NCBI RefSeq assembly: GCF_003172875.1
Contig: NZ_QGKM01000075.1
Coordinates: 1 to 64,000, forward strand
Length of the DNA: 64,000 nucleotides
Origin: Leucothrix pacifica
Lineage (GTDB): Bacteria > Pseudomonadota > Gammaproteobacteria > Thiotrichales > Thiotrichaceae
Direction of reading: 5' to 3'
This document shows positions 1-64,000 of the stretch, one piece after another. The stretch's first letter is position 1, and every line of letters starts with the position of its first letter. The position numbers and the translations under genes are program-made. Under the pieces are notes generated by a model. It was not told where the DNA came from. It was given only the letters and a program-made list of their open reading frames with translations, and ran no database searches.

Positions 1-18
1 ACTACTCTTGACCATAGC

Positions 19-438
19 TCATTGAGCATAAACAGTTTTGGAAAGGGGATCTTGAATATATTGCTCGCATAATATTTCGGCAGTGATATTTGTACCAACT
101 AAGTTTCGAACTGATGTTTCAAAGTACTCACGATAAGAGTCCTCCTGCGACTTATCATCTACGACGAACCCTAGCGAAGATGCATGTTTGAGAAACAAAC
201 CAGAGAGTTTTTTCATATGCACTTCTGGTTCGATTTTGGTCATCTCAACGGGGAAATCGGTGATGTACTCAAAGAATAAGCAACCCACTAAGCTAACGTG
301 AGCCAATAAAAAATGCTTTGACTCTTCAGTGTCTTGTATCATTCCAGATAAGTTTTTAAGGAGTACGGTTCCTTCCTTTTCATAAATTATAGCCTCTACA
401 TCTTTGAGGTACTTTTTATAATTGTATTTAAAAAACAT
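19..438 (-). CDS. hypothetical protein (139 aa)
   Basis: I do not recognise this protein. It is 139 residues, acidic and lysine-rich, starts MFFKYNYKKY, and has no clear signal peptide; one hydrophobic stretch (about residues 44-60, HVSLVGCLFFEYITDF) is too polar to be a confident membrane helix. The ATG at 436-438 and the TGA at 19-21 are both inside the window, so the gene looks complete. Base composition is visibly more AT-rich than the metabolic genes to the right, as for its neighbour on the same strand, which suggests a transferred pair or the end of an island. No function is proposed. Confidence 0.55.
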   Translation of the reverse strand: MFFKYNYKKYLKDVEAIIYEKEGTVLLKNLSGMIQDTEESKHFLLAHVSLVGCLFFEYITDFPVEMTKIEPEVHMKKLSGLFLKHASSLGFVVDDKSQEDSYREYFETSVRNLVGTNITAEILCEQYIQDPLSKTVYAQ

Positions 439-530
439 AAATAATCCCTATGTTGATTGTTCAATTGAATATCTTCTTGATCTAAAGGTAGGCGATGGTC
501 TTCCAGTAGAGGCTGAAAAAATATTTTTTA

Positions 531-1217
531 TTAGTACACTTTGTGTTTATTTTTTTCCGGACCAAACATTCCAGTTTCAACCAGTAAATCCCATATTTTT
601 TTCATCGATAGCGCAGTTTTTTGATCTACAAAAAGTGATGATCTGCTGCCATGAGGTACACCAAGAAAGTGTGGGCGCATAGATTCCCAGTTTTCTGCAT
701 ATTTCGCTTGCTCGTAATTCGGAATTTCTTTTTTTAGCATAAGAGGTACTGCAACTGCCGCTGGAATCATTCCATTTTGGTATATTTCATGATGCCAATC
801 ACATTTCACAAGTATTGGAATAGCATCGGAATGATAAAATTTAACATCTAACTTTGTTGCGGAAATTTCCGCAACATGAGAACTATATTTCAGCGCCTCG
901 ACAGATTCCAGAAGTGCTTCTTCATGGTATGGGCAACTAATAAACGCATTAGCAAAATACGTCGTATGGTCTAGCCCTCGGTAGCCACACTTATGACTAG
1001 GGACTGTATCAGGCCACCGGACAAAGGGCTCATTTTGTGCTGCGACTAAAGGATGCCACGAAGGATACTCTTTGATAGCTGGCCCATATCTTTTAGTTAT
1101 ATCTAAAAGCATACGCTCGCTTTTCTCTCTTTCGCTACTTTCAAGATCCCTAGGAATCAAATAATTCCGAGCAGATTCAAAACCATCAGTTACTGCCTCA
1201 TTCGCTCTAAATGCCAC
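531..1217 (-). CDS. hypothetical protein (228 aa)
   Basis: This is a soluble-looking 228-residue protein with no signal peptide or membrane segment. Noticeable features are an N-terminal charged helix (ESSEREKSERMLLDITKRY, about residues 26-44), a Trp/His/Cys-rich middle (WHPLVAAQ; PSHKCGY; FISCPYHEEA; VKCDWHHEIYQNG) that could bind a metal or form an active site, and a basic C-terminus. I do not recognise a family. It lies 92 bp upstream of the 139-aa gene on the same strand and shares its AT-rich composition, so the two may be cotranscribed. The ATG at 1215-1217 is preceded by AT-rich promoter-like sequence. Confidence 0.6.
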   Translation of the reverse strand: MAFRANEAVTDGFESARNYLIPRDLESSEREKSERMLLDITKRYGPAIKEYPSWHPLVAAQNEPFVRWPDTVPSHKCGYRGLDHTTYFANAFISCPYHEEALLESVEALKYSSHVAEISATKLDVKFYHSDAIPILVKCDWHHEIYQNGMIPAAVAVPLMLKKEIPNYEQAKYAENWESMRPHFLGVPHGSRSSLFVDQKTALSMKKIWDLLVETGMFGPEKNKHKVY

Positions 1218-1524
1218 TATATTAACCTAAATTAGTAAAATTAATTGGTATTTTAAATAGTAGCCTAATCAAAGTAAACCGTAATTACGCACAATAATCT
1301 AATATTGTGCGCAACTGTTTAATTTAGTGATTTGAGCTATAGAGGGGTCATGAGATTTAGAGGCTTCTTACACGTCGTGAGCTCATTCAGAATAACGTAC
1401 GCATTTTGAGTGTACTCAGTTAGAAAAAGGTTGATGTAACCCTGAAAATGGGAGGTAAGTATCCATTGCATACTATGAACCTAGGCTAGACATAATTCAG
1501 GTTATGCGCAGTATTAAACCGTCC
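1218..1524. other. intergenic region without a gene
   Basis: About 307 bp between an unrecognised gene and the glutamine synthetase-like gene, which both read leftward. It is AT-rich on the left. The only structure seen is the short dyad annotated separately at 1288-1311. Short open frames here lack start signals and family resemblance. It must contain the promoter of the 531-1217 gene and the terminator region of the 1525-2853 gene, but no convincing hexamers or U-tract hairpin were found. Confidence 0.5.
1288..1311. repeat. inverted repeat, 9-bp arms
   Basis: The arms CGCACAATA (1288-1296) and TATTGTGCG (1303-1311) are perfectly complementary around a 6-nt centre. It lies 70 bp upstream of the start of the leftward 531-1217 gene, a position that suits an operator for that gene. 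No U-tract follows on either strand, so a terminator is less likely. Confidence 0.4.
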
Positions 1525-2853
1525 CTACAAATACCAATCATACTCCCGCGCCGAAATCGCATCCTCAAACGCATCAATCTCACTACGTTTCTGCGCACAA
1601 TAAACCGGAATAAAATCCTCCCCAAGATACTCTTTCAGCACCTCCGAAGTCTCAGTCAACCGCAACGCCGCCCGCAAATCAGTAGGCAATCCAGAAGACT
1701 CAACTGACAATTCCTCAGTAGCAGGCCCGGGCTGTAAAGCTTGCTTCAATCCCCAATGAATCGACGCCATCAATGACGCCAACGCCAGATAAGGATTAGC
1801 ATCCGCACCCCCAACCCGATATTCAATGCGCTGGTTTTTGGCATCTGATGAAGGAATACGCGCAGCAACCGAGCGGTTTTCATAACCCCAAGTCGGACTG
1901 AGTGGCACATTATTGTTTGGTGCTAAGCGTCGGAATGCATTGAGATTGGGTGCGAAGATCGATAGGGATTCCGGCATCACCTCAAGCACACCACCCACAG
2001 CATGCAGTAACTTGCCTTCCAGCTCCTCATTAAACAGATTATTACCGTCTTTATCGTACAAACTAGTATGAAGGTGTAGCCCGTTTCCGGCATGATCCAA
2101 ATACGGCTTGGCCATAAAACTTGCCTGAAAACCATGCTTCATCGCGACGCCTTTGACGATGCGTTTGAACATCACGCATTGGTCCGCAGCTGCCATCACA
2201 TCGGCATTGTGTAGTAGGTTAATTTCATATTGCCCTAAGCCGACTTCAGCTGAAATTGGCCCAACCGCAACGTCTTGCTCGATACAGGTTCGGGTGATAT
2301 CACTCAGGCAGTCACCAAAGTCCGCCAAGCGATCCATATTCAGAACGGCATAGTTGTCACGTTGCCCGGAGCGTGGCCCAATGGCAGGCTGAACTAAACC
2401 GTCATCGTTGCGCTGCTGGTCGAATAAATAAAACTCCAACTCATAAGCCACCACGGGGAAGATTCCATCATCTTCAAAGCGTTTCAGCACACGTTTCAGA
2501 ATATTGCGTGGCTCCCAAAACGGCGAATCACTTTGCCCCTGAGCGTAGCGAACCATGACTTGCGCGCGTGGCTCGGATTCCCATGAAACACGTTTGATGG
2601 AACCGGGAATTAGTTCGATATCTGCATCCGGATCACCGTCTTCAATGCCATGACCCAGCGCATCAATCGCATGTCCCTGAACTGACATCAGCGGCATGCC
2701 GCGAGGGAATTTAAGTCCTTTTTCCGCGAGCTTTTCCAGGTCATCAATGGCATATCGCTTGCCATAAAAGTTACCCGGTATATCCAGAATTATTAAATCA
2801 ACTTCATTGATATCAGGGTTGTTGGCTTTGAATTGTTCTATTTCTTGTTTCAT
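1525..2853 (-). CDS. puuA: glutamine synthetase family protein, gamma-glutamylpolyamine synthetase-like
   Basis: This 442-residue protein has the length of the GlnA/PuuA family that ligates glutamate to putrescine or another amine with ATP, the first step of the gamma-glutamylated polyamine pathway. Visible family motifs are the metal-binding YELEFYLF (about 137-144), SAEVGLGQYEINLLH (201-215), the ATP-site GNGLHLHTSL (257-266), WGYENRSVAARIP, and RIEYRVGGADANPYLALA towards the C-terminus. It lacks the adenylylation-tyrosine context of true GlnA. It lies downstream of potFGHI on the same strand and on the other side of the transporter from a second synthetase (7138-8508), so the two probably differ in amine preference. 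Substrate assignment is inference. Confidence 0.85.
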   Translation of the reverse strand: MKQEIEQFKANNPDINEVDLIILDIPGNFYGKRYAIDDLEKLAEKGLKFPRGMPLMSVQGHAIDALGHGIEDGDPDADIELIPGSIKRVSWESEPRAQVMVRYAQGQSDSPFWEPRNILKRVLKRFEDDGIFPVVAYELEFYLFDQQRNDDGLVQPAIGPRSGQRDNYAVLNMDRLADFGDCLSDITRTCIEQDVAVGPISAEVGLGQYEINLLHNADVMAAADQCVMFKRIVKGVAMKHGFQASFMAKPYLDHAGNGLHLHTSLYDKDGNNLFNEELEGKLLHAVGGVLEVMPESLSIFAPNLNAFRRLAPNNNVPLSPTWGYENRSVAARIPSSDAKNQRIEYRVGGADANPYLALASLMASIHWGLKQALQPGPATEELSVESSGLPTDLRAALRLTETSEVLKEYLGEDFIPVYCAQKRSEIDAFEDAISAREYDWYL

Positions 2854-2885
2854 AGTGAAGCGACGCTGCTCGTATAGTATTTTGG

Positions 2886-2920
2886 CCTGCCAGCAAACAC
2901 CGTATGTTTGCTGTGACAGG
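2886..2920. terminator. stem-loop between potI and the downstream synthetase gene
   Basis: CAGCAAACA (2891-2899) and TGTTTGCTG (2905-2913) form a perfect 9-bp stem with a 5-nt loop, and CCTG/CAGG (2886-2889, 2917-2920) can extend it. No U-run follows on the minus strand, so it may be an mRNA-stabilising or partially terminating hairpin at the end of the pot operon rather than a strong intrinsic terminator. Confidence 0.5.
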
Positions 2921-2953
2921 AATTACATTATTGACCGATGATACCGAAGGCAG

Positions 2954-3763
2954 CTATCCATCACCGGAGCGTGCGCGCACTTGTTCGGCGCGCTTAGCGA
3001 TGAGGGAGGCAGCGATAACCCCGACGGATACCGCAACAATCAGGAGTGTAGATAAGGCATTTATTTCAGGTTTCAAGCCCAGGCGAACCTGACTGTAAAT
3101 CTTCATGGGTAGCGTGGTTGCACCGGGGCCTGAGGTGAAGGATGCAATCACCAAATCATCCAGAGAAAGCGTGAAAGCCAATAGCCATGCAGCAACTACA
3201 GCCGGCATGATAATGGGTAACGTCACCTGCATAAAGGCATTGAAAGGGTTGCAGCCTAAGTCGAGCGCGGCTTCTTCTAAGGAGCGGTCAAAGCTGATTA
3301 AACGCGAGGAAACAACCACCGCGACATAACACATAGAGAAGGTCACGTGCGCAATAGTGATGGTCCAGAATCCACGATCCCAGCCGATAGCCACAAACAG
3401 CAGCAGCAACGACAAACCGGTAATCACTTCAGGCATCACCAGTGGTGAATAGACCATGCCGGAGAACAACATACGCCCACGAAATTTCCCGGCACGCGTC
3501 AATACCAGCGCTGCCAGTGTACCCAGCACGGTGGCGATAGTGGCGCTTAATACTGCGACTTTGAACGTCACCCAAGCCGCATTCATAAACGACTCGTTTT
3601 GGAATAGGGCGGTATACCAGCGCGTGGAAAAGCCACCCCAAACCGTCACCAATTTAGAGTCGTTAAAGCTGTAAATAATTAGCAGCATAATCGGCAGATA
3701 CAAAAACACAAAGCCGAAGGTCAGGCTGGTTGCATTAAACCAAGTGAATCGTTTTTGGTTCAT
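2954..3763 (-). CDS. potI: spermidine/putrescine ABC transporter permease PotI
   Basis: Inner-membrane permease of a polyamine importer, 269 residues from the ATG at 3761-3763 (MNQKRFTWFN). That ATG overlaps the potH stop by 4 bp (ATGA), so I prefer it to the upstream start, which would add 34 unsupported residues inside potH. Several hydrophobic segments are visible, beginning FGFVFLYLPIMLLIIYSF. The conserved cytoplasmic EAA loop, LEEAALDLGCNPFNAFMQVTLPIIMP, is the contact site for the ATPase. Translational coupling with PotH fits the heterodimeric channel. The alternative name for this position is SpuH/YdcV-type. Confidence 0.9.
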   Translation of the reverse strand: MNQKRFTWFNATSLTFGFVFLYLPIMLLIIYSFNDSKLVTVWGGFSTRWYTALFQNESFMNAAWVTFKVAVLSATIATVLGTLAALVLTRAGKFRGRMLFSGMVYSPLVMPEVITGLSLLLLFVAIGWDRGFWTITIAHVTFSMCYVAVVVSSRLISFDRSLEEAALDLGCNPFNAFMQVTLPIIMPAVVAAWLLAFTLSLDDLVIASFTSGPGATTLPMKIYSQVRLGLKPEINALSTLLIVAVSVGVIAASLIAKRAEQVRARSGDG

Positions 3764-4662
3764 GAGGCCGCCTCCTGTGCTTTTTCCTGCTGGCGTTGGA
3801 ATAGCAAAATAGGGATCACCAGTAACATCAACAAGACAATCGCAACCGCAGACGCCACTGGCCAATCGCGGTTGGAGAAGAATTCACCCCACAGCGTTTT
3901 ACCGATCATTAGTGTTTCAGAGCCACCTAATAAGTCAGGAATCACAAACTCACCCATGGCCGGAATAAACACCAAAAAACAACCAGCCACGATACCGGGT
4001 AATGACAGCGGGAAGGTGACTTGCCAGAAGGCACCGAGGCGTGTCGTTCCAAGGTCCAGTGCGGCCTCGATCAATGAGTCATCCATTTTTTCCAGCGCAG
4101 CATAAAGCGGTAACACCATAAACGGCAGATAGGAATACACAATGCCGATGTAAACTGCAAAGTTGGTATTGATCATGGCTAATGGTGTATCAATCACACC
4201 TAGCCACAACAGGAAGTGATTGAGAAAGCCTTCGGTTTTTAATATTCCAATCCATGAATACACACGAATCAGAAAGCTGGTCCAGAAGGGCAGAATAATC
4301 ATCAGAACTAACAGTCCGCGCCACTTTTCCGGTGAGCGTGCCAATGCATAGGCAATCGGATAGCCCAGCAGTAGTGTAAACAAGGTTGAGACCAAAGCAA
4401 TTTGCAGGCTGGATAGATAAGACAACCAGTAAATATTGTCTTCCAATAGCCAAATGAAGTTCTCAAGGTCAAAGGCCTGCCATAGATTCACCATACCCTG
4501 AATACCAGCTTCCGGCGTATAGTTTGGCGTATACGGTGGCATGGCGGTTGCCATATCGGATAGTGATATTTTCAGCACAATGAAAAATGGCATCAGGAAG
4601 AATACCAATAGCCAAATCATTGGAATGCCGATTAGTAGGAAACGACGCCAGTTAATAGTCAC
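3760..4662 (-). CDS. potH: spermidine/putrescine ABC transporter permease PotH
   Basis: 300-residue inner-membrane permease, partner of PotI. It has an N-terminal helix (FLLIGIPMIWLLVFFLMPFF), further hydrophobic segments, and the EAA-loop motif LIEAALDLGTTRLGAFWQV before the last helices. The start is GTG at 4660-4662, preceded by a GGAG Shine-Dalgarno that overlaps the end of potG; the gap to potG is 3 bp. The tight spacing of G-H-I indicates one transcription unit. The length agrees with PotH/SpuG (about 290-317 residues). Confidence 0.9.
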   Translation of the reverse strand: MTINWRRFLLIGIPMIWLLVFFLMPFFIVLKISLSDMATAMPPYTPNYTPEAGIQGMVNLWQAFDLENFIWLLEDNIYWLSYLSSLQIALVSTLFTLLLGYPIAYALARSPEKWRGLLVLMIILPFWTSFLIRVYSWIGILKTEGFLNHFLLWLGVIDTPLAMINTNFAVYIGIVYSYLPFMVLPLYAALEKMDDSLIEAALDLGTTRLGAFWQVTFPLSLPGIVAGCFLVFIPAMGEFVIPDLLGGSETLMIGKTLWGEFFSNRDWPVASAVAIVLLMLLVIPILLFQRQQEKAQEAAS

Positions 4663-4665
4663 TGA

Positions 4666-5805
4666 TTACTCCGTCAACGCGATGGCTGCGGTGTCTGTCC
4701 AGGAAAGCCAGACATTATCTTCCCAGGTAATGGCGCGATTGCTTAAACGACGTTGGTTGGTCATTTGCGCTTTGATCAGATCGCCGTTACTGAGTCTGAC
4801 GTGATACGTTGAAATACTGCCGGAGTAAGCGATGTCATCGACGATGCCTTGCAGTTTATTGCGTCGGTCTTCGGGCGGTTCTTTGCTGACAGCGATTTTT
4901 TCCGGTCGAATAGCGAGCCAAGCGGTGGAGCTAATTGCCAAAGGCTTGTCGCTGTGCAGGATAAAATCCTGACCTGCGGCTGACTGTAAAGTGATTTCAT
5001 GATCTTGCTGAGCGGTGACAGTGCCTTCTATGAAATTCACATCACCGATAAAGTCGGAGACATAGCGGTTTTTAGGTGCTTCGTAGATCATTGCTGGGGT
5101 ATCAACCTGTGCCACGATGCCTTTGTCCATAATCGCGATACGGCTGGCCACTGTCATGGCTTCTTCCTGATCATGGGTGACGATCATAAAAGTAACGCCT
5201 AGTTTTTCCTGCAGATTCATTAGCTCAAACTGAGTGCGCTCGCGAAGCTTTTTGTCCAATGCGCCGAGTGGCTCATCAAGCAGTAATAGTTTCGGGTTCT
5301 TTGCTAACGAACGTGCCAGTGCAACCCGCTGACGTTGACCGCCAGAGAGTTGGTGTGGTTTACGCTTGGCAAACTCCTGCAACTGCACCAACGTCAACAT
5401 TTCAGCAACGCGCTGGGCAATTTCGTCTTTGCTGCGACCTTCTTGCTTTAGACCAAAGCCAATGTTTTTCGCTACGCTCATGTGCGGGAACAGGGCGTAG
5501 GACTGAAACATCATATTCACCGGACGCTGATTAGGCGGGACTTTTGAAATATCCTTGCCACCAATCAGAATACGGCCTTCAGTGGCTTCTTCAAATCCTG
5601 CCAGAAGTCGTAATAGGGTTGTTTTGCCGCAGCCGGAAGGGCCGAGCAGGGCATAGAATTCCCGCTCGTAAATATCCAGCGTTAGATTATCAATTGCCGT
5701 GAAATCACCGTAGCGTTTGGTCACACCCTCAAATCGAATTAAGGGCGTTGCCGACGCATCATTCCACGGCGCAAATACATCACTGGTATTGCCAGAAGCC
5801 GCCAT
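4666..5805 (-). CDS. potG: spermidine/putrescine ABC transporter ATP-binding protein PotG
   Basis: 379-residue cytoplasmic ATPase that drives polyamine import. Walker A GPSGCGKT is at residues 55-62, the Q-loop at about 101, signature LSGGQ at 153-157, Walker B LLLLDE at 173-178 and the H-loop His at 211. A C-terminal TOBE-type regulatory domain follows (about 300-379). It starts 9 bp after potF ends and runs into potH with a 3-bp gap. The length and the C-terminal domain agree with PotG/SpuF rather than with a stand-alone ATPase. Confidence 0.93.
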   Translation of the reverse strand: MAASGNTSDVFAPWNDASATPLIRFEGVTKRYGDFTAIDNLTLDIYEREFYALLGPSGCGKTTLLRLLAGFEEATEGRILIGGKDISKVPPNQRPVNMMFQSYALFPHMSVAKNIGFGLKQEGRSKDEIAQRVAEMLTLVQLQEFAKRKPHQLSGGQRQRVALARSLAKNPKLLLLDEPLGALDKKLRERTQFELMNLQEKLGVTFMIVTHDQEEAMTVASRIAIMDKGIVAQVDTPAMIYEAPKNRYVSDFIGDVNFIEGTVTAQQDHEITLQSAAGQDFILHSDKPLAISSTAWLAIRPEKIAVSKEPPEDRRNKLQGIVDDIAYSGSISTYHVRLSNGDLIKAQMTNQRRLSNRAITWEDNVWLSWTDTAAIALTE

Positions 5806-5814
5806 GAATATGCC

Positions 5815-6927
5815 TTATTTTCCGCTCTTGATACGTGTCCAACTACGGTTTAGCAGGCGTTGTGCTTTAGGCTCTGGCGCGAGTACCGCGTACAAACCTT
5901 TCAGGGTTTCCTCATCAGGATAGACCGCATTGTCTTTAAATACTGAGTCATCCAGTAGAGGCTGCGAAGCAAGGTTTCCATTGGCATAACTCACGTAGTT
6001 ACTGGCTTTTGCAGCCACATCAGCACGCAGGATATAGTCCATAAAGGCGTAGGCTTCGTCTTTGTTTTTGCTGTCTGCCGGAATCGCCATCTGGTCAAAC
6101 CACATCTGTGCGCCTTCTTTTGGAATCACATACGCAACGGTATTGCCATTTTTTGCTTCATCAGCACGGTCACGCGCTTGCAGTACATCACCGGAGTAAC
6201 CAACCGCTACACAAATGTCGCCATTAGCCAGTGCGCCGATGTATTCAGAGGAGTGGAACTTCTGAACATGAGGACGTACTTTTGCAATTAATGCTTCAGC
6301 TTTTTCTAAGTTTTCTTTGGAGAATTCATTCGGGTTTAGCCCAAGGTAATGGAATGCTGCCGGCATAATTTCAGTCGGTGCATCCAACCAGTGAATACCG
6401 CAATCAGCCAGTTTCTCCACGATTTCTGGTTTGAATATCAGATCCCAAGAGTTGAGCGGCGCATCATCTCCCAGACGCTGTTTGACCTTTTCTTCAACAT
6501 AACCAATACCAGTGGTTCCCCACATGTAGGTGAATGAGTGCTCATTGCCCGGATCATATTCTTTAGTGCGCTCAGCGATGGTATCCCAGGCATTTTTCAG
6601 ATTGGGCAGTTTGCTTTTGTCCAGCTTGGTAAACGCACCAGCTTTGATTTGGCGGCTTATAAAGGTGGCACTGGGAACGACAACGTCATAGCCTGACGCA
6701 CCCGTTAATAGCTTGGTTTCCAGTAGCTCGTTGGTATCAAACACATCGTAATTAACCTTGATGCCGGTTTCTTTGGTGAAGTCTTCCAGCACGCTTTCAT
6801 CGATATAGTCAGACCAGTTATAAACATTGACGACTTTGTCAGCGGCATTCGCCACATTCCCTAATAAAGCGCCTGCGGCAAAGCAAAGCGAGGATACGGC
6901 AATAACCAACTTCTTTTTCATCATCAT
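5815..6927 (-). CDS. potF: periplasmic putrescine/polyamine-binding protein PotF
   Basis: 370-residue substrate-binding protein of the PotD/PotF family. A Sec signal peptide is clear (MMMKKKLVIAV, hydrophobic core, cleavage after NVANA at about residue 28). The mature start has the family's VVNVYNWSDYID motif, in which Trp and Asp contact the polyamine; GDICVAVGYSGDVLQA and MWFDQMAIPADS are further family segments. It is the first gene of potFGHI and its promoter faces the synthetase gene at 7138 across a 210-bp region with two identical palindromes. Which polyamine it prefers cannot be read from sequence alone. Confidence 0.92.
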   Translation of the reverse strand: MMMKKKLVIAVSSLCFAAGALLGNVANAADKVVNVYNWSDYIDESVLEDFTKETGIKVNYDVFDTNELLETKLLTGASGYDVVVPSATFISRQIKAGAFTKLDKSKLPNLKNAWDTIAERTKEYDPGNEHSFTYMWGTTGIGYVEEKVKQRLGDDAPLNSWDLIFKPEIVEKLADCGIHWLDAPTEIMPAAFHYLGLNPNEFSKENLEKAEALIAKVRPHVQKFHSSEYIGALANGDICVAVGYSGDVLQARDRADEAKNGNTVAYVIPKEGAQMWFDQMAIPADSKNKDEAYAFMDYILRADVAAKASNYVSYANGNLASQPLLDDSVFKDNAVYPDEETLKGLYAVLAPEPKAQRLLNRSWTRIKSGK

Positions 6928-7007
6928 GTGAGGGGCTCCTGAATCATTTATGTTTGAGGTCTGCGTTGCGTGGATAATCTTGCATAAAGTGGTGGGTAAG
7001 TCAATTT

Positions 7008-7019
7008 ATGTGATCACAT
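7008..7019. promoter_or_regulatory. 12-bp palindromic operator candidate, copy 1
   Basis: ATGTGATCACAT is a perfect palindrome and lies 81 bp upstream of potF, in the divergent region between potF and the synthetase gene. An identical copy is at 7104-7115. The half-site resembles the TGTGA of Crp sites, but without the 6-bp spacer; GntR-type regulators also use compact palindromes of this size. The regulator is not identified in the window. Confidence 0.6.
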
Positions 7020-7103
7020 TACAATATGGCCTGAGTGTTTTACATACTTATTAGCGTGCGTGTTTTGTTTGTTCGCTTGACTTTTAGAAGTCGCCTCACC
7101 AAA

Positions 7104-7115
7104 ATGTGATCACAT
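7104..7115. promoter_or_regulatory. 12-bp palindromic operator candidate, copy 2
   Basis: Exact second copy of ATGTGATCACAT, 96 bp from copy 1 and 22 bp upstream of the ATG at 7138. Its place next to that start, with copy 1 near potF, suggests that one regulator represses or activates both divergent polyamine units. The position just ahead of the start would favour repression of the rightward unit. Confidence 0.6.
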
Positions 7116-7137
7116 AATTTTAATTAACGGTTGTCTC

Positions 7138-8508
7138 ATGGAATACGCACCAATAGTGTCTGCACCTGACTCGGTAGAAGAGCTAAAAAAACTTGTGGTT
7201 AGTCACAAAATCGAGGAGGTGGAATGCACCATTGCAGACATTCATGGTGTGGCGCGCGGCAAACTGATGCCAGCGAGTAAGTTCGTTGCCTTGAATCCGA
7301 CGTTTTTGCCTTACAGTATCTTCTTCCAAAGCATCACTGGTGATTACTTAGAGTTTGACTCTGAAGCCTATATGACAGAAGTGGATATTCAGTTAGTGCC
7401 AGATTTGACCACGGTCAGGACTTTGCCTTGGGCGCGGTCTCCCAGCTTAATGGTGATCCATGACCTGATGTTTCAGGACGGTCGTCCGGTAGAAAGTGGC
7501 CCGCGTAATGTATTGAAGCGCGTACTCAAATTATATGAGGACCGAAACTGGAAGCCGGTGGTTGCGCCGGAAATAGAGTTTTATCTGACCGAACGAAATA
7601 CTGATCCGGATTTACCGTTGCAGCCACCGATAGGGCGCTCGGGCCGTCAAAGTGTCGGGCGTCAGTCATTTTCCATGATGGCGATTGATGAGTACGAGCC
7701 GATCATTGAAGACATCTATAAATTCGCAGAAGTCATGGGCTTGGAAATCGATACCCTGACTCAGGAGGGGGGGCCTGCTCAGCTTGAAGTGAACATGGCA
7801 CATGGTGATGCTCTGGATCTGGCGGATCAGGTATTCGTTTTTAAGCGCCTGATTCGTGAAGCGGCGATGCGACATGATTGCTATGCCACGTTTATGGCTA
7901 AGCCGATGAAGAACCATCCCGGCAGTGCCATGCATATTCACCAGAGTGTGGTGGATATCAGCACCGGTCAGAATATTTTTAGTAATCAGGATGGCAGTGC
8001 CAGTGATTTGTTTCACTACTTTATTGGTGGACAACAAAAATATTTGGGAGCCTCGACCTGCTTGTTGGCTCCTTATGTGAATTCTTATCGTCGCCTGATG
8101 CCGGGTGATTCCGCACCGATTAATCTGGAGTGGTCTAAGGATAATCGCTCCGCTGGTCTGCGTGTGCCTAACAGCGGTCCGAACTCGCGCCGTGTGGAGA
8201 ATCGCATCGCAGGCATGGATACCAATCCTTATTTGGCCTTAGCCAGCAGTCTGGCAACTGGCTATTTAGGGATGATGAATAAAATTAAATGTCAGGAAGA
8301 ATTCAAAGGCGATGCCCACGAAGCTGACTTTGGTTTACCGCGTGGATTATTGGAATCACTGATTGTTCTCGATGAAGCGCCGGAATTTCAGGCCATTCTC
8401 GGACAAGAGTTTTGTGATTTGTACAAAGCACTGAAACAGCACGAATTTAATGAATACATGATGGTAGTGAGTCCGTGGGAGCGTGAACACTTGCTACTGA
8501 CCGTTTAG
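7138..8508 (+). CDS. glutamine synthetase family protein, gamma-glutamylpolyamine synthetase-like (second copy)
   Basis: 456 residues, second GlnA/PuuA-type ligase of the locus. The N-terminal half has the family pattern VECTIADIHGVARGK (about 27-41); metal and ATP motifs are APEIEFYLT (about 141-149), GGPAQLEVNMAHGDA, PGSAMHIHQSV and RRVENRIAGMDTNPYLALA. It is clearly diverged from the 1525-2853 paralogue. It heads a rightward unit with the aminotransferase 30 bp downstream, matching the synthetase-aminotransferase pairing (spuB-spuC style) known from pseudomonads. No strong Shine-Dalgarno precedes the ATG. Probable role: gamma-glutamylation of putrescine, spermidine or another amine in the cytoplasm. 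Confidence 0.85.
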   Translation: MEYAPIVSAPDSVEELKKLVVSHKIEEVECTIADIHGVARGKLMPASKFVALNPTFLPYSIFFQSITGDYLEFDSEAYMTEVDIQLVPDLTTVRTLPWARSPSLMVIHDLMFQDGRPVESGPRNVLKRVLKLYEDRNWKPVVAPEIEFYLTERNTDPDLPLQPPIGRSGRQSVGRQSFSMMAIDEYEPIIEDIYKFAEVMGLEIDTLTQEGGPAQLEVNMAHGDALDLADQVFVFKRLIREAAMRHDCYATFMAKPMKNHPGSAMHIHQSVVDISTGQNIFSNQDGSASDLFHYFIGGQQKYLGASTCLLAPYVNSYRRLMPGDSAPINLEWSKDNRSAGLRVPNSGPNSRRVENRIAGMDTNPYLALASSLATGYLGMMNKIKCQEEFKGDAHEADFGLPRGLLESLIVLDEAPEFQAILGQEFCDLYKALKQHEFNEYMMVVSPWEREHLLLTV

Positions 8509-8538
8509 TGCCGACTGACCTCGGTAAGGAAAAATACT

Positions 8539-9930
8539 ATGACAAATAATCCACCCGCCTCTCAGCACAATGCGATTCAACTGCAGGATGCCGGACATCA
8601 TATTCACCCGTTTACAGACACCAAAGCGCTGAATAAAAAAGGTGCGCGCGTGATTAATCGCGGTGAAGGTGTTTACGTTTGGGATGATCAGGGCAATAAA
8701 ATGCTGGATGCGATGGCTGGCCTGTGGTGCATGGCCATTGGCTATGGTCGCACTGAAGTGGCTGATGCGGTGCATGCGCAAATGCAGGAATTACCGTATT
8801 ACAATACTTTCTTCCAGACTACTCATAAGCCGGTTGCTGAGCTAGCTAAAAAGCTGGCAGAGATTTCACCTGAAGCGATTAATCACACTTTCTTTACCAG
8901 CGGTGGCTCGGATGCGAACGACACCATGTTGCGACTGGTGCGCCACTACTGGGCATCGTTAGGTAAGCCTAGTAAAAAGGTGATTATCTCGCGTAAAAAT
9001 GCTTATCACGGTTCGACAGTGGCGGGTGCAAGCTTGGGTGGCATGACCTTTATGCACGAGCAGGGTGACTTGCCGATTCCCAATATCACCCATATCGGCC
9101 AGCCTTATTGGTATGGTGAAGGGGGCGATTTAACGCCTGATGAGTTTGGCTTGCTGCGGGCACGTGAGCTGGAAGAAAAAATTCTTGAGTTAGGTGAAGA
9201 TAAAGTCGCGGCCTTTATCGCAGAGCCGGTTCAAGGTGCGGGTGGGGTGATTATTCCACCGGATAGTTATTGGCCGGAGGTGCAACGCATCTGTGACAAG
9301 TATGAAATCTTATTGGTGGCTGATGAAGTGATTACTGGCTTTGGTCGTACCGGTGAGCGTTTTGCCAGTGAGACATACGATTTAAAGCCGGATGTGATTT
9401 GTATCGCTAAAGCGTTAAGTTCGGGGTATCTGCCGATTGGCGGAGTGATGCTGAGTGATCGTTTGGCTGATGTGGTGATCAATCAAGGCGGAGAGTTCGA
9501 GCACGGCTACACTTATTCCGGACACCCCGCAGCTTGTGCCGCAGCGCTTAAGGTGCTGGAAATTATGGATCGTGAAGACCTGCCGAATTACGTTAAAAAC
9601 GACATCGGCCCTTATCTGCAGGAGCGTTGGCTGAAGCTGGCTGACCACCCGCTAGTGGGTGAGGCTCGTATGGTTGGTCTGATGGGTGCGCTGGAATTAA
9701 CACCAGACAAGGCGACTCGCGCGAAGTTTGCAGTCAAAGCGGGGACGGTTGGATTAATGTGTCGTGAGTTCTGTTTTGATAATGGCTTAGTCATGCGAGC
9801 AGTAGGCGATACCATGATTATTTCTCCGCCATTGGTGTTGAGTCATGATGAGGCTGATGAGTTAATTGCTAAAGCTACTGCCGTGCTGGATCTGACTTAT
9901 GCTGCTGCCAAAGAAGCAGGCTATCTCTGA
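8539..9930 (+). CDS. spuC: putrescine/polyamine--pyruvate aminotransferase (class III)
   Basis: 463-residue PLP enzyme of the omega-aminotransferase class. It moves the terminal amino group of putrescine or a related amine to pyruvate. Diagnostic stretches are DAMAGLWCMAIGYGR, TFFTSGGSDANDTM (cofactor phosphate site), the Asp of LLVADEVITGFGRTG, and the Schiff-base Lys at position 291 in CIAKALSSGYLPIG. A TAAGGA Shine-Dalgarno precedes the ATG. The N-terminus (HPFTDTKALNKKGARVI) is typical of SpuC. Together with the flanking ligase and oxidase genes, it indicates that both gamma-glutamyl and transaminase routes are present. Gene name given by family resemblance and context. Confidence 0.88.
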   Translation: MTNNPPASQHNAIQLQDAGHHIHPFTDTKALNKKGARVINRGEGVYVWDDQGNKMLDAMAGLWCMAIGYGRTEVADAVHAQMQELPYYNTFFQTTHKPVAELAKKLAEISPEAINHTFFTSGGSDANDTMLRLVRHYWASLGKPSKKVIISRKNAYHGSTVAGASLGGMTFMHEQGDLPIPNITHIGQPYWYGEGGDLTPDEFGLLRARELEEKILELGEDKVAAFIAEPVQGAGGVIIPPDSYWPEVQRICDKYEILLVADEVITGFGRTGERFASETYDLKPDVICIAKALSSGYLPIGGVMLSDRLADVVINQGGEFEHGYTYSGHPAACAAALKVLEIMDREDLPNYVKNDIGPYLQERWLKLADHPLVGEARMVGLMGALELTPDKATRAKFAVKAGTVGLMCREFCFDNGLVMRAVGDTMIISPPLVLSHDEADELIAKATAVLDLTYAAAKEAGYL

Positions 9931-10075
9931 TGGGAATCCCTATAAAGCGATTGCGCTCTGCAATTTCTGTGTTAGACGCTGCTCGAAATCTTCATGTATT
10001 CCCCGTGCATTGCGGTTTCTGCGCTGCGTCCGCTTTAAATTTGAATGGCTCAAGACGTTTCTAGGGAGTTCCCAA

Positions 10076-11410
10076 ATGCCAGGATTGGGTAAAAAGGGGT
10101 TTCTTTATAGCAATGATGAAGTCGGAAAATATCCGGACTCTTATTATCACGCCAGCGCCAATACCATCCCCGAATTTCCTCGCCAATTCGGTGAGGAGAC
10201 GGCAGATGTATGTATTGTGGGGGCGGGTTATACCGGCTTATCGGCGGCACTACATTTAGCACAAGCAGGCTATAAAGTGATTTTGTTGGATGCGCATCGG
10301 GTCGGTTGGGGTGCATCGGGGCGAAATGGCGGGCAGTTGGCCAGCGACCAGCGAAGCGATCAGGACACGCTGGAATCACGCTACGGCAAGGATCACGCGC
10401 GTGCACTTTGGGATATTGGTCTGGAGGCGAATCAGCTTTGTAAAGACTTAATCCATGAGCATGCCATCGATTGTGATCTAACACCCGGAATCATTCACGC
10501 AGATCATCGTAAGCGTTATCTTAAGCATTCCCGCGACTACGTGGAGAAGCTGCAAACGGAATATGGCTACGAAGATATCCGTTATCTGGAGCAGGATGAA
10601 ATTCGTCAACTAGTCGGTTCTGAATCCTATTTTGGTGGCATGCTGGATACGCGTGCAGCACATATTCACCCGCTAAATTTTGCACTGGGGCTAGCTGATG
10701 CTGCACACGAAGCTGGAGCGGTAATTTATCAGGAATCACCAGTTTTAAGTTACTCCGATGGTTCAGGGGCAGGTGGTTCGACCGTTACTGTAAAACTGGA
10801 AAATGGCACGATCACAACCAAGCAATTGCTGCTAGCCTGTAATGGCTATTTGGATACCTTAGATAAGAAAGTCGAGGCGCGGGTGATGCCGATTAACAAC
10901 TATATTGTCGCTACCGAACCCCTGTCTGAGTCCTTAGCTAGTGAGCTACTAAGTGAGAATCATGCTGTTGCTGACTCGCGGTTTGTGGTGAATTACTTTC
11001 GCCTGAGTGCCGACCGACGCATGTTGTTTGGTGGCGGTGAAAACTACAGTTTTAAGTTTCCGAAGGATATTCCGGGATTTGTTCGTAAACACATGTTGCA
11101 GGTTTACCCTCAACTGGAAGAGGCGAGGATTGATTATGGCTGGGGCGGCACCTTAGCGATTACTGTCAGCCGTATGCCGTACTTTGCGAAGTCGTCTGAG
11201 GGGGTGGTATCGGCGAGTGGTTACTCCGGACATGGTGTGGCGATGGCGACATTAGCAGGCAAGATCATGGCGGATATGGTGGATGGCAAGCTGGCGCGGT
11301 TTGATACGATGGCGGGGCTGAAGACTTATCCGTTTCCGGGTGGGGCGGGACTGCGGTGGCCGCTGTTGGCGCTGGCGATGACCTACTATGGCATGCGGGA
11401 TCGATTGTAG
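10076..11410 (+). CDS. puuB: FAD-dependent oxidoreductase, gamma-glutamylputrescine oxidase-like
   Basis: 444 residues from the ATG at 10076, chosen because AGGGAG lies 7 bp upstream; an in-frame ATG at 9899 would overlap the aminotransferase gene and add a Cys/Arg-rich segment foreign to the family. The DAO-type fold is shown by the dinucleotide motif DVCIVGAGYTGLSAA (about 44-58), RVGWGASGRNGGQ (glycine-rich FAD segment) and the C-terminal GYSGHGVAMATLAGKI. PuuB oxidises gamma-glutamylputrescine to the aldehyde, releasing ammonia and hydrogen peroxide. The downstream aldehyde dehydrogenase and the gamma-Glu-GABA hydrolase are not in this window. Confidence 0.87.
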   Translation: MPGLGKKGFLYSNDEVGKYPDSYYHASANTIPEFPRQFGEETADVCIVGAGYTGLSAALHLAQAGYKVILLDAHRVGWGASGRNGGQLASDQRSDQDTLESRYGKDHARALWDIGLEANQLCKDLIHEHAIDCDLTPGIIHADHRKRYLKHSRDYVEKLQTEYGYEDIRYLEQDEIRQLVGSESYFGGMLDTRAAHIHPLNFALGLADAAHEAGAVIYQESPVLSYSDGSGAGGSTVTVKLENGTITTKQLLLACNGYLDTLDKKVEARVMPINNYIVATEPLSESLASELLSENHAVADSRFVVNYFRLSADRRMLFGGGENYSFKFPKDIPGFVRKHMLQVYPQLEEARIDYGWGGTLAITVSRMPYFAKSSEGVVSASGYSGHGVAMATLAGKIMADMVDGKLARFDTMAGLKTYPFPGGAGLRWPLLALAMTYYGMRDRL

Positions 11411-11412
11411 TC

Positions 11413-11489
11413 GGCCTTTCGGGTATTAGCTTCACTACGCCGACTCCCTTCGCTCGTAAGGACTTCGTGAAGCTAATACCCGAAAGGCC
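11413..11489. repeat. long palindromic intergenic repeat (23-bp perfect arms)
   Basis: The arms at 11413-11435 and 11467-11489 (GGCCTTTCGGG... and its exact complement) are 23 bp and perfect, separated by a 31-nt loop that contains CCGACT and GCTCGTAAGGACTT. It starts 2 bp after the puuB stop and could act as a bidirectional terminator for the convergent puuB and phosphatase genes. A diverged relative with the same loop core is at 13056-13132, so it looks like a REP/MITE-like family rather than a simple terminator. Confidence 0.75.
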
Positions 11490-11517
11490 TTGGTGTGGTG
11501 GTGTGAGCGGGTAAGGG

Positions 11518-11579
11518 CACTACGTCGATTCCCTTTGTTCGTGAGGGCTTCGTGAAGTTAATACCCGAAAGACTTAGTT
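11518..11579. repeat. diverged second copy of the palindrome's right half
   Basis: This stretch repeats the loop and right arm of the upstream palindrome with scattered changes (for instance GTGAAGTTAATACCCGAAAG against GTGAAGCTAATACCCGAAAG). It overlaps the last codons of the leftward phosphatase gene. It is a partial tandem duplication of the element, with decay. Confidence 0.6.
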
Positions 11580-12035
11580 ATTTTTTATGTGATCTAGAAG
11601 ACCGTCGCTGGCATCTTCAATCATCTCCAATACGTCATCAAAGCCGTCATTGTAGTAGGGATCAGGGACTTCAGTTTCAGGTCGGTTTTTTGCAAATGAC
11701 AAGCACAGGTGTACTTTGTGCTTTTGGTCTTCAGGGGCGATTTTTAGCAAGTTGTCATAGTTCGCGCGATCCATGGCAATCAGGTAGTCGAATGCGGTGA
11801 AGTCGCTGGTTTCTACTTGTCTGGCGCGTTGGGCGGATAGGTCGTAGCCTCTGGAGCGTGCCATGGCTTGTGAGCGTGGGTCGGGTGCTTCACCGATGTG
11901 GTAGGCGTGTGTACCGGCAGAGTCTACATTGATTTGGTCGCTTAAACCTTGCTCCGCTACTTTGTGTTCAAAGACGCCGTGAGCGGTTGGTGAGCGGCAG
12001 ATATTCCCCATGCAGATAAAAAGTACGTTGGTCAT
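11574..12035 (-). CDS. low molecular weight protein-tyrosine phosphatase
   Basis: 153-residue cytoplasmic phosphatase. The P-loop MGNICRSP with Cys and Arg (C-X5-R-S, about residues 8-15) is at the N-terminus, exactly where LMW-PTPs have it, and the general-acid Asp lies in VPDPYYND (about 125-132, DPYY). The length is normal for the family. These enzymes remove phosphate from tyrosine on kinases or sugar transferases, often in exopolysaccharide control, but no such gene is adjacent here, so the target is unknown. The last codons overlap a copy of the local palindromic repeat, so the C-terminus may have been altered by that element. Confidence 0.92.
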   Translation of the reverse strand: MTNVLFICMGNICRSPTAHGVFEHKVAEQGLSDQINVDSAGTHAYHIGEAPDPRSQAMARSRGYDLSAQRARQVETSDFTAFDYLIAMDRANYDNLLKIAPEDQKHKVHLCLSFAKNRPETEVPDPYYNDGFDDVLEMIEDASDGLLDHIKNN

Positions 12036-12228
12036 TATTGTTTAAGTCCTTGGTTGCTGTGACTGATTATAAAGGGCTTCGCTGAAGGTATGTGAGGCTG
12101 TACCGTTCATTCCTGAGTAACTGCCTTTTGTCAGAAATAAACCCACTTGAGTGAGTCATTCGAGGCATTGGTGCGCCTAAGTTGTTAAGGATAATCTTAC
12201 AACACTCCATAAGGACATGGTGATATCA

Positions 12229-13044
12229 ATGAAAAATAAATTACTACGCAACTCGTCGCAGCTTGCATCTGCGGTTTTACTCTCTTTCCTGGCTGCTTCT
12301 CAGGCCAATGCATTAACGGCTCAGCCGGATCGCTTAAATACCACAGTCGGTCAGGCGAAGACGGTTGAGGTGCTTTGGAATGATACCGGCGGCCATTTTT
12401 GGGTGTCGAATGTTAATAGTTACTCGGTACGAGGTGGTCGTGCATATGTGGTGGATGGTCGCAAGATTCACTACACGCCAAAGCCTGGCTTTACGGGGAC
12501 TGATGAGTTTTGGTATGAAATAGCCGACTCGCACGGTAGGACGAATAGTTCCAAAGTGACGGTTCACGTGAGCGGTGGTCATGGGCAAAGACATCACAAG
12601 CCGGTGCATTATCACAAACCCCATAAACCGTCATACAGCATTGAATGGTCAAAGCCGGGATTTAATCTCAGCTATTCCAAACCCGGTGGCTGGCAAGCGC
12701 AGATCAGTCAACCCAAACAGCACCACAATCGTCACTCCGGCCAAAAACACTGGGGTGGTGGAAGTGTGCCGGTCGGGCGCGCAGATGCTTACACGACTTA
12801 CTCCGGATCAGGTCAGATTGCCCTGTATGTGTTGGCGAATGATAAGGGTGTGGGTTTGAGTGTACACAGAACTAACCCTTGGACAACGCATGGTGGTCAG
12901 GCTTGGGTGGTGAATGACTATAGTGGATCTTATATTGCTTATACGCCAAAGCCCGGTTTTCGAGGTGTGGATGAGCTTTGGTATGTGCTGAGAGATCAGC
13001 ATGGGCGTACTAACAGCACTAAGGTGAATATCTCAGTTCATTAA
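12229..13044 (+). CDS. secreted protein with two Ig-like (cadherin/Big-type) domains
   Basis: 271 residues from the ATG at 12229, which has GGTGA 5 bp upstream; the ATG at 12217 is only 1 nt from AAGGA. A Sec signal peptide ends after ASQANA (about residue 28). Two homologous domains, each about 80-90 residues, share VLWNDTGG/VLANDKG, a HGG or RGG turn, YTPKPGF(T/R)G.DE.WY and DSHGRTNS/DQHGRTNS, ending in a strand. This is the bacterial Ig-like VCBS/cadherin pattern with calcium-type Asp residues. They are joined by a His/Lys/Pro-rich linker (about residues 124-190) containing KPHKPS and KPGFNLSYSKPGG. Likely periplasmic or extracellular, perhaps metal-binding through the linker. No anchor or sorting signal was seen. 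Confidence 0.75.
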   Translation: MKNKLLRNSSQLASAVLLSFLAASQANALTAQPDRLNTTVGQAKTVEVLWNDTGGHFWVSNVNSYSVRGGRAYVVDGRKIHYTPKPGFTGTDEFWYEIADSHGRTNSSKVTVHVSGGHGQRHHKPVHYHKPHKPSYSIEWSKPGFNLSYSKPGGWQAQISQPKQHHNRHSGQKHWGGGSVPVGRADAYTTYSGSGQIALYVLANDKGVGLSVHRTNPWTTHGGQAWVVNDYSGSYIAYTPKPGFRGVDELWYVLRDQHGRTNSTKVNISVH

Positions 13045-13055
13045 GTTGTGTGGTT

Positions 13056-13132
13056 CTGATTTAGGGTGTTGCTGTCATTAAGCCGACTTGCGGTGCTCGT
13101 AAGGACTTTATGAAAGCAATACCCAAAATCAG
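13056..13132. repeat. diverged copy of the palindromic intergenic repeat
   Basis: The arms 13056-13077 and 13111-13132 pair with 3 mismatches in 22. The loop AGCCGACTTG...GCTCGTAAGGACTT matches the loop of the 11413-11489 palindrome while the arms have co-varied (AATACCC conserved). It sits between the convergent adhesin-like gene and queF. The conserved loop argues for a dispersed repeat family; a terminator role is also possible. Confidence 0.65.
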
Positions 13133-13165
13133 GTTGAGGAGTGCGGGGTGGTCGCAAAGCGAAAA

Positions 13166-13630
13166 TCACCCGCGTCCGCGATAGCCAGCCACACCTTGCT
13201 CAGGCACCCAAACGCCTTTTGGAATCTCACCTTGCGCAAAAAACACATCAATCGGAATCCCACCGCGCGGATACCAATACCCACCGATACGAATCCATTT
13301 CGGCTTAATTTCTTCAATCAAACGACGCGCAATGCTAACGGTGCAGTCTTCATGAAATGCGCCGTGATTACGGAAGGAGCCGAGGAATAACTTGAGTGAT
13401 TTACTCTCGACCAATAACTGATCCGGAATGTAGTCGATGACCAGGTGCGCAAAGTCGGGTTGTGAGGTCATTGGACACAGTGATGTGAACTCCGGTGCAG
13501 TAAAGCGAATCATGTAATCCACATCAGCTTGTGGGTTTTTTACACTTTCTAAAATGGCATTTTCGGGCGTGTCCGGTAGCACCGTATCGCCACCTAACTG
13601 CTGTAAATCTTGATAAATATTGTCACTCAT
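13166..13630 (-). CDS. queF: NADPH-dependent 7-cyano-7-deazaguanine reductase QueF
   Basis: 154-residue T-fold enzyme that reduces preQ0 to preQ1 in queuosine synthesis. The thioimide-forming Cys is in [14 protein letters not shown] (about residue 52), the QueF-type motif [21 protein letters not shown] follows, and the C-terminal half ends [15 protein letters not shown]. The size matches the short, single-domain type I QueF (as in Bacillus), not the two-domain 280-residue type of E. coli. It is the last gene of the leftward queC-queD-queE-queF run, 47 bp after queE in genome order. Confidence 0.94.
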
Positions 13631-13677
13631 GAAGCTATGCTCCTTAGTTTACTTAACATAATAATTTGATTGCGAAG

Positions 13678-14376
13678 TTAAACGCCACGTTGATTGCCCC
13701 AGAGGATGTTATGCAGCTGCGGTAATACCGTGGCTTGGTGCCAACCGACTGCGACCACCTGATCAATCAATTCACGGGTAGATTGCAGACCTTGCTCCAG
13801 CGTCACTTCATCGGCCTGAAGGTTACAGGGTTGCAGATAGTAATCGAACTGAGGGTAACGCTGCTGAACCTCATGTGCCCATTTGAAATCGATATCATCA
13901 GCCACCACCAGTTTTATGCTGATCGCTTCCGGGCTTTTAGCCAGCGAGACACTTTTCTCAAAGGCATCCCACTTGGTTTCCATGCCGGAAGAGGGTGGCT
14001 TTGGACTTAGTGTCAGGTAGTCAATTTGCTTAAACCACGGCTTTGAAAGACTGCCTTGTGTTTCCATGGCGAAGGTGTAACCGGCTTTATGACCAATCTC
14101 GATAAGCTTGGCAAAGTCCTGTAGCGCTGGGTTGCCACCGGATAAAGTGATGAGAATCGGCGTAGGGCTAAGTGCCTGAATTTGTGACCAGACTTCCTCA
14201 GTGCTCAGCGTGTGCCACTCGTTTTTGTACTTCTTCTCCACCGCGTATAAGGTATCACACCAGCTGCAACGGTAATCACAGCCACCGCTACGAACAAATA
14301 CCGTTGGTTTGCCCACGAGTGCACCTTCACCCTGAATCGTCGGGCCAAATACTTCACTAATAATTAACTGGCTCAT
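13678..14376 (-). CDS. queE: 7-carboxy-7-deazaguanine synthase QueE
   Basis: 232-residue radical SAM enzyme that contracts the pterin ring to 7-carboxy-7-deazaguanine. The cluster-binding motif CDYRCSWC (CX3CX2C, about residues 33-40) follows the N-terminal substrate segment FGPTIQGEGALVGKPTVFVR, and ITLSGGNPALQ is the SAM-binding GGE-like motif. Its ATG overlaps the queD stop by 4 bp, so the two are translationally coupled. The length is typical. Confidence 0.94.
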   Translation of the reverse strand: MSQLIISEVFGPTIQGEGALVGKPTVFVRSGGCDYRCSWCDTLYAVEKKYKNEWHTLSTEEVWSQIQALSPTPILITLSGGNPALQDFAKLIEIGHKAGYTFAMETQGSLSKPWFKQIDYLTLSPKPPSSGMETKWDAFEKSVSLAKSPEAISIKLVVADDIDFKWAHEVQQRYPQFDYYLQPCNLQADEVTLEQGLQSTRELIDQVVAVGWHQATVLPQLHNILWGNQRGV

Positions 14377-14729
14377 GGTCGGTACTCCGCCCAGGTTTTG
14401 GGGGTTTCACTGACTTTGACGCCGCTGGTCTCAGGCCATTTCGCTTTGCACCAGTCGTATAGATGCTTGGCTAACAACTCGGCAGTGGCACAGTCATCAC
14501 CTAACACATCATTCAGGTGACGGTGATCTAAGGTGTCATCGATGTAGTCTTTCAGCGGTTTTAACTCGGTGTAATCCCGCACAAAACCATACTGATCCAG
14601 CGTCGGTGAACTCAGCTCCACGACCACGATATAATTATGACCATGCAAGCGCGCGCACTGATGATCCGCGGGCATTTGCTTGAGTTGGTGTGAGGCAGAG
14701 AATTGAAACTCTTTACTAATCCGAAACAT
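14373..14729 (-). CDS. queD: 6-carboxy-5,6,7,8-tetrahydropterin synthase QueD
   Basis: 118-residue PTPS-family enzyme that converts dihydroneopterin triphosphate to 6-carboxytetrahydropterin. The zinc-binding His residues are in FSASHQL (about 10-16) and RLHGHNYIV (about 28-36); the catalytic Cys is in the DHQCARLHGH segment, with DHRHLND (about 71-77) completing the site. The gene starts directly after the queC stop (no gap) and overlaps queE by 4 bp, confirming an operon. Confidence 0.94.
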   Translation of the reverse strand: MFRISKEFQFSASHQLKQMPADHQCARLHGHNYIVVVELSSPTLDQYGFVRDYTELKPLKDYIDDTLDHRHLNDVLGDDCATAELLAKHLYDWCKAKWPETSGVKVSETPKTWAEYRP

Positions 14730-15437
14730 CTACGCAGCCCCCGAGTCATGTGCAGCGACCGCAGTGCGCCAAAAATCCGGATCTTCATAATCCGTTGGAT
14801 CAACCACGCCAGCCTCATGAAATGCCTCTGCACGTTCTACGCAGGTTCCGCATTTACCGCAGTGTTTTTCGCCACCTTTGTAACAAGACCAAGTGTCTTC
14901 AAACGGCACGTTTAAGGCTGCACCAGCAGCGGCGATATCGGCTTTACTGCCGTGTAAAAACGGCGCGTAGATGTCGATATCCGCATAGCCATCCAAGGCC
15001 ATTTTCTGCATTTTAGCGAATTGCTCGATGAAGTCAGGGCGACAATCCGGATAGATGAAGTGATCCCCACCATGCACGGCAATGGCTACGGTATCTGCGC
15101 CTTGAGAGGCTGCCATTCCGTAAGCAATCGTGAGCATAATCGCGTTGCGATTAGGGACGATAGTGAGTTTCATGCTGTCTTCGGCATAGTGCCCGTCAGG
15201 CACATCCACGTCATCGGTGAGTGCCGAACCTGTCAGCTGTGCGCCGACATTACTGATATCAATAATGTGGTGCGGAACGCCGAAATGCTCTGCACAACGT
15301 GCCGCATAGCCGAGCTCTTTATCATGGCGCTGGCCATATTGAAATGAAACTAAAGAAGTGAGGCTGCCTTCGGCGGCCACTTTATACGCGAGCGTGACTG
15401 AATCCAGCCCGCCCGAACAGACGATCATTGCTTTCAT
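14730..15437 (-). CDS. queC: 7-cyano-7-deazaguanine synthase QueC
   Basis: 235-residue ATP-dependent enzyme that makes preQ0 from the carboxylate and ammonia. The PP-loop CSGGLDSVTLA is at about residues 7-17, and the zinc site is CYKGGEKHCGKCGTCVER near the C-terminus, with Cys at four positions. It is the first gene of the leftward que operon. Its promoter should be within the 217 bp between it and kbl, where I see no riboswitch-like structure. Confidence 0.95.
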   Translation of the reverse strand: MKAMIVCSGGLDSVTLAYKVAAEGSLTSLVSFQYGQRHDKELGYAARCAEHFGVPHHIIDISNVGAQLTGSALTDDVDVPDGHYAEDSMKLTIVPNRNAIMLTIAYGMAASQGADTVAIAVHGGDHFIYPDCRPDFIEQFAKMQKMALDGYADIDIYAPFLHGSKADIAAAGAALNVPFEDTWSCYKGGEKHCGKCGTCVERAEAFHEAGVVDPTDYEDPDFWRTAVAAHDSGAA

Positions 15438-15613
15438 AGTGTTTTTTACCTGGTGCTACGACAGGGGCCATGAGGGCCGGTTAAATTGGAGGCGATTTAT
15501 ATCATGGAATGAGCCGGGGAGTCTAATTAAAGCCAATACCTGATTATACAAATACAATCGAGCCTTGCGGCTTGAGTGGCGTTGGAAATTCAGACAATAA
15601 CTGCCATTTTCAG

Positions 15614-15645
15614 TAATAGTGGCCAGTGTGACTTAGCCACTATTA
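15614..15645. terminator. stem-loop downstream of kbl
   Basis: TAATAGTGGC and GCCACTATTA (arms 15614-15623 and 15636-15645) form a 10-bp perfect stem with a 12-nt loop, 9 bp beyond the leftward kbl stop. No U-run follows on the minus strand, so terminator strength is uncertain, but the position fits the end of the tdh-kbl unit. Confidence 0.6.
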
Positions 15646-15654
15646 TGAGGGCTA

Positions 15655-16848
15655 TCAATCCATATTCATTTCAGCCTTAACCGCTGCAAATGCTTGAATT
15701 GCTTGATCCAAATCCTCACGACTATGACCTGCTGATACCTGAGTACGAATCCGCGCTTTTCCATCCGGCACTACTGGGTACGAGAATGCAATCACATACA
15801 CACCGTGCGCTAGCATCCGCTCAGCGAATTCGGCAGCTACCTTTGCATCGTATAACATCACCGGCACAATCGGGTGCTCACCGGGTAAAATATCAAGGCC
15901 CAATTCCTGCAAAGCATTGCGATAATAGTGAGTGTTTTCACGTAGCTTATTACGAGATTCCGAGGACTCACTGGCAATTTCCAATGCTTTAATCGCGCCT
16001 GCAACTACCGGTGGTGCGACGGTATTGGAAAATAAATAAGGCCGTGAGCGTTGACGCAATAATTCGACAATTTCAGCACGTGCACTGGTGTAACCACCAC
16101 TGGCACCGCCAAGCGCTTTACCCAGCGTTCCAGTTAGAATATCGATACGACCCATCACGCCACAGTGCTCATGGCTGCCCCGACCATTTTCGCCAACAAA
16201 ACCCGTGGCATGGCAGTCATCGACATGAACCATCGCGCCATATTGGTCGGCTAAATCGCAAATCTGATCAAGCTTGGCAATGTAGCCATCCATGGAGAAC
16301 ACGCCGTCAGTCGTGATGAGTTTTATGCGAGCACCGTCTTCATCCGCTTGCTTAAGACAGGCCTCAAGTTCAGACATATCACTGTTGCCGTAACGATAAC
16401 GGCGCGCTTTACTCAAACGCACGCCGTCAATAATGCTGGCGTGGTTGAGTGCGTCTGAAATGACTGCATCTTCAGGGCCAAGAATGGTTTCAAATAATCC
16501 GCCATTCGCATCAAAGCAGGAAGGGTAGAGGATGGTGTCTTCTGTGCCCAGAAAATCAGTGATTTGTGATTCCAGTTGCTTATGAATATCCTGCGTACCA
16601 CAGATAAAACGCACCGAGGCCATGCCATAACCATGATCTTCCAGACCTTGTTTAGCCGCTGCATTCACCTCAGGATGTTGGGCCAGACCAAGGTAATTAT
16701 TGGCGCATAGATTTAGCAGCTGTTTGCCGTCCGAAAGTGCAACGCTGGCGTTTTGCGGTGAGGTAATGACTCGTTCATTTTTAAACAAACCCGCCGCACG
16801 AATGCCGTCAAGTTGCTCTGCGTAAATTGCGCGTGTATTGGTATCCAT
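15655..16848 (-). CDS. kbl: 2-amino-3-ketobutyrate CoA ligase (glycine C-acetyltransferase)
   Basis: 397 residues from the ATG at 16846-16848 ([10 protein letters not shown]), 2 bp after the tdh stop; the longer frame upstream overlaps tdh and is not family sequence. The PLP enzyme cleaves 2-amino-3-ketobutyrate with CoA to glycine and acetyl-CoA. Motifs: [39 protein letters not shown] (Asp and His at PLP), and the Schiff-base Lys in [15 protein letters not shown]. Length is as in E. coli Kbl (398). It acts with tdh in threonine breakdown. Confidence 0.96.
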
Positions 16849-16850
16849 TT

Positions 16851-17879
16851 TTAATCTTCCCAGTTGAGAATTACTTTGCCGGCTTGGCCACTTAGCATCG
16901 CGTCGAAGCCTTGTTGGAATTCGCTGTAGTGCATGCGGTGTGTGATGATCGGACTTAAATCCAAACCAGATTCCACCATCATCGACATTTTGTACCACGT
17001 GTCATACATCTCACGACCGTAAATACCTTTGATAGTCAGCATGCTGAAAATGACTTTATTCCAGTCGATATCCACATCGCCAGAAGGAATGCCGAGCAGC
17101 GATATTTTGCCACCGTGGTTCATATTATTGATCATGTCATTCAGTGCTTGTGGGTTACCTGACATTTCCAGACCTACGTCAAAACCTTCCACCATGCCGA
17201 GCTCCTTCTGCACATCGGCCAAGTTCTCTTCAGCGGCATTGACCAAGCGGGTAGCGCCTAATTTTTTAGCAAGCTCAAGGCGAAATGGGTTGATGTCGGT
17301 AATCACGACATTGCGTGCACCGGCATGTTTAGCAACCGCGGCGGCCATGCTGCCAATGGGACCAGCGCCTGTGATCAGAACATCTTCCCCAAGTAATGGC
17401 CATTGCAATGCAGTGTGAGTGGCATTACCAAAAGGGTCGAAAATTGCCGCGATATCTTTGTCGATATTGGGGCGGTGTAGCCAGATGTTAGACATGGGGA
17501 GGGCGATGTATTCTGCAAATGCCCCAGTGCGATTGACGCCGATCCCTGAAGTGTTCGGGCAAAAATGACGTTTACCTGCCATACAGTTACGGCAACGACC
17601 ACAGACGACATGACCCTCGCCAGAAACGATTTGGCCGGGGAAGAAATCGATAACATTGGAACCGACATCTACAATTTCGCCGACAAACTCATGGCCAATT
17701 GTCATGGGAACGGGAATGGTTTTTTGCGCCCATTCATCCCAGTTGTAGATGTGCATATCGGTGCCGCAAATCGCTGTGCGGTGTACTTTGACCAGCACGT
17801 CGTTGATACCCATTTTAGGCATTTCAACTTGTTGCATCCAGAGTCCGGTCTCTGCTTTCGTTTTAACTAAGGCTTTCAT
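16851..17879 (-). CDS. tdh: L-threonine 3-dehydrogenase
   Basis: 342-residue zinc alcohol-dehydrogenase-type enzyme that oxidises threonine to 2-amino-3-ketobutyrate with NAD. Catalytic zinc ligands are in [17 protein letters not shown] (Cys about 38) and GHEFVGE; the structural zinc site is [15 protein letters not shown] (four Cys, about 93-107); the NAD-binding [18 protein letters not shown] follows. Length matches E. coli Tdh (341). It leads a two-gene unit with kbl and is divergent from an XRE-cupin regulator. Confidence 0.96.
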
Positions 17880-17892
17880 TTTAAATTCCTTT

Positions 17893-17965
17893 TAGTGGAA
17901 TAATTTCCAATATAGTGTCATTGGTTTATAACGTGATGCAAGAAAAAAATATGTTATAGTGGAAT
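17893..17965. promoter_or_regulatory. divergent regulatory region with direct 9-bp repeats
   Basis: TAGTGGAAT occurs at 17893-17901 and again, identically, at 17957-17965, one copy next to each divergent start (tdh and the XRE gene). The first also forms a small dyad, TGGAA-TAAT-TTCCA (17896-17909). This is a good candidate for the binding site of the XRE-cupin protein encoded at 17990, controlling both itself and tdh-kbl. Confidence 0.55.
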
Positions 17966-17989
17966 TTGTTGCTAACAATGAGAATCTGA

Positions 17990-18595
17990 ATGTCCGATCC
18001 GAACTTGAATACCTTGGCCGAGCGCCTAAAGAAATGCCGTAAGAATCAACAGTGGACACTGGATCAATTGGCTGACCAGTCAGGCGTTAGTCGCTCCATG
18101 CTGAGCCAGATTGAACGGGGCAAAGCTAACCCGACTTTGGCAGTTGCTTGTCGTATTGCTCAGGCGCTGAATATTTCAATTTCAGAGTTGGTCGAAGAGC
18201 CTTGGACACAACCGACGATCGAGGTTGTGCGAGGTGATGATCCGGCTAATGTAATGCGCGATGATGAAAGTGGTCAGGTGCAAGTACTGACGTCGCCAAG
18301 TATGGATGCGACGGAGTTTTATCGGGTGACCTTGCCGCCATCGGGACAGCTAAACAGTAAGCCGCATTTTCGTGGTACGCGGGAGATTATTACGGTGCAT
18401 AGTGGCTCTGTTGAGGTGGTGTCTGGTTCGGATATTGTGCAGTTGAATCAGGGGGATACGGCGTATTATCAGGCGGATCAGAACCATCGGATTATTAATC
18501 GCAGTGATTCGGACTCGCTGTTGTATATGATTGTGTCAGTGGGGGCGTCTACGAATTCAGTGGGGCATGAGTGGGATATGGAGGGGGTTGAGTAG
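17990..18595 (+). CDS. XRE-family transcriptional regulator with cupin domain
   Basis: 201 residues. The N-terminal HTH (about 9-62) contains WTLDQLADQSGVSRSMLSQIERGKANPTL, the classic XRE recognition-helix pattern. The C-terminal cupin beta-barrel (about 110-190) contains GTREIITVHSGSVEVVSG and QLNQGDTAYYQADQNHRIINRS, which usually senses a small ligand. It is divergent from tdh-kbl with shared repeat sites, so local control of threonine catabolism is likely; the ligand might be threonine, glycine or a derivative (inference). Confidence 0.88.
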   Translation: MSDPNLNTLAERLKKCRKNQQWTLDQLADQSGVSRSMLSQIERGKANPTLAVACRIAQALNISISELVEEPWTQPTIEVVRGDDPANVMRDDESGQVQVLTSPSMDATEFYRVTLPPSGQLNSKPHFRGTREIITVHSGSVEVVSGSDIVQLNQGDTAYYQADQNHRIINRSDSDSLLYMIVSVGASTNSVGHEWDMEGVE

Positions 18596-18693
18596 ATTGC
18601 TTAGAGGCTTAATATTTTAGCTAGACCAGACTAATCCGAGGGCTTAGCTTGGAATTTACTGGTCAATACTAATATTTCTTCAAAGACTGAGAT

Positions 18694-18720
18694 AAAAAAG
18701 GGCTACTAAAAAGCAGCCCT
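18694..18720 (-). terminator. intrinsic terminator after leuB
   Basis: AGGGCT (18699-18704) pairs with AGCCCT (18715-18720) and, on the minus strand, the stem is followed by a run of U (plus strand AAAAAA at 18694-18699). It lies 55 bp after the leuB stop and ends the leuC-leuD-leuA-leuB unit. Confidence 0.8.
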
Positions 18721-18775
18721 CCACTAGACACTAAAATAACGGCGATTACTCAGCCGTTATCCATATCCGTTTTAA

Positions 18776-19882
18776 TTAAGCATTCTTCTCCAAATACTCG
18801 ACCACCTTATCACCAAACTCACTAGTGCTAAGCATAGTCACACCAGAACCCGGCTTAGACAGGTCTGAAGTAGAGAAGCCAGCTGCAAACACAGCCTGCA
18901 TCGCATCCCAAATGTTCTTAGACTCTTCTTTCATGTCAAAGCTGTACTCAAGCATCATCGCGAATGAACCGATCAATGAATACGGATTCGCAATGCCTTT
19001 ACCAGCGATATCAGGTGCAGAACCGTGAGATGGCTCGTAGTATGCAGAGTTAGGGCCGATACATGCAGAAGGCATAAGGCCCAGAGAACCTAGGATTCCG
19101 CCACCTTGGTCACTCAGGATGTCACCAAACATATTTTCCATCACCATCACATCAAACTGTGTTGGGTTCAGGCAAAGGTGAGTAGCCGCTGCATCAACCA
19201 ACATATGGATGACTTCAACCTCTGGATAGTCAACTTTCACTTCTTCCAGTACTTCATTCCACAGCACGCTAGACTTCAGTACATTACTTTTATGAATGTT
19301 GTGAAGGACTTTCTTACGTGTCATCGCCAGGTCAAATGCTTTAACCAAAATGTTACGAATTTGATCTTCATCATACTCAAGCGCTTCAGTCACATAACGC
19401 TTACCTTCAGCGTTTACGCCTCTTTCTTTCTTACCGAAGTAAACACCACCAACTAGCTCACGAACCATAATAAGGTCGATACCTTCACCAATGATTTCTG
19501 GCTTCAAAGGTGAGAAGTGAGCAAGTGCCTTAGGTAGAAAAACAGGGCGGTAGTTCGCGTAAGTGTTCATGCGCGCACGCATTGGCAGAAGTGCGCCACG
19601 CTCAGGCTGCTCGTCTACTGGAATCTGCTTCGACTCTTCGTGACTAAGACCGATAGGGCCTTTGATAACAGCATCTGCTTCGTCAACTAGCTTTTTAGTT
19701 TCTTCAGGGAAAGAGCTTCCGTGTGAGAACCAAGCTGTTGCACCAAATGGCGCGTGAACTAGGTCAAACGTGATGTCGTTACGTGCTTCGATAACTTTTA
19801 GTACTTTAATACCTTCAGCCATTGCTTCCGGGCCGATTCCGTCACCTTCCAGAATCGCAATCTTCTTGATATTGTCTGACAC
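18776..19882 (-). CDS. leuB: 3-isopropylmalate dehydrogenase
   Basis: 368-residue NAD-dependent decarboxylating dehydrogenase. It starts at GTG (19880-19882) with AGGAG 6 bp upstream. Motifs: ILEGDGIGPEAM, PERGALLPMRARM, IMVRELVGGVYFG, the catalytic Lys in NIHKSNVLKSS, and the Asp-rich FDVMVMENMFGDILSDQ with GSAPDIAGKGIANPYSL. Several positions differ from the standard gammaproteobacterial enzyme (for example HAPFGATAWFSHG, RARMNTYANYRPVFLPK), as if from another lineage. It is last in the leu unit, 85 bp after leuA. Confidence 0.92.
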   Translation of the reverse strand: MSDNIKKIAILEGDGIGPEAMAEGIKVLKVIEARNDITFDLVHAPFGATAWFSHGSSFPEETKKLVDEADAVIKGPIGLSHEESKQIPVDEQPERGALLPMRARMNTYANYRPVFLPKALAHFSPLKPEIIGEGIDLIMVRELVGGVYFGKKERGVNAEGKRYVTEALEYDEDQIRNILVKAFDLAMTRKKVLHNIHKSNVLKSSVLWNEVLEEVKVDYPEVEVIHMLVDAAATHLCLNPTQFDVMVMENMFGDILSDQGGGILGSLGLMPSACIGPNSAYYEPSHGSAPDIAGKGIANPYSLIGSFAMMLEYSFDMKEESKNIWDAMQAVFAAGFSTSDLSKPGSGVTMLSTSEFGDKVVEYLEKNA

Positions 19883-19967
19883 AATATTCTCCTAATAAAT
19901 AAATGAGTCGCGCCGGGTTGGTTCAACGATGCTGGAATCCGTCGATCAAACCCGATGCATTAAGTAA

Positions 19968-21515
19968 TTAACTAATCTGTTTTTGCTTGGCCGTTTGCAG
20001 CAACATATTCGCCATGCGCAAGGCAGCATTGATCGCGGCATACACCTGATTGGCATGCACACCCCGCGTGGATGTCTTGCTGCCATTCTCAAGTTGCCAG
20101 CTAACAATTGCTTCAGTCAGGGCACTGGTTTGACCACCTCTTGGGATATGCACTTCATAGTCGATCAGCGTCGGGAGTGACATCTGGTAAAGATTAAGAA
20201 TCTTATCCACGGCAACCGTAAACGCATCGAAACCACCATTTCCTGAACCAGTCGCGGTGTGTGGCTCGCCATATATATCAACATCAATGGCCACATGGGT
20301 CTTTTCATCCAAACGACTGCTGATCGAGCAACCGGTTAGGGTAATATGTTGATAGTCGCTGCCGGTAATGACATCGGCGATAATGAAGGGCAGATCGTCT
20401 GTAGTGATCTTTTGCTTGGAATCTCCCAGCTCAACCACGCGTGCTAATACCTTCGCCTGATTCTCTTCTGACAAGGTAATGCCGAGTGATTGTAGGTTCT
20501 TGGCTAAGGAGGCTTTTCCACTCATTTTACCCAGAGCGTATTCACGTTTACGGGCGAATCGTTCCGGGTTGAGCTTAGTTTCATACAAGCCACCTTTCTG
20601 ATCACCATCGGCATGAATACCCGCGGTTTGAGTGAAGACATCCGCACCTAATACCGGCGTATTGCTGGCGACAAATTTCCCTGAAAAACTCGCAACCATC
20701 TGACTCATATCAACGATATGGTCTTCTCTGATATTGATCTTCATGTCCATTTTATCGCGCAGTACCACTGCCACTTGCGACAGTGAGGCATTACCCGCGC
20801 GCTCACCCAAACAGTTGATGGTGCAGTGAATCGAGCTAATGCCCGCCTCAACCGCTGCCATGACATTCGCCGTGGCTAGGCCATAATCGTTGTGTGGGTG
20901 AAAGTCGAAATGCAATTCCGGAAAGCGTGAGGTCATGTCGGTCAGGCTGTCAAACACCTCTTTAGGCGACATCACGCCTAAGGTATCCGGCAACATAAAG
21001 TGCTTGATACCTAAGTGACGCAGCGCTTCGGTATGTGCAAACACATACTCCGGCGAGTCGATATAACCATTCGACCAGTCTTCCAGATAGACATTGACCA
21101 GCAAGCCTTGAGATTGTGCATATTCAACCGTTTGTTTAATGCGGCTGATATGCTCCTCATGGCTGATGCGTAGCTGTTCACGGCAGTGCTTTTCGCTGCC
21201 TTTCGTCAATAAGTTGATGACCTTGCCACCGGCTTCCACAATCCAGTCAACGCTGCGTGTGTGGTCTACAAAACCAAGCACTTCCACACAATTCGCGTAA
21301 CCAGATTTTTCAGCCCATGCGTTGATCTTGGCCACCGCTTCCTGCTCACCTTTTGATACACGGGCAGACGCGACTTCGATACGATCAACCTTGAGTTTGC
21401 CGAGTAAGGCGGTTGCCATACTGACTTTCTCTTCCGGTGCAAAAGACACCCCCTGCGTTTGTTCACCATCACGCAGGGTAGTATCCATCAACGTTATTTG
21501 ACGTTGTTTAGCCAT
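19968..21515 (-). CDS. leuA: 2-isopropylmalate synthase, divergent type
   Basis: 515 residues from the ATG at 21513-21515 (MAKQRQITLMDTTLRDGEQT), overlapping the leuD stop by 8 bp; an ATG 6 bp upstream is an alternative. Catalytic motifs: LMDTTLRDGEQTQG (metal Asp), the HPHND His pair, and NCLGERAGNASL. The C-terminal regulatory LeuA domain (about 395-510) carries GSGNGGFDAFTVAVDKIL. The opening IEVASARVSKGEQEAV is unlike E. coli-type LeuA and reminiscent of the LeuA of Bacteroidetes. A citramalate synthase role is a possible alternative; the neighbouring leuB/C/D genes favour isopropylmalate. Confidence 0.88.
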   Translation of the reverse strand: MAKQRQITLMDTTLRDGEQTQGVSFAPEEKVSMATALLGKLKVDRIEVASARVSKGEQEAVAKINAWAEKSGYANCVEVLGFVDHTRSVDWIVEAGGKVINLLTKGSEKHCREQLRISHEEHISRIKQTVEYAQSQGLLVNVYLEDWSNGYIDSPEYVFAHTEALRHLGIKHFMLPDTLGVMSPKEVFDSLTDMTSRFPELHFDFHPHNDYGLATANVMAAVEAGISSIHCTINCLGERAGNASLSQVAVVLRDKMDMKINIREDHIVDMSQMVASFSGKFVASNTPVLGADVFTQTAGIHADGDQKGGLYETKLNPERFARKREYALGKMSGKASLAKNLQSLGITLSEENQAKVLARVVELGDSKQKITTDDLPFIIADVITGSDYQHITLTGCSISSRLDEKTHVAIDVDIYGEPHTATGSGNGGFDAFTVAVDKILNLYQMSLPTLIDYEVHIPRGGQTSALTEAIVSWQLENGSKTSTRGVHANQVYAAINAALRMANMLLQTAKQKQIS

Positions 21516-22137
21516 TCGCATTTGCCCATAACCAAGGGAACTGTGCTTTGTGCTTGGTTTCATAAGCAGTGATTTGGTCAACGTGCTGCATGGTCTGGCC
21601 GATATCGTCTAAGCCTAGTGCTAAGTTGCTCTTGCGAACTGCATCTAGCTCAAAGCTGATGGATAAGCCACCCGGTGTTGTCAGGCTCTGGCCTTCCAAA
21701 TCAACCGTAAACTCAACGCCTTCGTTGCCATTGATCTCAGCCATTAGCGAGTCTAATTCCGCTGGGCTAACCACGATTGGCAGGATGCCGTTTTTGAAGC
21801 AGTTGTTGTAGAAGATATCCGCGAAGCTGGTCGAAACGATGGTGTTAAAACCATAGTCTTCAATCGCCCATGGCGCGTGCTCACGAGACGAACCACAACC
21901 GAAGTTGTCGCCAGTCACTAAGATTTTAGCGCCTGCGAATTTTGGGTTATTCAGTTCAAATTCTGGGTTGTCGATCTTGCCCGCGTCATCAGTAAAACGC
22001 CAGTCGTGGAACAAGTGCTGGCCAAAACCGGTACGCTCAACTTTCTTCAAGAATTGCTTAGGAATGATCTGGTCAGTATCGACATTGGCACGATTCATCG
22101 CAGCAGCGATACTAGTGTGTTTGCTATAAGGTTGCAT
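21508..22137 (-). CDS. leuD: 3-isopropylmalate dehydratase small subunit
   Basis: 209-residue small subunit that forms isopropylmalate isomerase with LeuC. Key segments: NVDTDQIIPKQFLK near the N-terminus, ILVTGDNFGCGSSREHAPWAI (substrate loop), and FADIFYNNCFKNGILPI. Length is typical (about 200). It follows leuC after 27 bp and overlaps leuA, so translation is coupled. Confidence 0.95.
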   Translation of the reverse strand: MQPYSKHTSIAAAMNRANVDTDQIIPKQFLKKVERTGFGQHLFHDWRFTDDAGKIDNPEFELNNPKFAGAKILVTGDNFGCGSSREHAPWAIEDYGFNTIVSTSFADIFYNNCFKNGILPIVVSPAELDSLMAEINGNEGVEFTVDLEGQSLTTPGGLSISFELDAVRKSNLALGLDDIGQTMQHVDQITAYETKHKAQFPWLWANANG

Positions 22138-22164
22138 AATATAGTGTCCTCGGTGGAATCGTGA

Positions 22165-23574
22165 TTAAAGAGTACGGATGTCAACAAAGTGGCCAGCAGC
22201 CGCTGTCGCAGCAGCCATCGCAGGAGAAACAAGATGAGTACGTCCACCTTTACCCTGACGACCTTCAAAGTTACGGTTTGAGGTTGATGCACAACGCTCG
22301 CCCGGCTTCAATTGGTCACCGTTCATTGCCAGACACATGGAACATCCTGGCTCACGCCACTCCCAACCTGCATCCATGAAAATCTTGTCGATGCCTTCTG
22401 CTTCTGCATCCTTCTTAACCTGATAAGAACCCGGTACTGCGATAGCGGTTACGCCATCTGCAACTTTAGTACCTTTAGCGACAGCAGCAGCCGCGCGGAA
22501 ATCTTCCAAACGCGAGTTGGTGCAAGAGCCAAGGAATACATAGTCAACCTTAACATCAGTCATTGGTGTGCCTGCTTCCAGACCCATGTAATCCAATGCA
22601 CTTTGACAGGCGTTTGCTTTACCTGCTGTATCAAAATCAGCCGGTGCAGGAACAGAAGCATTCACTGCAACCACTTGCTCAGGAGAGGTTCCCCAAGTGA
22701 CTTGTGGTGCGATTTCAGCAGCGTCTAGCTCAACTACCGTGTCGAAAACTGCGCCGTCATCAGATGGTAATGACTTCCAGTAAGCAACCGCGTCGTCCCA
22801 GTACTCAGCACTTGGTGCGTACTCTTTACCTTCTAAGAATGCATATGTTTTCTCATCCGGTGCGACCAAACCTGCACGTGCGCCGCCTTCGATCGCCATA
22901 TTACATAGCGTCATACGACCTTCCATGGATAGTGCGCGAATCGCCTCACCACCAAACTCGATCACGTGACCATTACCACCTGCTGTACCGATTTTACCGA
23001 TGATTGCTAGCGCAATATCTTTTGCAGTGCTTAGTGGAGATAGCTCGCCATCAACCTTGACTAGCATGGTCTTAGACTTCATTTGTGGCAACGTCTGCGT
23101 CGCCATGACGTGCTCAACTTCAGAGGTACCGATACCGAATGCTAATGCACCGAATGCACCGTGAGTCGCTGTGTGGCTATCACCACAAACTGTGACCATT
23201 CCCGGATGTACAAAGCCGTGCTCAGGCACAACCACGTGGATGATACCGTTGTTCTGGCTGTCCATTTCGTACAGTTCCAGATCGTTCTCTTTACAATTCT
23301 GGATCATTGTTGCAACTTGCTTAGCACCGATTGGGTCAGGCAGGTTGATACGGTCCAACATTTTAGTTGGTACACAGTGGTCAAGCGTCGCCAAAATACT
23401 GTGCTTATTGCGAACAGGGCGTCCGCTTAGTTTCAAGCCTTCAAAAGCCTGTGGGCTGGTCACTTCGTGCATTAGGTGGCGGTCAACGTATAACAACGGT
23501 GCCTGGCCTTCTTCCTGGTGAACAAAATGCGAGTCCCAGATTTTCTCGTACATCGTTTTTGGCTGTGTGCTCAT
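22165..23574 (-). CDS. leuC: 3-isopropylmalate dehydratase large subunit
   Basis: 469-residue aconitase-family subunit. It isomerises 2- to 3-isopropylmalate using a [4Fe-4S] cluster. The cluster Cys residues are in [16 protein letters not shown] and in [12 protein letters not shown]; the N-terminal [11 protein letters not shown] and the [26 protein letters not shown] segment are typical. It is the first gene of the leftward leu unit and its promoter region (23575-23795) is shared with a divergent LysR gene. Confidence 0.96.
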
Positions 23575-23726
23575 TGCGTGTCTCTCTAAACGTCAGTTTA
23601 CGGGATGTGTGTGGTGTTTCAGTGGTTTGAACTTGCGTGCTCCCTGTTCAAATCACCAAAACATGAGGGTTAGTCTTTATGAATACCCCCAAAGAAATTG
23701 TGAGCGCTAGATTAATAGATCATCAT

Positions 23727-23748
23727 GAATAATACAAAGTCATTATTC
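23727..23748. promoter_or_regulatory. dyad in the leuC / lysR divergent promoter
   Basis: GAATAAT (23727-23733) and ATTATTC (23742-23748) form a perfect 7-bp inverted repeat separated by 8 nt, about the size of a LysR-type box. It lies 48 bp upstream of the LysR gene and 153 bp upstream of leuC. A second small palindrome AATGCATT (23755-23762) is adjacent and may be the start-proximal half of the site. Confidence 0.5.
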
Positions 23749-23795
23749 TCATGAAATGCATTCCTTTTGGTAATACTTGGCTTTATGCTTAGGGA

Positions 23796-24680
23796 ATGGA
23801 CATCAATTCACTGCAAGCATTTATCGAAGTCGCCCGAAAAGAGTCGTTTTCACTGGCCTGTGAAACGCTGTTTATTACCCAGCCTGCCATTAGTAAACGC
23901 ATCGCTGCGCTGGAGGATGATTTGGGCGTACAGCTGTTTAACCGCATCAGTCGTAAAGTCACGCTCACCGATGCCGGACAGAAGTTACTGCCTAAAGCCA
24001 AGACGCTGGTCGATGAACTGAATGATATGCGCCGCTATGCCACGTCATTATCCGATGAGATAAAAGGGGAGTTGCTGATTGGCACGAGTCACCACGTCAG
24101 CATGCACCGGTTGCCGCCCATTCTCAGAGAGTATCGTCGAGAGTATCGCGATGTGCATTTGGATATGACCTTTGGTGAGTCGGACATTATGTGCAAGTTG
24201 GTGGAGCGTGGGGAGATAGAACTGGCCATTGTCACGCTGCCCCGAACGCTGCCGGATAGTTTGGAAAAGCGGGTGTTGTGGGTAGATAGCCTGCACTTCG
24301 TGGTTGGGCCGGATCATCCTTTATTGCAGCAGAATAAAGTGAGTTTTGCGCAGTTGGCGGAGTATCCCTGTGTGCTGCCGAGTGAAAGTACCGAAACTTA
24401 TCGGGTGATCAGTCGCGAAATGGAACGTGCCGGACTGACGTTGAATGTGCAGATGACGAATAATAATCTGGATACGCTGAAGATGCTGGTTGGGGCTGGG
24501 TTTGGCTGGACTTTGCTGCCGGAAACGCTGCTGGATGAGACGGTGGAGGAGGTGTTTGTGGAAGCGGGTGGGGTGACGTTTGAAAGGGAACTGGGGGTGG
24601 TGCTGCATCGGAAGCGGAGTTTGAGTAATGCGGCTAAGGCTATGTTGGGGATGGTGATTGGGTTTGAGTTGCCGTCATAA
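23796..24680 (+). CDS. LysR-family transcriptional regulator
   Basis: 294 residues. The N-terminal winged HTH (about 1-65) reads LQAFIEVARKESFSLACETLFITQPAISKRIAALEDDLGVQLFNR, the standard LysR motif; the C-terminal periplasmic-binding-like ligand domain (about 90-290) contains GELLIGTSHHVSMHRLP. It is divergent from leuC, so it probably controls the leucine operon in response to isopropylmalate or leucine (inference from position). The start ATG at 23796 has AGGGA immediately adjacent, too close to work well as a Shine-Dalgarno. Confidence 0.88.
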   Translation: MDINSLQAFIEVARKESFSLACETLFITQPAISKRIAALEDDLGVQLFNRISRKVTLTDAGQKLLPKAKTLVDELNDMRRYATSLSDEIKGELLIGTSHHVSMHRLPPILREYRREYRDVHLDMTFGESDIMCKLVERGEIELAIVTLPRTLPDSLEKRVLWVDSLHFVVGPDHPLLQQNKVSFAQLAEYPCVLPSESTETYRVISREMERAGLTLNVQMTNNNLDTLKMLVGAGFGWTLLPETLLDETVEEVFVEAGGVTFERELGVVLHRKRSLSNAAKAMLGMVIGFELPS

Positions 24681-24741
24681 CAACCATAAAACCTGAGGAC
24701 TAATTCTTACTCAGATACTTAAATGTTCGATCGCAAATAAG

Positions 24742-25113
24742 CTATTTTTCCAGTGGGTTAATCAGCTGGATTCCTTCTAAATATTTGAAGTCTTGAACAT
24801 TAGCAGTAACTATTGGTTGCTGATAGTGGAGTGCTGTTGCTGCAATGATGGCGTCACCGAGTGATATGCTCTTTTGCTGACGTAGTTCGGTAGCCATTTG
24901 AATAATTTGATTTGAAATAGGGTACATTTCAATACGGCTTATCATCGCTTCGATAGCCGCTTTTTCGTCAGTGCCTAACTTATGATATCCAAGTACTTCC
25001 AGATAGGTGATTGCTGATATACAGGCTTCCGGGTTACACAGAAATTCGGTAGCTTTATCTTGAAAAGGAGAAGCTTTAGAAGCATAAATTAAGATATTGC
25101 TATCAAGTAACAT
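24742..25113 (-). CDS. vapC: PIN-domain ribonuclease toxin (VapC family)
   Basis: 123-residue PIN domain. Acidic active-site residues are visible in MLLDSNILIYAS (Asp4), ITYLEVLG (Glu about 39) and SLGDAIIAATAL (Asp about 92), as in VapC toxins that cleave tRNA or rRNA. It starts 8 bp after the upstream 89-aa gene, which has antitoxin features. The pair is on the same strand as the large ATPase system upstream but separated from it by intergenic DNA. VapC name by family; the target RNA is unknown. Confidence 0.85.
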   Translation of the reverse strand: MLLDSNILIYASKASPFQDKATEFLCNPEACISAITYLEVLGYHKLGTDEKAAIEAMISRIEMYPISNQIIQMATELRQQKSISLGDAIIAATALHYQQPIVTANVQDFKYLEGIQLINPLEK

Positions 25114-25121
25114 TGCAGATC

Positions 25122-25391
25122 CTAGTTTGCTCTACCGGGAAGTTGTCTGTCAGTTCGAACTTCACGCTGCCACTCAACAGGATCGTCAATATCGCTAAAT
25201 GTACCTGCTTTATGTAGTAGCTTTAAGGAGTTTTTAATGACTTCCTGTCGGGTTTCTTCAGATTCATCTTGGCACTGTGGAGTAATCGGAAGGCTTTTAA
25301 GGTAGCCAACAAAATGCATGACTTCCTCCAGCTGACGAGGAGTAAGTGTGTTTATCTCTTCGGTGATTAGTTGAACGTTGACCTCACCCAT
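25122..25391 (-). CDS. probable antitoxin of the PIN-domain toxin
   Basis: 89 residues, acidic, no membrane segment. The N-terminal part ITEEINTLTPRQLEEVMHFVGYLKSL resembles the DUF2281/AbrB-like antitoxins found before VapC genes. It lies immediately upstream of the PIN-domain gene (8-bp gap) in the usual antitoxin-first order. Family assignment is tentative; the pairing is what supports the call. Confidence 0.7.
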   Translation of the reverse strand: MGEVNVQLITEEINTLTPRQLEEVMHFVGYLKSLPITPQCQDESEETRQEVIKNSLKLLHKAGTFSDIDDPVEWQREVRTDRQLPGRAN

Positions 25392-25551
25392 GATGAATTC
25401 CTTAAACGATATTGATTTGTTTATTCTACCCTAAGTTAGTGTTGAGTTGTCACCGTACACACCTAACTCTTATACCATTCGCTTCGGTCAAATTTCCGTC
25501 CATTTAGAATGACCTTGGCCGGACAGGCTGACAAACTCACATAAAGTGGTG

Positions 25552-26037
25552 CTAGATTGGTTTCCCACAATAAGGACAATTCACCAACTGATGCTCTGCT
25601 TGCCTACTCGCTGCAATTTGACTGCCACAAGAGCCGCAACTTTCAATCACTTTAAGCGCTGCCAATTTATCCCGACGCATATACCGTTCGGTGTCCGTGT
25701 CGAATACTAAATCCAACGATTGATTCTGAATCATGGTCAGTACTTTTTTGCGGGCGACCTGTTCATCCAAATCAATCGCGTTGGCAAGCTCTGCCATCGA
25801 GAAGCTATCCCGACTACGAATAAATCCCTGAAGTTGTTGAACGAGCGCGCTTTGCTTGCGGTTGGCGCGTCGGCAGAAGATCCACCCTGGAATGCCAGCG
25901 AGGGCTGCAAACATAATAAACCCAAGTGTTGCATCGCTTGAGTCCGAATCATTGTCGAATAAAGTCAATAACGCTCCAACGACGAAGAATAGGGCGAGAC
26001 CAAAAAGGCCTTTTCCGATAGTGCTGTAACAATGCAT
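25552..26037 (-). CDS. small membrane protein with winged-helix-like and zinc-ribbon segments
   Basis: 161 residues from the ATG at 26035-26037; a TTG 18 bp upstream is a possible longer start. Two hydrophobic helices (about 7-26 and 40-59) are followed by RRANRKQSALVQQ, a helical domain with SMAELANAIDLDEQVARKKVLTMI that resembles a PCI/winged helix, and a C-terminal zinc ribbon (CGSCG near 139 and CPYCGK at the end; CxxC pairs). It follows the large WD40-STAND ATPase after 47 bp on the same strand and so may belong to that system, either as a membrane partner or as an adaptor. Function unknown. Confidence 0.6.
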   Translation of the reverse strand: MHCYSTIGKGLFGLALFFVVGALLTLFDNDSDSSDATLGFIMFAALAGIPGWIFCRRANRKQSALVQQLQGFIRSRDSFSMAELANAIDLDEQVARKKVLTMIQNQSLDLVFDTDTERYMRRDKLAALKVIESCGSCGSQIAASRQAEHQLVNCPYCGKPI

Positions 26038-26084
26038 GGATGACTCGCTATACAAGGATGATTACTGCCATTTATTGTAGCGTA

Positions 26085-29000
26085 CTATTGCTGAACGATA
26101 CGTTTCAACTCCGCCTGCAACTTCAGTTCCGGCGAATCTTCAGCAATATAATCCACAAATAACGGCACACGATAGAACCACCGCCCCTCCTTGCGCCCCA
26201 GCACAAACGAAAGTTCTAAGCGTGATAAGGTGCGATCTAGCTCCAATGTATCGACTGCAATATCATGTTCTTTGGCCTGCGCCAGCAGCTCACCTGTATT
26301 GAATGATGGCATGCCAATTGTGCTGTAAACCACCATGCGCTCATAGGCTTGTTCAAAATCTGTTTCACCGACGACCCAACCACTTAAGGCACGGCGTACT
26401 TCATCACTTTTAAGAGCAAAGGCAACGTCTCCGGCTTCAATCACGCGTTGCTGTGGTGGCAGGTTACGCACGACATGCTGACAGACGATGGCAATCAGGT
26501 TGGCGCGTTGGCCGCAGGAATCGACAATATGTTCAACCAAGGTTTCATTAGCATAAGACAGGTTCATGACAGCATGTTGATACAACTGCCAGAAACCCGC
26601 CAGAATAAAGGTGCAATTTCCTTCTTCACTGAGGCGACGGAATACATTGAGAATGGCGTAATCGTGTGATTTTTCCTGCGCGATAAAACGATCCGCTTCA
26701 TCAATCAGGAACACATAACGTTGACCACTTTCGCGGATGCGCTCATCTAGCTGTGTAGCGAGTACTTCAGCATCGTCTGTGCGCTCCAGCTTTAACAGTG
26801 AAGCTAAGCGTGGCACTAACACCTCGCTGGATAACGTGAGGTAAACACACTCGACTTGTGGGTTGTCGGCATAACGGCGTTCGATCGCTTTAAGTAGTGT
26901 GGACTTACCGACCTGACGACCACCCACCATGAGGTAATTGGCTGGATCACGGTTAATGATTTGTGAAATCAGCTCGCGGCGACCAAAGAAAACGGATTCA
27001 TTATTCACGCCACCACCGATACGGTAAGGGGAGATTTGTTGCAGTGACAATTGCCCCGCAAGGATTTCAGCGAGGGCAATTTCTGCATCCGGTGCGAGTA
27101 ATAAGCGAGTGATTTCAGCGCCTTGTGGGGCAACCCATTTATTACTGGTGTCGCGGGTGGTGTTGTAAAGCTTGCGCTGGTAGGCGCTGTCATTGCCGAT
27201 GATCAGAGTGATGCGGGAATGCGCTTCGGCGTTGTGTTTAAGGCTGGAAAATACATCTTCAGCAGCCGTTTGTTCAGGAAAACAGAGCAGGATGCGGTCA
27301 ATATTCAGCGGGAACCCTTCTGCTAGTGTCAGCTGAGAAAGTGCCATGCTGGGTGCGCTGGCTTGGGTTTCATCGATCGGTTTAGCGTCTGCTCCAAGGC
27401 GACTGGCAATAAGTTGGGTTTTCTGTTGTGTGTCAAGCGTTGCAAAAGGGGTAGCGGCTTTCAGCGTGTTACTGCTGACATCAGCGCCGGACAATACTTT
27501 TTCCAAACGATTGGTCTGTGTGAGTCTGCGTTTTGCTTCGTCTAATAGTTCAACAGGCGTTGTTAGCAACGCTGTCGGTGTTTCACTAAGCTCAAGCACC
27601 ATCGGGTGCTGATAGCGCTTTTTATAAAACACATAAGTTGCAACCAGTAAGCTTAGGATCAACAGACCTAAATATGCCCACCACATAGAATTTTTTATCT
27701 GAATCGTCTGATTATTAAAATTCCACATAACAAACGGCAGGCCAGCGGTTCGGACTTGTAAATCAATGTTGCTATCCTTGGCCAGTTTAAAGCCTTCGGG
27801 TAATACAAAGGCTCGTTCAATGGTTCCTCCATTCGCTGGAATGGCATCTTTGGCACTTTGTTCATCCAGACTTTCAATACCGGGAATGCGTAAATTAAAC
27901 CGTGTATCAGAGACAGGAAGCTCTCCCGTATTTTTGATGGAGACCGTCAACGTATTATCCAGTAATTCAGCGCGGGCTAACTCTAGTTTTGGCATTACAA
28001 CTTTTACGGGGACTGACACTTTGTTAGAGTTGGTTTGCTCCGGCGCTACAACTTCTATCAGCAATGGACCTTCTGGTGGTGCTACCCACTCAACGCCATC
28101 TGCGGATTGCTTGGTGAGAGTATGGGGGATATACGCAGCTACCTTTACGGTCAGTTCAGCACGTTGGCCAGCTTCTAGGCGTTGAATAGTTGGCGTGTTG
28201 TACAGGCTAAAACCATTTCCCTGAATCAATCTGGGACGTAACCACAATAGAGGTTGTTGACTGGTATTGTGAACCTGCAGTGTGAAACTGGTTCCCTGAC
28301 TCTCTGTTAAGCGAACAGTTTCTCCCTGATAAGCGACAGACAGTGAGTTTGCCGGAACTGCCTGAATAGATTTAGGAACAGCCGGAACCAGCTTTCCATC
28401 TTTTTTGATTAACAGCAGACTGCCATCATCGCTACGCTGAAAGTTGCCTTTATTGTCATAACTCAGCCAATTACCGTTTGCTCCACCAATCATGGTTTTT
28501 ATTGGTGGTGCAGTGGATTTTTCCCAAAGTCGAATGGTGCCATCAGAAGATCCGGACGCGATGACCTTGCCATCGGGGCTGTAGGCGATGGTAAGAACCA
28601 GGCCTGAGTGCCCCTTCAGCGTGTTAATGGTCTCCCCGGATTGTGCATTCCAGAGTCGAATGGTGTTGTCATCAGATCCGGACGCGATGACCTTGCTATC
28701 GGGGCTGTAGGCGATGGTATTAACCGGGCGAGAGTGTCCCTTTAGCGTGTTAATGGTCTCCCCAGATTGAGCATTCCACAGTCGAATGGTGTTGTCTTGA
28801 GATCCGGACGCGATGATCTTGCCATCGGGGCTGAAGGCGATGGTAGTAACCCAGTTGGAGTGTCCCTTCAGCGTGTTAATGGTCTCGCCGGATAGTGCAT
28901 TCCAAAGTCGAATGGTTTTGTCAAAAGATCCGGACGCGATGATCTTGCCATCGGGGCTGTAGATGATGGTATTAACCGGGCGAGAGTGTCCCTTTAGCGT

Positions 29001-29279
29001 GTTAATGGTCTCCCCAGATTGAGCATTCCACAGTCGAATGGTGTTGTCTTGAGATCCGGACGCGATGATCTTGCCATCGGGGCTGAAGGCGATGGTAGTA
29101 ACCCCGCTGGGGTGTCCCTTCAGCATGTTAATGGTCTCGCCGGATAGTGCATTCCAAAGTCGAATGGTGTTGCTTAAAGATGTTGACGCGATGACCTTGC
29201 CATCGGGGCTATAGGCGATGGTTCGAATCCAGTTAGGGTGTCCCTTCAGCGTGTTAATGGTTTTCCCCAGATTGAGCAT
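26085..29279 (-). pseudogene. C-terminal part of a split membrane WD40-STAND ATPase
   Basis: 1,064 codons in a frame different from the upstream piece. Residues about 1-255 are WD40 units 8-13, then two beta-rich domains (about 300-520, including a CARDB-like stretch ELARAELLDNTLTVSIKNTG), a membrane helix (about 530-553, WWAYLGLLILSLLVATYVFY), a cytoplasmic linker and a STAND/AAA_16 ATPase. The latter has the FFGRRELI entry motif, Walker A GGRQVGKST (about 785-800), Walker B YVFLIDEAD (about 860) and a C-terminal winged-helix-like tail. The join with the upstream piece is broken by one extra base at the run 29261-29268. Had the frame continued, this and 29254-30273 would be one protein of about 1,410 residues. 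It may still be translated from internal ATG 29277-29279, but without signal peptide. Could be a sequencing error or a programmed +1 shift. Confidence 0.75.
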
Positions 29280-30120
29280 TCCAAAGTCGAATGGTGTGGT
29301 CTCGAGATCCGGACGCGATGACCTTGCTATCGGGGCTGTAGGCGATGGTTCGAATCGAGTTAGAGTGTCCCTTCAGCGTGTTAATGGTCTCCCCAGATTG
29401 AGCATTCCAAAGTCGAATGGTGTTGTCATTAGATCCGGACGCGATGACCTTGCCATCGGGGCTGTAGGTGATGGATCGTACTGAGTCAGAGTGTCCCATC
29501 AGCGTGTTAATGGTCTCGCCGGATAGTGCATTCCAAAGTCGAATGGTGTTGTCATCAGATCCGGACGCGATGACCTTGCCATCGGGGCTGAAGGCGATGG
29601 TACTAACCCAAGGAGAGTGTCCTTTCAGCGTGTTAATGGTCTGTCCGGATTGAGCATTCCAAAGTTGAATGGTGTTGTCAGAAGATGCAGATGCGATGAC
29701 CTTGCCATTGGGGCTGTAGGTGATGGTATTAACCGGGCGAGAGTGTCCCTTTAGCGTGTTAATGGTCTCTCCAGATTGAGCATTCCACAGTCGAATGGTG
29801 TTGTCTTGAGATCCGGACGCGATGATCTTGCCATCGGGGCTGAAGGCGATGGTAGTAACCCAGTTGGAGTGTCCCTTCAGCGTGTTAATGGTCTCGCCGG
29901 ATAGTGCATTCCAAAGTCGAATGGTTTTGTCTCGAGATCCGGACGCGATGACCTTGCCATCGGGGCTGAAGGCGATGGTATTAACCCAGCGAGAGTGTCC
30001 CTTCAGCATGTTAATGGTCTGTCCGGATTGAGCATTCCAAAGTTGAATGGTGTTGTCGGAATGTGCGGACGCGATGACCTTACCATCAGGGCTGTAAGCA
30101 ATAGCTTGATAAGGTGATTG
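28500..30120 (-). repeat. 126-bp tandem repeat array encoding 13 WD40 units
   Basis: Thirteen repeats of 42 codons, each ending TINTLKGH or close and carrying IASGS.D.TIRLWNA.SGE, lie in a row across both halves of the split gene. Units 3 and 4 are nearly identical to 9-10 and 11-12, so there is a higher-order pattern and probable recent recombination or gene conversion. Thirteen to fourteen units would make two seven-bladed propellers. Confidence 0.85.
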
Positions 30121-30273
30121 ACTAACAATCTCCGTGTTGGGAAAGTCTTTCAAATTTTCGCTATGAGTGGTTAATTTTGGTAATGCCGTCTCTGCGAAAA
30201 TTGACGTGCTGATACCCCAGGTGCTTATTACCAAACTGAGCACTAATAAGTATCGCCATAAGTGTCCTAGCAT
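29254..30273 (-). pseudogene. N-terminal part of a split membrane WD40-STAND ATPase
   Basis: 339 residues from the ATG at 30271-30273 (MLGHLWRYLL), which overlaps the stop of the upstream TIR gene by 7 bp. A signal peptide or anchor (LLVLSLVISTWGISTSIFAETA, about residues 10-31, cut into hydrophobic stretch and Ala end) precedes WD40 units 1-7. The frame ends prematurely after NAQSGENH because GGGGAAAACC replaces the GGGGAGACC present in the other units; without the extra base unit 7 continues directly into units 8-13 of the 26085-29279 piece. Topology implied: propellers outside the cytoplasmic membrane, ATPase inside. Broken as it stands. Confidence 0.75.
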
Positions 30274-31676
30274 TGCAGCAACTCCAGTCCTGTTTGTTGA
30301 ACAAACCCACAACGCCAAACAAACTTTCCATCACAGTCCGTAATTAAATTCTGCCAGTACAGTCGTCTAATCAACGTATCCTGAGGCCACGCGTCATAAC
30401 GCCCTAGTATTTGCTTTTGCAGTAAATCACACAGTAGTTGCGCATCTGTCTCATTTCTAAATCGCGTAAATAACTGACTCGGTAGTGCGCTATTTTTGAT
30501 ATTGGCTTGCCAGTCGGGATCACCGCGCTTCAGACACTGTAAGGCACTTTCCAATAAACGAGGGTGTTTACCAGTGAAGGTAAGTAGTGATTCCAGTGTG
30601 TCGTCATCCAGCGATAAGTCGGCGTAACGCTTCAAATAAATGTCTTTTAAATCTTGCAGACTGACATCCGGCAGGCGCATTTCATCAAGATCATTAAAAA
30701 AGGAGTGTTTGCCTAGTTTGTATTTTGCCGCAGCGAGTTGTTCACTGCCCATCACAATGAGTTTGAGTGAATAGGGGTAGTTACTGAGTAAACCGCGTAA
30801 CTCTCCCGCAAGTTCGCCGCGAGTATCTTCTGCACCGTTTTCAAAACCTGTAATGAGCAGTACGAACTCTTCACCCTGATCAAGTTTTTCACGCAAAGCA
30901 TCCGCCCATTCCCAGCTTTCACTCACGCCTTCATCCAGCCCACATTGCTTGGCTAATCGCCCAAAGTAAGCCGCGCTGTCAACACGCACACTGGCGGGTG
31001 GAAACAGGTGTAGGAAGGTGGCGTTTGGATAGCCTTGTTGCAGGGATTGTTTGAGTGCCTGAATGTAGTGTTGGGTATTGGTATCGGCCTGCGCCAATAT
31101 CATCAGTGGCATGCTGGCGTCTAAGCGATCCCAAACGTCCTTGATAAAGGTGTGTTGGGCATTAATAGAGGTTTGTTCTGGTGACGCGGTGTCCATTTCA
31201 GGGAGTGCTAAATCGCCTGAAAAATAAGGCTTAGCACCGGGTGCTTGTTTATCTAGCCCGCAAAGTAGTTTTTGAAAAGCGGTACGGTATTTTTCTTCGC
31301 TACTGTCTTCAAAATCAACCGCTTGGATATTGCTGAGAAACGGAAAATCCGGAAACTCCCCTAATACAATCGGTATCCAGTGAAAGTCTTCACGTTGTTT
31401 GGCGAGGTTGAACATGTATTCATATTCTTCCTGCACCCAGCCAGACTCAGCTGCTTCGGGTGTCGCGATCAGTAGCGCGCATCGTGAGTGTTTCATTGCG
31501 CTAAAAATCTTGCGGGTAAAGTTGTCGCCAGCGGTGAGCTCCCATGCGTCGAGGAACACTTTTTAGCCTTGTGCGGTGAGATTATGTGCCAGTGTTTCTA
31601 CCCACGGGCGACGCGTCGTTCGATAACTGATAAAGATATCGTAGTGTTCGGGCTGCGCGGGGGCGTTTGTGGGCAT
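30267..31676 (-). pseudogene. TIR-domain / degenerate NTPase gene with an in-frame stop
   Basis: Reading from the ATG at 31674-31676 (470 codons) the frame starts MPTNAPAQPEHYDIFISYRT, the classic TIR opening, and hits TAA at 31563-31565 exactly where TIR domains have an aromatic residue (G-*-KVFLDAWEL; a single change from TAT or TAC). It continues with LIATPEAAESGWVQEEYEYMF, where Glu follows Trp as in NAD-cleaving TIRs, and WIPIVLGEFPDFPFL. The rest (about residues 140-470) looks like an NTPase fold without a recognisable Walker A and with a C-terminal winged-helix end. A GTG at 31557-31559 could start a truncated product lacking the first TIR strand. It overlaps the WD40 gene and is the first gene of that unit. 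Confidence 0.75.
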
Positions 31677-31920
31677 ATCGGCTGCTCATGGCTAGAGTTT
31701 CATCGATTATAGACTGAAACTCTCATGAATCAACGGTGTAATTTTGTTGATGAGCAGTCTACTGTGGAGTGGCGCTGGTTAATACCCGCTCGGCATTACA
31801 GCGAATTGCTGACAATATTAATGTTCAGTCTGATGTGTTGCAGGCGTTAGAGTCTGTTAACCAAAGTAAAGTGGTTGACGGCGATAAAGTTCATGGACGT
31901 AGGCGGCTTATTAACTCAAC
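31677..31920. other. intergenic stretch with a possible gene remnant
   Basis: Between the TIR gene and the IS200-like element there is no clear gene. On the plus strand a frame open from 31754, with a possible GTG at 31769, runs to a TAA at 31931-31933 in the IS end. It reads as ordinary coding-like sequence (for instance ALQRIADNINVQSDVLQALE) without a known family, so it may be a gene fragment cut by the insertion. Promoter elements for the TIR gene must also lie here. Confidence 0.3.
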
Positions 31921-32505
31921 AACCACCAGCTAAAGCAGGTGGGTTAGCATAAAGGACTGAAAGTCCGGATACGGGTCAAGTAGACCCGTCTAATCTTCCG
32001 TTTTAAAATTATCGTCTCCTTTAGGCTCGAAGTGATGCTCAAGATACTCCTTAATCATTTCTTCCGTTAAATCACCAGAGGTTACACAAAAATAGCCTCG
32101 AGCCCAAAAGTGCCGTCCCCAAAAGCGCCTCTTTAAGTCGGGGAAGGACTCAAATAGTTTGGCTGAGCTCCGTCCTTTAATTCGCCGCATGATTTCACTG
32201 GGAGCCATTGTGGGTGGTGCTGAAACGAGTAAGTGAACATGATCCTTACTCATAACCCCTTTCAGAATTTCTATCTCAAAGACCTCGCATGTCTGACGCA
32301 CTAATTCACGAACTCTGATTCCCACATCACCTGTAAGTACTTGGTAACGATATTTTGTTACAAAAACAAAATGATACTGTATTTTGAAAACTGTGTGGCT
32401 GCCATACCGATACGCCATCTTAGCCTCTCCGCTGTAAACTTAGCTGAAAGGAAAAGTATCGCAGATAAATCTGACCGTCTAAAGACGGTGGTTTTAACCT
32501 TGAAG
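31921..32505 (-). mobile_element. IS200/IS605-family insertion sequence
   Basis: A single Y1-transposase gene is flanked by imperfect hairpins instead of inverted repeats, as in this family. One end has AACCACC...GGTGGGTT (31921-31945), plus GGACT/AGTCC (31954-31966) and the ACGGGTC/GACCCGT stem (31971-31989) next to the transposase stop. The other end has ACCGTCT-AA-AGACGGT (32474-32489) followed by GGTTTTAACC (32490-32499). There is no tnpB. The boundaries are approximate because the family leaves no target duplication. It lies between the TIR gene region and higA. Confidence 0.8.
31990..32418 (-). CDS. tnpA: IS200/IS605 family transposase TnpA
   Basis: 142 residues, the usual length. HUH motif is in SKDHVHLLVSAPP (His-x-His, about residues 60-64), the catalytic Tyr is in TEEMIKEYLEHHFEP (about 127), and the N-terminal VFKIQYHFVFVTKYRYQVLTG is diagnostic. 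The enzyme would move the element as single-stranded DNA. The frame is intact, so the element could still be active. The stop is followed at once by a 7-bp-stem hairpin of the IS end. Confidence 0.94.
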   Translation of the reverse strand: MAYRYGSHTVFKIQYHFVFVTKYRYQVLTGDVGIRVRELVRQTCEVFEIEILKGVMSKDHVHLLVSAPPTMAPSEIMRRIKGRSSAKLFESFPDLKRRFWGRHFWARGYFCVTSGDLTEEMIKEYLEHHFEPKGDDNFKTED

Positions 32506-32907
32506 AGGACTAATAAAAACAGCCGGTGAAACCTGAAACCGTCCAGACAACTTTTTAATCTGCTCAACATTTAGCGATCGCTTGCCAGATAGCACCTCAG
32601 AAACAACACCTTGGCTGCCCACTTCAGAAAGTTCTGATTGTTTTATATGATGACTTTCCATCAAAAATTTAAGCGCATCAATGCCTGTAGACTGTGGGAC
32701 TAAGCCTTGCTGATTTTCATAGGCAGAAACTAAATCACCCATACGCTCAGCAAGCCCTGCAAGTGGATGATTTTCATCTGCTCCACCAGCGTCAAGCACT
32801 GAGTCAAGGTCATCAACTAGCTTGTTATATTCCTTCTCATTACTAGGCACAGTGAGTACAGGTGCGATGTACTCCCAGTGATTCATGGCTTCTTGTATTG
32901 CACTCAT
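32494..32907 (-). CDS. higA: HigA-type antitoxin (XRE domain)
   Basis: 137 residues from the ATG at 32905-32907, with AAGGAG 8 bp upstream; the longer frame starting 18 bp earlier overlaps this signal. An N-terminal helical part is followed by an HTH with SELSEVGSQGVVSEVLSGKRSLNVEQIKKLSGRF, as in HigA/antitoxin XRE proteins that bind the toxin and the operator. It follows higB after 5 bp. The last codons (FISPLQG) run into the end of the IS200-like element, so its original C-terminus may have been replaced. A repressor role at the shared promoter is likely. Confidence 0.85.
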   Translation of the reverse strand: MSAIQEAMNHWEYIAPVLTVPSNEKEYNKLVDDLDSVLDAGGADENHPLAGLAERMGDLVSAYENQQGLVPQSTGIDALKFLMESHHIKQSELSEVGSQGVVSEVLSGKRSLNVEQIKKLSGRFQVSPAVFISPLQG

Positions 32908-32912
32908 GTGAA

Positions 32913-33200
32913 TTACTCCTTCCATTTGCCTTGGTCGTATTCGGTATGATTCAAAATGGCCCGAATGAAAACGCGTCCAGTATTGAAATGTATGGCAGCG
33001 ATCAAGCGTAATTTGTTCCCGCCAATATTGAAGACATACAGATCACCCACTTTATCTACACTGTTAAACGTGTTTTTCAGTTCAGAAAAGTTGTTGAAAT
33101 CAGCCTGATTGATAGTCTGATACCAACCTCTCAGAGCAGTAGCAACCTGAGGGTATTTCTCTTCAGCTTCGATAACGCGTTTGCGAGTGATAATATGCAT
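32913..33200 (-). CDS. higB: HigB-type mRNA interferase toxin
   Basis: 95 residues from the ATG at 33198-33200 (MHIITRKRV), the start that matches the family; an ATG 18 bp upstream lies inside the operator palindrome. It has the HigB pattern LRGWYQTINQADFNNFSELKNTF, VFNIGGNKLRLIAAIHFN and ILNHTEYDQGKWK, a RelE-like fold cleaving mRNA on ribosomes. The toxin-first order with the antitoxin 5 bp downstream is typical of higBA. Confidence 0.92.
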   Translation of the reverse strand: MHIITRKRVIEAEEKYPQVATALRGWYQTINQADFNNFSELKNTFNSVDKVGDLYVFNIGGNKLRLIAAIHFNTGRVFIRAILNHTEYDQGKWKE

Positions 33201-33226
33201 GAGATCAAAATATCTCAATATGAGAT
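33201..33226. promoter_or_regulatory. higBA operator candidate
   Basis: ATCTCA (33212-33217) and TGAGAT (33221-33226) form an inverted repeat across a 3-nt centre, and GAGAT at 33201-33205 repeats the half-site. It lies directly upstream of higB, where HigA would bind to repress the operon. The dyad is short, so the call rests on position. Confidence 0.5.
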
Positions 33227-33249
33227 TTTAAGCAACTGATTTCAGTCGC

Positions 33250-33345
33250 GATAATTCGCTTATCGTGTTCCACCATTATTCGCTTATTGTGTTGTACGAA
33301 AATTAGTTTTTGGTGTTGTACCATTTCTAGTTTTTCATGCTCCAA
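33250..33345. repeat. 24-bp tandem repeat, four degenerate units
   Basis: Four units at 33250-33273, 33274-33297, 33298-33321 and 33322-33345 share a pattern ATT(C/A)G(C/T)TT and GTGTT(C/G)(C/T)AC. The first two differ at few positions; the last two are more diverged. On the minus strand the 24-bp period keeps a frame open (V-x-H-x-K-x-I units). It lies between higB and the end of sbcB. It could be an iteron-like site, a decayed coding repeat or a neutral minisatellite. Confidence 0.6.
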
Positions 33346-33361
33346 GCCAATCCACTCGCAC

Positions 33362-34789
33362 CTACTGCAACCCCTGAACCCAATCCAAAAGCCCCTGCAA
33401 CGCCACCTTCTGCCCATCACTCAAATCTCGCTGAGCAATATCCTGCATCACATCCTGAAAATCATTCGCCGTAAACTCACAACCAAACTCACCATCAATC
33501 AGGCGTGCACGGCAGAACTCCTGCCATTTCCACTGTTCCTGCTGGTCCAAGGTTTCAGGCCAGTTACGCGCCCGATAACGGAATAGCAAGGTCTGCAAGC
33601 GCGGATCAGAAAACGCAATATTCTCATGGGCTAATCGCTCTGCAGATTGATTAATCACGAAGTTACACAGTTTGCGGTCTTCATTGTTAATAAAGCCGTT
33701 GTAAAGCGCGGAGTCTGCATCGACCGGCCCATGGTCGCGCGGGGCCGAATACAGCGCTTTCAGCTTAGCTTTCAGTCCGCTATCTGCCAGTAATAACTGC
33801 TTATGTTGCTCGATCTCATCCCAGTTAATCTGCCACTTTTCAGCAAGCTCGGGTGTCAGTGTGTTAGTGGGGGCTAGCGCAGGGCATTTATTAATATGCA
33901 CCCCTTTTAATGCGATGCGCGGGCTATCGTCGTCGCGCTCAGCATTGGGTGTGTAAAGGCTGTATTCGATTTCCTCAACACTGGCATTGAGTAACTGCTG
34001 CGGATGTTGGCGCAGGTCAAAACAGATGAATTCATTACTGTTAACCGGATGCTGCATTAGCGGTACGATGGGGGAAACACAGCCCATGCTTGCCGGAATC
34101 ATCCCGGAGATGTGCAGCACGGTTTTTTGCTTTTCTAAATTGAGTAATTCCGCGGCTTTGTTTTTTTGGCGCAGTGCAAAGTAGAATTCGTAGAGGCGGG
34201 GTTGTTTCTCTTTGATGAGTTTGGCGATCGCGATAGTGGCGCGGACATCAACCAGTGCATCGTGTGCGCCTTCGTGTTCGATATTATTGGCAGCGGTGAG
34301 GTGTTCGAGTCGGAAGCTGGGAATACCGGGTTCACGTTCCGGCCATTCAATGCCATCAGGGCGCAGTGCGTGAGTCATGCGAACTAAGTCCAGCAAGTCC
34401 CAGCGGCTATTGCCGTTTTGCCATTCACGGGCGTAAGGGTCGATAAAGTTGCGGTAAAAGCCAAAGCGCGAGACTTCGTCATCAAAGCGAATGCTGTTAT
34501 AGCCAACCCCACAGGTGCCGGGTTTGCTGAGTTGTTCGTTAACACGATGGAAGAAATCTGCTTCACTGACTCCTTCGGCGGCGGCTTTTTGTGGTGTGAT
34601 TCCGGTGACTAAGACGGCTTCGGGGTGAGGAATGAAGTCGGGGCCTGGCTGACAATACAACATAACAGGCTCATCAATAATTTCTAATTCCAAATTCGTG
34701 CGAATACCTGCAAACTGAGATGCTCGGTCTTTACGCGGATTGATCCCCCAAGTTTCGTAGTCGTGCCAGAACAAGGTTGTTTTTGCCAT
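33362..34789 (-). CDS. sbcB: exodeoxyribonuclease I
   Basis: 475-residue 3'-5' single-strand DNA exonuclease from the ATG at 34787-34789 (MAKTTLFWHDYETWG). The DEDD active site is seen in HDYETWGINP (Asp, Glu at about 10-12), SIRFDDEVSRFGFYRNF and GAHDALVDVRATIAIAKLI (His and Asp). The rest has the SH3-like and helical parts of ExoI (PRIALKGVHINKCPALAP). Length is as in E. coli ExoI (475). It trims DNA ends in repair and recombination. Confidence 0.95.
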   Translation of the reverse strand: MAKTTLFWHDYETWGINPRKDRASQFAGIRTNLELEIIDEPVMLYCQPGPDFIPHPEAVLVTGITPQKAAAEGVSEADFFHRVNEQLSKPGTCGVGYNSIRFDDEVSRFGFYRNFIDPYAREWQNGNSRWDLLDLVRMTHALRPDGIEWPEREPGIPSFRLEHLTAANNIEHEGAHDALVDVRATIAIAKLIKEKQPRLYEFYFALRQKNKAAELLNLEKQKTVLHISGMIPASMGCVSPIVPLMQHPVNSNEFICFDLRQHPQQLLNASVEEIEYSLYTPNAERDDDSPRIALKGVHINKCPALAPTNTLTPELAEKWQINWDEIEQHKQLLLADSGLKAKLKALYSAPRDHGPVDADSALYNGFINNEDRKLCNFVINQSAERLAHENIAFSDPRLQTLLFRYRARNWPETLDQQEQWKWQEFCRARLIDGEFGCEFTANDFQDVMQDIAQRDLSDGQKVALQGLLDWVQGLQ

Positions 34790-34881
34790 CGTGCGATCCA
34801 ATATTTAACAGTATCCGCCTATGATACACGCTAACTCTGCGTGAATGTATTGAACCCGAAAATCAACATGGAGGTTTTCTT

Positions 34882-35484
34882 ATGTGGAACGAACGCTATA
34901 GCACGGAAGAGTATGTCTACGGCACAACGCCGAATGAGTTTTTAAACGACGTCAGCCATCGAATTACCGGTAATAAAGTGTTATGCCTTGCCGAAGGTGA
35001 GGGCCGCAATGCCGTCTATTTGGCACGGGAAGGTTATGACGTGATGGCGGTGGATGCGTCTGCTGTCGGGCTGGAAAAAGCTGAAATCCTGGCTGACGAA
35101 AGTTATGTGAATATCAATACTCAGGTTGCTGATCTGGCGGAGTATGAGATCGAACCGGAAAGTTGGGATGGTATCGTATCGATTTTCTGTCATGTACCGT
35201 CTGATATTCGTAAAGCACTGCATCAAAAAGTCGTGACAGGTTTACGTCCCGGTGGCGTATTTATTTTGGAAGCATATCGTCCGGAGCAGTTGGCATTTAA
35301 AACCGGTGGGCCACCTGTGGCGGACTTAATGATGTCATTGGATGATCTTAAACAGGAGCTTGCCGGACTGGAATTCGTGCATGCCAAAGCACTTGAGCGG
35401 GAAATTAAAGAGGGCAGCTTGCATACGGGCATGGGGGCAGTGGTTCAGATTGTCGCGATCAAACCCGGTGGTGAGGTTATTTAA
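34882..35484 (+). CDS. SAM-dependent methyltransferase (TehB-like class I)
   Basis: 200 residues with a good GGAGG Shine-Dalgarno. Motif I is VLCLAEGEGRNAVYLAREGY (about 33-52) with the SAM-binding Asp in VMAVDASAVGL; WDGIVSIFCHVP is motif IV-like; RPGGVFILEAY follows. This subset of small methyltransferases (often called tellurite-resistance/TehB-like) has no assigned substrate. It stands alone between sbcB (divergent) and the lipoprotein hydrolase. Confidence 0.83.
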   Translation: MWNERYSTEEYVYGTTPNEFLNDVSHRITGNKVLCLAEGEGRNAVYLAREGYDVMAVDASAVGLEKAEILADESYVNINTQVADLAEYEIEPESWDGIVSIFCHVPSDIRKALHQKVVTGLRPGGVFILEAYRPEQLAFKTGGPPVADLMMSLDDLKQELAGLEFVHAKALEREIKEGSLHTGMGAVVQIVAIKPGGEVI

Positions 35485-35547
35485 CTCAACAAAGCGGCTT
35501 GTAAATTGATAGAATGGAGTCTTATTTGTACTGCTTGTAGACGGATT

Positions 35548-36771
35548 ATGCTGGGAATTCTTAGAAAACTGAAATTACATGCCTTGCCGATTCTGGCTAT
35601 GTTGCTTTTGAGTGCCTGTGGCGGTAGTGATAAAGATAGCAGTGGGCAAGCGTCTGTTGAGCGCGGAGCGTTACTGAGTAGTGAGTTTGTTGCGGAGTAT
35701 TCAGCCCCTGGGACGTTGAGTTTTGCGGCTTTGGCTGCCGGCTCAGAGGTAAGTTACAGCATTAAAGTAGTGAAGCTGATTTACAATACAGCGCTGGAGA
35801 GTGGTGATATTGTGAAGGCATCCGGCACGTTCTCATTCCCTACGAATAAAGCCGGATCAAGTCCTATGTTGAGTTATCAGCACGCGACGATTTTTTCGAA
35901 TCTCTCTGTGCCAAGTAACGACCCTTTATTTGATCTGTCACCGGCTTATGCTGCGACAGCAGGTTTTGTGGTCGTCGCGCCGGATTACATCGGTTACGGT
36001 GCATCCAACGCGATGACGCACCCGTTTATTCAGGCTGCACCATCTGCCAATAGCGTAATCGATCTGATTCGTGCGGCACGTATTTATGCTGCGGATAATG
36101 ACATCAGTCTAAATAGTCAGTTGTTTTTAGCAGGTTACTCCGAAGGTGCATACACCAGTATGGCGGCACATAAAGCAATGGAGACCGATTACCCAGACGA
36201 GTTCACCGTGACAGGCAGTGTGATTGGCGCGGGGCCGTATGATGTGAGAGGCACGGTGGACGAAATGTTGTTAAATACTCAGCGCATCGAGTCTCCTGCA
36301 ACGCTTGGTTATATGGTTCACGCATACGACCGTTATTATGAGTTGGATAATCTGACTGTGCGGGCCATTGCATCGCCACATCACCTCACGGTGGATGGAT
36401 ATTATGATGGCTCCAGAACATCCAGTGCGATCAATAGTATTTTGCCGCGTAATATGGACGAGCTGTTTGATGGTGATTTCTTGAGAGATTACGCGAGCAT
36501 CACTGGTGAGTTAACGCTTAAGTATCAACTTGAGAAAAACGATGTGTATGACTGGGCACCCAAAGCACCGATTCGTTTGTTTCATGGAGCGGATGATCAG
36601 ATCGTGCCTTACGCTAACTCTGTTGCAGCAGCTAGCGTAATGAATGGATATGAAGGGGTTGACGTTACCTTGACGGACTGTGACAGAACACAGTCAACGC
36701 ATGCAGGCTGCGTTCCGGAGTTTGCAGCATTCGCACTTAACTACTTATTTGATGAATCAACGGGTCGCTAG
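35548..36771 (+). CDS. lipoprotein alpha/beta hydrolase (secretory lipase-like)
   Basis: 407 residues from the ATG at 35548. A lipoprotein signal peptide ends in the lipobox LLSAC (Cys about 22). The catalytic Ser is in AGYSEGAYTS (GxSxG), and the charge relay is probably Asp in GADDQIVP and His in STHAGCVPEF, as in secretory (LIP-type) lipases. The N-terminal half has the YQHATIFSNLSVPSNDPLF stretch common to that family. It is likely anchored in the outer membrane and hydrolyses esters of unknown kind. Its stop TAG shares the CTAG tetranucleotide with the stop of the convergent M50 gene. Confidence 0.82.
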   Translation: MLGILRKLKLHALPILAMLLLSACGGSDKDSSGQASVERGALLSSEFVAEYSAPGTLSFAALAAGSEVSYSIKVVKLIYNTALESGDIVKASGTFSFPTNKAGSSPMLSYQHATIFSNLSVPSNDPLFDLSPAYAATAGFVVVAPDYIGYGASNAMTHPFIQAAPSANSVIDLIRAARIYAADNDISLNSQLFLAGYSEGAYTSMAAHKAMETDYPDEFTVTGSVIGAGPYDVRGTVDEMLLNTQRIESPATLGYMVHAYDRYYELDNLTVRAIASPHHLTVDGYYDGSRTSSAINSILPRNMDELFDGDFLRDYASITGELTLKYQLEKNDVYDWAPKAPIRLFHGADDQIVPYANSVAAASVMNGYEGVDVTLTDCDRTQSTHAGCVPEFAAFALNYLFDESTGR

Positions 36772-37418
36772 TCTGACGACTTCTGGTTGTTACGAATCCA
36801 TAATTCATAATCCATTTTACTACTGGTGAGGCTGGTAATAATCCCCAGCCCATCATTGGGTGCTGTCCCTTCAGCGGTGCGAATTCCCAGCGGAATCAGA
36901 TTTATCACTGCGCCGACTAAGGCCGCAAACGCCAGACTCTGTAGTGCGATTTGATAATAGTTGTCGTGCAGTGCAAAAATCTGATCAGTACCCAAAAACA
37001 GCATAATCAGTAAGAACACCAACAGTTCAATACCGGGGCCTGCAAAGTAGATCAGCGCATGTTTGATACGAACCCAATGCAAATTCTCCGGCGCGATACT
37101 GACGAAACCTTCCAGTGGAATCATGCGAATTTCCATGGGGGCACCGAAAAGGGTGGTTTTGTGCAGTACACCGCCCAAACCAATCACCGTACGTTTTACC
37201 TGCCAGCCACACAGCTTTGCCATCAGTGCATGTCCGAATTCATGCAGAAATAACAACGGTATCCAGAAAAGAACAAAGAACAGCATGCCCAGTTTGCGGG
37301 GTTCGTAGTTGCTGATCATTTCCATACTCATCATAAAGAAAAACAGTAATGTCAGCACAAGCACAAAGATTTTTTCGCCTTTGGAGCTGGGTTCTTTATC
37401 TTTTTGGTCTATATACAT
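36768..37418 (-). CDS. M50-family membrane metalloprotease (site-2 protease-like)
   Basis: 216 residues with several membrane helices. HEFGH in WIPLLFLHEFGHALMA (about residues 60-64) is the zinc site, and NLIPLGIRTAEGTAPNDG carries the third-ligand region (NDG, the equivalent of NPxPxxDG). The size is that of small M50 proteins without a PDZ domain. Substrate unknown. It converges with the lipoprotein hydrolase gene, and the two stops overlap at 36768-36771. Confidence 0.83.
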   Translation of the reverse strand: MYIDQKDKEPSSKGEKIFVLVLTLLFFFMMSMEMISNYEPRKLGMLFFVLFWIPLLFLHEFGHALMAKLCGWQVKRTVIGLGGVLHKTTLFGAPMEIRMIPLEGFVSIAPENLHWVRIKHALIYFAGPGIELLVFLLIMLFLGTDQIFALHDNYYQIALQSLAFAALVGAVINLIPLGIRTAEGTAPNDGLGIITSLTSSKMDYELWIRNNQKSSD

Positions 37419-37621
37419 GTGGATCGCCTTGTTGTTTGAACGAATGTTAGCAGAACTCCGGCTTAGGGTTTACTTACAGATTGTTATGACTCGCGGTTGT
37501 TAACCACGTCTTTAGACGCTTTTTGAACCTGAGCATCAAACAAATGGTCTGTAGTCGTGACAATAGGCGTCAGCCTCTAGTATTCTTGCGCCTCAAACGA
37601 TTTTTAACTAAGGAATCAGCA

Positions 37622-38218
37622 ATGTCTGAGAACAATCCCTTCACTCCGCCAGAATCAGACCTTCGGCCACCGCTTAAGAATGGCCATCAGTTTATTCAGG
37701 AGTTTCCACGCCTGCCGACGCTGTTGTTTATTGGTTTGGGATTATTAACGCTTGGACTTTATGTGTATGCATGGATCTACACACGTAATGCCATGATTAA
37801 CCGTTGTGTACCGGCTGATAAACGAATTCCGGATTGGTTATCAAACTCAACCGTTGCCATCGGTGTGATTAGTTTTTTGATGTCAGCCATGGGCATGTTG
37901 TTTCCTGGCACAACTTTGGGCATGGCGATGGTCGAAGCGCAGGGTATCTTTGCGCTGATGTCGTTTGCAATGACTATGGTGTGGTTATTTACCTTCCGCA
38001 CATTGCTGAATCAGTTAACCGGTGCATATCCCGGTAAGCGCTTGTGGGTGAATGGTGTTTTATTGGTGCTGTTTTCGGTGTATTACCTGCAGTACAAACT
38101 CAACCAGATTCATGATATCGGTGAGAGTGAAATAACACGTCCGCCAGAGTCAGATGATGATGATGATGAGTCGGGTGATAATGATTCAAAGCCTAAGCAG
38201 GGCTATATCGAACTGTAA
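37622..38218 (+). CDS. small membrane protein (DUF4234-like)
   Basis: 198 residues from the ATG at 37622, with AAGGAA upstream. N-terminal Pro-rich cytoplasmic tail (NPFTPPESDLRPPLK), then helices including LLFIGLGLLTLGLYVYAWIY, IGVISFLMSAMGMLF and NGVLLVLFSVYYL, and a C-terminal Asp-run (about 175-185) rich in acidic residues. The TLGLYVYAWIYTRN pattern recalls DUF4234. No function is known. Confidence 0.7.
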   Translation: MSENNPFTPPESDLRPPLKNGHQFIQEFPRLPTLLFIGLGLLTLGLYVYAWIYTRNAMINRCVPADKRIPDWLSNSTVAIGVISFLMSAMGMLFPGTTLGMAMVEAQGIFALMSFAMTMVWLFTFRTLLNQLTGAYPGKRLWVNGVLLVLFSVYYLQYKLNQIHDIGESEITRPPESDDDDDESGDNDSKPKQGYIEL

Positions 38219-38237
38219 TTTGCTGTTTATTCCAGAC

Positions 38238-38265
38238 AAAAAAGCGCCCCAGTGTTAAGGGGCGC
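38238..38265 (-). terminator. intrinsic terminator of the DegP gene
   Basis: GCGCCCC (38244-38250) pairs with GGGGCGC (38259-38265) around an 8-nt loop. On the minus strand the stem is followed by a U-run (plus AAAAAA), 25 bp after the degP stop, so it ends the leftward protease gene. It can also serve the convergent rightward membrane-protein gene. Confidence 0.85.
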
Positions 38266-38290
38266 AAAGGGTACTACCTATGAAGCTTGT

Positions 38291-39721
38291 TTACTCCGGA
38301 ACGTGTACCGGAATGTAGCGAGCTGAGTTATCGCGAATCACCAGTACGGGTACCGAGCGTCCTTTCGGTGCGTTTTTGATCGCACTCTTTAACTCATCTG
38401 CTGAGCTGACCTCGACATTGTTGAACGAGATAATGATGTCATTGACGGCAATACCAGCTTTCTCAGCAAGACTGTCACCCATTACCTGGTTCACAACCAC
38501 GCCTTTATCAGAACGAATCGCTTTACGCTGTTCATCATCCAGTGAGCCAACGACTACGCCGAAAGTATCTTTGGAGCGAGTATTCGTTGCCTGTGCGCTG
38601 CCTTGTTTCTTATCCAGCTGTCCGACAACTACATTAAAGACTTTCTCTTTGCCGCCACGGATCAGCGTCAGAGGAACGCGTTTTCCAATTTCGGTGTTAC
38701 CAACTAGTGGTGGCAGGTCGCCAGATTTGTACACACTAACGCCATTGAAACCAATGATGACATCACCACGTTTCAGACCAGCGGTATCAGCTGCACTGCC
38801 TTTCTCAACGTTAGCTACCAATGCGCCTTTCGGGCCCGGTAAGTTGAAAGAGTCAGCGAGTTCTTGGTTTACGTCCTGAATCAATACACCCAGCTTACCG
38901 CGGCTTACGAAGCCTTTGCTTTTGAGCTGATTGGTGACGTTTTTCACGGTATTAACCGGAATGGAGAATGATATACCCTGATAGCCACCGCTGCGGCTAT
39001 AGATCATGGAGTTCACACCAACCACGTTACCATCAAGGTCAAACAGTGGGCCACCTGAGTTACCGGGGTTAACCGCTACGTCTGTCTGGATGAATGGGAT
39101 ATAAGTGGTGCTGGCTTGGTTAAGGCTACGTGACAAGGCACTTACGATACCTTGCGAAGCGCTGTGCTCAAGACCAAATGGTGCGCCGATGGCAACAACC
39201 CATTGTCCTACTTTCAGCTTTGCAGAGTCACCCAGTGAAACCGCCGGAAGGTTTTTGGCTTCGATCTTTAACAGGGCGATATCAGTCGCTTCATCAACAC
39301 CTATGACTTTAGCGTCTAGTTCACGGCGGTCTTTAAGTGTTACACGAACACTTTCGGCCTGATCAATAACGTGAGCGTTAGTGACTACGTAGCCATCGTC
39401 TGAAATAATGAAGCCTGAACCCAGTGACTGAAAGTCCTGACTCGGACGTTGTCCGCGTGAGTCCGGAGAAGGCATGCTACGGAAAAATTCACGTAACTGA
39501 GGGGGTAATGCGTCAAGATCAAACTGCCCACTGCCACCGCGCGAAGTGCTGCTAGCGCCTTTGGTTGCAATATTGACAACTGAGTTACGATTCTTTTCAA
39601 TCACATCCATTAGATTAGGTAGTTCCGCTTTGGCGGGTAGGGATGTAACGAATAAAAGTGCTGTTAGCATTAAAGCACTGAATGCTTTAACTGTTGTTGG
39701 CTGAATTGCCTGGCTAACCAT
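38291..39721 (-). CDS. degP: Do-family serine endoprotease DegP/MucD
   Basis: 476-residue periplasmic protease-chaperone from the ATG at 39719-39721, with GGAGG 5 bp upstream. Signal peptide with core ALMLTALLFVTSLPAKA. Catalytic triad: His in VVTNAHVID, Asp in DEATDIALLKI, Ser in GNSGGPLFDLDG. Two PDZ domains follow (about 270-365 and 385-475, GLKRGDVIIGFNG and GIAVNDIIISFNN). Length agrees with MucD/DegP (about 470). It guards against misfolded envelope proteins and is usually under sigma-E or Cpx, not visible here. Confidence 0.94.
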   Translation of the reverse strand: MVSQAIQPTTVKAFSALMLTALLFVTSLPAKAELPNLMDVIEKNRNSVVNIATKGASSTSRGGSGQFDLDALPPQLREFFRSMPSPDSRGQRPSQDFQSLGSGFIISDDGYVVTNAHVIDQAESVRVTLKDRRELDAKVIGVDEATDIALLKIEAKNLPAVSLGDSAKLKVGQWVVAIGAPFGLEHSASQGIVSALSRSLNQASTTYIPFIQTDVAVNPGNSGGPLFDLDGNVVGVNSMIYSRSGGYQGISFSIPVNTVKNVTNQLKSKGFVSRGKLGVLIQDVNQELADSFNLPGPKGALVANVEKGSAADTAGLKRGDVIIGFNGVSVYKSGDLPPLVGNTEIGKRVPLTLIRGGKEKVFNVVVGQLDKKQGSAQATNTRSKDTFGVVVGSLDDEQRKAIRSDKGVVVNQVMGDSLAEKAGIAVNDIIISFNNVEVSSADELKSAIKNAPKGRSVPVLVIRDNSARYIPVHVPE

Positions 39722-39833
39722 TTTAACCTCCACTGATTAATTGTTGCGTAGATTCTGTCACGCGTTTGATTACTAATTGTTTTCCAATTAATTAAAAAAA
39801 ATTTATACATATAACAGCGAGTTGCTAATTTTT

Positions 39834-40604
39834 ATGCTGGATATTCTTTACCAAGATGAACACATCGTTGCGATCAATAAACCATCAGGATTATTGGTAC
39901 ACCGTAGTCCCATCGATAAGCATGAAACTCGCTTTGCTATCCAACTGACACGAGATCAGATTGGGCAGCGTGTATATCCAGTCCATCGCTTGGATAAACC
40001 AACCTCCGGAGTGTTGTTATTCGCCTTGTCTTCTGAAGTAGCCGCGTTGCTGACTCAACAGTTCACCGCTAGAACAGTGCACAAACGCTATTGGGCGATT
40101 GTACGAGGCTATACGCAAGATAGTGGGGTTGTGGATTACCCATTGCAAGAACAGTGGGATAAAATGACAGATAATTTAGTAAGTCAGGATAAAAGCGCGC
40201 AATCTGCAGTCACTCACTATCAACAACTCGCCAAAACTGAGTTGCCGTTTGCAGTGGGACGCTATGAAACGGTGCGATATTCATTGGTGGAGTTGTACCC
40301 AAAAACGGGTCGGAAGCATCAGTTGCGTCGTCATATGAAGCATATTTTTCATCCCATAGTGGGGGATACGACGCATGGTGATGGCAAGCAAAATACCTTT
40401 TTGCGGGAGCAGTTTGATTTGCAGCGTTTAATGCTTCACGCCAGAGAGTTGAATCTGGCACACCCCGTGACCGGTGATGCCTTATCGATTCATGCGCCTC
40501 TGGCGGAGGATTTTCAGTTGTTATTGGGGCAGCTTAAGCTTGAGACAGAGCAGGATAGTGATACTCAAGCTAACTCATCCGACTCAGTTAAATATTGCTA
40601 TTAA
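39834..40604 (+). CDS. truC: tRNA pseudouridine(65) synthase TruC
   Basis: 256 residues from the ATG at 39834. The RluA-family catalytic Asp is in PVHRLDKPTSGVLLFA (about 55-70), the opening ILYQDEHIVAINKPSGLLVHRS and the C-terminal GRKHQLRRHMKHIFHPIVGDTTHGDGK segments are specific to TruC rather than RluA. It modifies U65 in tRNA. It is divergent from degP. Confidence 0.92.
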   Translation: MLDILYQDEHIVAINKPSGLLVHRSPIDKHETRFAIQLTRDQIGQRVYPVHRLDKPTSGVLLFALSSEVAALLTQQFTARTVHKRYWAIVRGYTQDSGVVDYPLQEQWDKMTDNLVSQDKSAQSAVTHYQQLAKTELPFAVGRYETVRYSLVELYPKTGRKHQLRRHMKHIFHPIVGDTTHGDGKQNTFLREQFDLQRLMLHARELNLAHPVTGDALSIHAPLAEDFQLLLGQLKLETEQDSDTQANSSDSVKYCY

Positions 40605-40637
40605 ACCCGCATAGTTAAACCTGTTGGAGTTGAGTGA

Positions 40638-41801
40638 CTAGCTCAGTCTGTCTTGTACCAACTTCACCCAGTAACTCGCACCGAGATGAGAGACATCATC
40701 ATTAAAATCATAATGTGCGTTGTGCAACATACAGCCACCTTCGCCCTCACCATTACCAATCCAAATGTAAGCACCGGGTAGGGCTTCCAGCATGTAACCA
40801 AAATCTTCTGCAGCCATGCTCGGTGGCATATTGCGTTGAACATTATCAGCACCAACCACTTTAGCAGCTGCATCGGCACAGTGTTGAGCTTCAGGTGGAG
40901 TGTTGATGGTCGCGGGATAATCACCAATCACAGTGAGTTCACCGGTGGCTCCAAAACTAGCGCAAACACTCTCCACCAACTCACGGATACGGCGAATCAA
41001 CATAACGCCATGCTCCGGATTAAAGAAACGCAGTGTGCCGGTGAGTTTCATTTCATCCGGAATCACATTGTGAGTGAAACCAGCGGAGACTTGAGTAATG
41101 CTGATGACTGCGGCGTCTACCGGAGACATATTGCGTGAGATAATGCTTTGTAAGGCGGTAATCACATGTGAGCCAATTAATACCGGATCAATGGTTTGAT
41201 CGGGAATTGCAGCGTGCCCACCTTTACCAGTGATGAGAATCTTCAGCGTTCTAACCGCTGCCATTACTGCGGTGTCGTGTACTACAAACTGACCAGCCGG
41301 CAAGCCCGGCCAGTTGTGCATGCCATAGATTTCCTGACAGGGGAATTGTTCAAACAAGCCCTCATCCATCATTTGTTTTGCCCCGGCATCACCTTCTTCA
41401 GCGGGTTGGAATATCAAATGGACAGTGCCCTTGAAATCATTGTTATTAATCAGATAAGCAGCTGCTCCGAGTAACATGGTGGTGTGACCATCATGACCGC
41501 AGCCATGCATATTGCCTTCGTGTAGTGACTTGTGAGCAAAGTCATTTGCTTCGGTGATTTCTAAAGCATCGATATCGGCGCGTAGTCCGATGCTTTTGCC
41601 CTCATATTGCCCTTTGATGGTAGCAACGATGCCAGTGGTGGCAAGACCCCGCTGGAACGGTACGCCTAAATCTTCAAGAACCTCGGCGATATAGTCACTG
41701 GTTTTAAATTCTTCAAAACAAAGTTCGGGGTGTTGGTGTAACCAGTGACGCCATCCAATCATTTGTTGGTGTAGTGCTGATCCGCTTTCAATAGCAGTCA
41801 T
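40638..41801 (-). CDS. M20-family amidohydrolase (aminoacylase/hippurate hydrolase-like)
   Basis: 387 residues. Metal ligands of the M20D type: MHGCGHDGHTTMLLG (Cys, His, Asp), FQPAEEGDAGAKQM (Glu pair), and the C-terminal AAEDFGYML and MLHNAHYDFNDD. The RADIDALEI opening is typical. The enzyme removes acyl groups from amino acids or amino-acid conjugates such as hippurate or indole-acetyl amides; the exact substrate is not set by sequence. It lies 20 bp beyond the leftward phoR gene. Confidence 0.88.
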   Translation of the reverse strand: MTAIESGSALHQQMIGWRHWLHQHPELCFEEFKTSDYIAEVLEDLGVPFQRGLATTGIVATIKGQYEGKSIGLRADIDALEITEANDFAHKSLHEGNMHGCGHDGHTTMLLGAAAYLINNNDFKGTVHLIFQPAEEGDAGAKQMMDEGLFEQFPCQEIYGMHNWPGLPAGQFVVHDTAVMAAVRTLKILITGKGGHAAIPDQTIDPVLIGSHVITALQSIISRNMSPVDAAVISITQVSAGFTHNVIPDEMKLTGTLRFFNPEHGVMLIRRIRELVESVCASFGATGELTVIGDYPATINTPPEAQHCADAAAKVVGADNVQRNMPPSMAAEDFGYMLEALPGAYIWIGNGEGEGGCMLHNAHYDFNDDVSHLGASYWVKLVQDRLS

Positions 41802-41821
41802 AAGACCTGTCCTTAGTGGGG

Positions 41822-43174
41822 CTAAGCGCTAAGTATATGGTCTTCGGTGTCTTCTATGGAAGGGGCATCAATGCCACGTTCAGTAGGGAATAAGCAACGA
41901 AATACACTGCCTTTACCAAATTCACTACTGATAGACAGCTGAGCGTCGTGGCGTTGCAAGGCATGCTTGACGATGGCTAAGCCAAGACCTGTTCCTCCTG
42001 CGTCGCGTGAGCGCCCTTTATCCGCTCGATAAAAGCGCTCAGTTAGCCGATTAATGTGCTGTGGTTCAATACCAATTCCATTATCTTCAACTTCCATAAT
42101 GAGATGATCATCAGACTCATACCAACGAATAGCAATCTCACCAAGCTCGGGTGTGTAGTTGACTGCGTTGGAGACTAAGTTTGAAAAGACACCATGTAGC
42201 TCACGGGTATTGCCTTTTAGCCAGAGGCTCTCATCCGCTTCCAGAGTAATGTTTTGGTTCTTATTTCCACTCAAAATAATGGCATCATCAGCGATTCCTT
42301 CCAGCATTTTAGGAACGGCGACTTCATTGTTGTGATTGATGTGTTGTTCGTTTTCCAGATTGGACAGCGTTAGCAAGTCCTCAACTAAGCGAGTCATACG
42401 ATCGGATTGCTGTTTCATCTGCCAGAAAATAGCGCGGTAAGGTTCCATTTCCGGAGAGTCATCATCATCCAGTGTTTCTATGTAGCCAACGACAACACTG
42501 AGTGGTGTGCGTAGCTCGTGCGATACATTCGCAACGAAGTCCTGGCGTACCTTTTCCATGTGATGCAGTCTGGTGAAGTCCTGCACAATCATCAGGTGTT
42601 TATCGTGAAAAGGAAGGAGCCGAATATCGAGTTTTATGTTATTGCCAGCCGGAGAGTCGAGTCTCAAATTCTCATCTTCACCGCTACTATTGTAGAACTT
42701 CACAAAGCTCGGATCTCTGACCAGATTGGTGATGTTACTGCCGCGATCTTGCTGTTGACGAAGACCAAGCAAACTTGAAGCCCGTTTATTCATCCACTCA
42801 ATCCGGTTGAGTGAGTCAAGAATCAAAATACCATCCGGCAGGGCGGTGCTGACTTTTCGGAACTGAGCAATGAGGTGACGGGATTTTGCTTCAGTGCTGC
42901 GATGGTGTTTATTTCGCTGGTGGAATTGCGTCGAAATTTCGCTCCAGATACCGCGTAATTCATCCGGTGGCGCTTTCATCTGTTTATTGGCTTGCCACGT
43001 CAGCAGCAGCTTCATTTGATAGATATGAAAGCCGGTGAACAGCAGTAAACCGAGAATAATTAACCACAGGAATGGAATGCCGGTTGTTGATATCAACAAG
43101 CAAGCAATCACGATAAGACTGAGAAGTTTGAGTTCAGGTACGATTACCTTGTTGAGATAGTCGTTCCAGCTCAT
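41822..43174 (-). CDS. phoR: phosphate regulon sensor histidine kinase PhoR
   Basis: 450-residue inner-membrane kinase. Two N-terminal helices (about 15-32 and 34-50) anchor it; a PAS domain (about 110-200) contains LPDGILILDSLNRIEWMN; the phospho-His is His219 in FVANVSHELRTPLSV; the ATPase has NLVSNAVNYTP, DNGIGIEPQ and GGTGLGLAIVKH. The arrangement is that of PhoR. It is 9 bp downstream of phoB in one unit and signals phosphate limitation with the PstSCAB-PhoU complex. Confidence 0.95.
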   Translation of the reverse strand: MSWNDYLNKVIVPELKLLSLIVIACLLISTTGIPFLWLIILGLLLFTGFHIYQMKLLLTWQANKQMKAPPDELRGIWSEISTQFHQRNKHHRSTEAKSRHLIAQFRKVSTALPDGILILDSLNRIEWMNKRASSLLGLRQQQDRGSNITNLVRDPSFVKFYNSSGEDENLRLDSPAGNNIKLDIRLLPFHDKHLMIVQDFTRLHHMEKVRQDFVANVSHELRTPLSVVVGYIETLDDDDSPEMEPYRAIFWQMKQQSDRMTRLVEDLLTLSNLENEQHINHNNEVAVPKMLEGIADDAIILSGNKNQNITLEADESLWLKGNTRELHGVFSNLVSNAVNYTPELGEIAIRWYESDDHLIMEVEDNGIGIEPQHINRLTERFYRADKGRSRDAGGTGLGLAIVKHALQRHDAQLSISSEFGKGSVFRCLFPTERGIDAPSIEDTEDHILSA

Positions 43175-43183
43175 AAGGCATGC

Positions 43184-43873
43184 TTACTCATTCGGTGAGA
43201 AGCGGTAGCCAACACCACGGACGGTTTGGATAAGTTTGTCATACTGCCAAGGGGCCAGTGATTTTCGTAATCGTAAGATGTGCACATCAACGGTACGTTC
43301 CTCAACATAGGTATTCCTGCCCCACACATGATCCAGTAGGGTGCCTCGGCTATAAACTCGATTTGGGTTTTCCATCATGAAATTGAGCAGACGAAACTCT
43401 GTTGGCCCCAGTTCAAGTGAATTACCGTCAATCGTAACGCGATGACTTCCTTTATCCAGACGCAGATTCTGAGCAGTGAGTACTTCATCTTCTGTCTGGC
43501 GGGAAGTATTCCTTCGCAATACTGCCTGAATTCTGGCGATCAATTCTTTAGGAGAAAATGGCTTACTTACGTAGTCATCAGCACCTGAATTGAGTCCGGT
43601 AATCTTGTCATCTTCAGAGGATTTAGCCGTCAACATAATAACAGGTATATCGCTGTTAAAGCTATCTCGTTTGATATGGCGAATCAGCTCAATACCGGTG
43701 GCATCAGGAAGCATCCAGTCCATTAAAATTAAGTCAGGATGTGTTTCACTTAGAGAAATTTGAGCCTGTCGTGCATCGCCTGCTTCAAGGGTTCTGTAGC
43801 CTGCACGGGACAACGCAAAACCTAACATCTGGCGGATGGGCTGTTCGTCTTCTACGAGGAGTATCGTTTCCAT
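43184..43873 (-). CDS. phoB: phosphate regulon response regulator PhoB
   Basis: 229-residue OmpR-type regulator. Receiver (about 1-120) with phospho-acceptor Asp52 in LILMDWMLPD and Lys in DDYVSKPFSP; winged-helix DNA-binding domain (about 130-228) with VYSRGTLLDHVWGRNTYVEERTVDVHILRLRKSL, the recognition helix of PhoB. A Pho box at 43929-43947 lies upstream, so it is autoregulated. phoR follows at once. A second PhoB-like protein is encoded at 49729-50424. Confidence 0.95.
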   Translation of the reverse strand: METILLVEDEQPIRQMLGFALSRAGYRTLEAGDARQAQISLSETHPDLILMDWMLPDATGIELIRHIKRDSFNSDIPVIMLTAKSSEDDKITGLNSGADDYVSKPFSPKELIARIQAVLRRNTSRQTEDEVLTAQNLRLDKGSHRVTIDGNSLELGPTEFRLLNFMMENPNRVYSRGTLLDHVWGRNTYVEERTVDVHILRLRKSLAPWQYDKLIQTVRGVGYRFSPNE

Positions 43874-43928
43874 GATAATTGTTACATCGACATTAATTTT
43901 TAGAGTGCCGTTATTACAACAAAGTTAT

Positions 43929-43947
43929 ATGTCAGAGATATGACAAG
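43929..43947 (-). promoter_or_regulatory. Pho box upstream of phoB
   Basis: On the minus strand the sequence CTTGTCATATCTCTGACAT is a good match to the PhoB consensus (two 7-bp direct CTGTCAT units with AT-rich spacing). It lies 56 bp upstream of the phoB start. A TAATAA -10-like hexamer occurs about 12 bp downstream of it, consistent with the usual replacement of the -35 by the Pho box. Confidence 0.75.
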
Positions 43948-43977
43948 GTTAGACTGGTTTTATTTATTTTTTGACAA

Positions 43978-44015
43978 AAAATAACCGCATCCTGAAGCAG
44001 GTATGCGGTTATTTT
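43978..44015. terminator. strong bidirectional stem-loop after phoU
   Basis: AAAATAACCGCAT (43978-43990) pairs perfectly with ATGCGGTTATTTT (44003-44015), and the loop CCTGAAGCAGG can pair further. With A-runs on the left arm, U-runs follow the stem on the minus strand. It separates pst-phoU from phoBR, 20 bp after the phoU stop, and ends most pst transcription. Confidence 0.85.
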
Positions 44016-44035
44016 CAAGACTGAGCGGACTGAGT

Positions 44036-44773
44036 TTATTCGTCGTCTGATTTCTTGTCTTTCAGTGTTTCAGGGTAAAGCTTTTTGCGAATTTTCTTCA
44101 GGCTGGTATGACGGATGTCTTTACCTTTTACCCGATAGATAACGAACTCACAAATATTGGTTGAGTGGTTTCCAATACGCTCAAAGGCACGCGCACACCA
44201 GATTACGCGCAGGGCATTTTTGATATTGCGGGTGTCATCCATCATGTGAGTGATTAATATGCGTGATAAGTCATCAAACTCACGGCTGACGCGGCGACTT
44301 TTCTTAGCAACGTCCATCGCTTGCTCATCGTCCATTCGTGCGAATGCATCCAGCGCCAGCTTCAACAGGCTATGCGCCAGTTCACCTAAGTGACGTAGTT
44401 GTGCGCTCATGCCTTGATTACTGACATGATTTCCCAGTTGTGACGCGTACAGACCAATCTGTTCTGCTTCATCACCGATACGCTCAAGATCAGTGGTGAT
44501 CTTGATGATACTCAGTAGCAAGCGAAGGTCGCCGGCAGCTGGTTGACGACGTGCAATAATACTTGCACATTCCTCGTCGATCTCAACTTCCAGCTCATTG
44601 ATATCAGCGTCTGATGAAGCTACGTGCTCACCCAGCTCTACATCACGCTCTAATACTGCCTGAAGTGCATTGCTAACTTGTTTTTCTACCAGTCCACCCA
44701 TTTCAAGGGCTTTACTGCGGATTTCTTCCAGTTCCTGATCATAGGACTGAAGAATATGATCTCCGTTTTCCAT
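44036..44773 (-). CDS. phoU: phosphate transport regulator PhoU
   Basis: 245-residue all-helical protein with two PhoU repeats. Opens SYDQELEEIRSKALEMGGLVEKQV; the metal-binding Glu/Asp patterns are in LERIGDEAEQIGLYASQL (about 92-109) and FERIGNHSTNICEFVIYRV (about 196-214). It links PstSCAB to PhoR and damps the regulon when phosphate is high. It is 14 bp after pstB. The length is normal. Confidence 0.95.
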   Translation of the reverse strand: MENGDHILQSYDQELEEIRSKALEMGGLVEKQVSNALQAVLERDVELGEHVASSDADINELEVEIDEECASIIARRQPAAGDLRLLLSIIKITTDLERIGDEAEQIGLYASQLGNHVSNQGMSAQLRHLGELAHSLLKLALDAFARMDDEQAMDVAKKSRRVSREFDDLSRILITHMMDDTRNIKNALRVIWCARAFERIGNHSTNICEFVIYRVKGKDIRHTSLKKIRKKLYPETLKDKKSDDE

Positions 44774-44787
44774 AATTATCCCGTGCC

Positions 44788-45633
44788 TTAGCCGAATCGG
44801 CCTGTAATATAATTTTCAGTTAATTGGTGCTCAGGGTTAGTGAAGACATCGTTGGTAGCATTCACTTCTACCAGTTTTCCTAAGTGGAAATAAGCGGTGC
44901 GTTGTGAAATACGTGCCGCCTGTTGCATGGAGTGAGTCACGATCGCAATGGTGTAGTTGTGACGTAACTCGTCCATCAGTTCTTCGATGATAGCCGTTGC
45001 TATCGGATCAAGTGCAGAAGTTGGTTCATCCATCAGGATAACTTCAGGGTCAACCGCGATGGTACGTGCAATACATAAACGCTGCTGCTGACCACCTGAT
45101 AGACCCGTACCCGGCTTTTGTAGATTGTCTTTAACTTCTTTAAACAAACCAGCTTTAGTTAAACTGGCTTCAACTAAATCATCCAGATCCGCTTTGTTGC
45201 TGACTAAACCGTGAAGGCGAGCACCGTAGGCGACGTTGTCGTAGATTGATTTAGGGAAGGGGTTTGGCTTTTGGAAAACCATACCAACACGCGCACGTAG
45301 CAGAACCGGGTCTTGTTTCTTGCTGTAGATGTCCTGACCATCCAGTGTCAATGAGCCGGATACACGGCAAATTTCAATAGTGTCATTCATGCGATTTAGC
45401 GCACGTAGGTAGGTTGATTTACCACAACCTGAAGGGCCGATCATGGCAATGATTTCGTTTTTACCGATGTCGAGATCCACACCAAATATTGCCTGTTTAT
45501 CACCGTAAAATACGTCACAGTCACGCGTGGCCATTTTGATATCTTCGGGCTTGTCGATAAACGGTTTTCCAACCGTATTTAGTATTTCGATGTCAAATTC
45601 ATCGCGGTTCTTATCAGCTATTTCAGTGCTCAT
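44788..45633 (-). CDS. pstB: phosphate ABC transporter ATP-binding protein PstB
   Basis: 281 residues from the ATG at 45631-45633 (a TTG 18 bp earlier is the only alternative). Walker [11 protein letters not shown] (about residues 65-74), signature [36 protein letters not shown] (residues about 170-205, containing Walker B), and H-loop in [11 protein letters not shown]. The C-terminal [18 protein letters not shown] is PstB-specific. It drives high-affinity phosphate import with PstA and PstC. Confidence 0.95.
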
Positions 45634-45700
45634 TTCAGCATCGTCCTGCAAATTAGTGTGTAGTGTATGTCAGTGTACTATTCAATGTGTGGGGCTGGGG

Positions 45701-46981
45701 CTACCAGCGCTTCTCAAAACGCTTACGCAGCATGATTGCCACTAAGTTCATGGTAATCAGGAAAGCCAGTAATACTATAATTGCTGCTGATGTACGTTCT
45801 GTAAAGGCTCGCTCCGGACTGTCTGACCATAAGTAAATCTGTACAGGCATTACCGTTGACGGGTCTATAATGCTTTGCGGGATATCAGAAACGAAAGCAA
45901 TCATACCAATCATGAGTAGGGGAGCTGTTTCACCCAGCGCCTGCGCCATACCGATGATCGTTCCTGTCAGAATACCCGGCATGGCCATGGGTAAAACATG
46001 CTGAAATACGGTTTGCACTTTTGATGCACCTAGTCCTAAAGCAGCCTCGCGCATTGAGGGTGGAACCGCTTTAATCGCAGCACGACTCGCAATGATAATC
46101 GTCGGCAAGGTCATTAAGGTCAGCACCAAACCACCGACCAACGGAGTGGAGCGGGGCACGCCAAAGAAGTTGATGTAGACCGCCAAACCAAGCAGACCAA
46201 ATACAATTGATGGCACGGCTGCAAGGTTGTTGATGTTGATTTCGATCAGATCAACCCACTTGTTATTTTGTGGTGCAAACTCTTCCAGATAGGTAGCGGC
46301 AGCAACACCAATCGGGAATGCCAGACACATGGTGATCAGCATTGTGTAGAGCGATCCCATTAATGCACCGCGAATACCTGCTTGCTCTGGTTCACGGGAA
46401 TCAGCTTCCGTAAACAATACAGTATTGAAGCGTTTTTCAAGGCGATTTTCAGCGACTAGGGTATCGATCCATTCCAGCTGATAGTCTTTTATCCGGCGGT
46501 CACTCTCAGGTAAATTGCGGTCAATATTACCTTTCATGAAGACGTCTACATCATCTTTGGCAAGGAACCAATAGGAGCCAGACGTACCAATAAGATTTGG
46601 ATTCTCAACAACCATGTCGCGCAATTCATAAGCGGCTGATTTACTCACCAAATTGCTTAAGGCGCGCTTTTGTTTTCGATCCGTCACGCCAGGGAATTTC
46701 TCTCTGAGTGCGTTTCTGATGACCTTCGAATAGGAGGCGCTGTAAAGTTTGTCTTCAGGAGATTCTGCCGTTAAACCCAACACTTCACCATCAATGGTGA
46801 CATCCAGCTTCACATAGGTTTGCTGGAAGGCAGGGTAGCCTTTTCCAATAATGTCAGCTAACAGAATCACCAGAAACGCCAGGCTGATCAGGATTGATAT
46901 CAGACCATACAGGCGGAACCGCTTTTCTTTTGCGTACCGTTTTTGTAAACCGGCTTCTACAATTTGTGTGCTTTTATTCAT
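45701..46981 (-). CDS. pstA: phosphate ABC transporter permease PstA
   Basis: 426 residues, the long form with an extra N-terminal region (about 130 residues of soluble domain between the first helix LISILISLAFLVILLAD and the permease). EAA loop is in MREAALGLGASKVQTVFQHVLPMAMPGI. Helices follow to the C-terminus (AIIVLLAFLITMNLVAIML). It is 19 bp after pstC. Long PstA proteins occur in vibrios and related groups. Confidence 0.93.
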   Translation of the reverse strand: MNKSTQIVEAGLQKRYAKEKRFRLYGLISILISLAFLVILLADIIGKGYPAFQQTYVKLDVTIDGEVLGLTAESPEDKLYSASYSKVIRNALREKFPGVTDRKQKRALSNLVSKSAAYELRDMVVENPNLIGTSGSYWFLAKDDVDVFMKGNIDRNLPESDRRIKDYQLEWIDTLVAENRLEKRFNTVLFTEADSREPEQAGIRGALMGSLYTMLITMCLAFPIGVAAATYLEEFAPQNNKWVDLIEININNLAAVPSIVFGLLGLAVYINFFGVPRSTPLVGGLVLTLMTLPTIIIASRAAIKAVPPSMREAALGLGASKVQTVFQHVLPMAMPGILTGTIIGMAQALGETAPLLMIGMIAFVSDIPQSIIDPSTVMPVQIYLWSDSPERAFTERTSAAIIVLLAFLITMNLVAIMLRKRFEKRW

Positions 46982-47000
46982 AGCTAAGTTCTTCCGGTGC

Positions 47001-48392
47001 TTAGTCGTATTGTTCGCGATACTTGCGAATGACGTGTAGTGCGATAACGTTGAGGAGCAGTGTGATCAGGAATAAGCCCAGACCCAATGCAAATGCTGCC
47101 AGTGTTTTCGGGCTATCAAACTCTTGGTCACCCGTCAGCAGGGTAACGATTTGTACGGTGACGGTGGTAACTGCTTCCAATGGGTTGAATGTCAGGTTAG
47201 CGGATAATCCGGCAGCCATGACCACAATCATGGTTTCACCAATCGCACGCGAGGCTGCCAGCAGAACTCCACCAATGATGCCGGGTAATGCGGCTGGAAT
47301 AACCACTTGTTTGATCGTTTCAGATTTTGTTGCACCCATTCCAAAGGAACCGTCACGTAGTGATTGAGGGACGGCATTGATGACGTCATCAGAGAGTGAT
47401 GATACGAATGGGATAATCATGATGCCCATTACCAGGCCTGCCGCTAATGCACTTTCTGAGGCAACCGTTAAGCCTAAGGATTCACCAAGGTTTCGTATAA
47501 ATGGTGCTACTGTTAGTGCGGCGAAAAATCCGTAAACAACGGTCGGAATACCCGCCAGTATTTCCAGCGTAGGTTTAGCAAAAGAGCGGAATCTTGAGCT
47601 TGCGTATTCTGAAAGATAAATCGCAGACATCAAGCCCAGTGGAACCGCGATAATCAATGCGATGAGCGAGATCAACAATGTTCCAACGAATAATGGAACG
47701 GCACCGAAAGCGCCAGAGCTGCCGGCCTGATCTGCACGAATAGAGGTTTGCGGGCTCCACTTTGTACCAAATAAAAATTCTGTAATGGAGACTGACTTAA
47801 AAAATAATACCGATTCGAATATTACCGAGAAGACGATGCCCACAGTGGTCAGGATAGCAATTGACGCACAAAGAATCATCGCCCAACGAGCGATACTTTC
47901 TACTTTGTTACGCGCCTGAGTTTCAGGCTTGATATAGCGCCAGCCCAAGTATAAGCATACCAATGCAACGCCTAATACAACCACTGTCTTAGCGAGTAAA
48001 CTGATTGATCTGACACTCTCATAACGCTCTGCAGCGGCTATTTTTACCGGGTCAGTGAAGGAGTCGACCTGACCGCTTTGGACGGCATTTTTTACCTCAT
48101 TCAGTAATAATCCAAACGAGCTTTGACCTTCTTGCTGAAGCTCAGCAGGGAGTGACGAGAAAGTCAGGCTCGACACGATCTGGGTCTCAAATATTGTCCA
48201 AATGACTAAGATAGCGATTGCAGGAATGACTGTCCACAATGCGACCATGTAACCATAGTAAGAAGGAAGCGAGTGTAAATTACGACGCCCGTTACTTTTT
48301 GTTGTAGATACCGCTATCGCCCGCCCTTTGCCTATGAAGTAGCTGAAGACCAGCAATAGGAGCAAGGTAATAAGAATCGTATTTAAAGGCAT
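47001..48392 (-). CDS. pstC: phosphate ABC transporter permease PstC
   Basis: 463 residues, the long form. An N-terminal helix, an extra membrane segment (YGYMVALWTVIPAIAILVIW) and a soluble stretch precede the permease core; the EAA loop is SLRDGSFGMGATKSETIKQVVIPAALPGIIGG. It forms the inner-membrane channel with PstA. It is 210 bp after pstS with a terminator-like hairpin in between, so it is probably expressed below PstS. Confidence 0.93.
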   Translation of the reverse strand: MPLNTILITLLLLLVFSYFIGKGRAIAVSTTKSNGRRNLHSLPSYYGYMVALWTVIPAIAILVIWTIFETQIVSSLTFSSLPAELQQEGQSSFGLLLNEVKNAVQSGQVDSFTDPVKIAAAERYESVRSISLLAKTVVVLGVALVCLYLGWRYIKPETQARNKVESIARWAMILCASIAILTTVGIVFSVIFESVLFFKSVSITEFLFGTKWSPQTSIRADQAGSSGAFGAVPLFVGTLLISLIALIIAVPLGLMSAIYLSEYASSRFRSFAKPTLEILAGIPTVVYGFFAALTVAPFIRNLGESLGLTVASESALAAGLVMGIMIIPFVSSLSDDVINAVPQSLRDGSFGMGATKSETIKQVVIPAALPGIIGGVLLAASRAIGETMIVVMAAGLSANLTFNPLEAVTTVTVQIVTLLTGDQEFDSPKTLAAFALGLGLFLITLLLNVIALHVIRKYREQYD

Positions 48393-48542
48393 GCCAAACT
48401 CACTTTATCCGAATTGGTTGAGGATTATATACACTGTTAATTAGCATTTGAGATTTATTCGGGTCTGAGCCATCCAGAAATTATTTTTAGGGTTGTGACT
48501 TCTGAAGTTGACTCAGTCCGGAATAAACCCGTTTCACTAACT

Positions 48543-48583
48543 CAAAAACAAGCCCCAGACTTTAGTGACAAAGTCCGAGGCTG
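48543..48583 (-). terminator. hairpin between pstS and pstC
   Basis: On the minus strand AGCCTCGGACTTT and AAAGTCTGGGGCT pair (one mismatch/wobble) around GTCACT, followed by TTGTTTTTG. It lies 20 bp after the pstS stop and likely acts as an attenuating terminator, giving more PstS than PstCAB. Confidence 0.8.
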
Positions 48584-48602
48584 TTACGCGACAAGCAGTT
48601 GC

Positions 48603-49634
48603 TTACATTGACATTGGAGTCATGTTAGTTGCTGCTGCGCGGAATGATTCACGTTGCTCTTCAGAAAGTGGGATCAGACCTTTTTCAAGCAGGTAACCGT
48701 CTTCACCGAATGAATCCTCAGATACAAACTCAGTCAGGAATTCTTTGATACCAGGAATTTTACCGATGTGAGCCGCTTTTACGTAGAAGTATAGAGGGCG
48801 GGATACAGGGTAATCACCATCTGCAATGCTATCGAAGCTTAGTTCTGAACCATCGATGATTGAACCGTGGACTTTGTCAGAGTTTTGATCAAGAAAACTG
48901 AAGCCGAATACGCCTAGTGCGTTCGGATTTGCTTCCAGTTTTTGTACGATAAGATTGTCGTTCTCACCTGCTTCGATGAAGTGACCATCTTCGCGAACTT
49001 CGTGACAAGTTGCTTTGTAAAGGTTTTTATCAGTATCCTTCAGCGCTGCAATTGCAGGGAAAGCCTTGCAACCACCTTCCAGTGCCAGCTCAGCGAATGC
49101 GTCACGCGTGCCAGAGGTTGGAGGAGGACCTAGTACTTCGATCTTAATGTCTGGAAGTTCTGGATTAACATCTTTCCACGTCTTGTACGGGTTAAGCATT
49201 AACTCGCCTTCATACTTGCCCGGTACTGTCTTAGCTAGTGCAAGGAAGATATCTTTACGAGTGAGCGTCATCTGCTCTGCTTTTTTAGAGTTAGCAAAAG
49301 CGATCCCGTCAAAACCAACCTGGACTTCGATGATGTCTTTTACGCCGTTCTTCTGGCAAGTATCAAACTCGCTTTTCTTCATACGACGAGAAGCGTTAGT
49401 GATGTCTGGCGTGTCGATGCCTGTGCCAGAACAGAAAAGCTTAGCACCACCACCGGTTCCGGTTGATTCAATCTTTGGAGTCTTAAATTTAGTCTTGTTA
49501 CCAAATGTTTCAGCAACAACGGTAGTGAATGGGTAAACTGTTGAAGATCCAACAATTTCAATATAATCACGTGCAGAAGCGGCAGAAGCAGATACGACAA
49601 GCCCGGCAGCGATAAATAATGGTAACTTTTTCAT
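48603..49634 (-). CDS. pstS: phosphate-binding periplasmic protein PstS
   Basis: 343 residues with a signal peptide (MKKLPLFIAAGLVVSASAASA). Phosphate-loop residues: IVGSSTVYPFTT (about 27-38), STGTGGGAKLF (about 61-71), GSRDAF-like SGTRDAFAELAL, and the conserved Asp/Arg in DITNASRRMK. It captures phosphate for PstCAB. A Pho box lies 60-78 bp upstream, so it is part of the PhoB regulon. Confidence 0.95.
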   Translation of the reverse strand: MKKLPLFIAAGLVVSASAASARDYIEIVGSSTVYPFTTVVAETFGNKTKFKTPKIESTGTGGGAKLFCSGTGIDTPDITNASRRMKKSEFDTCQKNGVKDIIEVQVGFDGIAFANSKKAEQMTLTRKDIFLALAKTVPGKYEGELMLNPYKTWKDVNPELPDIKIEVLGPPPTSGTRDAFAELALEGGCKAFPAIAALKDTDKNLYKATCHEVREDGHFIEAGENDNLIVQKLEANPNALGVFGFSFLDQNSDKVHGSIIDGSELSFDSIADGDYPVSRPLYFYVKAAHIGKIPGIKEFLTEFVSEDSFGEDGYLLEKGLIPLSEEQRESFRAAATNMTPMSM

Positions 49635-49677
49635 TCCGTTTCTCTCTTAAACATTAGTGTGTAATTCGATGAGCGGA

Positions 49678-49683
49678 ACTATA
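49678..49683 (-). promoter_or_regulatory. -10 element of the pstS promoter
   Basis: TATAGT on the minus strand lies 10 bp downstream of the Pho box, the normal distance for PhoB-dependent promoters where the Pho box replaces the -35. The start codon of pstS is 43 bp further. Confidence 0.65.
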
Positions 49684-49693
49684 GTTGGGTTAT

Positions 49694-49712
49694 GTGACAG
49701 GTTTATGACAAG
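49694..49712 (-). promoter_or_regulatory. Pho box upstream of pstS
   Basis: Minus-strand CTTGTCATAAACCTGTCAC is an almost exact match to the PhoB binding consensus (CTGTCATAAA.CTGTCA.). It lies between the second phoB paralogue and pstS, so pstS has its own inducible promoter in addition to any read-through. Confidence 0.85.
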
Positions 49713-49728
49713 GTTTGAAATATTTAGC

Positions 49729-50424
49729 TTAGCGTGAAAGTTTGTATCCGCTGCCACGAATGGTTTGCAGTAGGTGCTCCATTGATTGCTTTTTGAGGAT
49801 TTTACGGAGTCTTAGAATGTGCACGTCCACCGTGCGCTCCTCGATAAATGTATTTTGCCCCCACACATGATCCAGTAACTGGGCGCGACTGAGAACTCTT
49901 TCCGGGTTTTGCATGAAATAGCGCAGCAGATTTAACTCGGTGGTGCCAATTGTTAAGTTATCTCCATTAATAGATAGCGTGTGAGTCGACAGATTTAACT
50001 CCAGAGGCTCGTAACGAATAATGTCATCTGAATTGAAGGCGTCACTTCTTCTCAGTAATGCTTTAATGCGTGCGTTGAGTGACTTTAGAGAGACGGGTTT
50101 GCTGACATAGTCATCTGCACCGGACTCTAAACCTTGAATCATATCTTGCTCTTCTGCTTTGGCAGTGAGCATGATGATGGGGATGTCGCGGGTGAAAGAC
50201 TCGTTACGCAGTTGTTTGATGAGCTGAGGGCCGCTGGAATCTGGTAGCATCCAGTCTATTAGAATCAGGTCAGGGCGTTGCTGGCTGATTTGTTCGTTCA
50301 TTTGGGCGGCGTTTTCAGCGTCGTGAACGGTATAGCCTTCGCGTTCCAAGGAGAAGCGGAGCATGTCGCGAATGGGGGCTTCGTCTTCTATGCAGAGGAT
50401 GTGTTTGGTATTTGAATAGAGCAT
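49729..50424 (-). CDS. second PhoB-like response regulator
   Basis: 231 residues, OmpR/PhoB family: receiver with phospho-acceptor Asp57 in LILIDWMLPD and a DNA-binding domain with VLSRAQLLDHVWGQNTFIEERTVDVHILRLRKIL, whose recognition helix is close to that of PhoB. It has no kinase partner beside it. The gene is 94 bp upstream of pstS on the same strand, with a Pho box between. It is clearly paralogous to the 43184-43873 PhoB but diverged. Whether it answers to PhoR or to another kinase is not visible. Confidence 0.88.
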   Translation of the reverse strand: MLYSNTKHILCIEDEAPIRDMLRFSLEREGYTVHDAENAAQMNEQISQQRPDLILIDWMLPDSSGPQLIKQLRNESFTRDIPIIMLTAKAEEQDMIQGLESGADDYVSKPVSLKSLNARIKALLRRSDAFNSDDIIRYEPLELNLSTHTLSINGDNLTIGTTELNLLRYFMQNPERVLSRAQLLDHVWGQNTFIEERTVDVHILRLRKILKKQSMEHLLQTIRGSGYKLSR

Positions 50425-50502
50425 ATAATTAGCCCATTTACAGATTGGGCGAGTACCATAAGGGTTTGTTTCTGAATTACATAATTTTATCCAATGATAA
50501 TA

Positions 50503-50979
50503 CTATTGTGTGCAGTTCTTGGGTATATATTTGGGGGCAAGGTTCGAGTCGGCAATACAAGACATCGTAAGAGCACCTCCAATATCCTCGAAAACAAAGC
50601 TCAACTTTTTCGTATTCACAGAGCCATTGACATTAGCCAGTGTAATAATGATGGATGCTTTTTTTGAGCCATCTTTGGTATATGTGAAAGAAGATTGATA
50701 TGGCGATATACTTAGAGAATTAATTAGTCCTTGCGTAATGCTTCCTGGTTGATTTATTCCATTCTCTCCAATACCTTCTTCTGGCATCTCACCTAACTCC
50801 ATATATCTGCTCATCATTCCTGACCTTCCGGCTGAAGCGGAGGTTTGTAGAGTTGAAAGAATGGATTTGGCTACATATGTTTGGTAAGCAGGTATCGCAA
50901 TGATGGTGAGTATACCTATAATAGCAACAGCTATTATAAGCTCAATGAGAGTGAAACCTGAATTATGATTGCTTTTCAT
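50503..50979 (-). CDS. type IV pilin, second copy
   Basis: 158 residues. The class III signal peptide ends at [32 protein letters not shown] (G at about 8, then FTLIE with Glu5 of the mature pilin). A C-terminal disulfide loop is implied by Cys in MSCIADSNLAPKY and PKNC. It is 100 bp downstream of the first pilin gene after a terminator, with its own likely promoter. The diverged globular part suggests a minor or alternative pilin. Confidence 0.88.
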   Translation of the reverse strand: MKSNHNSGFTLIELIIAVAIIGILTIIAIPAYQTYVAKSILSTLQTSASAGRSGMMSRYMELGEMPEEGIGENGINQPGSITQGLINSLSISPYQSSFTYTKDGSKKASIIITLANVNGSVNTKKLSFVFEDIGGALTMSCIADSNLAPKYIPKNCTQ

Positions 50980-51022
50980 AGTCTTACTGCTTCTTTTGCT
51001 GTTGCTAATTGTTTATCAACAT

Positions 51023-51050
51023 GAAAAGGCCCGAGCAGTTGCCCGAGCCT
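51023..51050 (-). terminator. terminator between the two pilin genes
   Basis: On the minus strand GGCTCGGGC and GCTCGGGCC pair over 9 bp with two G-U pairs around AACT, followed by UUUU. It lies 30 bp after the stop of the 51080 pilin gene and suits the abundant pilA message. Confidence 0.75.
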
Positions 51051-51079
51051 CTGTAACTATAAACTTTACAGTTTAATGT

Positions 51080-51568
51080 TTAGTCTTGGCACTGCTTTGG
51101 TAGATACTTGTTATCAAGGTTGGCACTAGGAGTACATGTGAATTTAAGCGCGTCACCATCATCGATGTATGCGAAAGCAATCGTTTCAGTATTAACGTTA
51201 CCGTTGATTCCAGCTAGCGTTACGGTACCTGTCAATACGTTGTTAGTACCAGTACCATCGCTACTTACTGTAAATGAAGTCACACTTCCTCCTGGTAAAC
51301 CACTATTTGCTGCTACACCATCGCCACCCATTACTGCGAACAAACCAGGAATGACAGTGGTAGAAGGGACTGGCATTGCCCCATTGTCAATGTAGTGTTG
51401 CCAAACTTCTGTCTTACCCGCTGCTGCCGAGGCTTGGATCGAGGTAATATTAGACTTAGCAACATACGTCTGGTAAGCCGGCAATGCGATTGATGCCAAA
51501 ATACCGATGATTGCTACTACGATCATTAATTCGATTAGTGTAAAACCTTGCTGGAGTTGTTTTTTCAT
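51080..51568 (-). CDS. pilA: major type IV pilin PilA/PilE
   Basis: 162 residues with a short leader MKKQLQQG cut before [31 protein letters not shown] (Glu5 present). The C-terminal disulfide region has Cys in [13 protein letters not shown] and PKQC. A sigma-54 promoter lies about 60 bp upstream, the usual mode of control of pilA by PilS/PilR. It builds the pilus fibre used in twitching and attachment. Confidence 0.92.
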
Positions 51569-51630
51569 TTTTATATCTCTCTTATTATGTTGTTTTATTT
51601 AAGGGGTTAGTTTGTAACTGAAAAGGATAT

Positions 51631-51646
51631 TGCATTTGGCATGCCA
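51631..51646 (-). promoter_or_regulatory. sigma-54 promoter of pilA
   Basis: Minus-strand TGGCATGCCAAATGCA matches the -24/-12 pattern (TGGCACG-N4-TTGCA) with the GG and GC exactly 10 bp apart. The expected start is about 12 bp further, 50 bp before the ATG at 51568. The position and family context (PilR-regulated pilins) support it. Confidence 0.75.
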
Positions 51647-51857
51647 AACTTTAGCTGAATGAGTTTAAGTCTTTGTTATTAAATCGTTTTTATTTTTAGA
51701 CCTACCTTTCGTCATTACCAGAAAGTTGTCTTTTGTAGGTGGTTATCGTCACTTTCTGCCCTTGCCAGTGTCAGGTTGGGACAGCAAACAAACCGAAGTG
51801 ACAATTGTTACCCCGATTTATTGTCAATTCGGTTGATTAAATAGTTGCCCATGTGAT

Positions 51858-52670
51858 TTATCGGCGAGATTTTCCCTTACCGCCAAATTTTTTATTCCCG
51901 GCTTGGGATTTTTTAGGTGGGGTTGGTTCATCAAACGGCATGTCCACGCTCTTATAGATATTACGTAATGCTTTCACTTCCAGTTCTTCACTATAGCCTA
52001 GCCTTAAGTAGCGTGGCATGCTCACTGTGCCATAGCGCACGCGTGTTAACCGGCTAACCTTAAGTCCGGCGCTTTCCCATAGACGGCGAACCTCACGGTT
52101 GCGGCCTTCATGCAGCACCACGTGATACCATTGATTAATGCCTTCACCACCAGCAAAAGTGATCTTTTCAAACTTAGCTGGGCCGTCTTCCAGAATAACC
52201 CCTGCTTTAAGCGCTGCCAGAATCTCTTCTGTAACAATCCCCATCACCCGTACCGCATATTCGCGCTCGATTTGATAAGAGGGGTGCATCAGGCGATTTG
52301 CCAATTCACCATCAGTGGTAAACAGTAGTAGACCTTCGGTATTGATATCTAAGCGTCCGACCTGAATCCAGCGTCCACTGTGTGGCTTTGGCAGGTTTTG
52401 AAAGACAGTGGGCCGACCTTCGGGGTCATTACGCGTGCAAATCTCACCGACACGCTTGTGATAAATTAACACTTGCGGTTTAGACTGAAGGCGGGACTGA
52501 AGTCTTAAGCGTTGGCCTCGAAGCGATACCTGATCTGTTTCCTCAATAGCCTGTCCGGGAGTGGCCTTATGTCCATTCACCAGAATCACACCTTCTTCCA
52601 CCCAGCGTTCAATTTCTCGTCGGGAGCCGTAACCCGCGCGGGAGAGCATTTTCTGAATTCGTTCAGCCAT
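51858..52670 (-). CDS. rluB: 23S rRNA pseudouridine(2605) synthase RluB
   Basis: 270 residues. N-terminal S4 RNA-binding domain (about 1-60, ERIQKMLSRAGYGSRREIERWVEEGVILVNG), then the RsuA-type catalytic domain with GRLDINTEGLLLFTTDG (catalytic Asp in RLD) and EGRNREVRRLWESAGL. The basic tail (KKSQAGNKKFGGKGKSRR, abbreviated) is typical. It modifies U2605 of 23S rRNA. Confidence 0.93.
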   Translation of the reverse strand: MAERIQKMLSRAGYGSRREIERWVEEGVILVNGHKATPGQAIEETDQVSLRGQRLRLQSRLQSKPQVLIYHKRVGEICTRNDPEGRPTVFQNLPKPHSGRWIQVGRLDINTEGLLLFTTDGELANRLMHPSYQIEREYAVRVMGIVTEEILAALKAGVILEDGPAKFEKITFAGGEGINQWYHVVLHEGRNREVRRLWESAGLKVSRLTRVRYGTVSMPRYLRLGYSEELEVKALRNIYKSVDMPFDEPTPPKKSQAGNKKFGGKGKSRR

Positions 52671-52866
52671 GAGGATATATCCGTAAAAAAGTATCCTGCA
52701 TTATCCCACAGGGCGTGCTTTGTTATAAGGGTTTCTACAAGAAATATAAGCACAGGTAACGGTAAAACAATGACTTGAGTTTACCTGATGCAGGTGTTGA
52801 GCTATGAGTGATTGAATAGTCCCTCAGCGTTTGTTAATTTCCTCTTTATTTATCAGGTTAATTGTC

Positions 52867-53832
52867 ATGTCCACAAAGAATGAGAAAAACAAATCAGAAT
52901 CCAAACAGTCTCAAAAAAGCCCTGAAGTAAAATTAAATAAGCAGGAGGTTCAAAAGTTACTGGTCGGCTTAACCGATGCTAAGAAAGTCATGGATGGCTC
53001 AATTAGTATGTCTGGTAAAGATCTGCTAAAAATCACCAATGCCAATGGCCAGTATCCCTATGCTGAAAAAATGAAACTGGCCGAGTATGAGCGAGAGAAG
53101 TACCTGCTGCAGATTGAGCTGTTAAAAGTACAGAAGTGGGCAAAGCTAAAAGGCAAGAAGATCGTCATGTTGTTTGAGGGACGTGATGCGGCAGGTAAAG
53201 GAGGTACGATTAAGCGCTTTACCGAACACCTGAACCCTCGTATTGCCAGAGTAGTTGCCTTGGAAAAACCCAGTGAGCGAGAGTTGGGAGAGTGGTATTT
53301 CCAGCGCTATATCCGTCACTTACCGTCGTCGGGTGAGATTTTGATGTTTGACCGTTCCTGGTATAACCGGGCAGGTGTTGAGAAGGTGATGGGCTTTTGT
53401 TCTGACCGGGACCATCTGGAATTTATGCGTCAGGCTCCGGTGTTTGAGCGCATGCTGGTAAATTCAGATACTATTTTATTCAAATTCTGGTTTTCAGTGA
53501 CGCGTCAGGAGCAGTTAAGACGTTTTAGTTCGCGCAAACATGACCCGTTGAAACAATGGAAGCTGAGCCCGATTGATATCGAATCACTGGACCGTTGGGA
53601 TGATTACACCGCAGCTCGTCAATCCATGTTTTTTAATACGGATACGGCAGATGCCCCTTGGACGGTGGTGAAGTCTGACGATAAAAAACGAGCTCGTATC
53701 AGTTGTATGCGTTATTTTCTGGATCAGTTAGATTATGACGATAAAGATACCTCAGTAGTCTATCGTCCTGATGAGCTAATTGTTGGTCCGGTATCCAAGC
53801 TCTATAACAACGAGCCGACCGGCAACGGCTAA
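52867..53832 (+). CDS. ppk2: polyphosphate kinase 2 (PPK2)
   Basis: 321 residues from the ATG at 52867. Walker A is EGRDAAGKGGTIKRF, Walker B FDRSWYNRAGVEKV, and the lid region has RFSSRKHDPLKQWKLSP. This is the single-domain PPK2 type (class I) that moves phosphate between polyphosphate and nucleotides. It ends with a strong terminator that lies against the next gene. In the window it complements the pst-pho operon as a polyphosphate handling gene. Confidence 0.93.
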   Translation: MSTKNEKNKSESKQSQKSPEVKLNKQEVQKLLVGLTDAKKVMDGSISMSGKDLLKITNANGQYPYAEKMKLAEYEREKYLLQIELLKVQKWAKLKGKKIVMLFEGRDAAGKGGTIKRFTEHLNPRIARVVALEKPSERELGEWYFQRYIRHLPSSGEILMFDRSWYNRAGVEKVMGFCSDRDHLEFMRQAPVFERMLVNSDTILFKFWFSVTRQEQLRRFSSRKHDPLKQWKLSPIDIESLDRWDDYTAARQSMFFNTDTADAPWTVVKSDDKKRARISCMRYFLDQLDYDDKDTSVVYRPDELIVGPVSKLYNNEPTGNG

Positions 53833-53886
53833 ATCGTGATTCCACTGGCAATAAGCCGACGGATAGCTTAAAAATGTTCTATGATT

Positions 53887-53913
53887 AGCCCCCTCTATCA
53901 GGGGGCTTTTTCA
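53887..53913 (+). terminator. intrinsic terminator of ppk2
   Basis: AGCCCCC (53887-53893) and GGGGGCT (53901-53907) form a 7-bp stem with a 7-nt loop, then TTTTT. The U-run ends directly before the ATG of the ABC exporter at 53913, so the only G-rich stretch that could act as its Shine-Dalgarno is the right arm of this stem. Confidence 0.88.
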
Positions 53914-55688
53914 TGTACGTAAAACGTGACACTTTAGAGCACAACGACCGAAACGATTGGCTGAACATCAAACGGATTGTTTACTACCTGCAGGCTTATC
54001 GTGGGCGTGCCATTTTTGCATTGTTGTGTCTGATTGCGGCGAAGTTTGCCAATATTGGTGTTCCTCTGGTACTTCGCGATATCGTAGATAGCTTTGACAA
54101 AACTGCTCAGGTGCTGGTGTTGCCTGTGAGCTTATTGCTTGCTTATGGTGCGTTAAAACTGGCGAATTCTTTGTTTAGCGAGTTACGTGACACAGTCTTT
54201 GCTCGAGTGCGTTATCACGCGATGCGGCAGCTTTCTAATCAGGTATTAGAGCACCTGCATAATTTATCGCTGCGTTTTCATCTGGAACGAAAGACCGGTG
54301 CTATTAGTCGCGACTTAGAGCGGGGTACTCGGTCCGTTAGTACCATGATGAACTTTCTGGTATTCAGTTTTATTCCCATCTTTGTAGAATTTACGCTCGT
54401 TGCGGCCATTCTCTTAATTAACTACGATGGTATTTTTGCACTAATTACTTTTGGCACAATCGCGGTGTATGCGTTGTTCACGGTCCTGATTAGTAATTGG
54501 CGGATTAATTATCGGCATAATATGAATCGTTTGGATTCTGAAGCGAATACTCACGCCTTTGATAGTTTGATCAATTATGAAACGGTGAAGTATTTCAATA
54601 ATGAACAGTTGGAGCTGACTCGTTACGATAAAACCTTGTCAGAGTGGGAGGGTATGGCGGTTAAGAGCCAGACCTCTATGTCAGTTCTGAACTTCGGACA
54701 GAGTGCCATTATCGCGATTGGTGTGACCATTATTATGTTTTTTGCCGCTAGTCAGGTGGTGGATGGGCAGATGACTATCGGTGAATTGGTAATGGTCAAT
54801 GCTTTTATGCTGCAGTTGTTCATACCGTTGGGGGCACTGGGAATAATTTATCGACAGTTTAAATACACACTGGCAGATATGGATTTGGTCTTTAAGCTAC
54901 TCTCGCGCACACCTGAAATTGAAGACAAAGACTCTGCGACCGATCTGAATGTTGAGCAAGGCCAAATCCGCTTTGATCAGGTGCACTTTGGTTATCAGGA
55001 TGATCGTGAAATTCTTAAAGGCATCAGCTTTGAGGTTCCTGCTGGTCAAACTGTGGCGGTAGTAGGGCATAGTGGTGCAGGAAAGTCGACACTGGCACGC
55101 TTGTTATTCCGATTTTATGATGTAAATCAAGGTCAGGTGCTCATTGACGGTAATGATGTTCGTGAGGTGAAACAAAACAGTTTGCGGCGTGGTATTGGGA
55201 TCGTTCCACAGGATACCGTGCTATTTAATGACACTATTCGCTACAACATTCAGTACGGTAAGCTTGATGCCACTGACCAGGAGGTGCGTGAGGCAGCTTC
55301 CATGGCGCAGATAGAGGATTTTATCGAGAGCTTGCCAGAGGGTTGGGATACCAAAGTAGGGGAGCGCGGACTTAAGCTATCCGGTGGTGAAAAGCAGCGG
55401 GTGGCAATTGCCCGGGCAATTCTGAAGCGTCCGGCGATCTTGGTGTTTGATGAGGCAACTTCTTCATTGGATAGTACGACCGAACAAGCCATCCAGCGCA
55501 CTTTAAAAGAAATTTCGGCAACTACCACCACCTTAGTGGTCGCACATCGCTTATCAACCATTGTGGATGCTGATCAGATACTGGTTATGTCGCAGGGAAC
55601 GATCATTGAGCGCGGATCTCACAGCGAGTTGATGCAGGCGAATGGTGAGTATCGAAGAATGTGGGACTTACAGCTTGAGTCAGACTGA
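53913..55688 (+). CDS. Atm1-type ABC exporter (ATP-binding and permease fused)
   Basis: 591 residues. Six membrane helices lie in the first 320 residues (for instance AIFALLCLIAAKFANIGVPLVL), followed by the ATPase with Walker A VGHSGAGKSTLARL (about 380), signature LSGGEKQRVAIARAIL and Walker B ILVFDEATSSLD, then H-loop in VAHRLSTI. The membrane part with YETVKYFNNE is typical of the Atm1/ABCB7 and HMT1-type family that exports sulfur- or metal-linked glutathione compounds. The start lies inside a terminator hairpin region, so translation may be poor unless another start or message exists. Confidence 0.88.
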   Translation: MYVKRDTLEHNDRNDWLNIKRIVYYLQAYRGRAIFALLCLIAAKFANIGVPLVLRDIVDSFDKTAQVLVLPVSLLLAYGALKLANSLFSELRDTVFARVRYHAMRQLSNQVLEHLHNLSLRFHLERKTGAISRDLERGTRSVSTMMNFLVFSFIPIFVEFTLVAAILLINYDGIFALITFGTIAVYALFTVLISNWRINYRHNMNRLDSEANTHAFDSLINYETVKYFNNEQLELTRYDKTLSEWEGMAVKSQTSMSVLNFGQSAIIAIGVTIIMFFAASQVVDGQMTIGELVMVNAFMLQLFIPLGALGIIYRQFKYTLADMDLVFKLLSRTPEIEDKDSATDLNVEQGQIRFDQVHFGYQDDREILKGISFEVPAGQTVAVVGHSGAGKSTLARLLFRFYDVNQGQVLIDGNDVREVKQNSLRRGIGIVPQDTVLFNDTIRYNIQYGKLDATDQEVREAASMAQIEDFIESLPEGWDTKVGERGLKLSGGEKQRVAIARAILKRPAILVFDEATSSLDSTTEQAIQRTLKEISATTTTLVVAHRLSTIVDADQILVMSQGTIIERGSHSELMQANGEYRRMWDLQLESD

Positions 55689-55703
55689 TATCAAGCTCAT
55701 GAT

Positions 55704-55801
55704 GCTTAGTGCTTAGTGCTTAGTGCTTAGTGCTTAGTGCTTAGTGCTTAGTGCTTAGTGCTTAGTGCTTAGTGCTTAGTGCTTAGTGCTTAGTGCTTAG
55801 T
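55704..55801. repeat. microsatellite: 14 perfect copies of GCTTAGT
   Basis: The heptamer GCTTAGT is repeated 14 times without a mismatch between the convergent ABC exporter and the coiled-coil protein gene. It overlaps the last 12 bp of the latter (minus-strand ACT AAG CAC TAA supplies T-K-H-stop), so copy number changes would not alter the protein beyond its end. Perfect short repeats of this kind are usually unstable. Confidence 0.95.
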
Positions 55802-57016
55802 GTCTTTGTTCTTGCGTGAGCTGAAGAAAGGAACCAGATTGTTATCACCCACGGCTTCCTGATAATAATGCGTTTCGCCAGAGCCATTACTATTTTGTTT
55901 GTGATCTGATGAGGCTTGATTTAGGTCAGCTTCGTTCAGACTATTCAACGCTTGTTGAGCTTCAGCGACTTTCTTGCTGAGCGATTGGAAGGTTTGTTGT
56001 GTCGTTTCAAGCGTATCAGAGAGCTGGTTAATCGCCTTGACATCTAGCTGTTTCAGGTTGCTTTCAGTGGTTTCTTTAATAACGCGACTCTGTTCCTCGT
56101 AACGACGTAAGCTCTCAACGTGTATGCGGCTTTCGTCAACGCTCGCACTGAGTTCTTGGCGAGCCATGTCAGCGCTCTGGAAGGCGGCATCATACTCTGT
56201 GTAGAGGTCATTTTCATAACCACTGATGCTCTCCATATAGCGTTCGTAGGCAGCATCCGCTTTAGCTTGATTACTGCGTAGGTGTTCGAGTAATTGAGTG
56301 GATTCTTCTAAAGTTGTATCCAAACGGGCGCGTACTTGCTCAGCCAACTCATTGTTAGCTTCGAGTGTATGTAATTGTAAATTATGTTGAGCGGTAATGT
56401 GTTGGGCAAGTTGGTAAGAATGCGCATCTTGTTGCTGAACTCGTTTAATACCCACTTCTAAATGATTAAGACCATCTCTGAGTTCTTGTTCTACCCGTAA
56501 AACTGTATTTTCTGTTTCGCCCAAGCGCTCATCCCAAATATGTTGGGTTTGTTGAATCCGACGTTCCAGCGCTTCACTGCGCTCTTGCAAGTTAGCCTCA
56601 ATGCTTTCAGATTGGGCGGCTAGTTCTTGTATTTTCTCGGCACTTAACCAGGCATGGTGTTGTTTGCTGATCAAGGCGTTATTTTGATAGACCAGTCGGT
56701 CAATAATTCTCTCAGCACGAACCTCATTGGTTTCAATGGAACGTAGCGATTTATCAATGGTACGTTGGTCACGCACGATATTTTTTTTCAGTGTGGTGAC
56801 AAACTCTCTGTCCTTTTTCATGGACTTGCGGCCCAATAAAAGTGCCCACAGTGCGGTAACAAATGCACCACCGGAAATTGCGGCAACAACAATGCTGATA
56901 ATTGAATCCTGAGACAGGCCAGCTTCTGCAGCCAGTGCACTACCTGAGCAAGCCGCTAGTGTCGCGACACTGATGAGGGTTACCGGAACTGATAATCGAT
57001 TGGGCTTTTGACTCAC
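55790..57016 (-). CDS. coiled-coil membrane protein of unknown function
   Basis: 408 residues. N-terminal signal or anchor (SVPVTLISVATLAACSGSALA, about 9-29), a second hydrophobic helix (ISIVVAAISGGAFVTALWALLL, about 40-61), then RKSMKKDREF (positive, so the rest is probably cytoplasmic) and a long coiled coil (about 70-370) rich in Gln, Glu and Arg with heptad spacing. The C-terminal tail is polar. It resembles coiled-coil envelope or chemotaxis-like scaffolds, but no family was recognised. The gene ends inside the microsatellite. Confidence 0.72.
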   Translation of the reverse strand: MSQKPNRLSVPVTLISVATLAACSGSALAAEAGLSQDSIISIVVAAISGGAFVTALWALLLGRKSMKKDREFVTTLKKNIVRDQRTIDKSLRSIETNEVRAERIIDRLVYQNNALISKQHHAWLSAEKIQELAAQSESIEANLQERSEALERRIQQTQHIWDERLGETENTVLRVEQELRDGLNHLEVGIKRVQQQDAHSYQLAQHITAQHNLQLHTLEANNELAEQVRARLDTTLEESTQLLEHLRSNQAKADAAYERYMESISGYENDLYTEYDAAFQSADMARQELSASVDESRIHVESLRRYEEQSRVIKETTESNLKQLDVKAINQLSDTLETTQQTFQSLSKKVAEAQQALNSLNEADLNQASSDHKQNSNGSGETHYYQEAVGDNNLVPFFSSRKNKDTKH

Positions 57017-57158
57017 GCTTAGAATTCTCGCTACAGCTTATGCTGATTACTGTTATCGTTTATATTGAACGATTTAACGTTGTTTCGTTCACTCCGAGTA
57101 TAACACTTAACGTATTTATACTGTATCAACACTTTTTAGATAGTACACAAGCTTGAAC

Positions 57159-57185
57159 GGTACGGTTTAAGCTATTAACCGTACC
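57159..57185. terminator. stem-loop between mltA and the coiled-coil gene
   Basis: GGTACGGTT (57159-57167) and AACCGTACC (57177-57185) pair perfectly around a 9-nt loop, 25 bp beyond the mltA stop. No U-run follows on the minus strand, so it may be a weak or Rho-assisted terminator. Confidence 0.55.
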
Positions 57186-57209
57186 TTAAAGAAGTCGTCG
57201 AATATAATT

Positions 57210-58418
57210 CTATAGCGTCGGGTGATCACTTGCCTGCATCGCGCGCTGACTTAGTTGAGTTCCCTGACGATTGAGCAGTAAGAATGCCCGTCCGTGCCCG
57301 GTCAGCTGGTTGGCAATCTGGCGCGCTTGTTCGCCCTTGCCAGTGTAAATATCCATTCTCGCCGGACCTTTGATTGCAGCGCCACGGTCTTGAGGCAGCA
57401 GAATTTTCCACTCAGCCCCCATCGTTTGTCCCTTACTATTGATAATGGGCACTTCAGCAAGTACCACTGAACCAAAAGGAATGTAATTGGTATCAACGGC
57501 GACAGAATGTCCGGGGATAATTGGCATGCCTGACGCGGTTAATACACCGCGTTGTACGGGTTTGAAGTAGACATATCTGGGATTACTGTTCATTGCCTTT
57601 GTCAGGTAAGTAGGGTGGGCATATAACCATTTCTGGATGCGCTCGCGTCCCATACTGCCTTTCATCAGTCCTTGCTGCTTCATAAAGAGGGATAGACTGC
57701 GGAATGGTTTATCATTAGAGCCGTCAAAGCTAAGCGAAACACGTTTCCCATTGCTGTATTCCAAAATCCCCGAACCCTGTACCTGCATATAGAACAAACC
57801 GATTGGATCATTCGTCCACGCAACTTCCAGACCTTTGTTTCTCAGCGCACCATTACTGATCTGACTTCGGCTTAGATGACGTAATTGCTGGCTCATTGGT
57901 GCCCGGTAAATGGGGTATTTATAACGTGCATCCGGCTTGGCGCTGGCTTGAATAATTGGTGTGTAATAGCCTGTGAATTTACTGGCTTTACTTTCACCGT
58001 TAAGTAAAGGTACCAGGTCGAATTGCTGCTGTAGCGCATGTGGGGCGATATCGCCACCCCAGTTCAGAAGAGCATGCAAAGTTTGAGCAAGTGTGCGGTT
58101 TGATACATTAACGCCCCGTTGCGCTACCGCCAGATTCGGATTCTGTGTTCGCAAATAGCGAGCCGCATGGCTCAGTCCCGACCGAAGAGAAGGCGAAATA
58201 GTAAAGGTATTCACCGGTATCTGAACAGATTGTCTGGGCGGTGGAGGTGGTGCCGTGATATCCATGAAGTCACTAGCGCTCAAGCCAGACTGCTCATACC
58301 GATCATTTCCAAGTAATTGTAAGTCATCAATAAAACTGGTGTTTGCCAACACTGAACCGCTAAACAACAACGGTATTATCGCTATACAAAGCGTTTTTCC
58401 AAGTGGGGTTAATGTCAT
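57210..58418 (-). CDS. mltA: membrane-bound lytic murein transglycosylase A
   Basis: 402 residues with a signal peptide (MTLTPLGKTLCIAIIPLLFSGSVLA, with a Ser/Ala end, no lipobox Cys seen). The MltA core has FTGYYTPIIQAS (about 145), VQGSGILEY, and the C-terminal 3D domain with VYFKP, VDTNYIPFGS and QDRGAAIKGPARMDIYTG, where the Asp (QDRG) is the catalytic acid. It cleaves peptidoglycan between sugars to make 1,6-anhydro ends. It is slightly longer than E. coli MltA (365). Confidence 0.9.
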   Translation of the reverse strand: MTLTPLGKTLCIAIIPLLFSGSVLANTSFIDDLQLLGNDRYEQSGLSASDFMDITAPPPPPRQSVQIPVNTFTISPSLRSGLSHAARYLRTQNPNLAVAQRGVNVSNRTLAQTLHALLNWGGDIAPHALQQQFDLVPLLNGESKASKFTGYYTPIIQASAKPDARYKYPIYRAPMSQQLRHLSRSQISNGALRNKGLEVAWTNDPIGLFYMQVQGSGILEYSNGKRVSLSFDGSNDKPFRSLSLFMKQQGLMKGSMGRERIQKWLYAHPTYLTKAMNSNPRYVYFKPVQRGVLTASGMPIIPGHSVAVDTNYIPFGSVVLAEVPIINSKGQTMGAEWKILLPQDRGAAIKGPARMDIYTGKGEQARQIANQLTGHGRAFLLLNRQGTQLSQRAMQASDHPTL

Positions 58419-58549
58419 GATGTACTCTTATATTTATTATTTTTATATCGGGGTATGAGCACAATTATGCCAAATGATGCGCCGATGACAAGTCACCAAC
58501 GGTACAATCAGACGAACGATAATTCGGCAGAGCGATGTTTTTGTGTGGG

Positions 58550-59350
58550 TTAGTTTTGCAGAAATGTCTGAATTCGTTGGTAAAAGTCGGCAGGTGTCTC
58601 GACATGTGGGAGGTGACCTGCTTCTGATATTGTTTGAATCGTGGCTTGTGTGAACAACCCGTTTATCAGCTCCTTATCTTCCTCCGCATCAATGTAGGGT
58701 GATTTACCACCATTCACAAACAGGCAAGGCTTATTGAACCTGACATTGTTGGCGACATTAAAACTCGCGATGTTAAGGTAGGTGCGCGTAATTTCTTGTA
58801 GATCGCAACGCCATTCGTAACCACCGGCATCCGTTGTTTTGAGGTTTTTCAGTAAAAAAGCTCTCTCGCCGTCATTTGAAATACTTTTAGCGAGTTCGTC
58901 ATTTGCTTGCTTGCGGGATGTAAACTCAGCAACAGGCAACGACAACAAAGCTTTAAATACCGGAATGTGCCACAACTCATAAGGCTTAGGGGCGATATCA
59001 ACGATGATTAGCTTGTTTAGACGTTCCGCATGATTCAGTGCGAGATACATGGCGACCTTGCCACCCATTGAGTGACCGAGTAAGTCGAAACGCTCAATGC
59101 TCAAGTGATCTGCAAGTTGTAGTATATCTTCCGCCATGTCTTTGTAACGCATGCCGCTAATGTGAGGTGACTGGCCGTGGTTTCGCATATCCGGCGTAAT
59201 CGCCCGATAGCCGTCATGCTGAGCAAGCTTGGATGCCTGACTTCGCCAGTTGTCCATAGACCCCAGCAGACCGTGCAATAAAATGATGTTTTTATTGGGT
59301 GATTCTTCACCAAATTGCTTGTAGTGTAGTAATGGGATCATAGTGGTCAT
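58550..59350 (-). CDS. alpha/beta-hydrolase esterase (YbfF-like)
   Basis: 266 residues. Nucleophile Ser in LLGHSMGGKVAM (about 92-103), oxyanion region NIILLHGLLGSMDNW, Asp in the PKPYELW-DIAP region and in AEEDKELIN, and the relay His in AGHLPHVETP. These are the YbfF-family marks (a broad esterase that also acts on acyl-CoA and PHB-like esters). The start MTTMIPLLHY has a second possible Met at position 4. Confidence 0.86.
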   Translation of the reverse strand: MTTMIPLLHYKQFGEESPNKNIILLHGLLGSMDNWRSQASKLAQHDGYRAITPDMRNHGQSPHISGMRYKDMAEDILQLADHLSIERFDLLGHSMGGKVAMYLALNHAERLNKLIIVDIAPKPYELWHIPVFKALLSLPVAEFTSRKQANDELAKSISNDGERAFLLKNLKTTDAGGYEWRCDLQEITRTYLNIASFNVANNVRFNKPCLFVNGGKSPYIDAEEDKELINGLFTQATIQTISEAGHLPHVETPADFYQRIQTFLQN

Positions 59351-59416
59351 TTGTTCACGTGGGACTTAGTAGACTAACACAGGGTAGCGCTGTATAAATT
59401 TAGCACGAAGTATTCA

Positions 59417-59445
59417 TTAACGATAAAGAAATATCCAGTTATAAT
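59417..59445 (+). promoter_or_regulatory. sigma-70 promoter of mreBCD
   Basis: TTAACG (59417-59422) and TATAAT (59440-59445) are separated by 17 bp; the -10 is a perfect consensus. The position, 130 bp upstream of mreB, gives a leader of normal length. The leader itself shows no obvious structure. Confidence 0.65.
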
Positions 59446-59563
59446 CTGCCCGATAATGATCAATATAATGATGCTAATGGTTGCCCGTAGCGCGCTGCAT
59501 TGCTACATTAGAGAATAAATCTCAGAACCGCTCAAACACGGCTGTTTTTGCCACGACAATTAG

Positions 59564-60640
<1,077 letters not shown>

Positions 60641-60730
60641 TTCTAAAAATATTTATAACAATCTAGCTGGGTAATTCTCATCGACGAGTTAGGCGAAAAT
60701 CGGCTTGAAAGCTCACTGCTTATAAAATTT

Positions 60731-61549
60731 TTGGTAGCAGTGATGCTTTCTATTGCCATGATTTTGATGGATTACCGTGAATCCAGTCTTGCGCCCATCC
60801 GTACTTCACTGAATATCATCTTGCACCCGTTGCAGGTAGCAGTAGACTTTCCTTTTCGGGTAGCCACTTCGGTTTCTGATTTTTTTAAAAATCACAGCGA
60901 AATGATGGCGCAGAATAAGAAGCTCGAAACGCTCGTCGGTATCTATGCGGCAAGAGATCAAAAATATCGCTCCATCGCGGAAGAAAACATTCGTTTTCGC
61001 AAGCAACTCAATGCGACTCCTGCCGTACAGGAGCGATTCATGCTGGCGGAGATTCTCTCGGTCTCGAATGATCAATACCGCAAAACAATTCGCATCAATA
61101 AAGGCAGTAAAGACGGTGTTTACCTAAAGCAAGTTGTGCTGGCTGGTAATGGTATATACGGTCAGGTGTTTAGTGTTTCACCATCCTCCTCAATTGTGCT
61201 GCAGTTGACTGATAGTCGTCATGCTATTCCGGTCAGAAATATGAGAACGGGCCTTGGTGCCATTGCGGTTGGTTCAGGGAATACTAATCAGCTAGAGCTA
61301 AAAAATGTTGAGGCTAATGTCGATATTAAATCCGGAGATACGTTTGTCAGTTCCGGCCTTGGTCAATTGTTTCCGGCAGACTTCCCGGTTGCCTCAGTAG
61401 CGACGGTTGCTTATAACCCTGGTGATTCGTTTATGCGGGTCAATGCCCGTACCATGGTTGATTTCAGTAAGAGCCGTGAAGTGTTATTGATCTGGCGATT
61501 TAATCACAAAACTGTCTTAGAAGAACCAGAAGCCGAGGAGCAACCTTAG
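60731..61549 (+). CDS. mreC: rod shape-determining protein MreC
   Basis: 272 residues as annotated from the TTG at 60731, but the frame is open back to 60659 and the membrane helix (SLLIKFLVAVMLSIAMILM) begins before this TTG, so the real start is probably upstream (there is no ATG, GTG or TTG there, only a rare ATT at 60674). The periplasmic part has a coiled coil and the MreC beta domains with LAEILSVSNDQYRKTIRINKGSKDGV and GLGQLFPADFPV. It links MreB to the wall-synthesis enzymes. Confidence 0.88.
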   Translation: MVAVMLSIAMILMDYRESSLAPIRTSLNIILHPLQVAVDFPFRVATSVSDFFKNHSEMMAQNKKLETLVGIYAARDQKYRSIAEENIRFRKQLNATPAVQERFMLAEILSVSNDQYRKTIRINKGSKDGVYLKQVVLAGNGIYGQVFSVSPSSSIVLQLTDSRHAIPVRNMRTGLGAIAVGSGNTNQLELKNVEANVDIKSGDTFVSSGLGQLFPADFPVASVATVAYNPGDSFMRVNARTMVDFSKSREVLLIWRFNHKTVLEEPEAEEQP

Positions 61550-61551
61550 CG

Positions 61552-62046
61552 ATGGAGTCATATATACTGCGCTTCCGCGGCGCTATTTTAGCGTCGATCC
61601 TGCTGGCATTTGCGCTAACTTTATTGCCTGTTCCCGACAATCTACTCACATGGCGGCCTGAGTGGGTGGCGCTCACTTTGGTGCACTGGGTGCTGATTAT
61701 GCCGCGCAAGGTGAGTATTGTGTTGGCATGGATTGCAGGCTTGTTACTGGATGCAATGTATAACTCGAGCTTGGGGCAGCACGCACTAGGTCTCACCGTT
61801 GTGGTATTTATTACCATGCGTCTGCGTTTGCGTATCAATGTGCACACACTAACTCATCAATTAACCGTGCTCTTAGTGGCATTGGGTAGTTACATGCTGA
61901 TTAATCTTTGGGTGTTGGGATTCACGGGTAACTCTCCGGCAGCATGGTTATATTGGTTATCACTAGCTGGTAGTTTGATTATTTGGCCACTATATCATTG
62001 GGCGCTGACGCGTATCTTTATGACGCTGAACCGATTTGATGACTAG
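61552..62046 (+). CDS. mreD: rod shape-determining protein MreD
   Basis: 164 residues, nearly all hydrophobic, with five helices (AILASILLAFALTLLPV; WVALTLVHWVLIM; IVLAWIAGLLLDAM; VLLVALGSYMLINLWVLG; YWLSLAGSLIIWPLYHWAL). PRKVSIVLAWIAGLLLDA is an MreD hallmark. GAGGAG precedes the ATG, 2 bp after the mreC stop, so translation is coupled. Confidence 0.93.
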   Translation: MESYILRFRGAILASILLAFALTLLPVPDNLLTWRPEWVALTLVHWVLIMPRKVSIVLAWIAGLLLDAMYNSSLGQHALGLTVVVFITMRLRLRINVHTLTHQLTVLLVALGSYMLINLWVLGFTGNSPAAWLYWLSLAGSLIIWPLYHWALTRIFMTLNRFDD

Positions 62047-62049
62047 CGT

Positions 62050-62067
62050 CAGAGTCCCCCAACTCTG
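62050..62067 (+). terminator. small stem-loop after mreD
   Basis: CAGAGT (62050-62055) and ACTCTG (62062-62067) pair perfectly around 6 nt just after the mreD stop. The next U-run is 15 nt away, so it is at best a weak terminator. The rest of 62047-62333 shows no gene and no clear promoter. Confidence 0.4.
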
Positions 62068-62333
62068 TTATATTCCCTCATTGTTTTTTAGTAAGCGATT
62101 AGCATTTTATTAAGGTGCTGAAAGTTACTACATCAGTAGAGAATAATCGTCACTTTCTCAGGGTTTTTCCTTCCGCCGCGCTTATTTTCACAGGGGCTAA
62201 GTCTCTAAAATATATAAGATATTGATGCTTGTTATGAAAGTGCTGTAAATAAACAGTGGGTTTAGCATATTTTATATTTAACGCAGCTTCAATCAGGTTA
62301 CAATACCGACCCGGTAAATAAGTTGACAGAGTC

Positions 62334-64000
62334 ATGAGTACTGAGAACCCATATCGCGAAATTCCCTATAACTATACGTCTTTTTCTGATCGTGAAATCG
62401 TTTTGCGATTACTCGGCCCACGCTCCTGGGAGCTGGTAGAGTCGCTGCGCGAGTCCCGCGAAACAGGTATATCCTCGCATATGTTGCTGGAGGTTCTGGG
62501 TGATATGTGGGTTGTCATGCGCAATCCTTACATTCAGGATGACTTGCTGGAAAATCAGGGGCGTCGTCAGTCACTTATTGACACCATGAATCAGCGTCTG
62601 GATGGTATACAGCAACGTGCTTCCGGTAATCACGAGACGATGGAGCTGGTAAAGCACAGCCGTAAATCGGTTGAAGAGTTTGGTGAGTGGTTTGGGTCTT
62701 ATTATGACTTGCGCAAGAAAGCAGTTCAGGCATTTAAAGGACTAACCCGAAAAGATAATATTCAGTTTGATGGCTTGGCACGTGTTTCGCACGTTACTGA
62801 TGCGACTGACTGGCGTGTAGAGTTACCGTTCGTTGTATTAACACCGGATACTGAAGCAGAAATTGCAGCTTTAGTACAAGAGTGTATTGCCCTTGGATTA
62901 ACCGTCATTCCACGTGGTGGTGGTACGGGTTATACCGGTGGTGCCATTCCATTGGATGCAATGAGTGCTGTCATCAATACTGAAAAGCTGGAAGGGCTAA
63001 GTGAGATTTTCCTGCGTGAAGGTGTGTCAGAAAACGGTGCAGCTATCTCTGTGATACGCGCTGGTGCAGGTGTTGTGACCAGACGTGTCTCTGATGCAGC
63101 ACAAGAAAATGGTTTAGTCTTTGCGGTTGACCCAACGTCTCAGGATGCTTCGACTATTGGTGGTAATGTTGCCATGAATGCCGGTGGTAAAAAGGCGGTG
63201 ATGTGGGGAACGGCATTAGACAATTTGGTGTCCTGGAAAATGGTGACGCCAGACGCTGAGTGGTTAGAGGTTGAGCGACTTAATCACAACATGGGTAAAA
63301 TCCATGATCAGGAAGATGTTGAGTTCCGTGTGACTCGCTACGGAAACGATGGTGTTACGCAAAAGGGTGAGCCTGAGATTCTAAAGTACAAAGGTCGTTT
63401 CTTCCGCAAAGACGGTCTGGGTAAGGATGTTACGGACAAATTCCTTGGTGGATTGCCGGGTATTCAAAAAGAGGGCTGTGATGGCCTGATTACATCTGCA
63501 GAGCTGGTACTGCACCGCATGCCTGAGAATATTCGCACGGTTTGTATGGAGTTTTATGGTACTGACTTGCATGAAGCGGTACCGGCGATTGTTGAAGTAA
63601 AAGACTATCTCGATAATAACAAAGCTGTGTTGCTATCCGGCCTTGAGCACTTGGATGAGCGTTATGTCAGAGCGGTAAAATACACGCCTAAAGCCGCTCG
63701 CGGTACGTTGCCGAAGATGGTGTTACTGGCAGATATCGTGAGTGAGTCTGAAGAGGCTGTTGCTGAAGCGGCTTCAACCGTGATCAAGCTGGCCAATGCG
63801 CGTAATGCCGAAGGATTTACAGCGGTTAGCCCTGAAGCTCGCCGTCGTTTCTGGTTGGATCGTTCGCGTACTGCGGCGATCGCTGCCCATACCAATGCTT
63901 TCAAAATTAATGAGGATGTCGTAATTCCACTGCAAAATCTTGCGGAATACACGGAAGGCATCGAGACCATCAACGTTAAGCAGTCCATCAAGAATAAATT
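62334..64000 (+). CDS. FAD-linked oxidoreductase with DUF3683 N-terminus (partial)
   Basis: 555 codons from the ATG at 62334, open at the window end. The N-terminus [25 protein letters not shown] matches the large DUF3683 FAD/FMN-containing dehydrogenases of proteobacteria (often over 1,200 residues, with a C-terminal Fe-S part not seen here). The FAD_binding_4 motif [12 protein letters not shown] lies at about 200, with the [19 protein letters not shown] loop following. The substrate is probably a 2-hydroxy acid such as lactate or glycolate (family-level inference). The 287 bp upstream are without a gene. Confidence 0.88.

Follow-up and report, generated by a model that had tools for sequence, protein, structure and literature searches.

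Locus organisation and lesions

The window, that is, the whole stretch of DNA analysed (64,000 nucleotides from Leucothrix pacifica), contains three genes packed together on the minus strand. Re-reading the open reading frames upheld the arrangement that had originally been predicted, in which gene A overlaps gene B by 7 bp and a 161-aa open reading frame lies 47 bp further on (Table 1). As named from their sequences, leuCD and a LysR gene flank one side and sbcB the other, with VapBC-like, HigBA-like and IS200-type genes in between. The HigBA-like pair also matched the PADLOC PD-Lambda-2 A and B models. No second copy or paralogue of gene B was found in the L. pacifica genome, and an empty-site comparison showed that the gene order around sbcB in three congeners differed from that in the window.

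Table 1. Positions of the genes, domains and lesions in the window.
Feature	Position	Strand	Remarks
Gene A	30267-31676	-	ATG at 31676, stop at 30267; TIR followed by inactive STAND/NB-ARC module; premature stop inside
TIR domain of gene A	31263-31637	-	Pfam TIR_2
Premature in-frame TAA in the TIR of gene A	31563-31565	-	L010, L012, L013 and L042 read through here
Inactive STAND/NB-ARC module of gene A	30270-31169	-	No Walker A; AF2 model of L010 A
Gene B	26085-30273	-	ATG at 30273; signal peptide, 13 WD40 units, Ig-like domains, membrane helix, STAND ATPase
WD40 array of gene B	28524-30096	-	126-bp unit, 12.5 copies, 85% matches = 13 units
Frameshift splitting gene B within the WD40 array	29254-29279 (about)	-	Two overlapping ORFs; frame unbroken in L010, L012 and L042
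Ig-like beta domains of gene B	27700-28500 (approximate)	-	Between propeller and membrane
Transmembrane helix of gene B	27627-27683	-	Followed by KKRYQHP on the predicted cytoplasmic side
STAND (NB-ARC-like) ATPase of gene B	26088-27017	-	Walker A 26901-26924; Walker B 26691-26711
34-residue in-frame deletion in the B ATPase	Junction 26567	-	Relative to every full-length homologue
Two-helix zinc-ribbon protein	25552-26055	-	161 aa from ATG 26037; adjoins gene B; judged outside the system

The original prediction had worked with repaired proteins; the stop and the frameshift are indeed present, but the copy is broken three times, and the deletion in the ATPase had been overlooked. This deletion takes out the SPxRNFGE segment, which is present in all other full-length homologues. 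The TAA and the frameshift could be sequence errors, whereas the 34-residue deletion is hard to explain in this way. The A/B copy in the window is decayed and probably inactive. An intact relative, L010, was used for structural modelling.

Gene A: an output domain on an inactive STAND core

A TIR domain in a separate gene with a degenerate NTPase had been proposed for gene A, and both parts were recovered. The match to Pfam TIR_2 had an E-value of 3.8e-15 for the downstream part and 6.2e-27 for the full domain read through the one TAA. The AF2 model of the intact A protein of locus L010 (pLDDT 75.7) comprised a TIR domain and a STAND/NB-ARC module; its TIR part matched AbTir (Z 13.8) and SARM1 (Z 13.3), indicating that the TIR-like segment does fold as TIR, a point that the original prediction had left to be checked. 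The STAND part matched 2qen (Z 15.8), and the best Foldseek match of the model was the plant TIR-NLR RPP1 (E 1.9e-10). Against Pfam, the gene A core gave a weak AAA_35 match below the cut-off, and a regular-expression search found no Walker A motif in any A homologue. The A-core profile still matched the B STAND domain weakly (E 4.5e-6 for L013), which is consistent with the A core being a degenerate paralogue.

The glutamate at the WxxxE position was kept in six of the eight TIR forms (the window and five others) and replaced by K in L079 and Q in L083, and the His/Cys motifs of CHAT were present in L012 and L014. In a test for a Thoeris ThsB-type TIR, gene A scored 48.5 bits against NF058526 (ThcB4), far below the cut-off of 220, and other Thoeris TIR models matched it at the TIR level alone. 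These sequences and models characterise A as a predicted cytoplasmic partner, with a STAND core that lacks nucleotide-binding motifs and an exchangeable N-terminal output module.

Gene B: a predicted ectodomain, a membrane helix and an ATPase

Every part that had been predicted for gene B, from the signal peptide to the STAND ATPase, was found. The ATPase in the window contains GGRQVGKS and FLIDEAD, and both Walker motifs are thus kept despite the 34-residue loss. Residues 39-241 of the L010 B model were all beta in AF2, with a weak match to a HYDIN-type Ig domain in Pfam, and the AF2 model of the part of L010 B that follows the WD40 array (pLDDT 81.0) contained Ig-like beta domains and a STAND module as well as the membrane helix. 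The STAND module matched 2qen (Z 20.0, 307 aligned, 4.2 Å) as well as the NLR RPP1 (Z 17.4), CED-4 (Z 16.4) and Apaf-1. A Walker A motif of the GGRQxGK[ST] type was detected by regular expression in 33 of 34 B proteins, the exception being L037 with a GRRIGKT variant. In Pfam, B matched nSTAND1 and AAA_22 weakly, and nSTAND2 was absent from the matches listed for A and for B. Searches for sequence relatives of B in the PDB and for NCBIfam families at cut-off returned none, and PADLOC gave matches to A/B at the TIR and CHAT level alone, with no system.

Many complete B proteins have signal peptides or N-terminal helices ahead of the ectodomain, and a short basic stretch follows the membrane helix (RYRHP in many homologues). 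Across 31 proteins, the mean K+R count was 1.6 N-terminal and 2.6 C-terminal of the helix (p 0.018), a modest bias. The signal peptides and the basic stretch C-terminal of the helix favour the reading that the ectodomain is outside and the ATPase inside, so that the earlier placement of the repeat sensor and the ATPase on opposite sides of the membrane is supported as a predicted topology. The sequences and models describe B as a protein that is exported by its N-terminus and held in the membrane by a single helix; its propeller or alternative ectodomain is predicted to lie outside, and its STAND ATPase, of the active type, inside.

Linkage and distribution of the pair

Profiles covering the A core and the membrane-STAND part of B were used to count linkage. 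Among the B loci preceded by 3 kb or more of sequence, 24 of 26 contained gene A, in most cases right in front of B or overlapping it; A lay downstream of B in L092 and L037, and B occurred without A in L078 and L084. Intact linked pairs were found in unrelated families (L010, L012, L042, L036, L038, L039, L082, L085, L093 and L096), including a dolphin-associated MAG (L010), Thiothrix (L012), a second genus (L042) and distant high-GC genomes (L036, L038 and L039). Named carriers include Thiothrix and Thiolinea. Judged by these profiles, A and B are encoded together, as the original prediction required of orthologous loci, and this holds in distant relatives.

The distribution is patchy in the sample of the order Thiotrichales (10 of 63 genomes), and 23 of 42 genomes of another order were positive, with up to six matches per genome. 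In phylum-wide samples, A and B were each found in about 6 of 398 genomes, with 3 in common; the two samples may differ, and a chance estimate for this overlap is therefore no more than indicative. In G002 (locus L044), another genome of the genus, a WD40 ORF survives together with a short C-terminal fragment of B; in G025 there is only a C-terminal fragment. One family (G448 and G545) has orphan A cores that lack a B. B was not found on plasmids or sequenced phages; its presence on three IMG/VR contigs is explained by a filamentous prophage 97 bp behind it.

The zinc-ribbon gene had also been counted as part of the system. It is carried by 3 of the 63 genomes in the order and stands next to A/B in the window alone, and its homologues in the order (loci L052-L054) sit elsewhere without A/B. 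A role as third component was thus rejected, as the gene never accompanies the pair outside the window, and the zinc-ribbon protein is best regarded as a neighbour. Of the three-gene proposal, the linkage of A and B stands and the inclusion of the zinc ribbon does not; on this distribution, the candidate system is one of two genes, not three.

Exchange of outputs and sensors

The N-terminal output of A varies among loci, being TIR in the window, L010, L013, L042, L079, L082 and L083, CHAT-TIR in L012, CHAT in L014, membrane helices in L091 and HTH-like in the rest. HTH-like N-termini account for about 12 of the 22-23 classified A proteins, including all of those in distant high-GC genomes; singly, these segments fell below the Pfam cut-offs, and an alignment of eight sequences found repressor HTHs in the PDB (2kpj, E 6.7e-5). 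The A-core tree implies five or more switches of output, and CHAT is nested within its TIR clade. As most distant relatives carry HTH-like domains rather than TIR or CHAT, some members may control transcription.

The ectodomain of B is also exchanged. It consists of WD40 repeats in most loci and of an NHL propeller in L085, L093, L096 and L087, the last assigned because it is nearly identical to L085. L036 has a pilin-like domain instead, with PF00114 matched above the cut-off (E 1.4e-4), and L038 and L039 are its aligned relatives. The B protein of L014 lacks both ectodomain and membrane helix, and those of L077, L080 and L090 lack the ectodomain. The likeness to parts of conflict systems that had been pointed out for this locus is thus strengthened by the linkage of A and B in distant relatives and by the exchangeable output domains.

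Variation within the WD40 array

In fungal HNWD proteins, WD40 positions 7, 9, 25 and 27 on the binding face are reported to be under positive selection (PMC2873952). Variation in the window array is concentrated at the same blade positions. Entropy at these four positions was 1.96 bits in the window array compared with 0.40 elsewhere (permutation p 1.3e-4), and 2.07 compared with 0.73 in L010 (permutation p 5.8e-4); pN/pS between repeats was 1.41 (window) and 1.18 (L010) at the HNWD codons and 0.42 and 0.43 elsewhere, all of these values coming from small sets of non-independent repeats with no unrelated WD40 array as a control. In the L012 and L042 arrays, enrichment at the HNWD positions did not reach 5% significance (p 0.06 and 0.10); the blades of these two arrays measure 40 aa, and the 42-aa register used may therefore be off.

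Proposed mechanism and alternatives

We consider the A/B pair to be probably an NLR-like receptor spanning the membrane, with a probability of roughly 0.6: it would sense a ligand on the outer side of the membrane and, by way of the paired inactive STAND protein, set off an effector in the cytoplasm. The ectodomain would bind a ligand, for example, a component of phage entry, a toxin that attacks the envelope or a surface molecule of non-kin. Binding would free the B ATPase for ATP-dependent oligomerisation, and B might then recruit A through a mixed STAND-STAND assembly, in which the crowded N-terminal modules of A would switch on the output. TIR forms would then cleave NAD, CHAT forms would act as proteases and HTH-like forms would probably control transcription; growth arrest or cell death would be the likely outcome for the TIR and CHAT forms. 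Several observations count against this explanation: no enrichment of A/B in phages, plasmids or defence islands was demonstrated, the HTH-like forms suit gene regulation as well as defence, the L012 and L042 arrays fall short of significance at the HNWD positions, the charge bias around the helix is modest, some B proteins lack an ectodomain or an A partner, and the TIR glutamate is lost in two forms.

The HTH-like forms lead to the strongest alternative, in which B senses an envelope signal as a transmembrane sensor for gene regulation or envelope stress and A is mainly an adaptor for transcription control, the TIR and CHAT forms being local offshoots or scaffolds. Activators are known among STAND proteins, MalT being one example, and the large share of HTH-like A proteins, with all distant high-GC ones among them, points in the same direction. 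However, enzymatic motifs are kept in most TIR and CHAT forms, outputs are swapped as in conflict systems and the WD40 arrays vary at recognition positions, which makes this alternative rather unlikely. Less probable still is a receptor for kin or self/non-self recognition in filamentous, surface-attached bacteria that is directed at neighbouring cells and not at phages. Thiothrix and Thiolinea, both among the carriers, are filamentous sulfur bacteria, and the patchy distribution and the decay of some copies would suit such a role, as would a pattern of WD40 variability like that of the fungal HNWD allorecognition receptors (PMC2873952), but the NHL and pilin-like ectodomains have no obvious fit. 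That the genes are chance neighbours or an assembly artefact, broken and without joint function, is very improbable: the copy in the window has three lesions and may be dead, but the intact linked pairs in unrelated families contradict this explanation.

Returning to the transmembrane NLR-like receptor, we regard the odds as even that A/B represents a wider receptor family, in which exchangeable ectodomains (hypervariable WD40 or NHL propellers and pilin-like baits) are joined by one helix to an NLR-type ATPase that would act on a separate TIR, CHAT or HTH protein through an inactive-STAND adaptor. Such a family would merge the layout of a Toll-like receptor with an NLR switch and detect attack before it enters the cytoplasm. 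To our knowledge, the bacterial NLR-like immunity that has been studied experimentally senses invaders inside the cell. If the proposal is true, bacteria with NLR machinery could sense attack at the envelope, with a variable sensor outside and a STAND switch inside, and the layout of animal Toll receptors would be combined in bacteria with the switch of plant and animal NLRs. The pair would also be a simple system for testing the role of an inactive STAND partner directly, in which the natural exchanges of sensors and outputs are ready-made experiments.

Comparison with known systems

The original prediction knew of no described system with this layout, and no description of a transmembrane or periplasmic STAND-TIR receptor of the A/B type was found in the literature searched either, most subscription journals lying outside that search; papers on conflict systems and DGRs give other layouts. 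The layout of B and A, with a repeat sensor outside coupled to a TIR inside, resembles that of Toll-like receptors, and A itself resembles the TIR-NB-ARC part of plant TIR-NLRs, as its match to RPP1 indicated. Unlike in these receptors, A is dead for nucleotide binding, the sensor and the TIR are in separate proteins and there is no LRR. EACC1 systems share two genes, a membrane-spanning component, variable effectors and multicellular carriers with A/B, but pair a small TM protein with a caspase and have no ectodomain-TM-STAND protein.

Fungal HNWD proteins likewise combine a STAND domain with near-identical WD40 repeats that vary at the same four blade positions, but are single intracellular eukaryotic proteins with the WD40 repeats C-terminal to the STAND domain (PMC2873952, PMC1805685). 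Avs/bNACHT proteins also have a STAND switch with an effector and a variable sensor, but carry all three in one polypeptide (PMC10907252), whereas here the effector is in A and the active STAND and the sensor are in B. Some STAND systems with DGRs have periplasmic lectin sensors, but their pairing differs from that of A/B (PMC10907252). The ternary iSTAND MoxR-vWA systems contain an inactive STAND with an N-terminal TIR or caspase-like module, and a subset is membrane-associated; in contrast, they require MoxR and vWA genes, and their sensor is no propeller joined to an active STAND (Kaur et al. 2020, PMC7159879). Neither gene was seen as a shared neighbour among the ORFs read around A/B.

The closest described parallel is the two-gene pair of nSTAND2, a predicted counter-invader system in which two STAND NTPase genes are adjacent and one has eroded NTP-binding motifs and a variable effector; the text consulted gives GT4 or HEPN as the commonest effectors and mentions neither a signal peptide nor an ectodomain or membrane helix (Burroughs and Aravind 2021, PMC8195603). 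In A/B, too, an active STAND gene lies next to an inactive one, and it is the latter that carries the effector.

Filamentous prophages behind B genes

In L039 and in the three IMG/VR contigs L100, L101 and L102, a filamentous-phage-like prophage starts approximately 97 bp behind a gene B (the STAND ATPase partner of gene A) of the type with a pilin-like ectodomain. The Rep protein of these prophages corresponded to phrog_2969, phrog_1242 was also matched, and the coat protein in L102 was phrog_6548. In the related genome G607, the corresponding site behind B carried no filamentous-phage-like prophage. The B gene of L102 has a deletion of ca. 950 bp that includes the ectodomain and membrane helix. 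Because pili are frequent receptors of filamentous phages, it is conceivable that the pilin-type ectodomain could act as bait.

Variant and related loci

The coiled-coil proteins encoded between A and B in three loci resembled each other, and B lacked an ectodomain there; these proteins are possibly an alternative sensor. In two Thiothrix genomes (L012 and L013), the A-B pair occupied one common site flanked by hypD-like and hypE-like genes.

Coordinates of individual features, numbered within each locus
Locus	Position	Feature
Window	32494-33218	Toxin-antitoxin pair of HigBA-like type, hit by the A and B models of PD-Lambda-2 in PADLOC
L039	12341	Prophage behind B
L077	6881-8038	Coiled-coil protein gene, convergent
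L080	7970-9463	Coiled-coil protein gene, convergent
L090	7160-8305	Coiled-coil protein gene, convergent
L113	6809-7762	Stand-alone A-core (STAND part of A); output domain and B absent
L114	6704-7801	As L113
L052 (contig 77, window's genome)	2457-7360	TIR gene overlapping nSTAND1-like STAND gene with degenerate repeats
L040	3550-11287	WD40-membrane-STAND gene, more remote, in three-gene cluster
L041	4104-11778	As L040

The window's genome contained 22 TIR-profile matches in total. In the L041 cluster, the gene adjoining the WD40-membrane-STAND gene encodes a CHAT-NACHT-TPR protein, and clusters of the L040/L041 type may represent a sister system.
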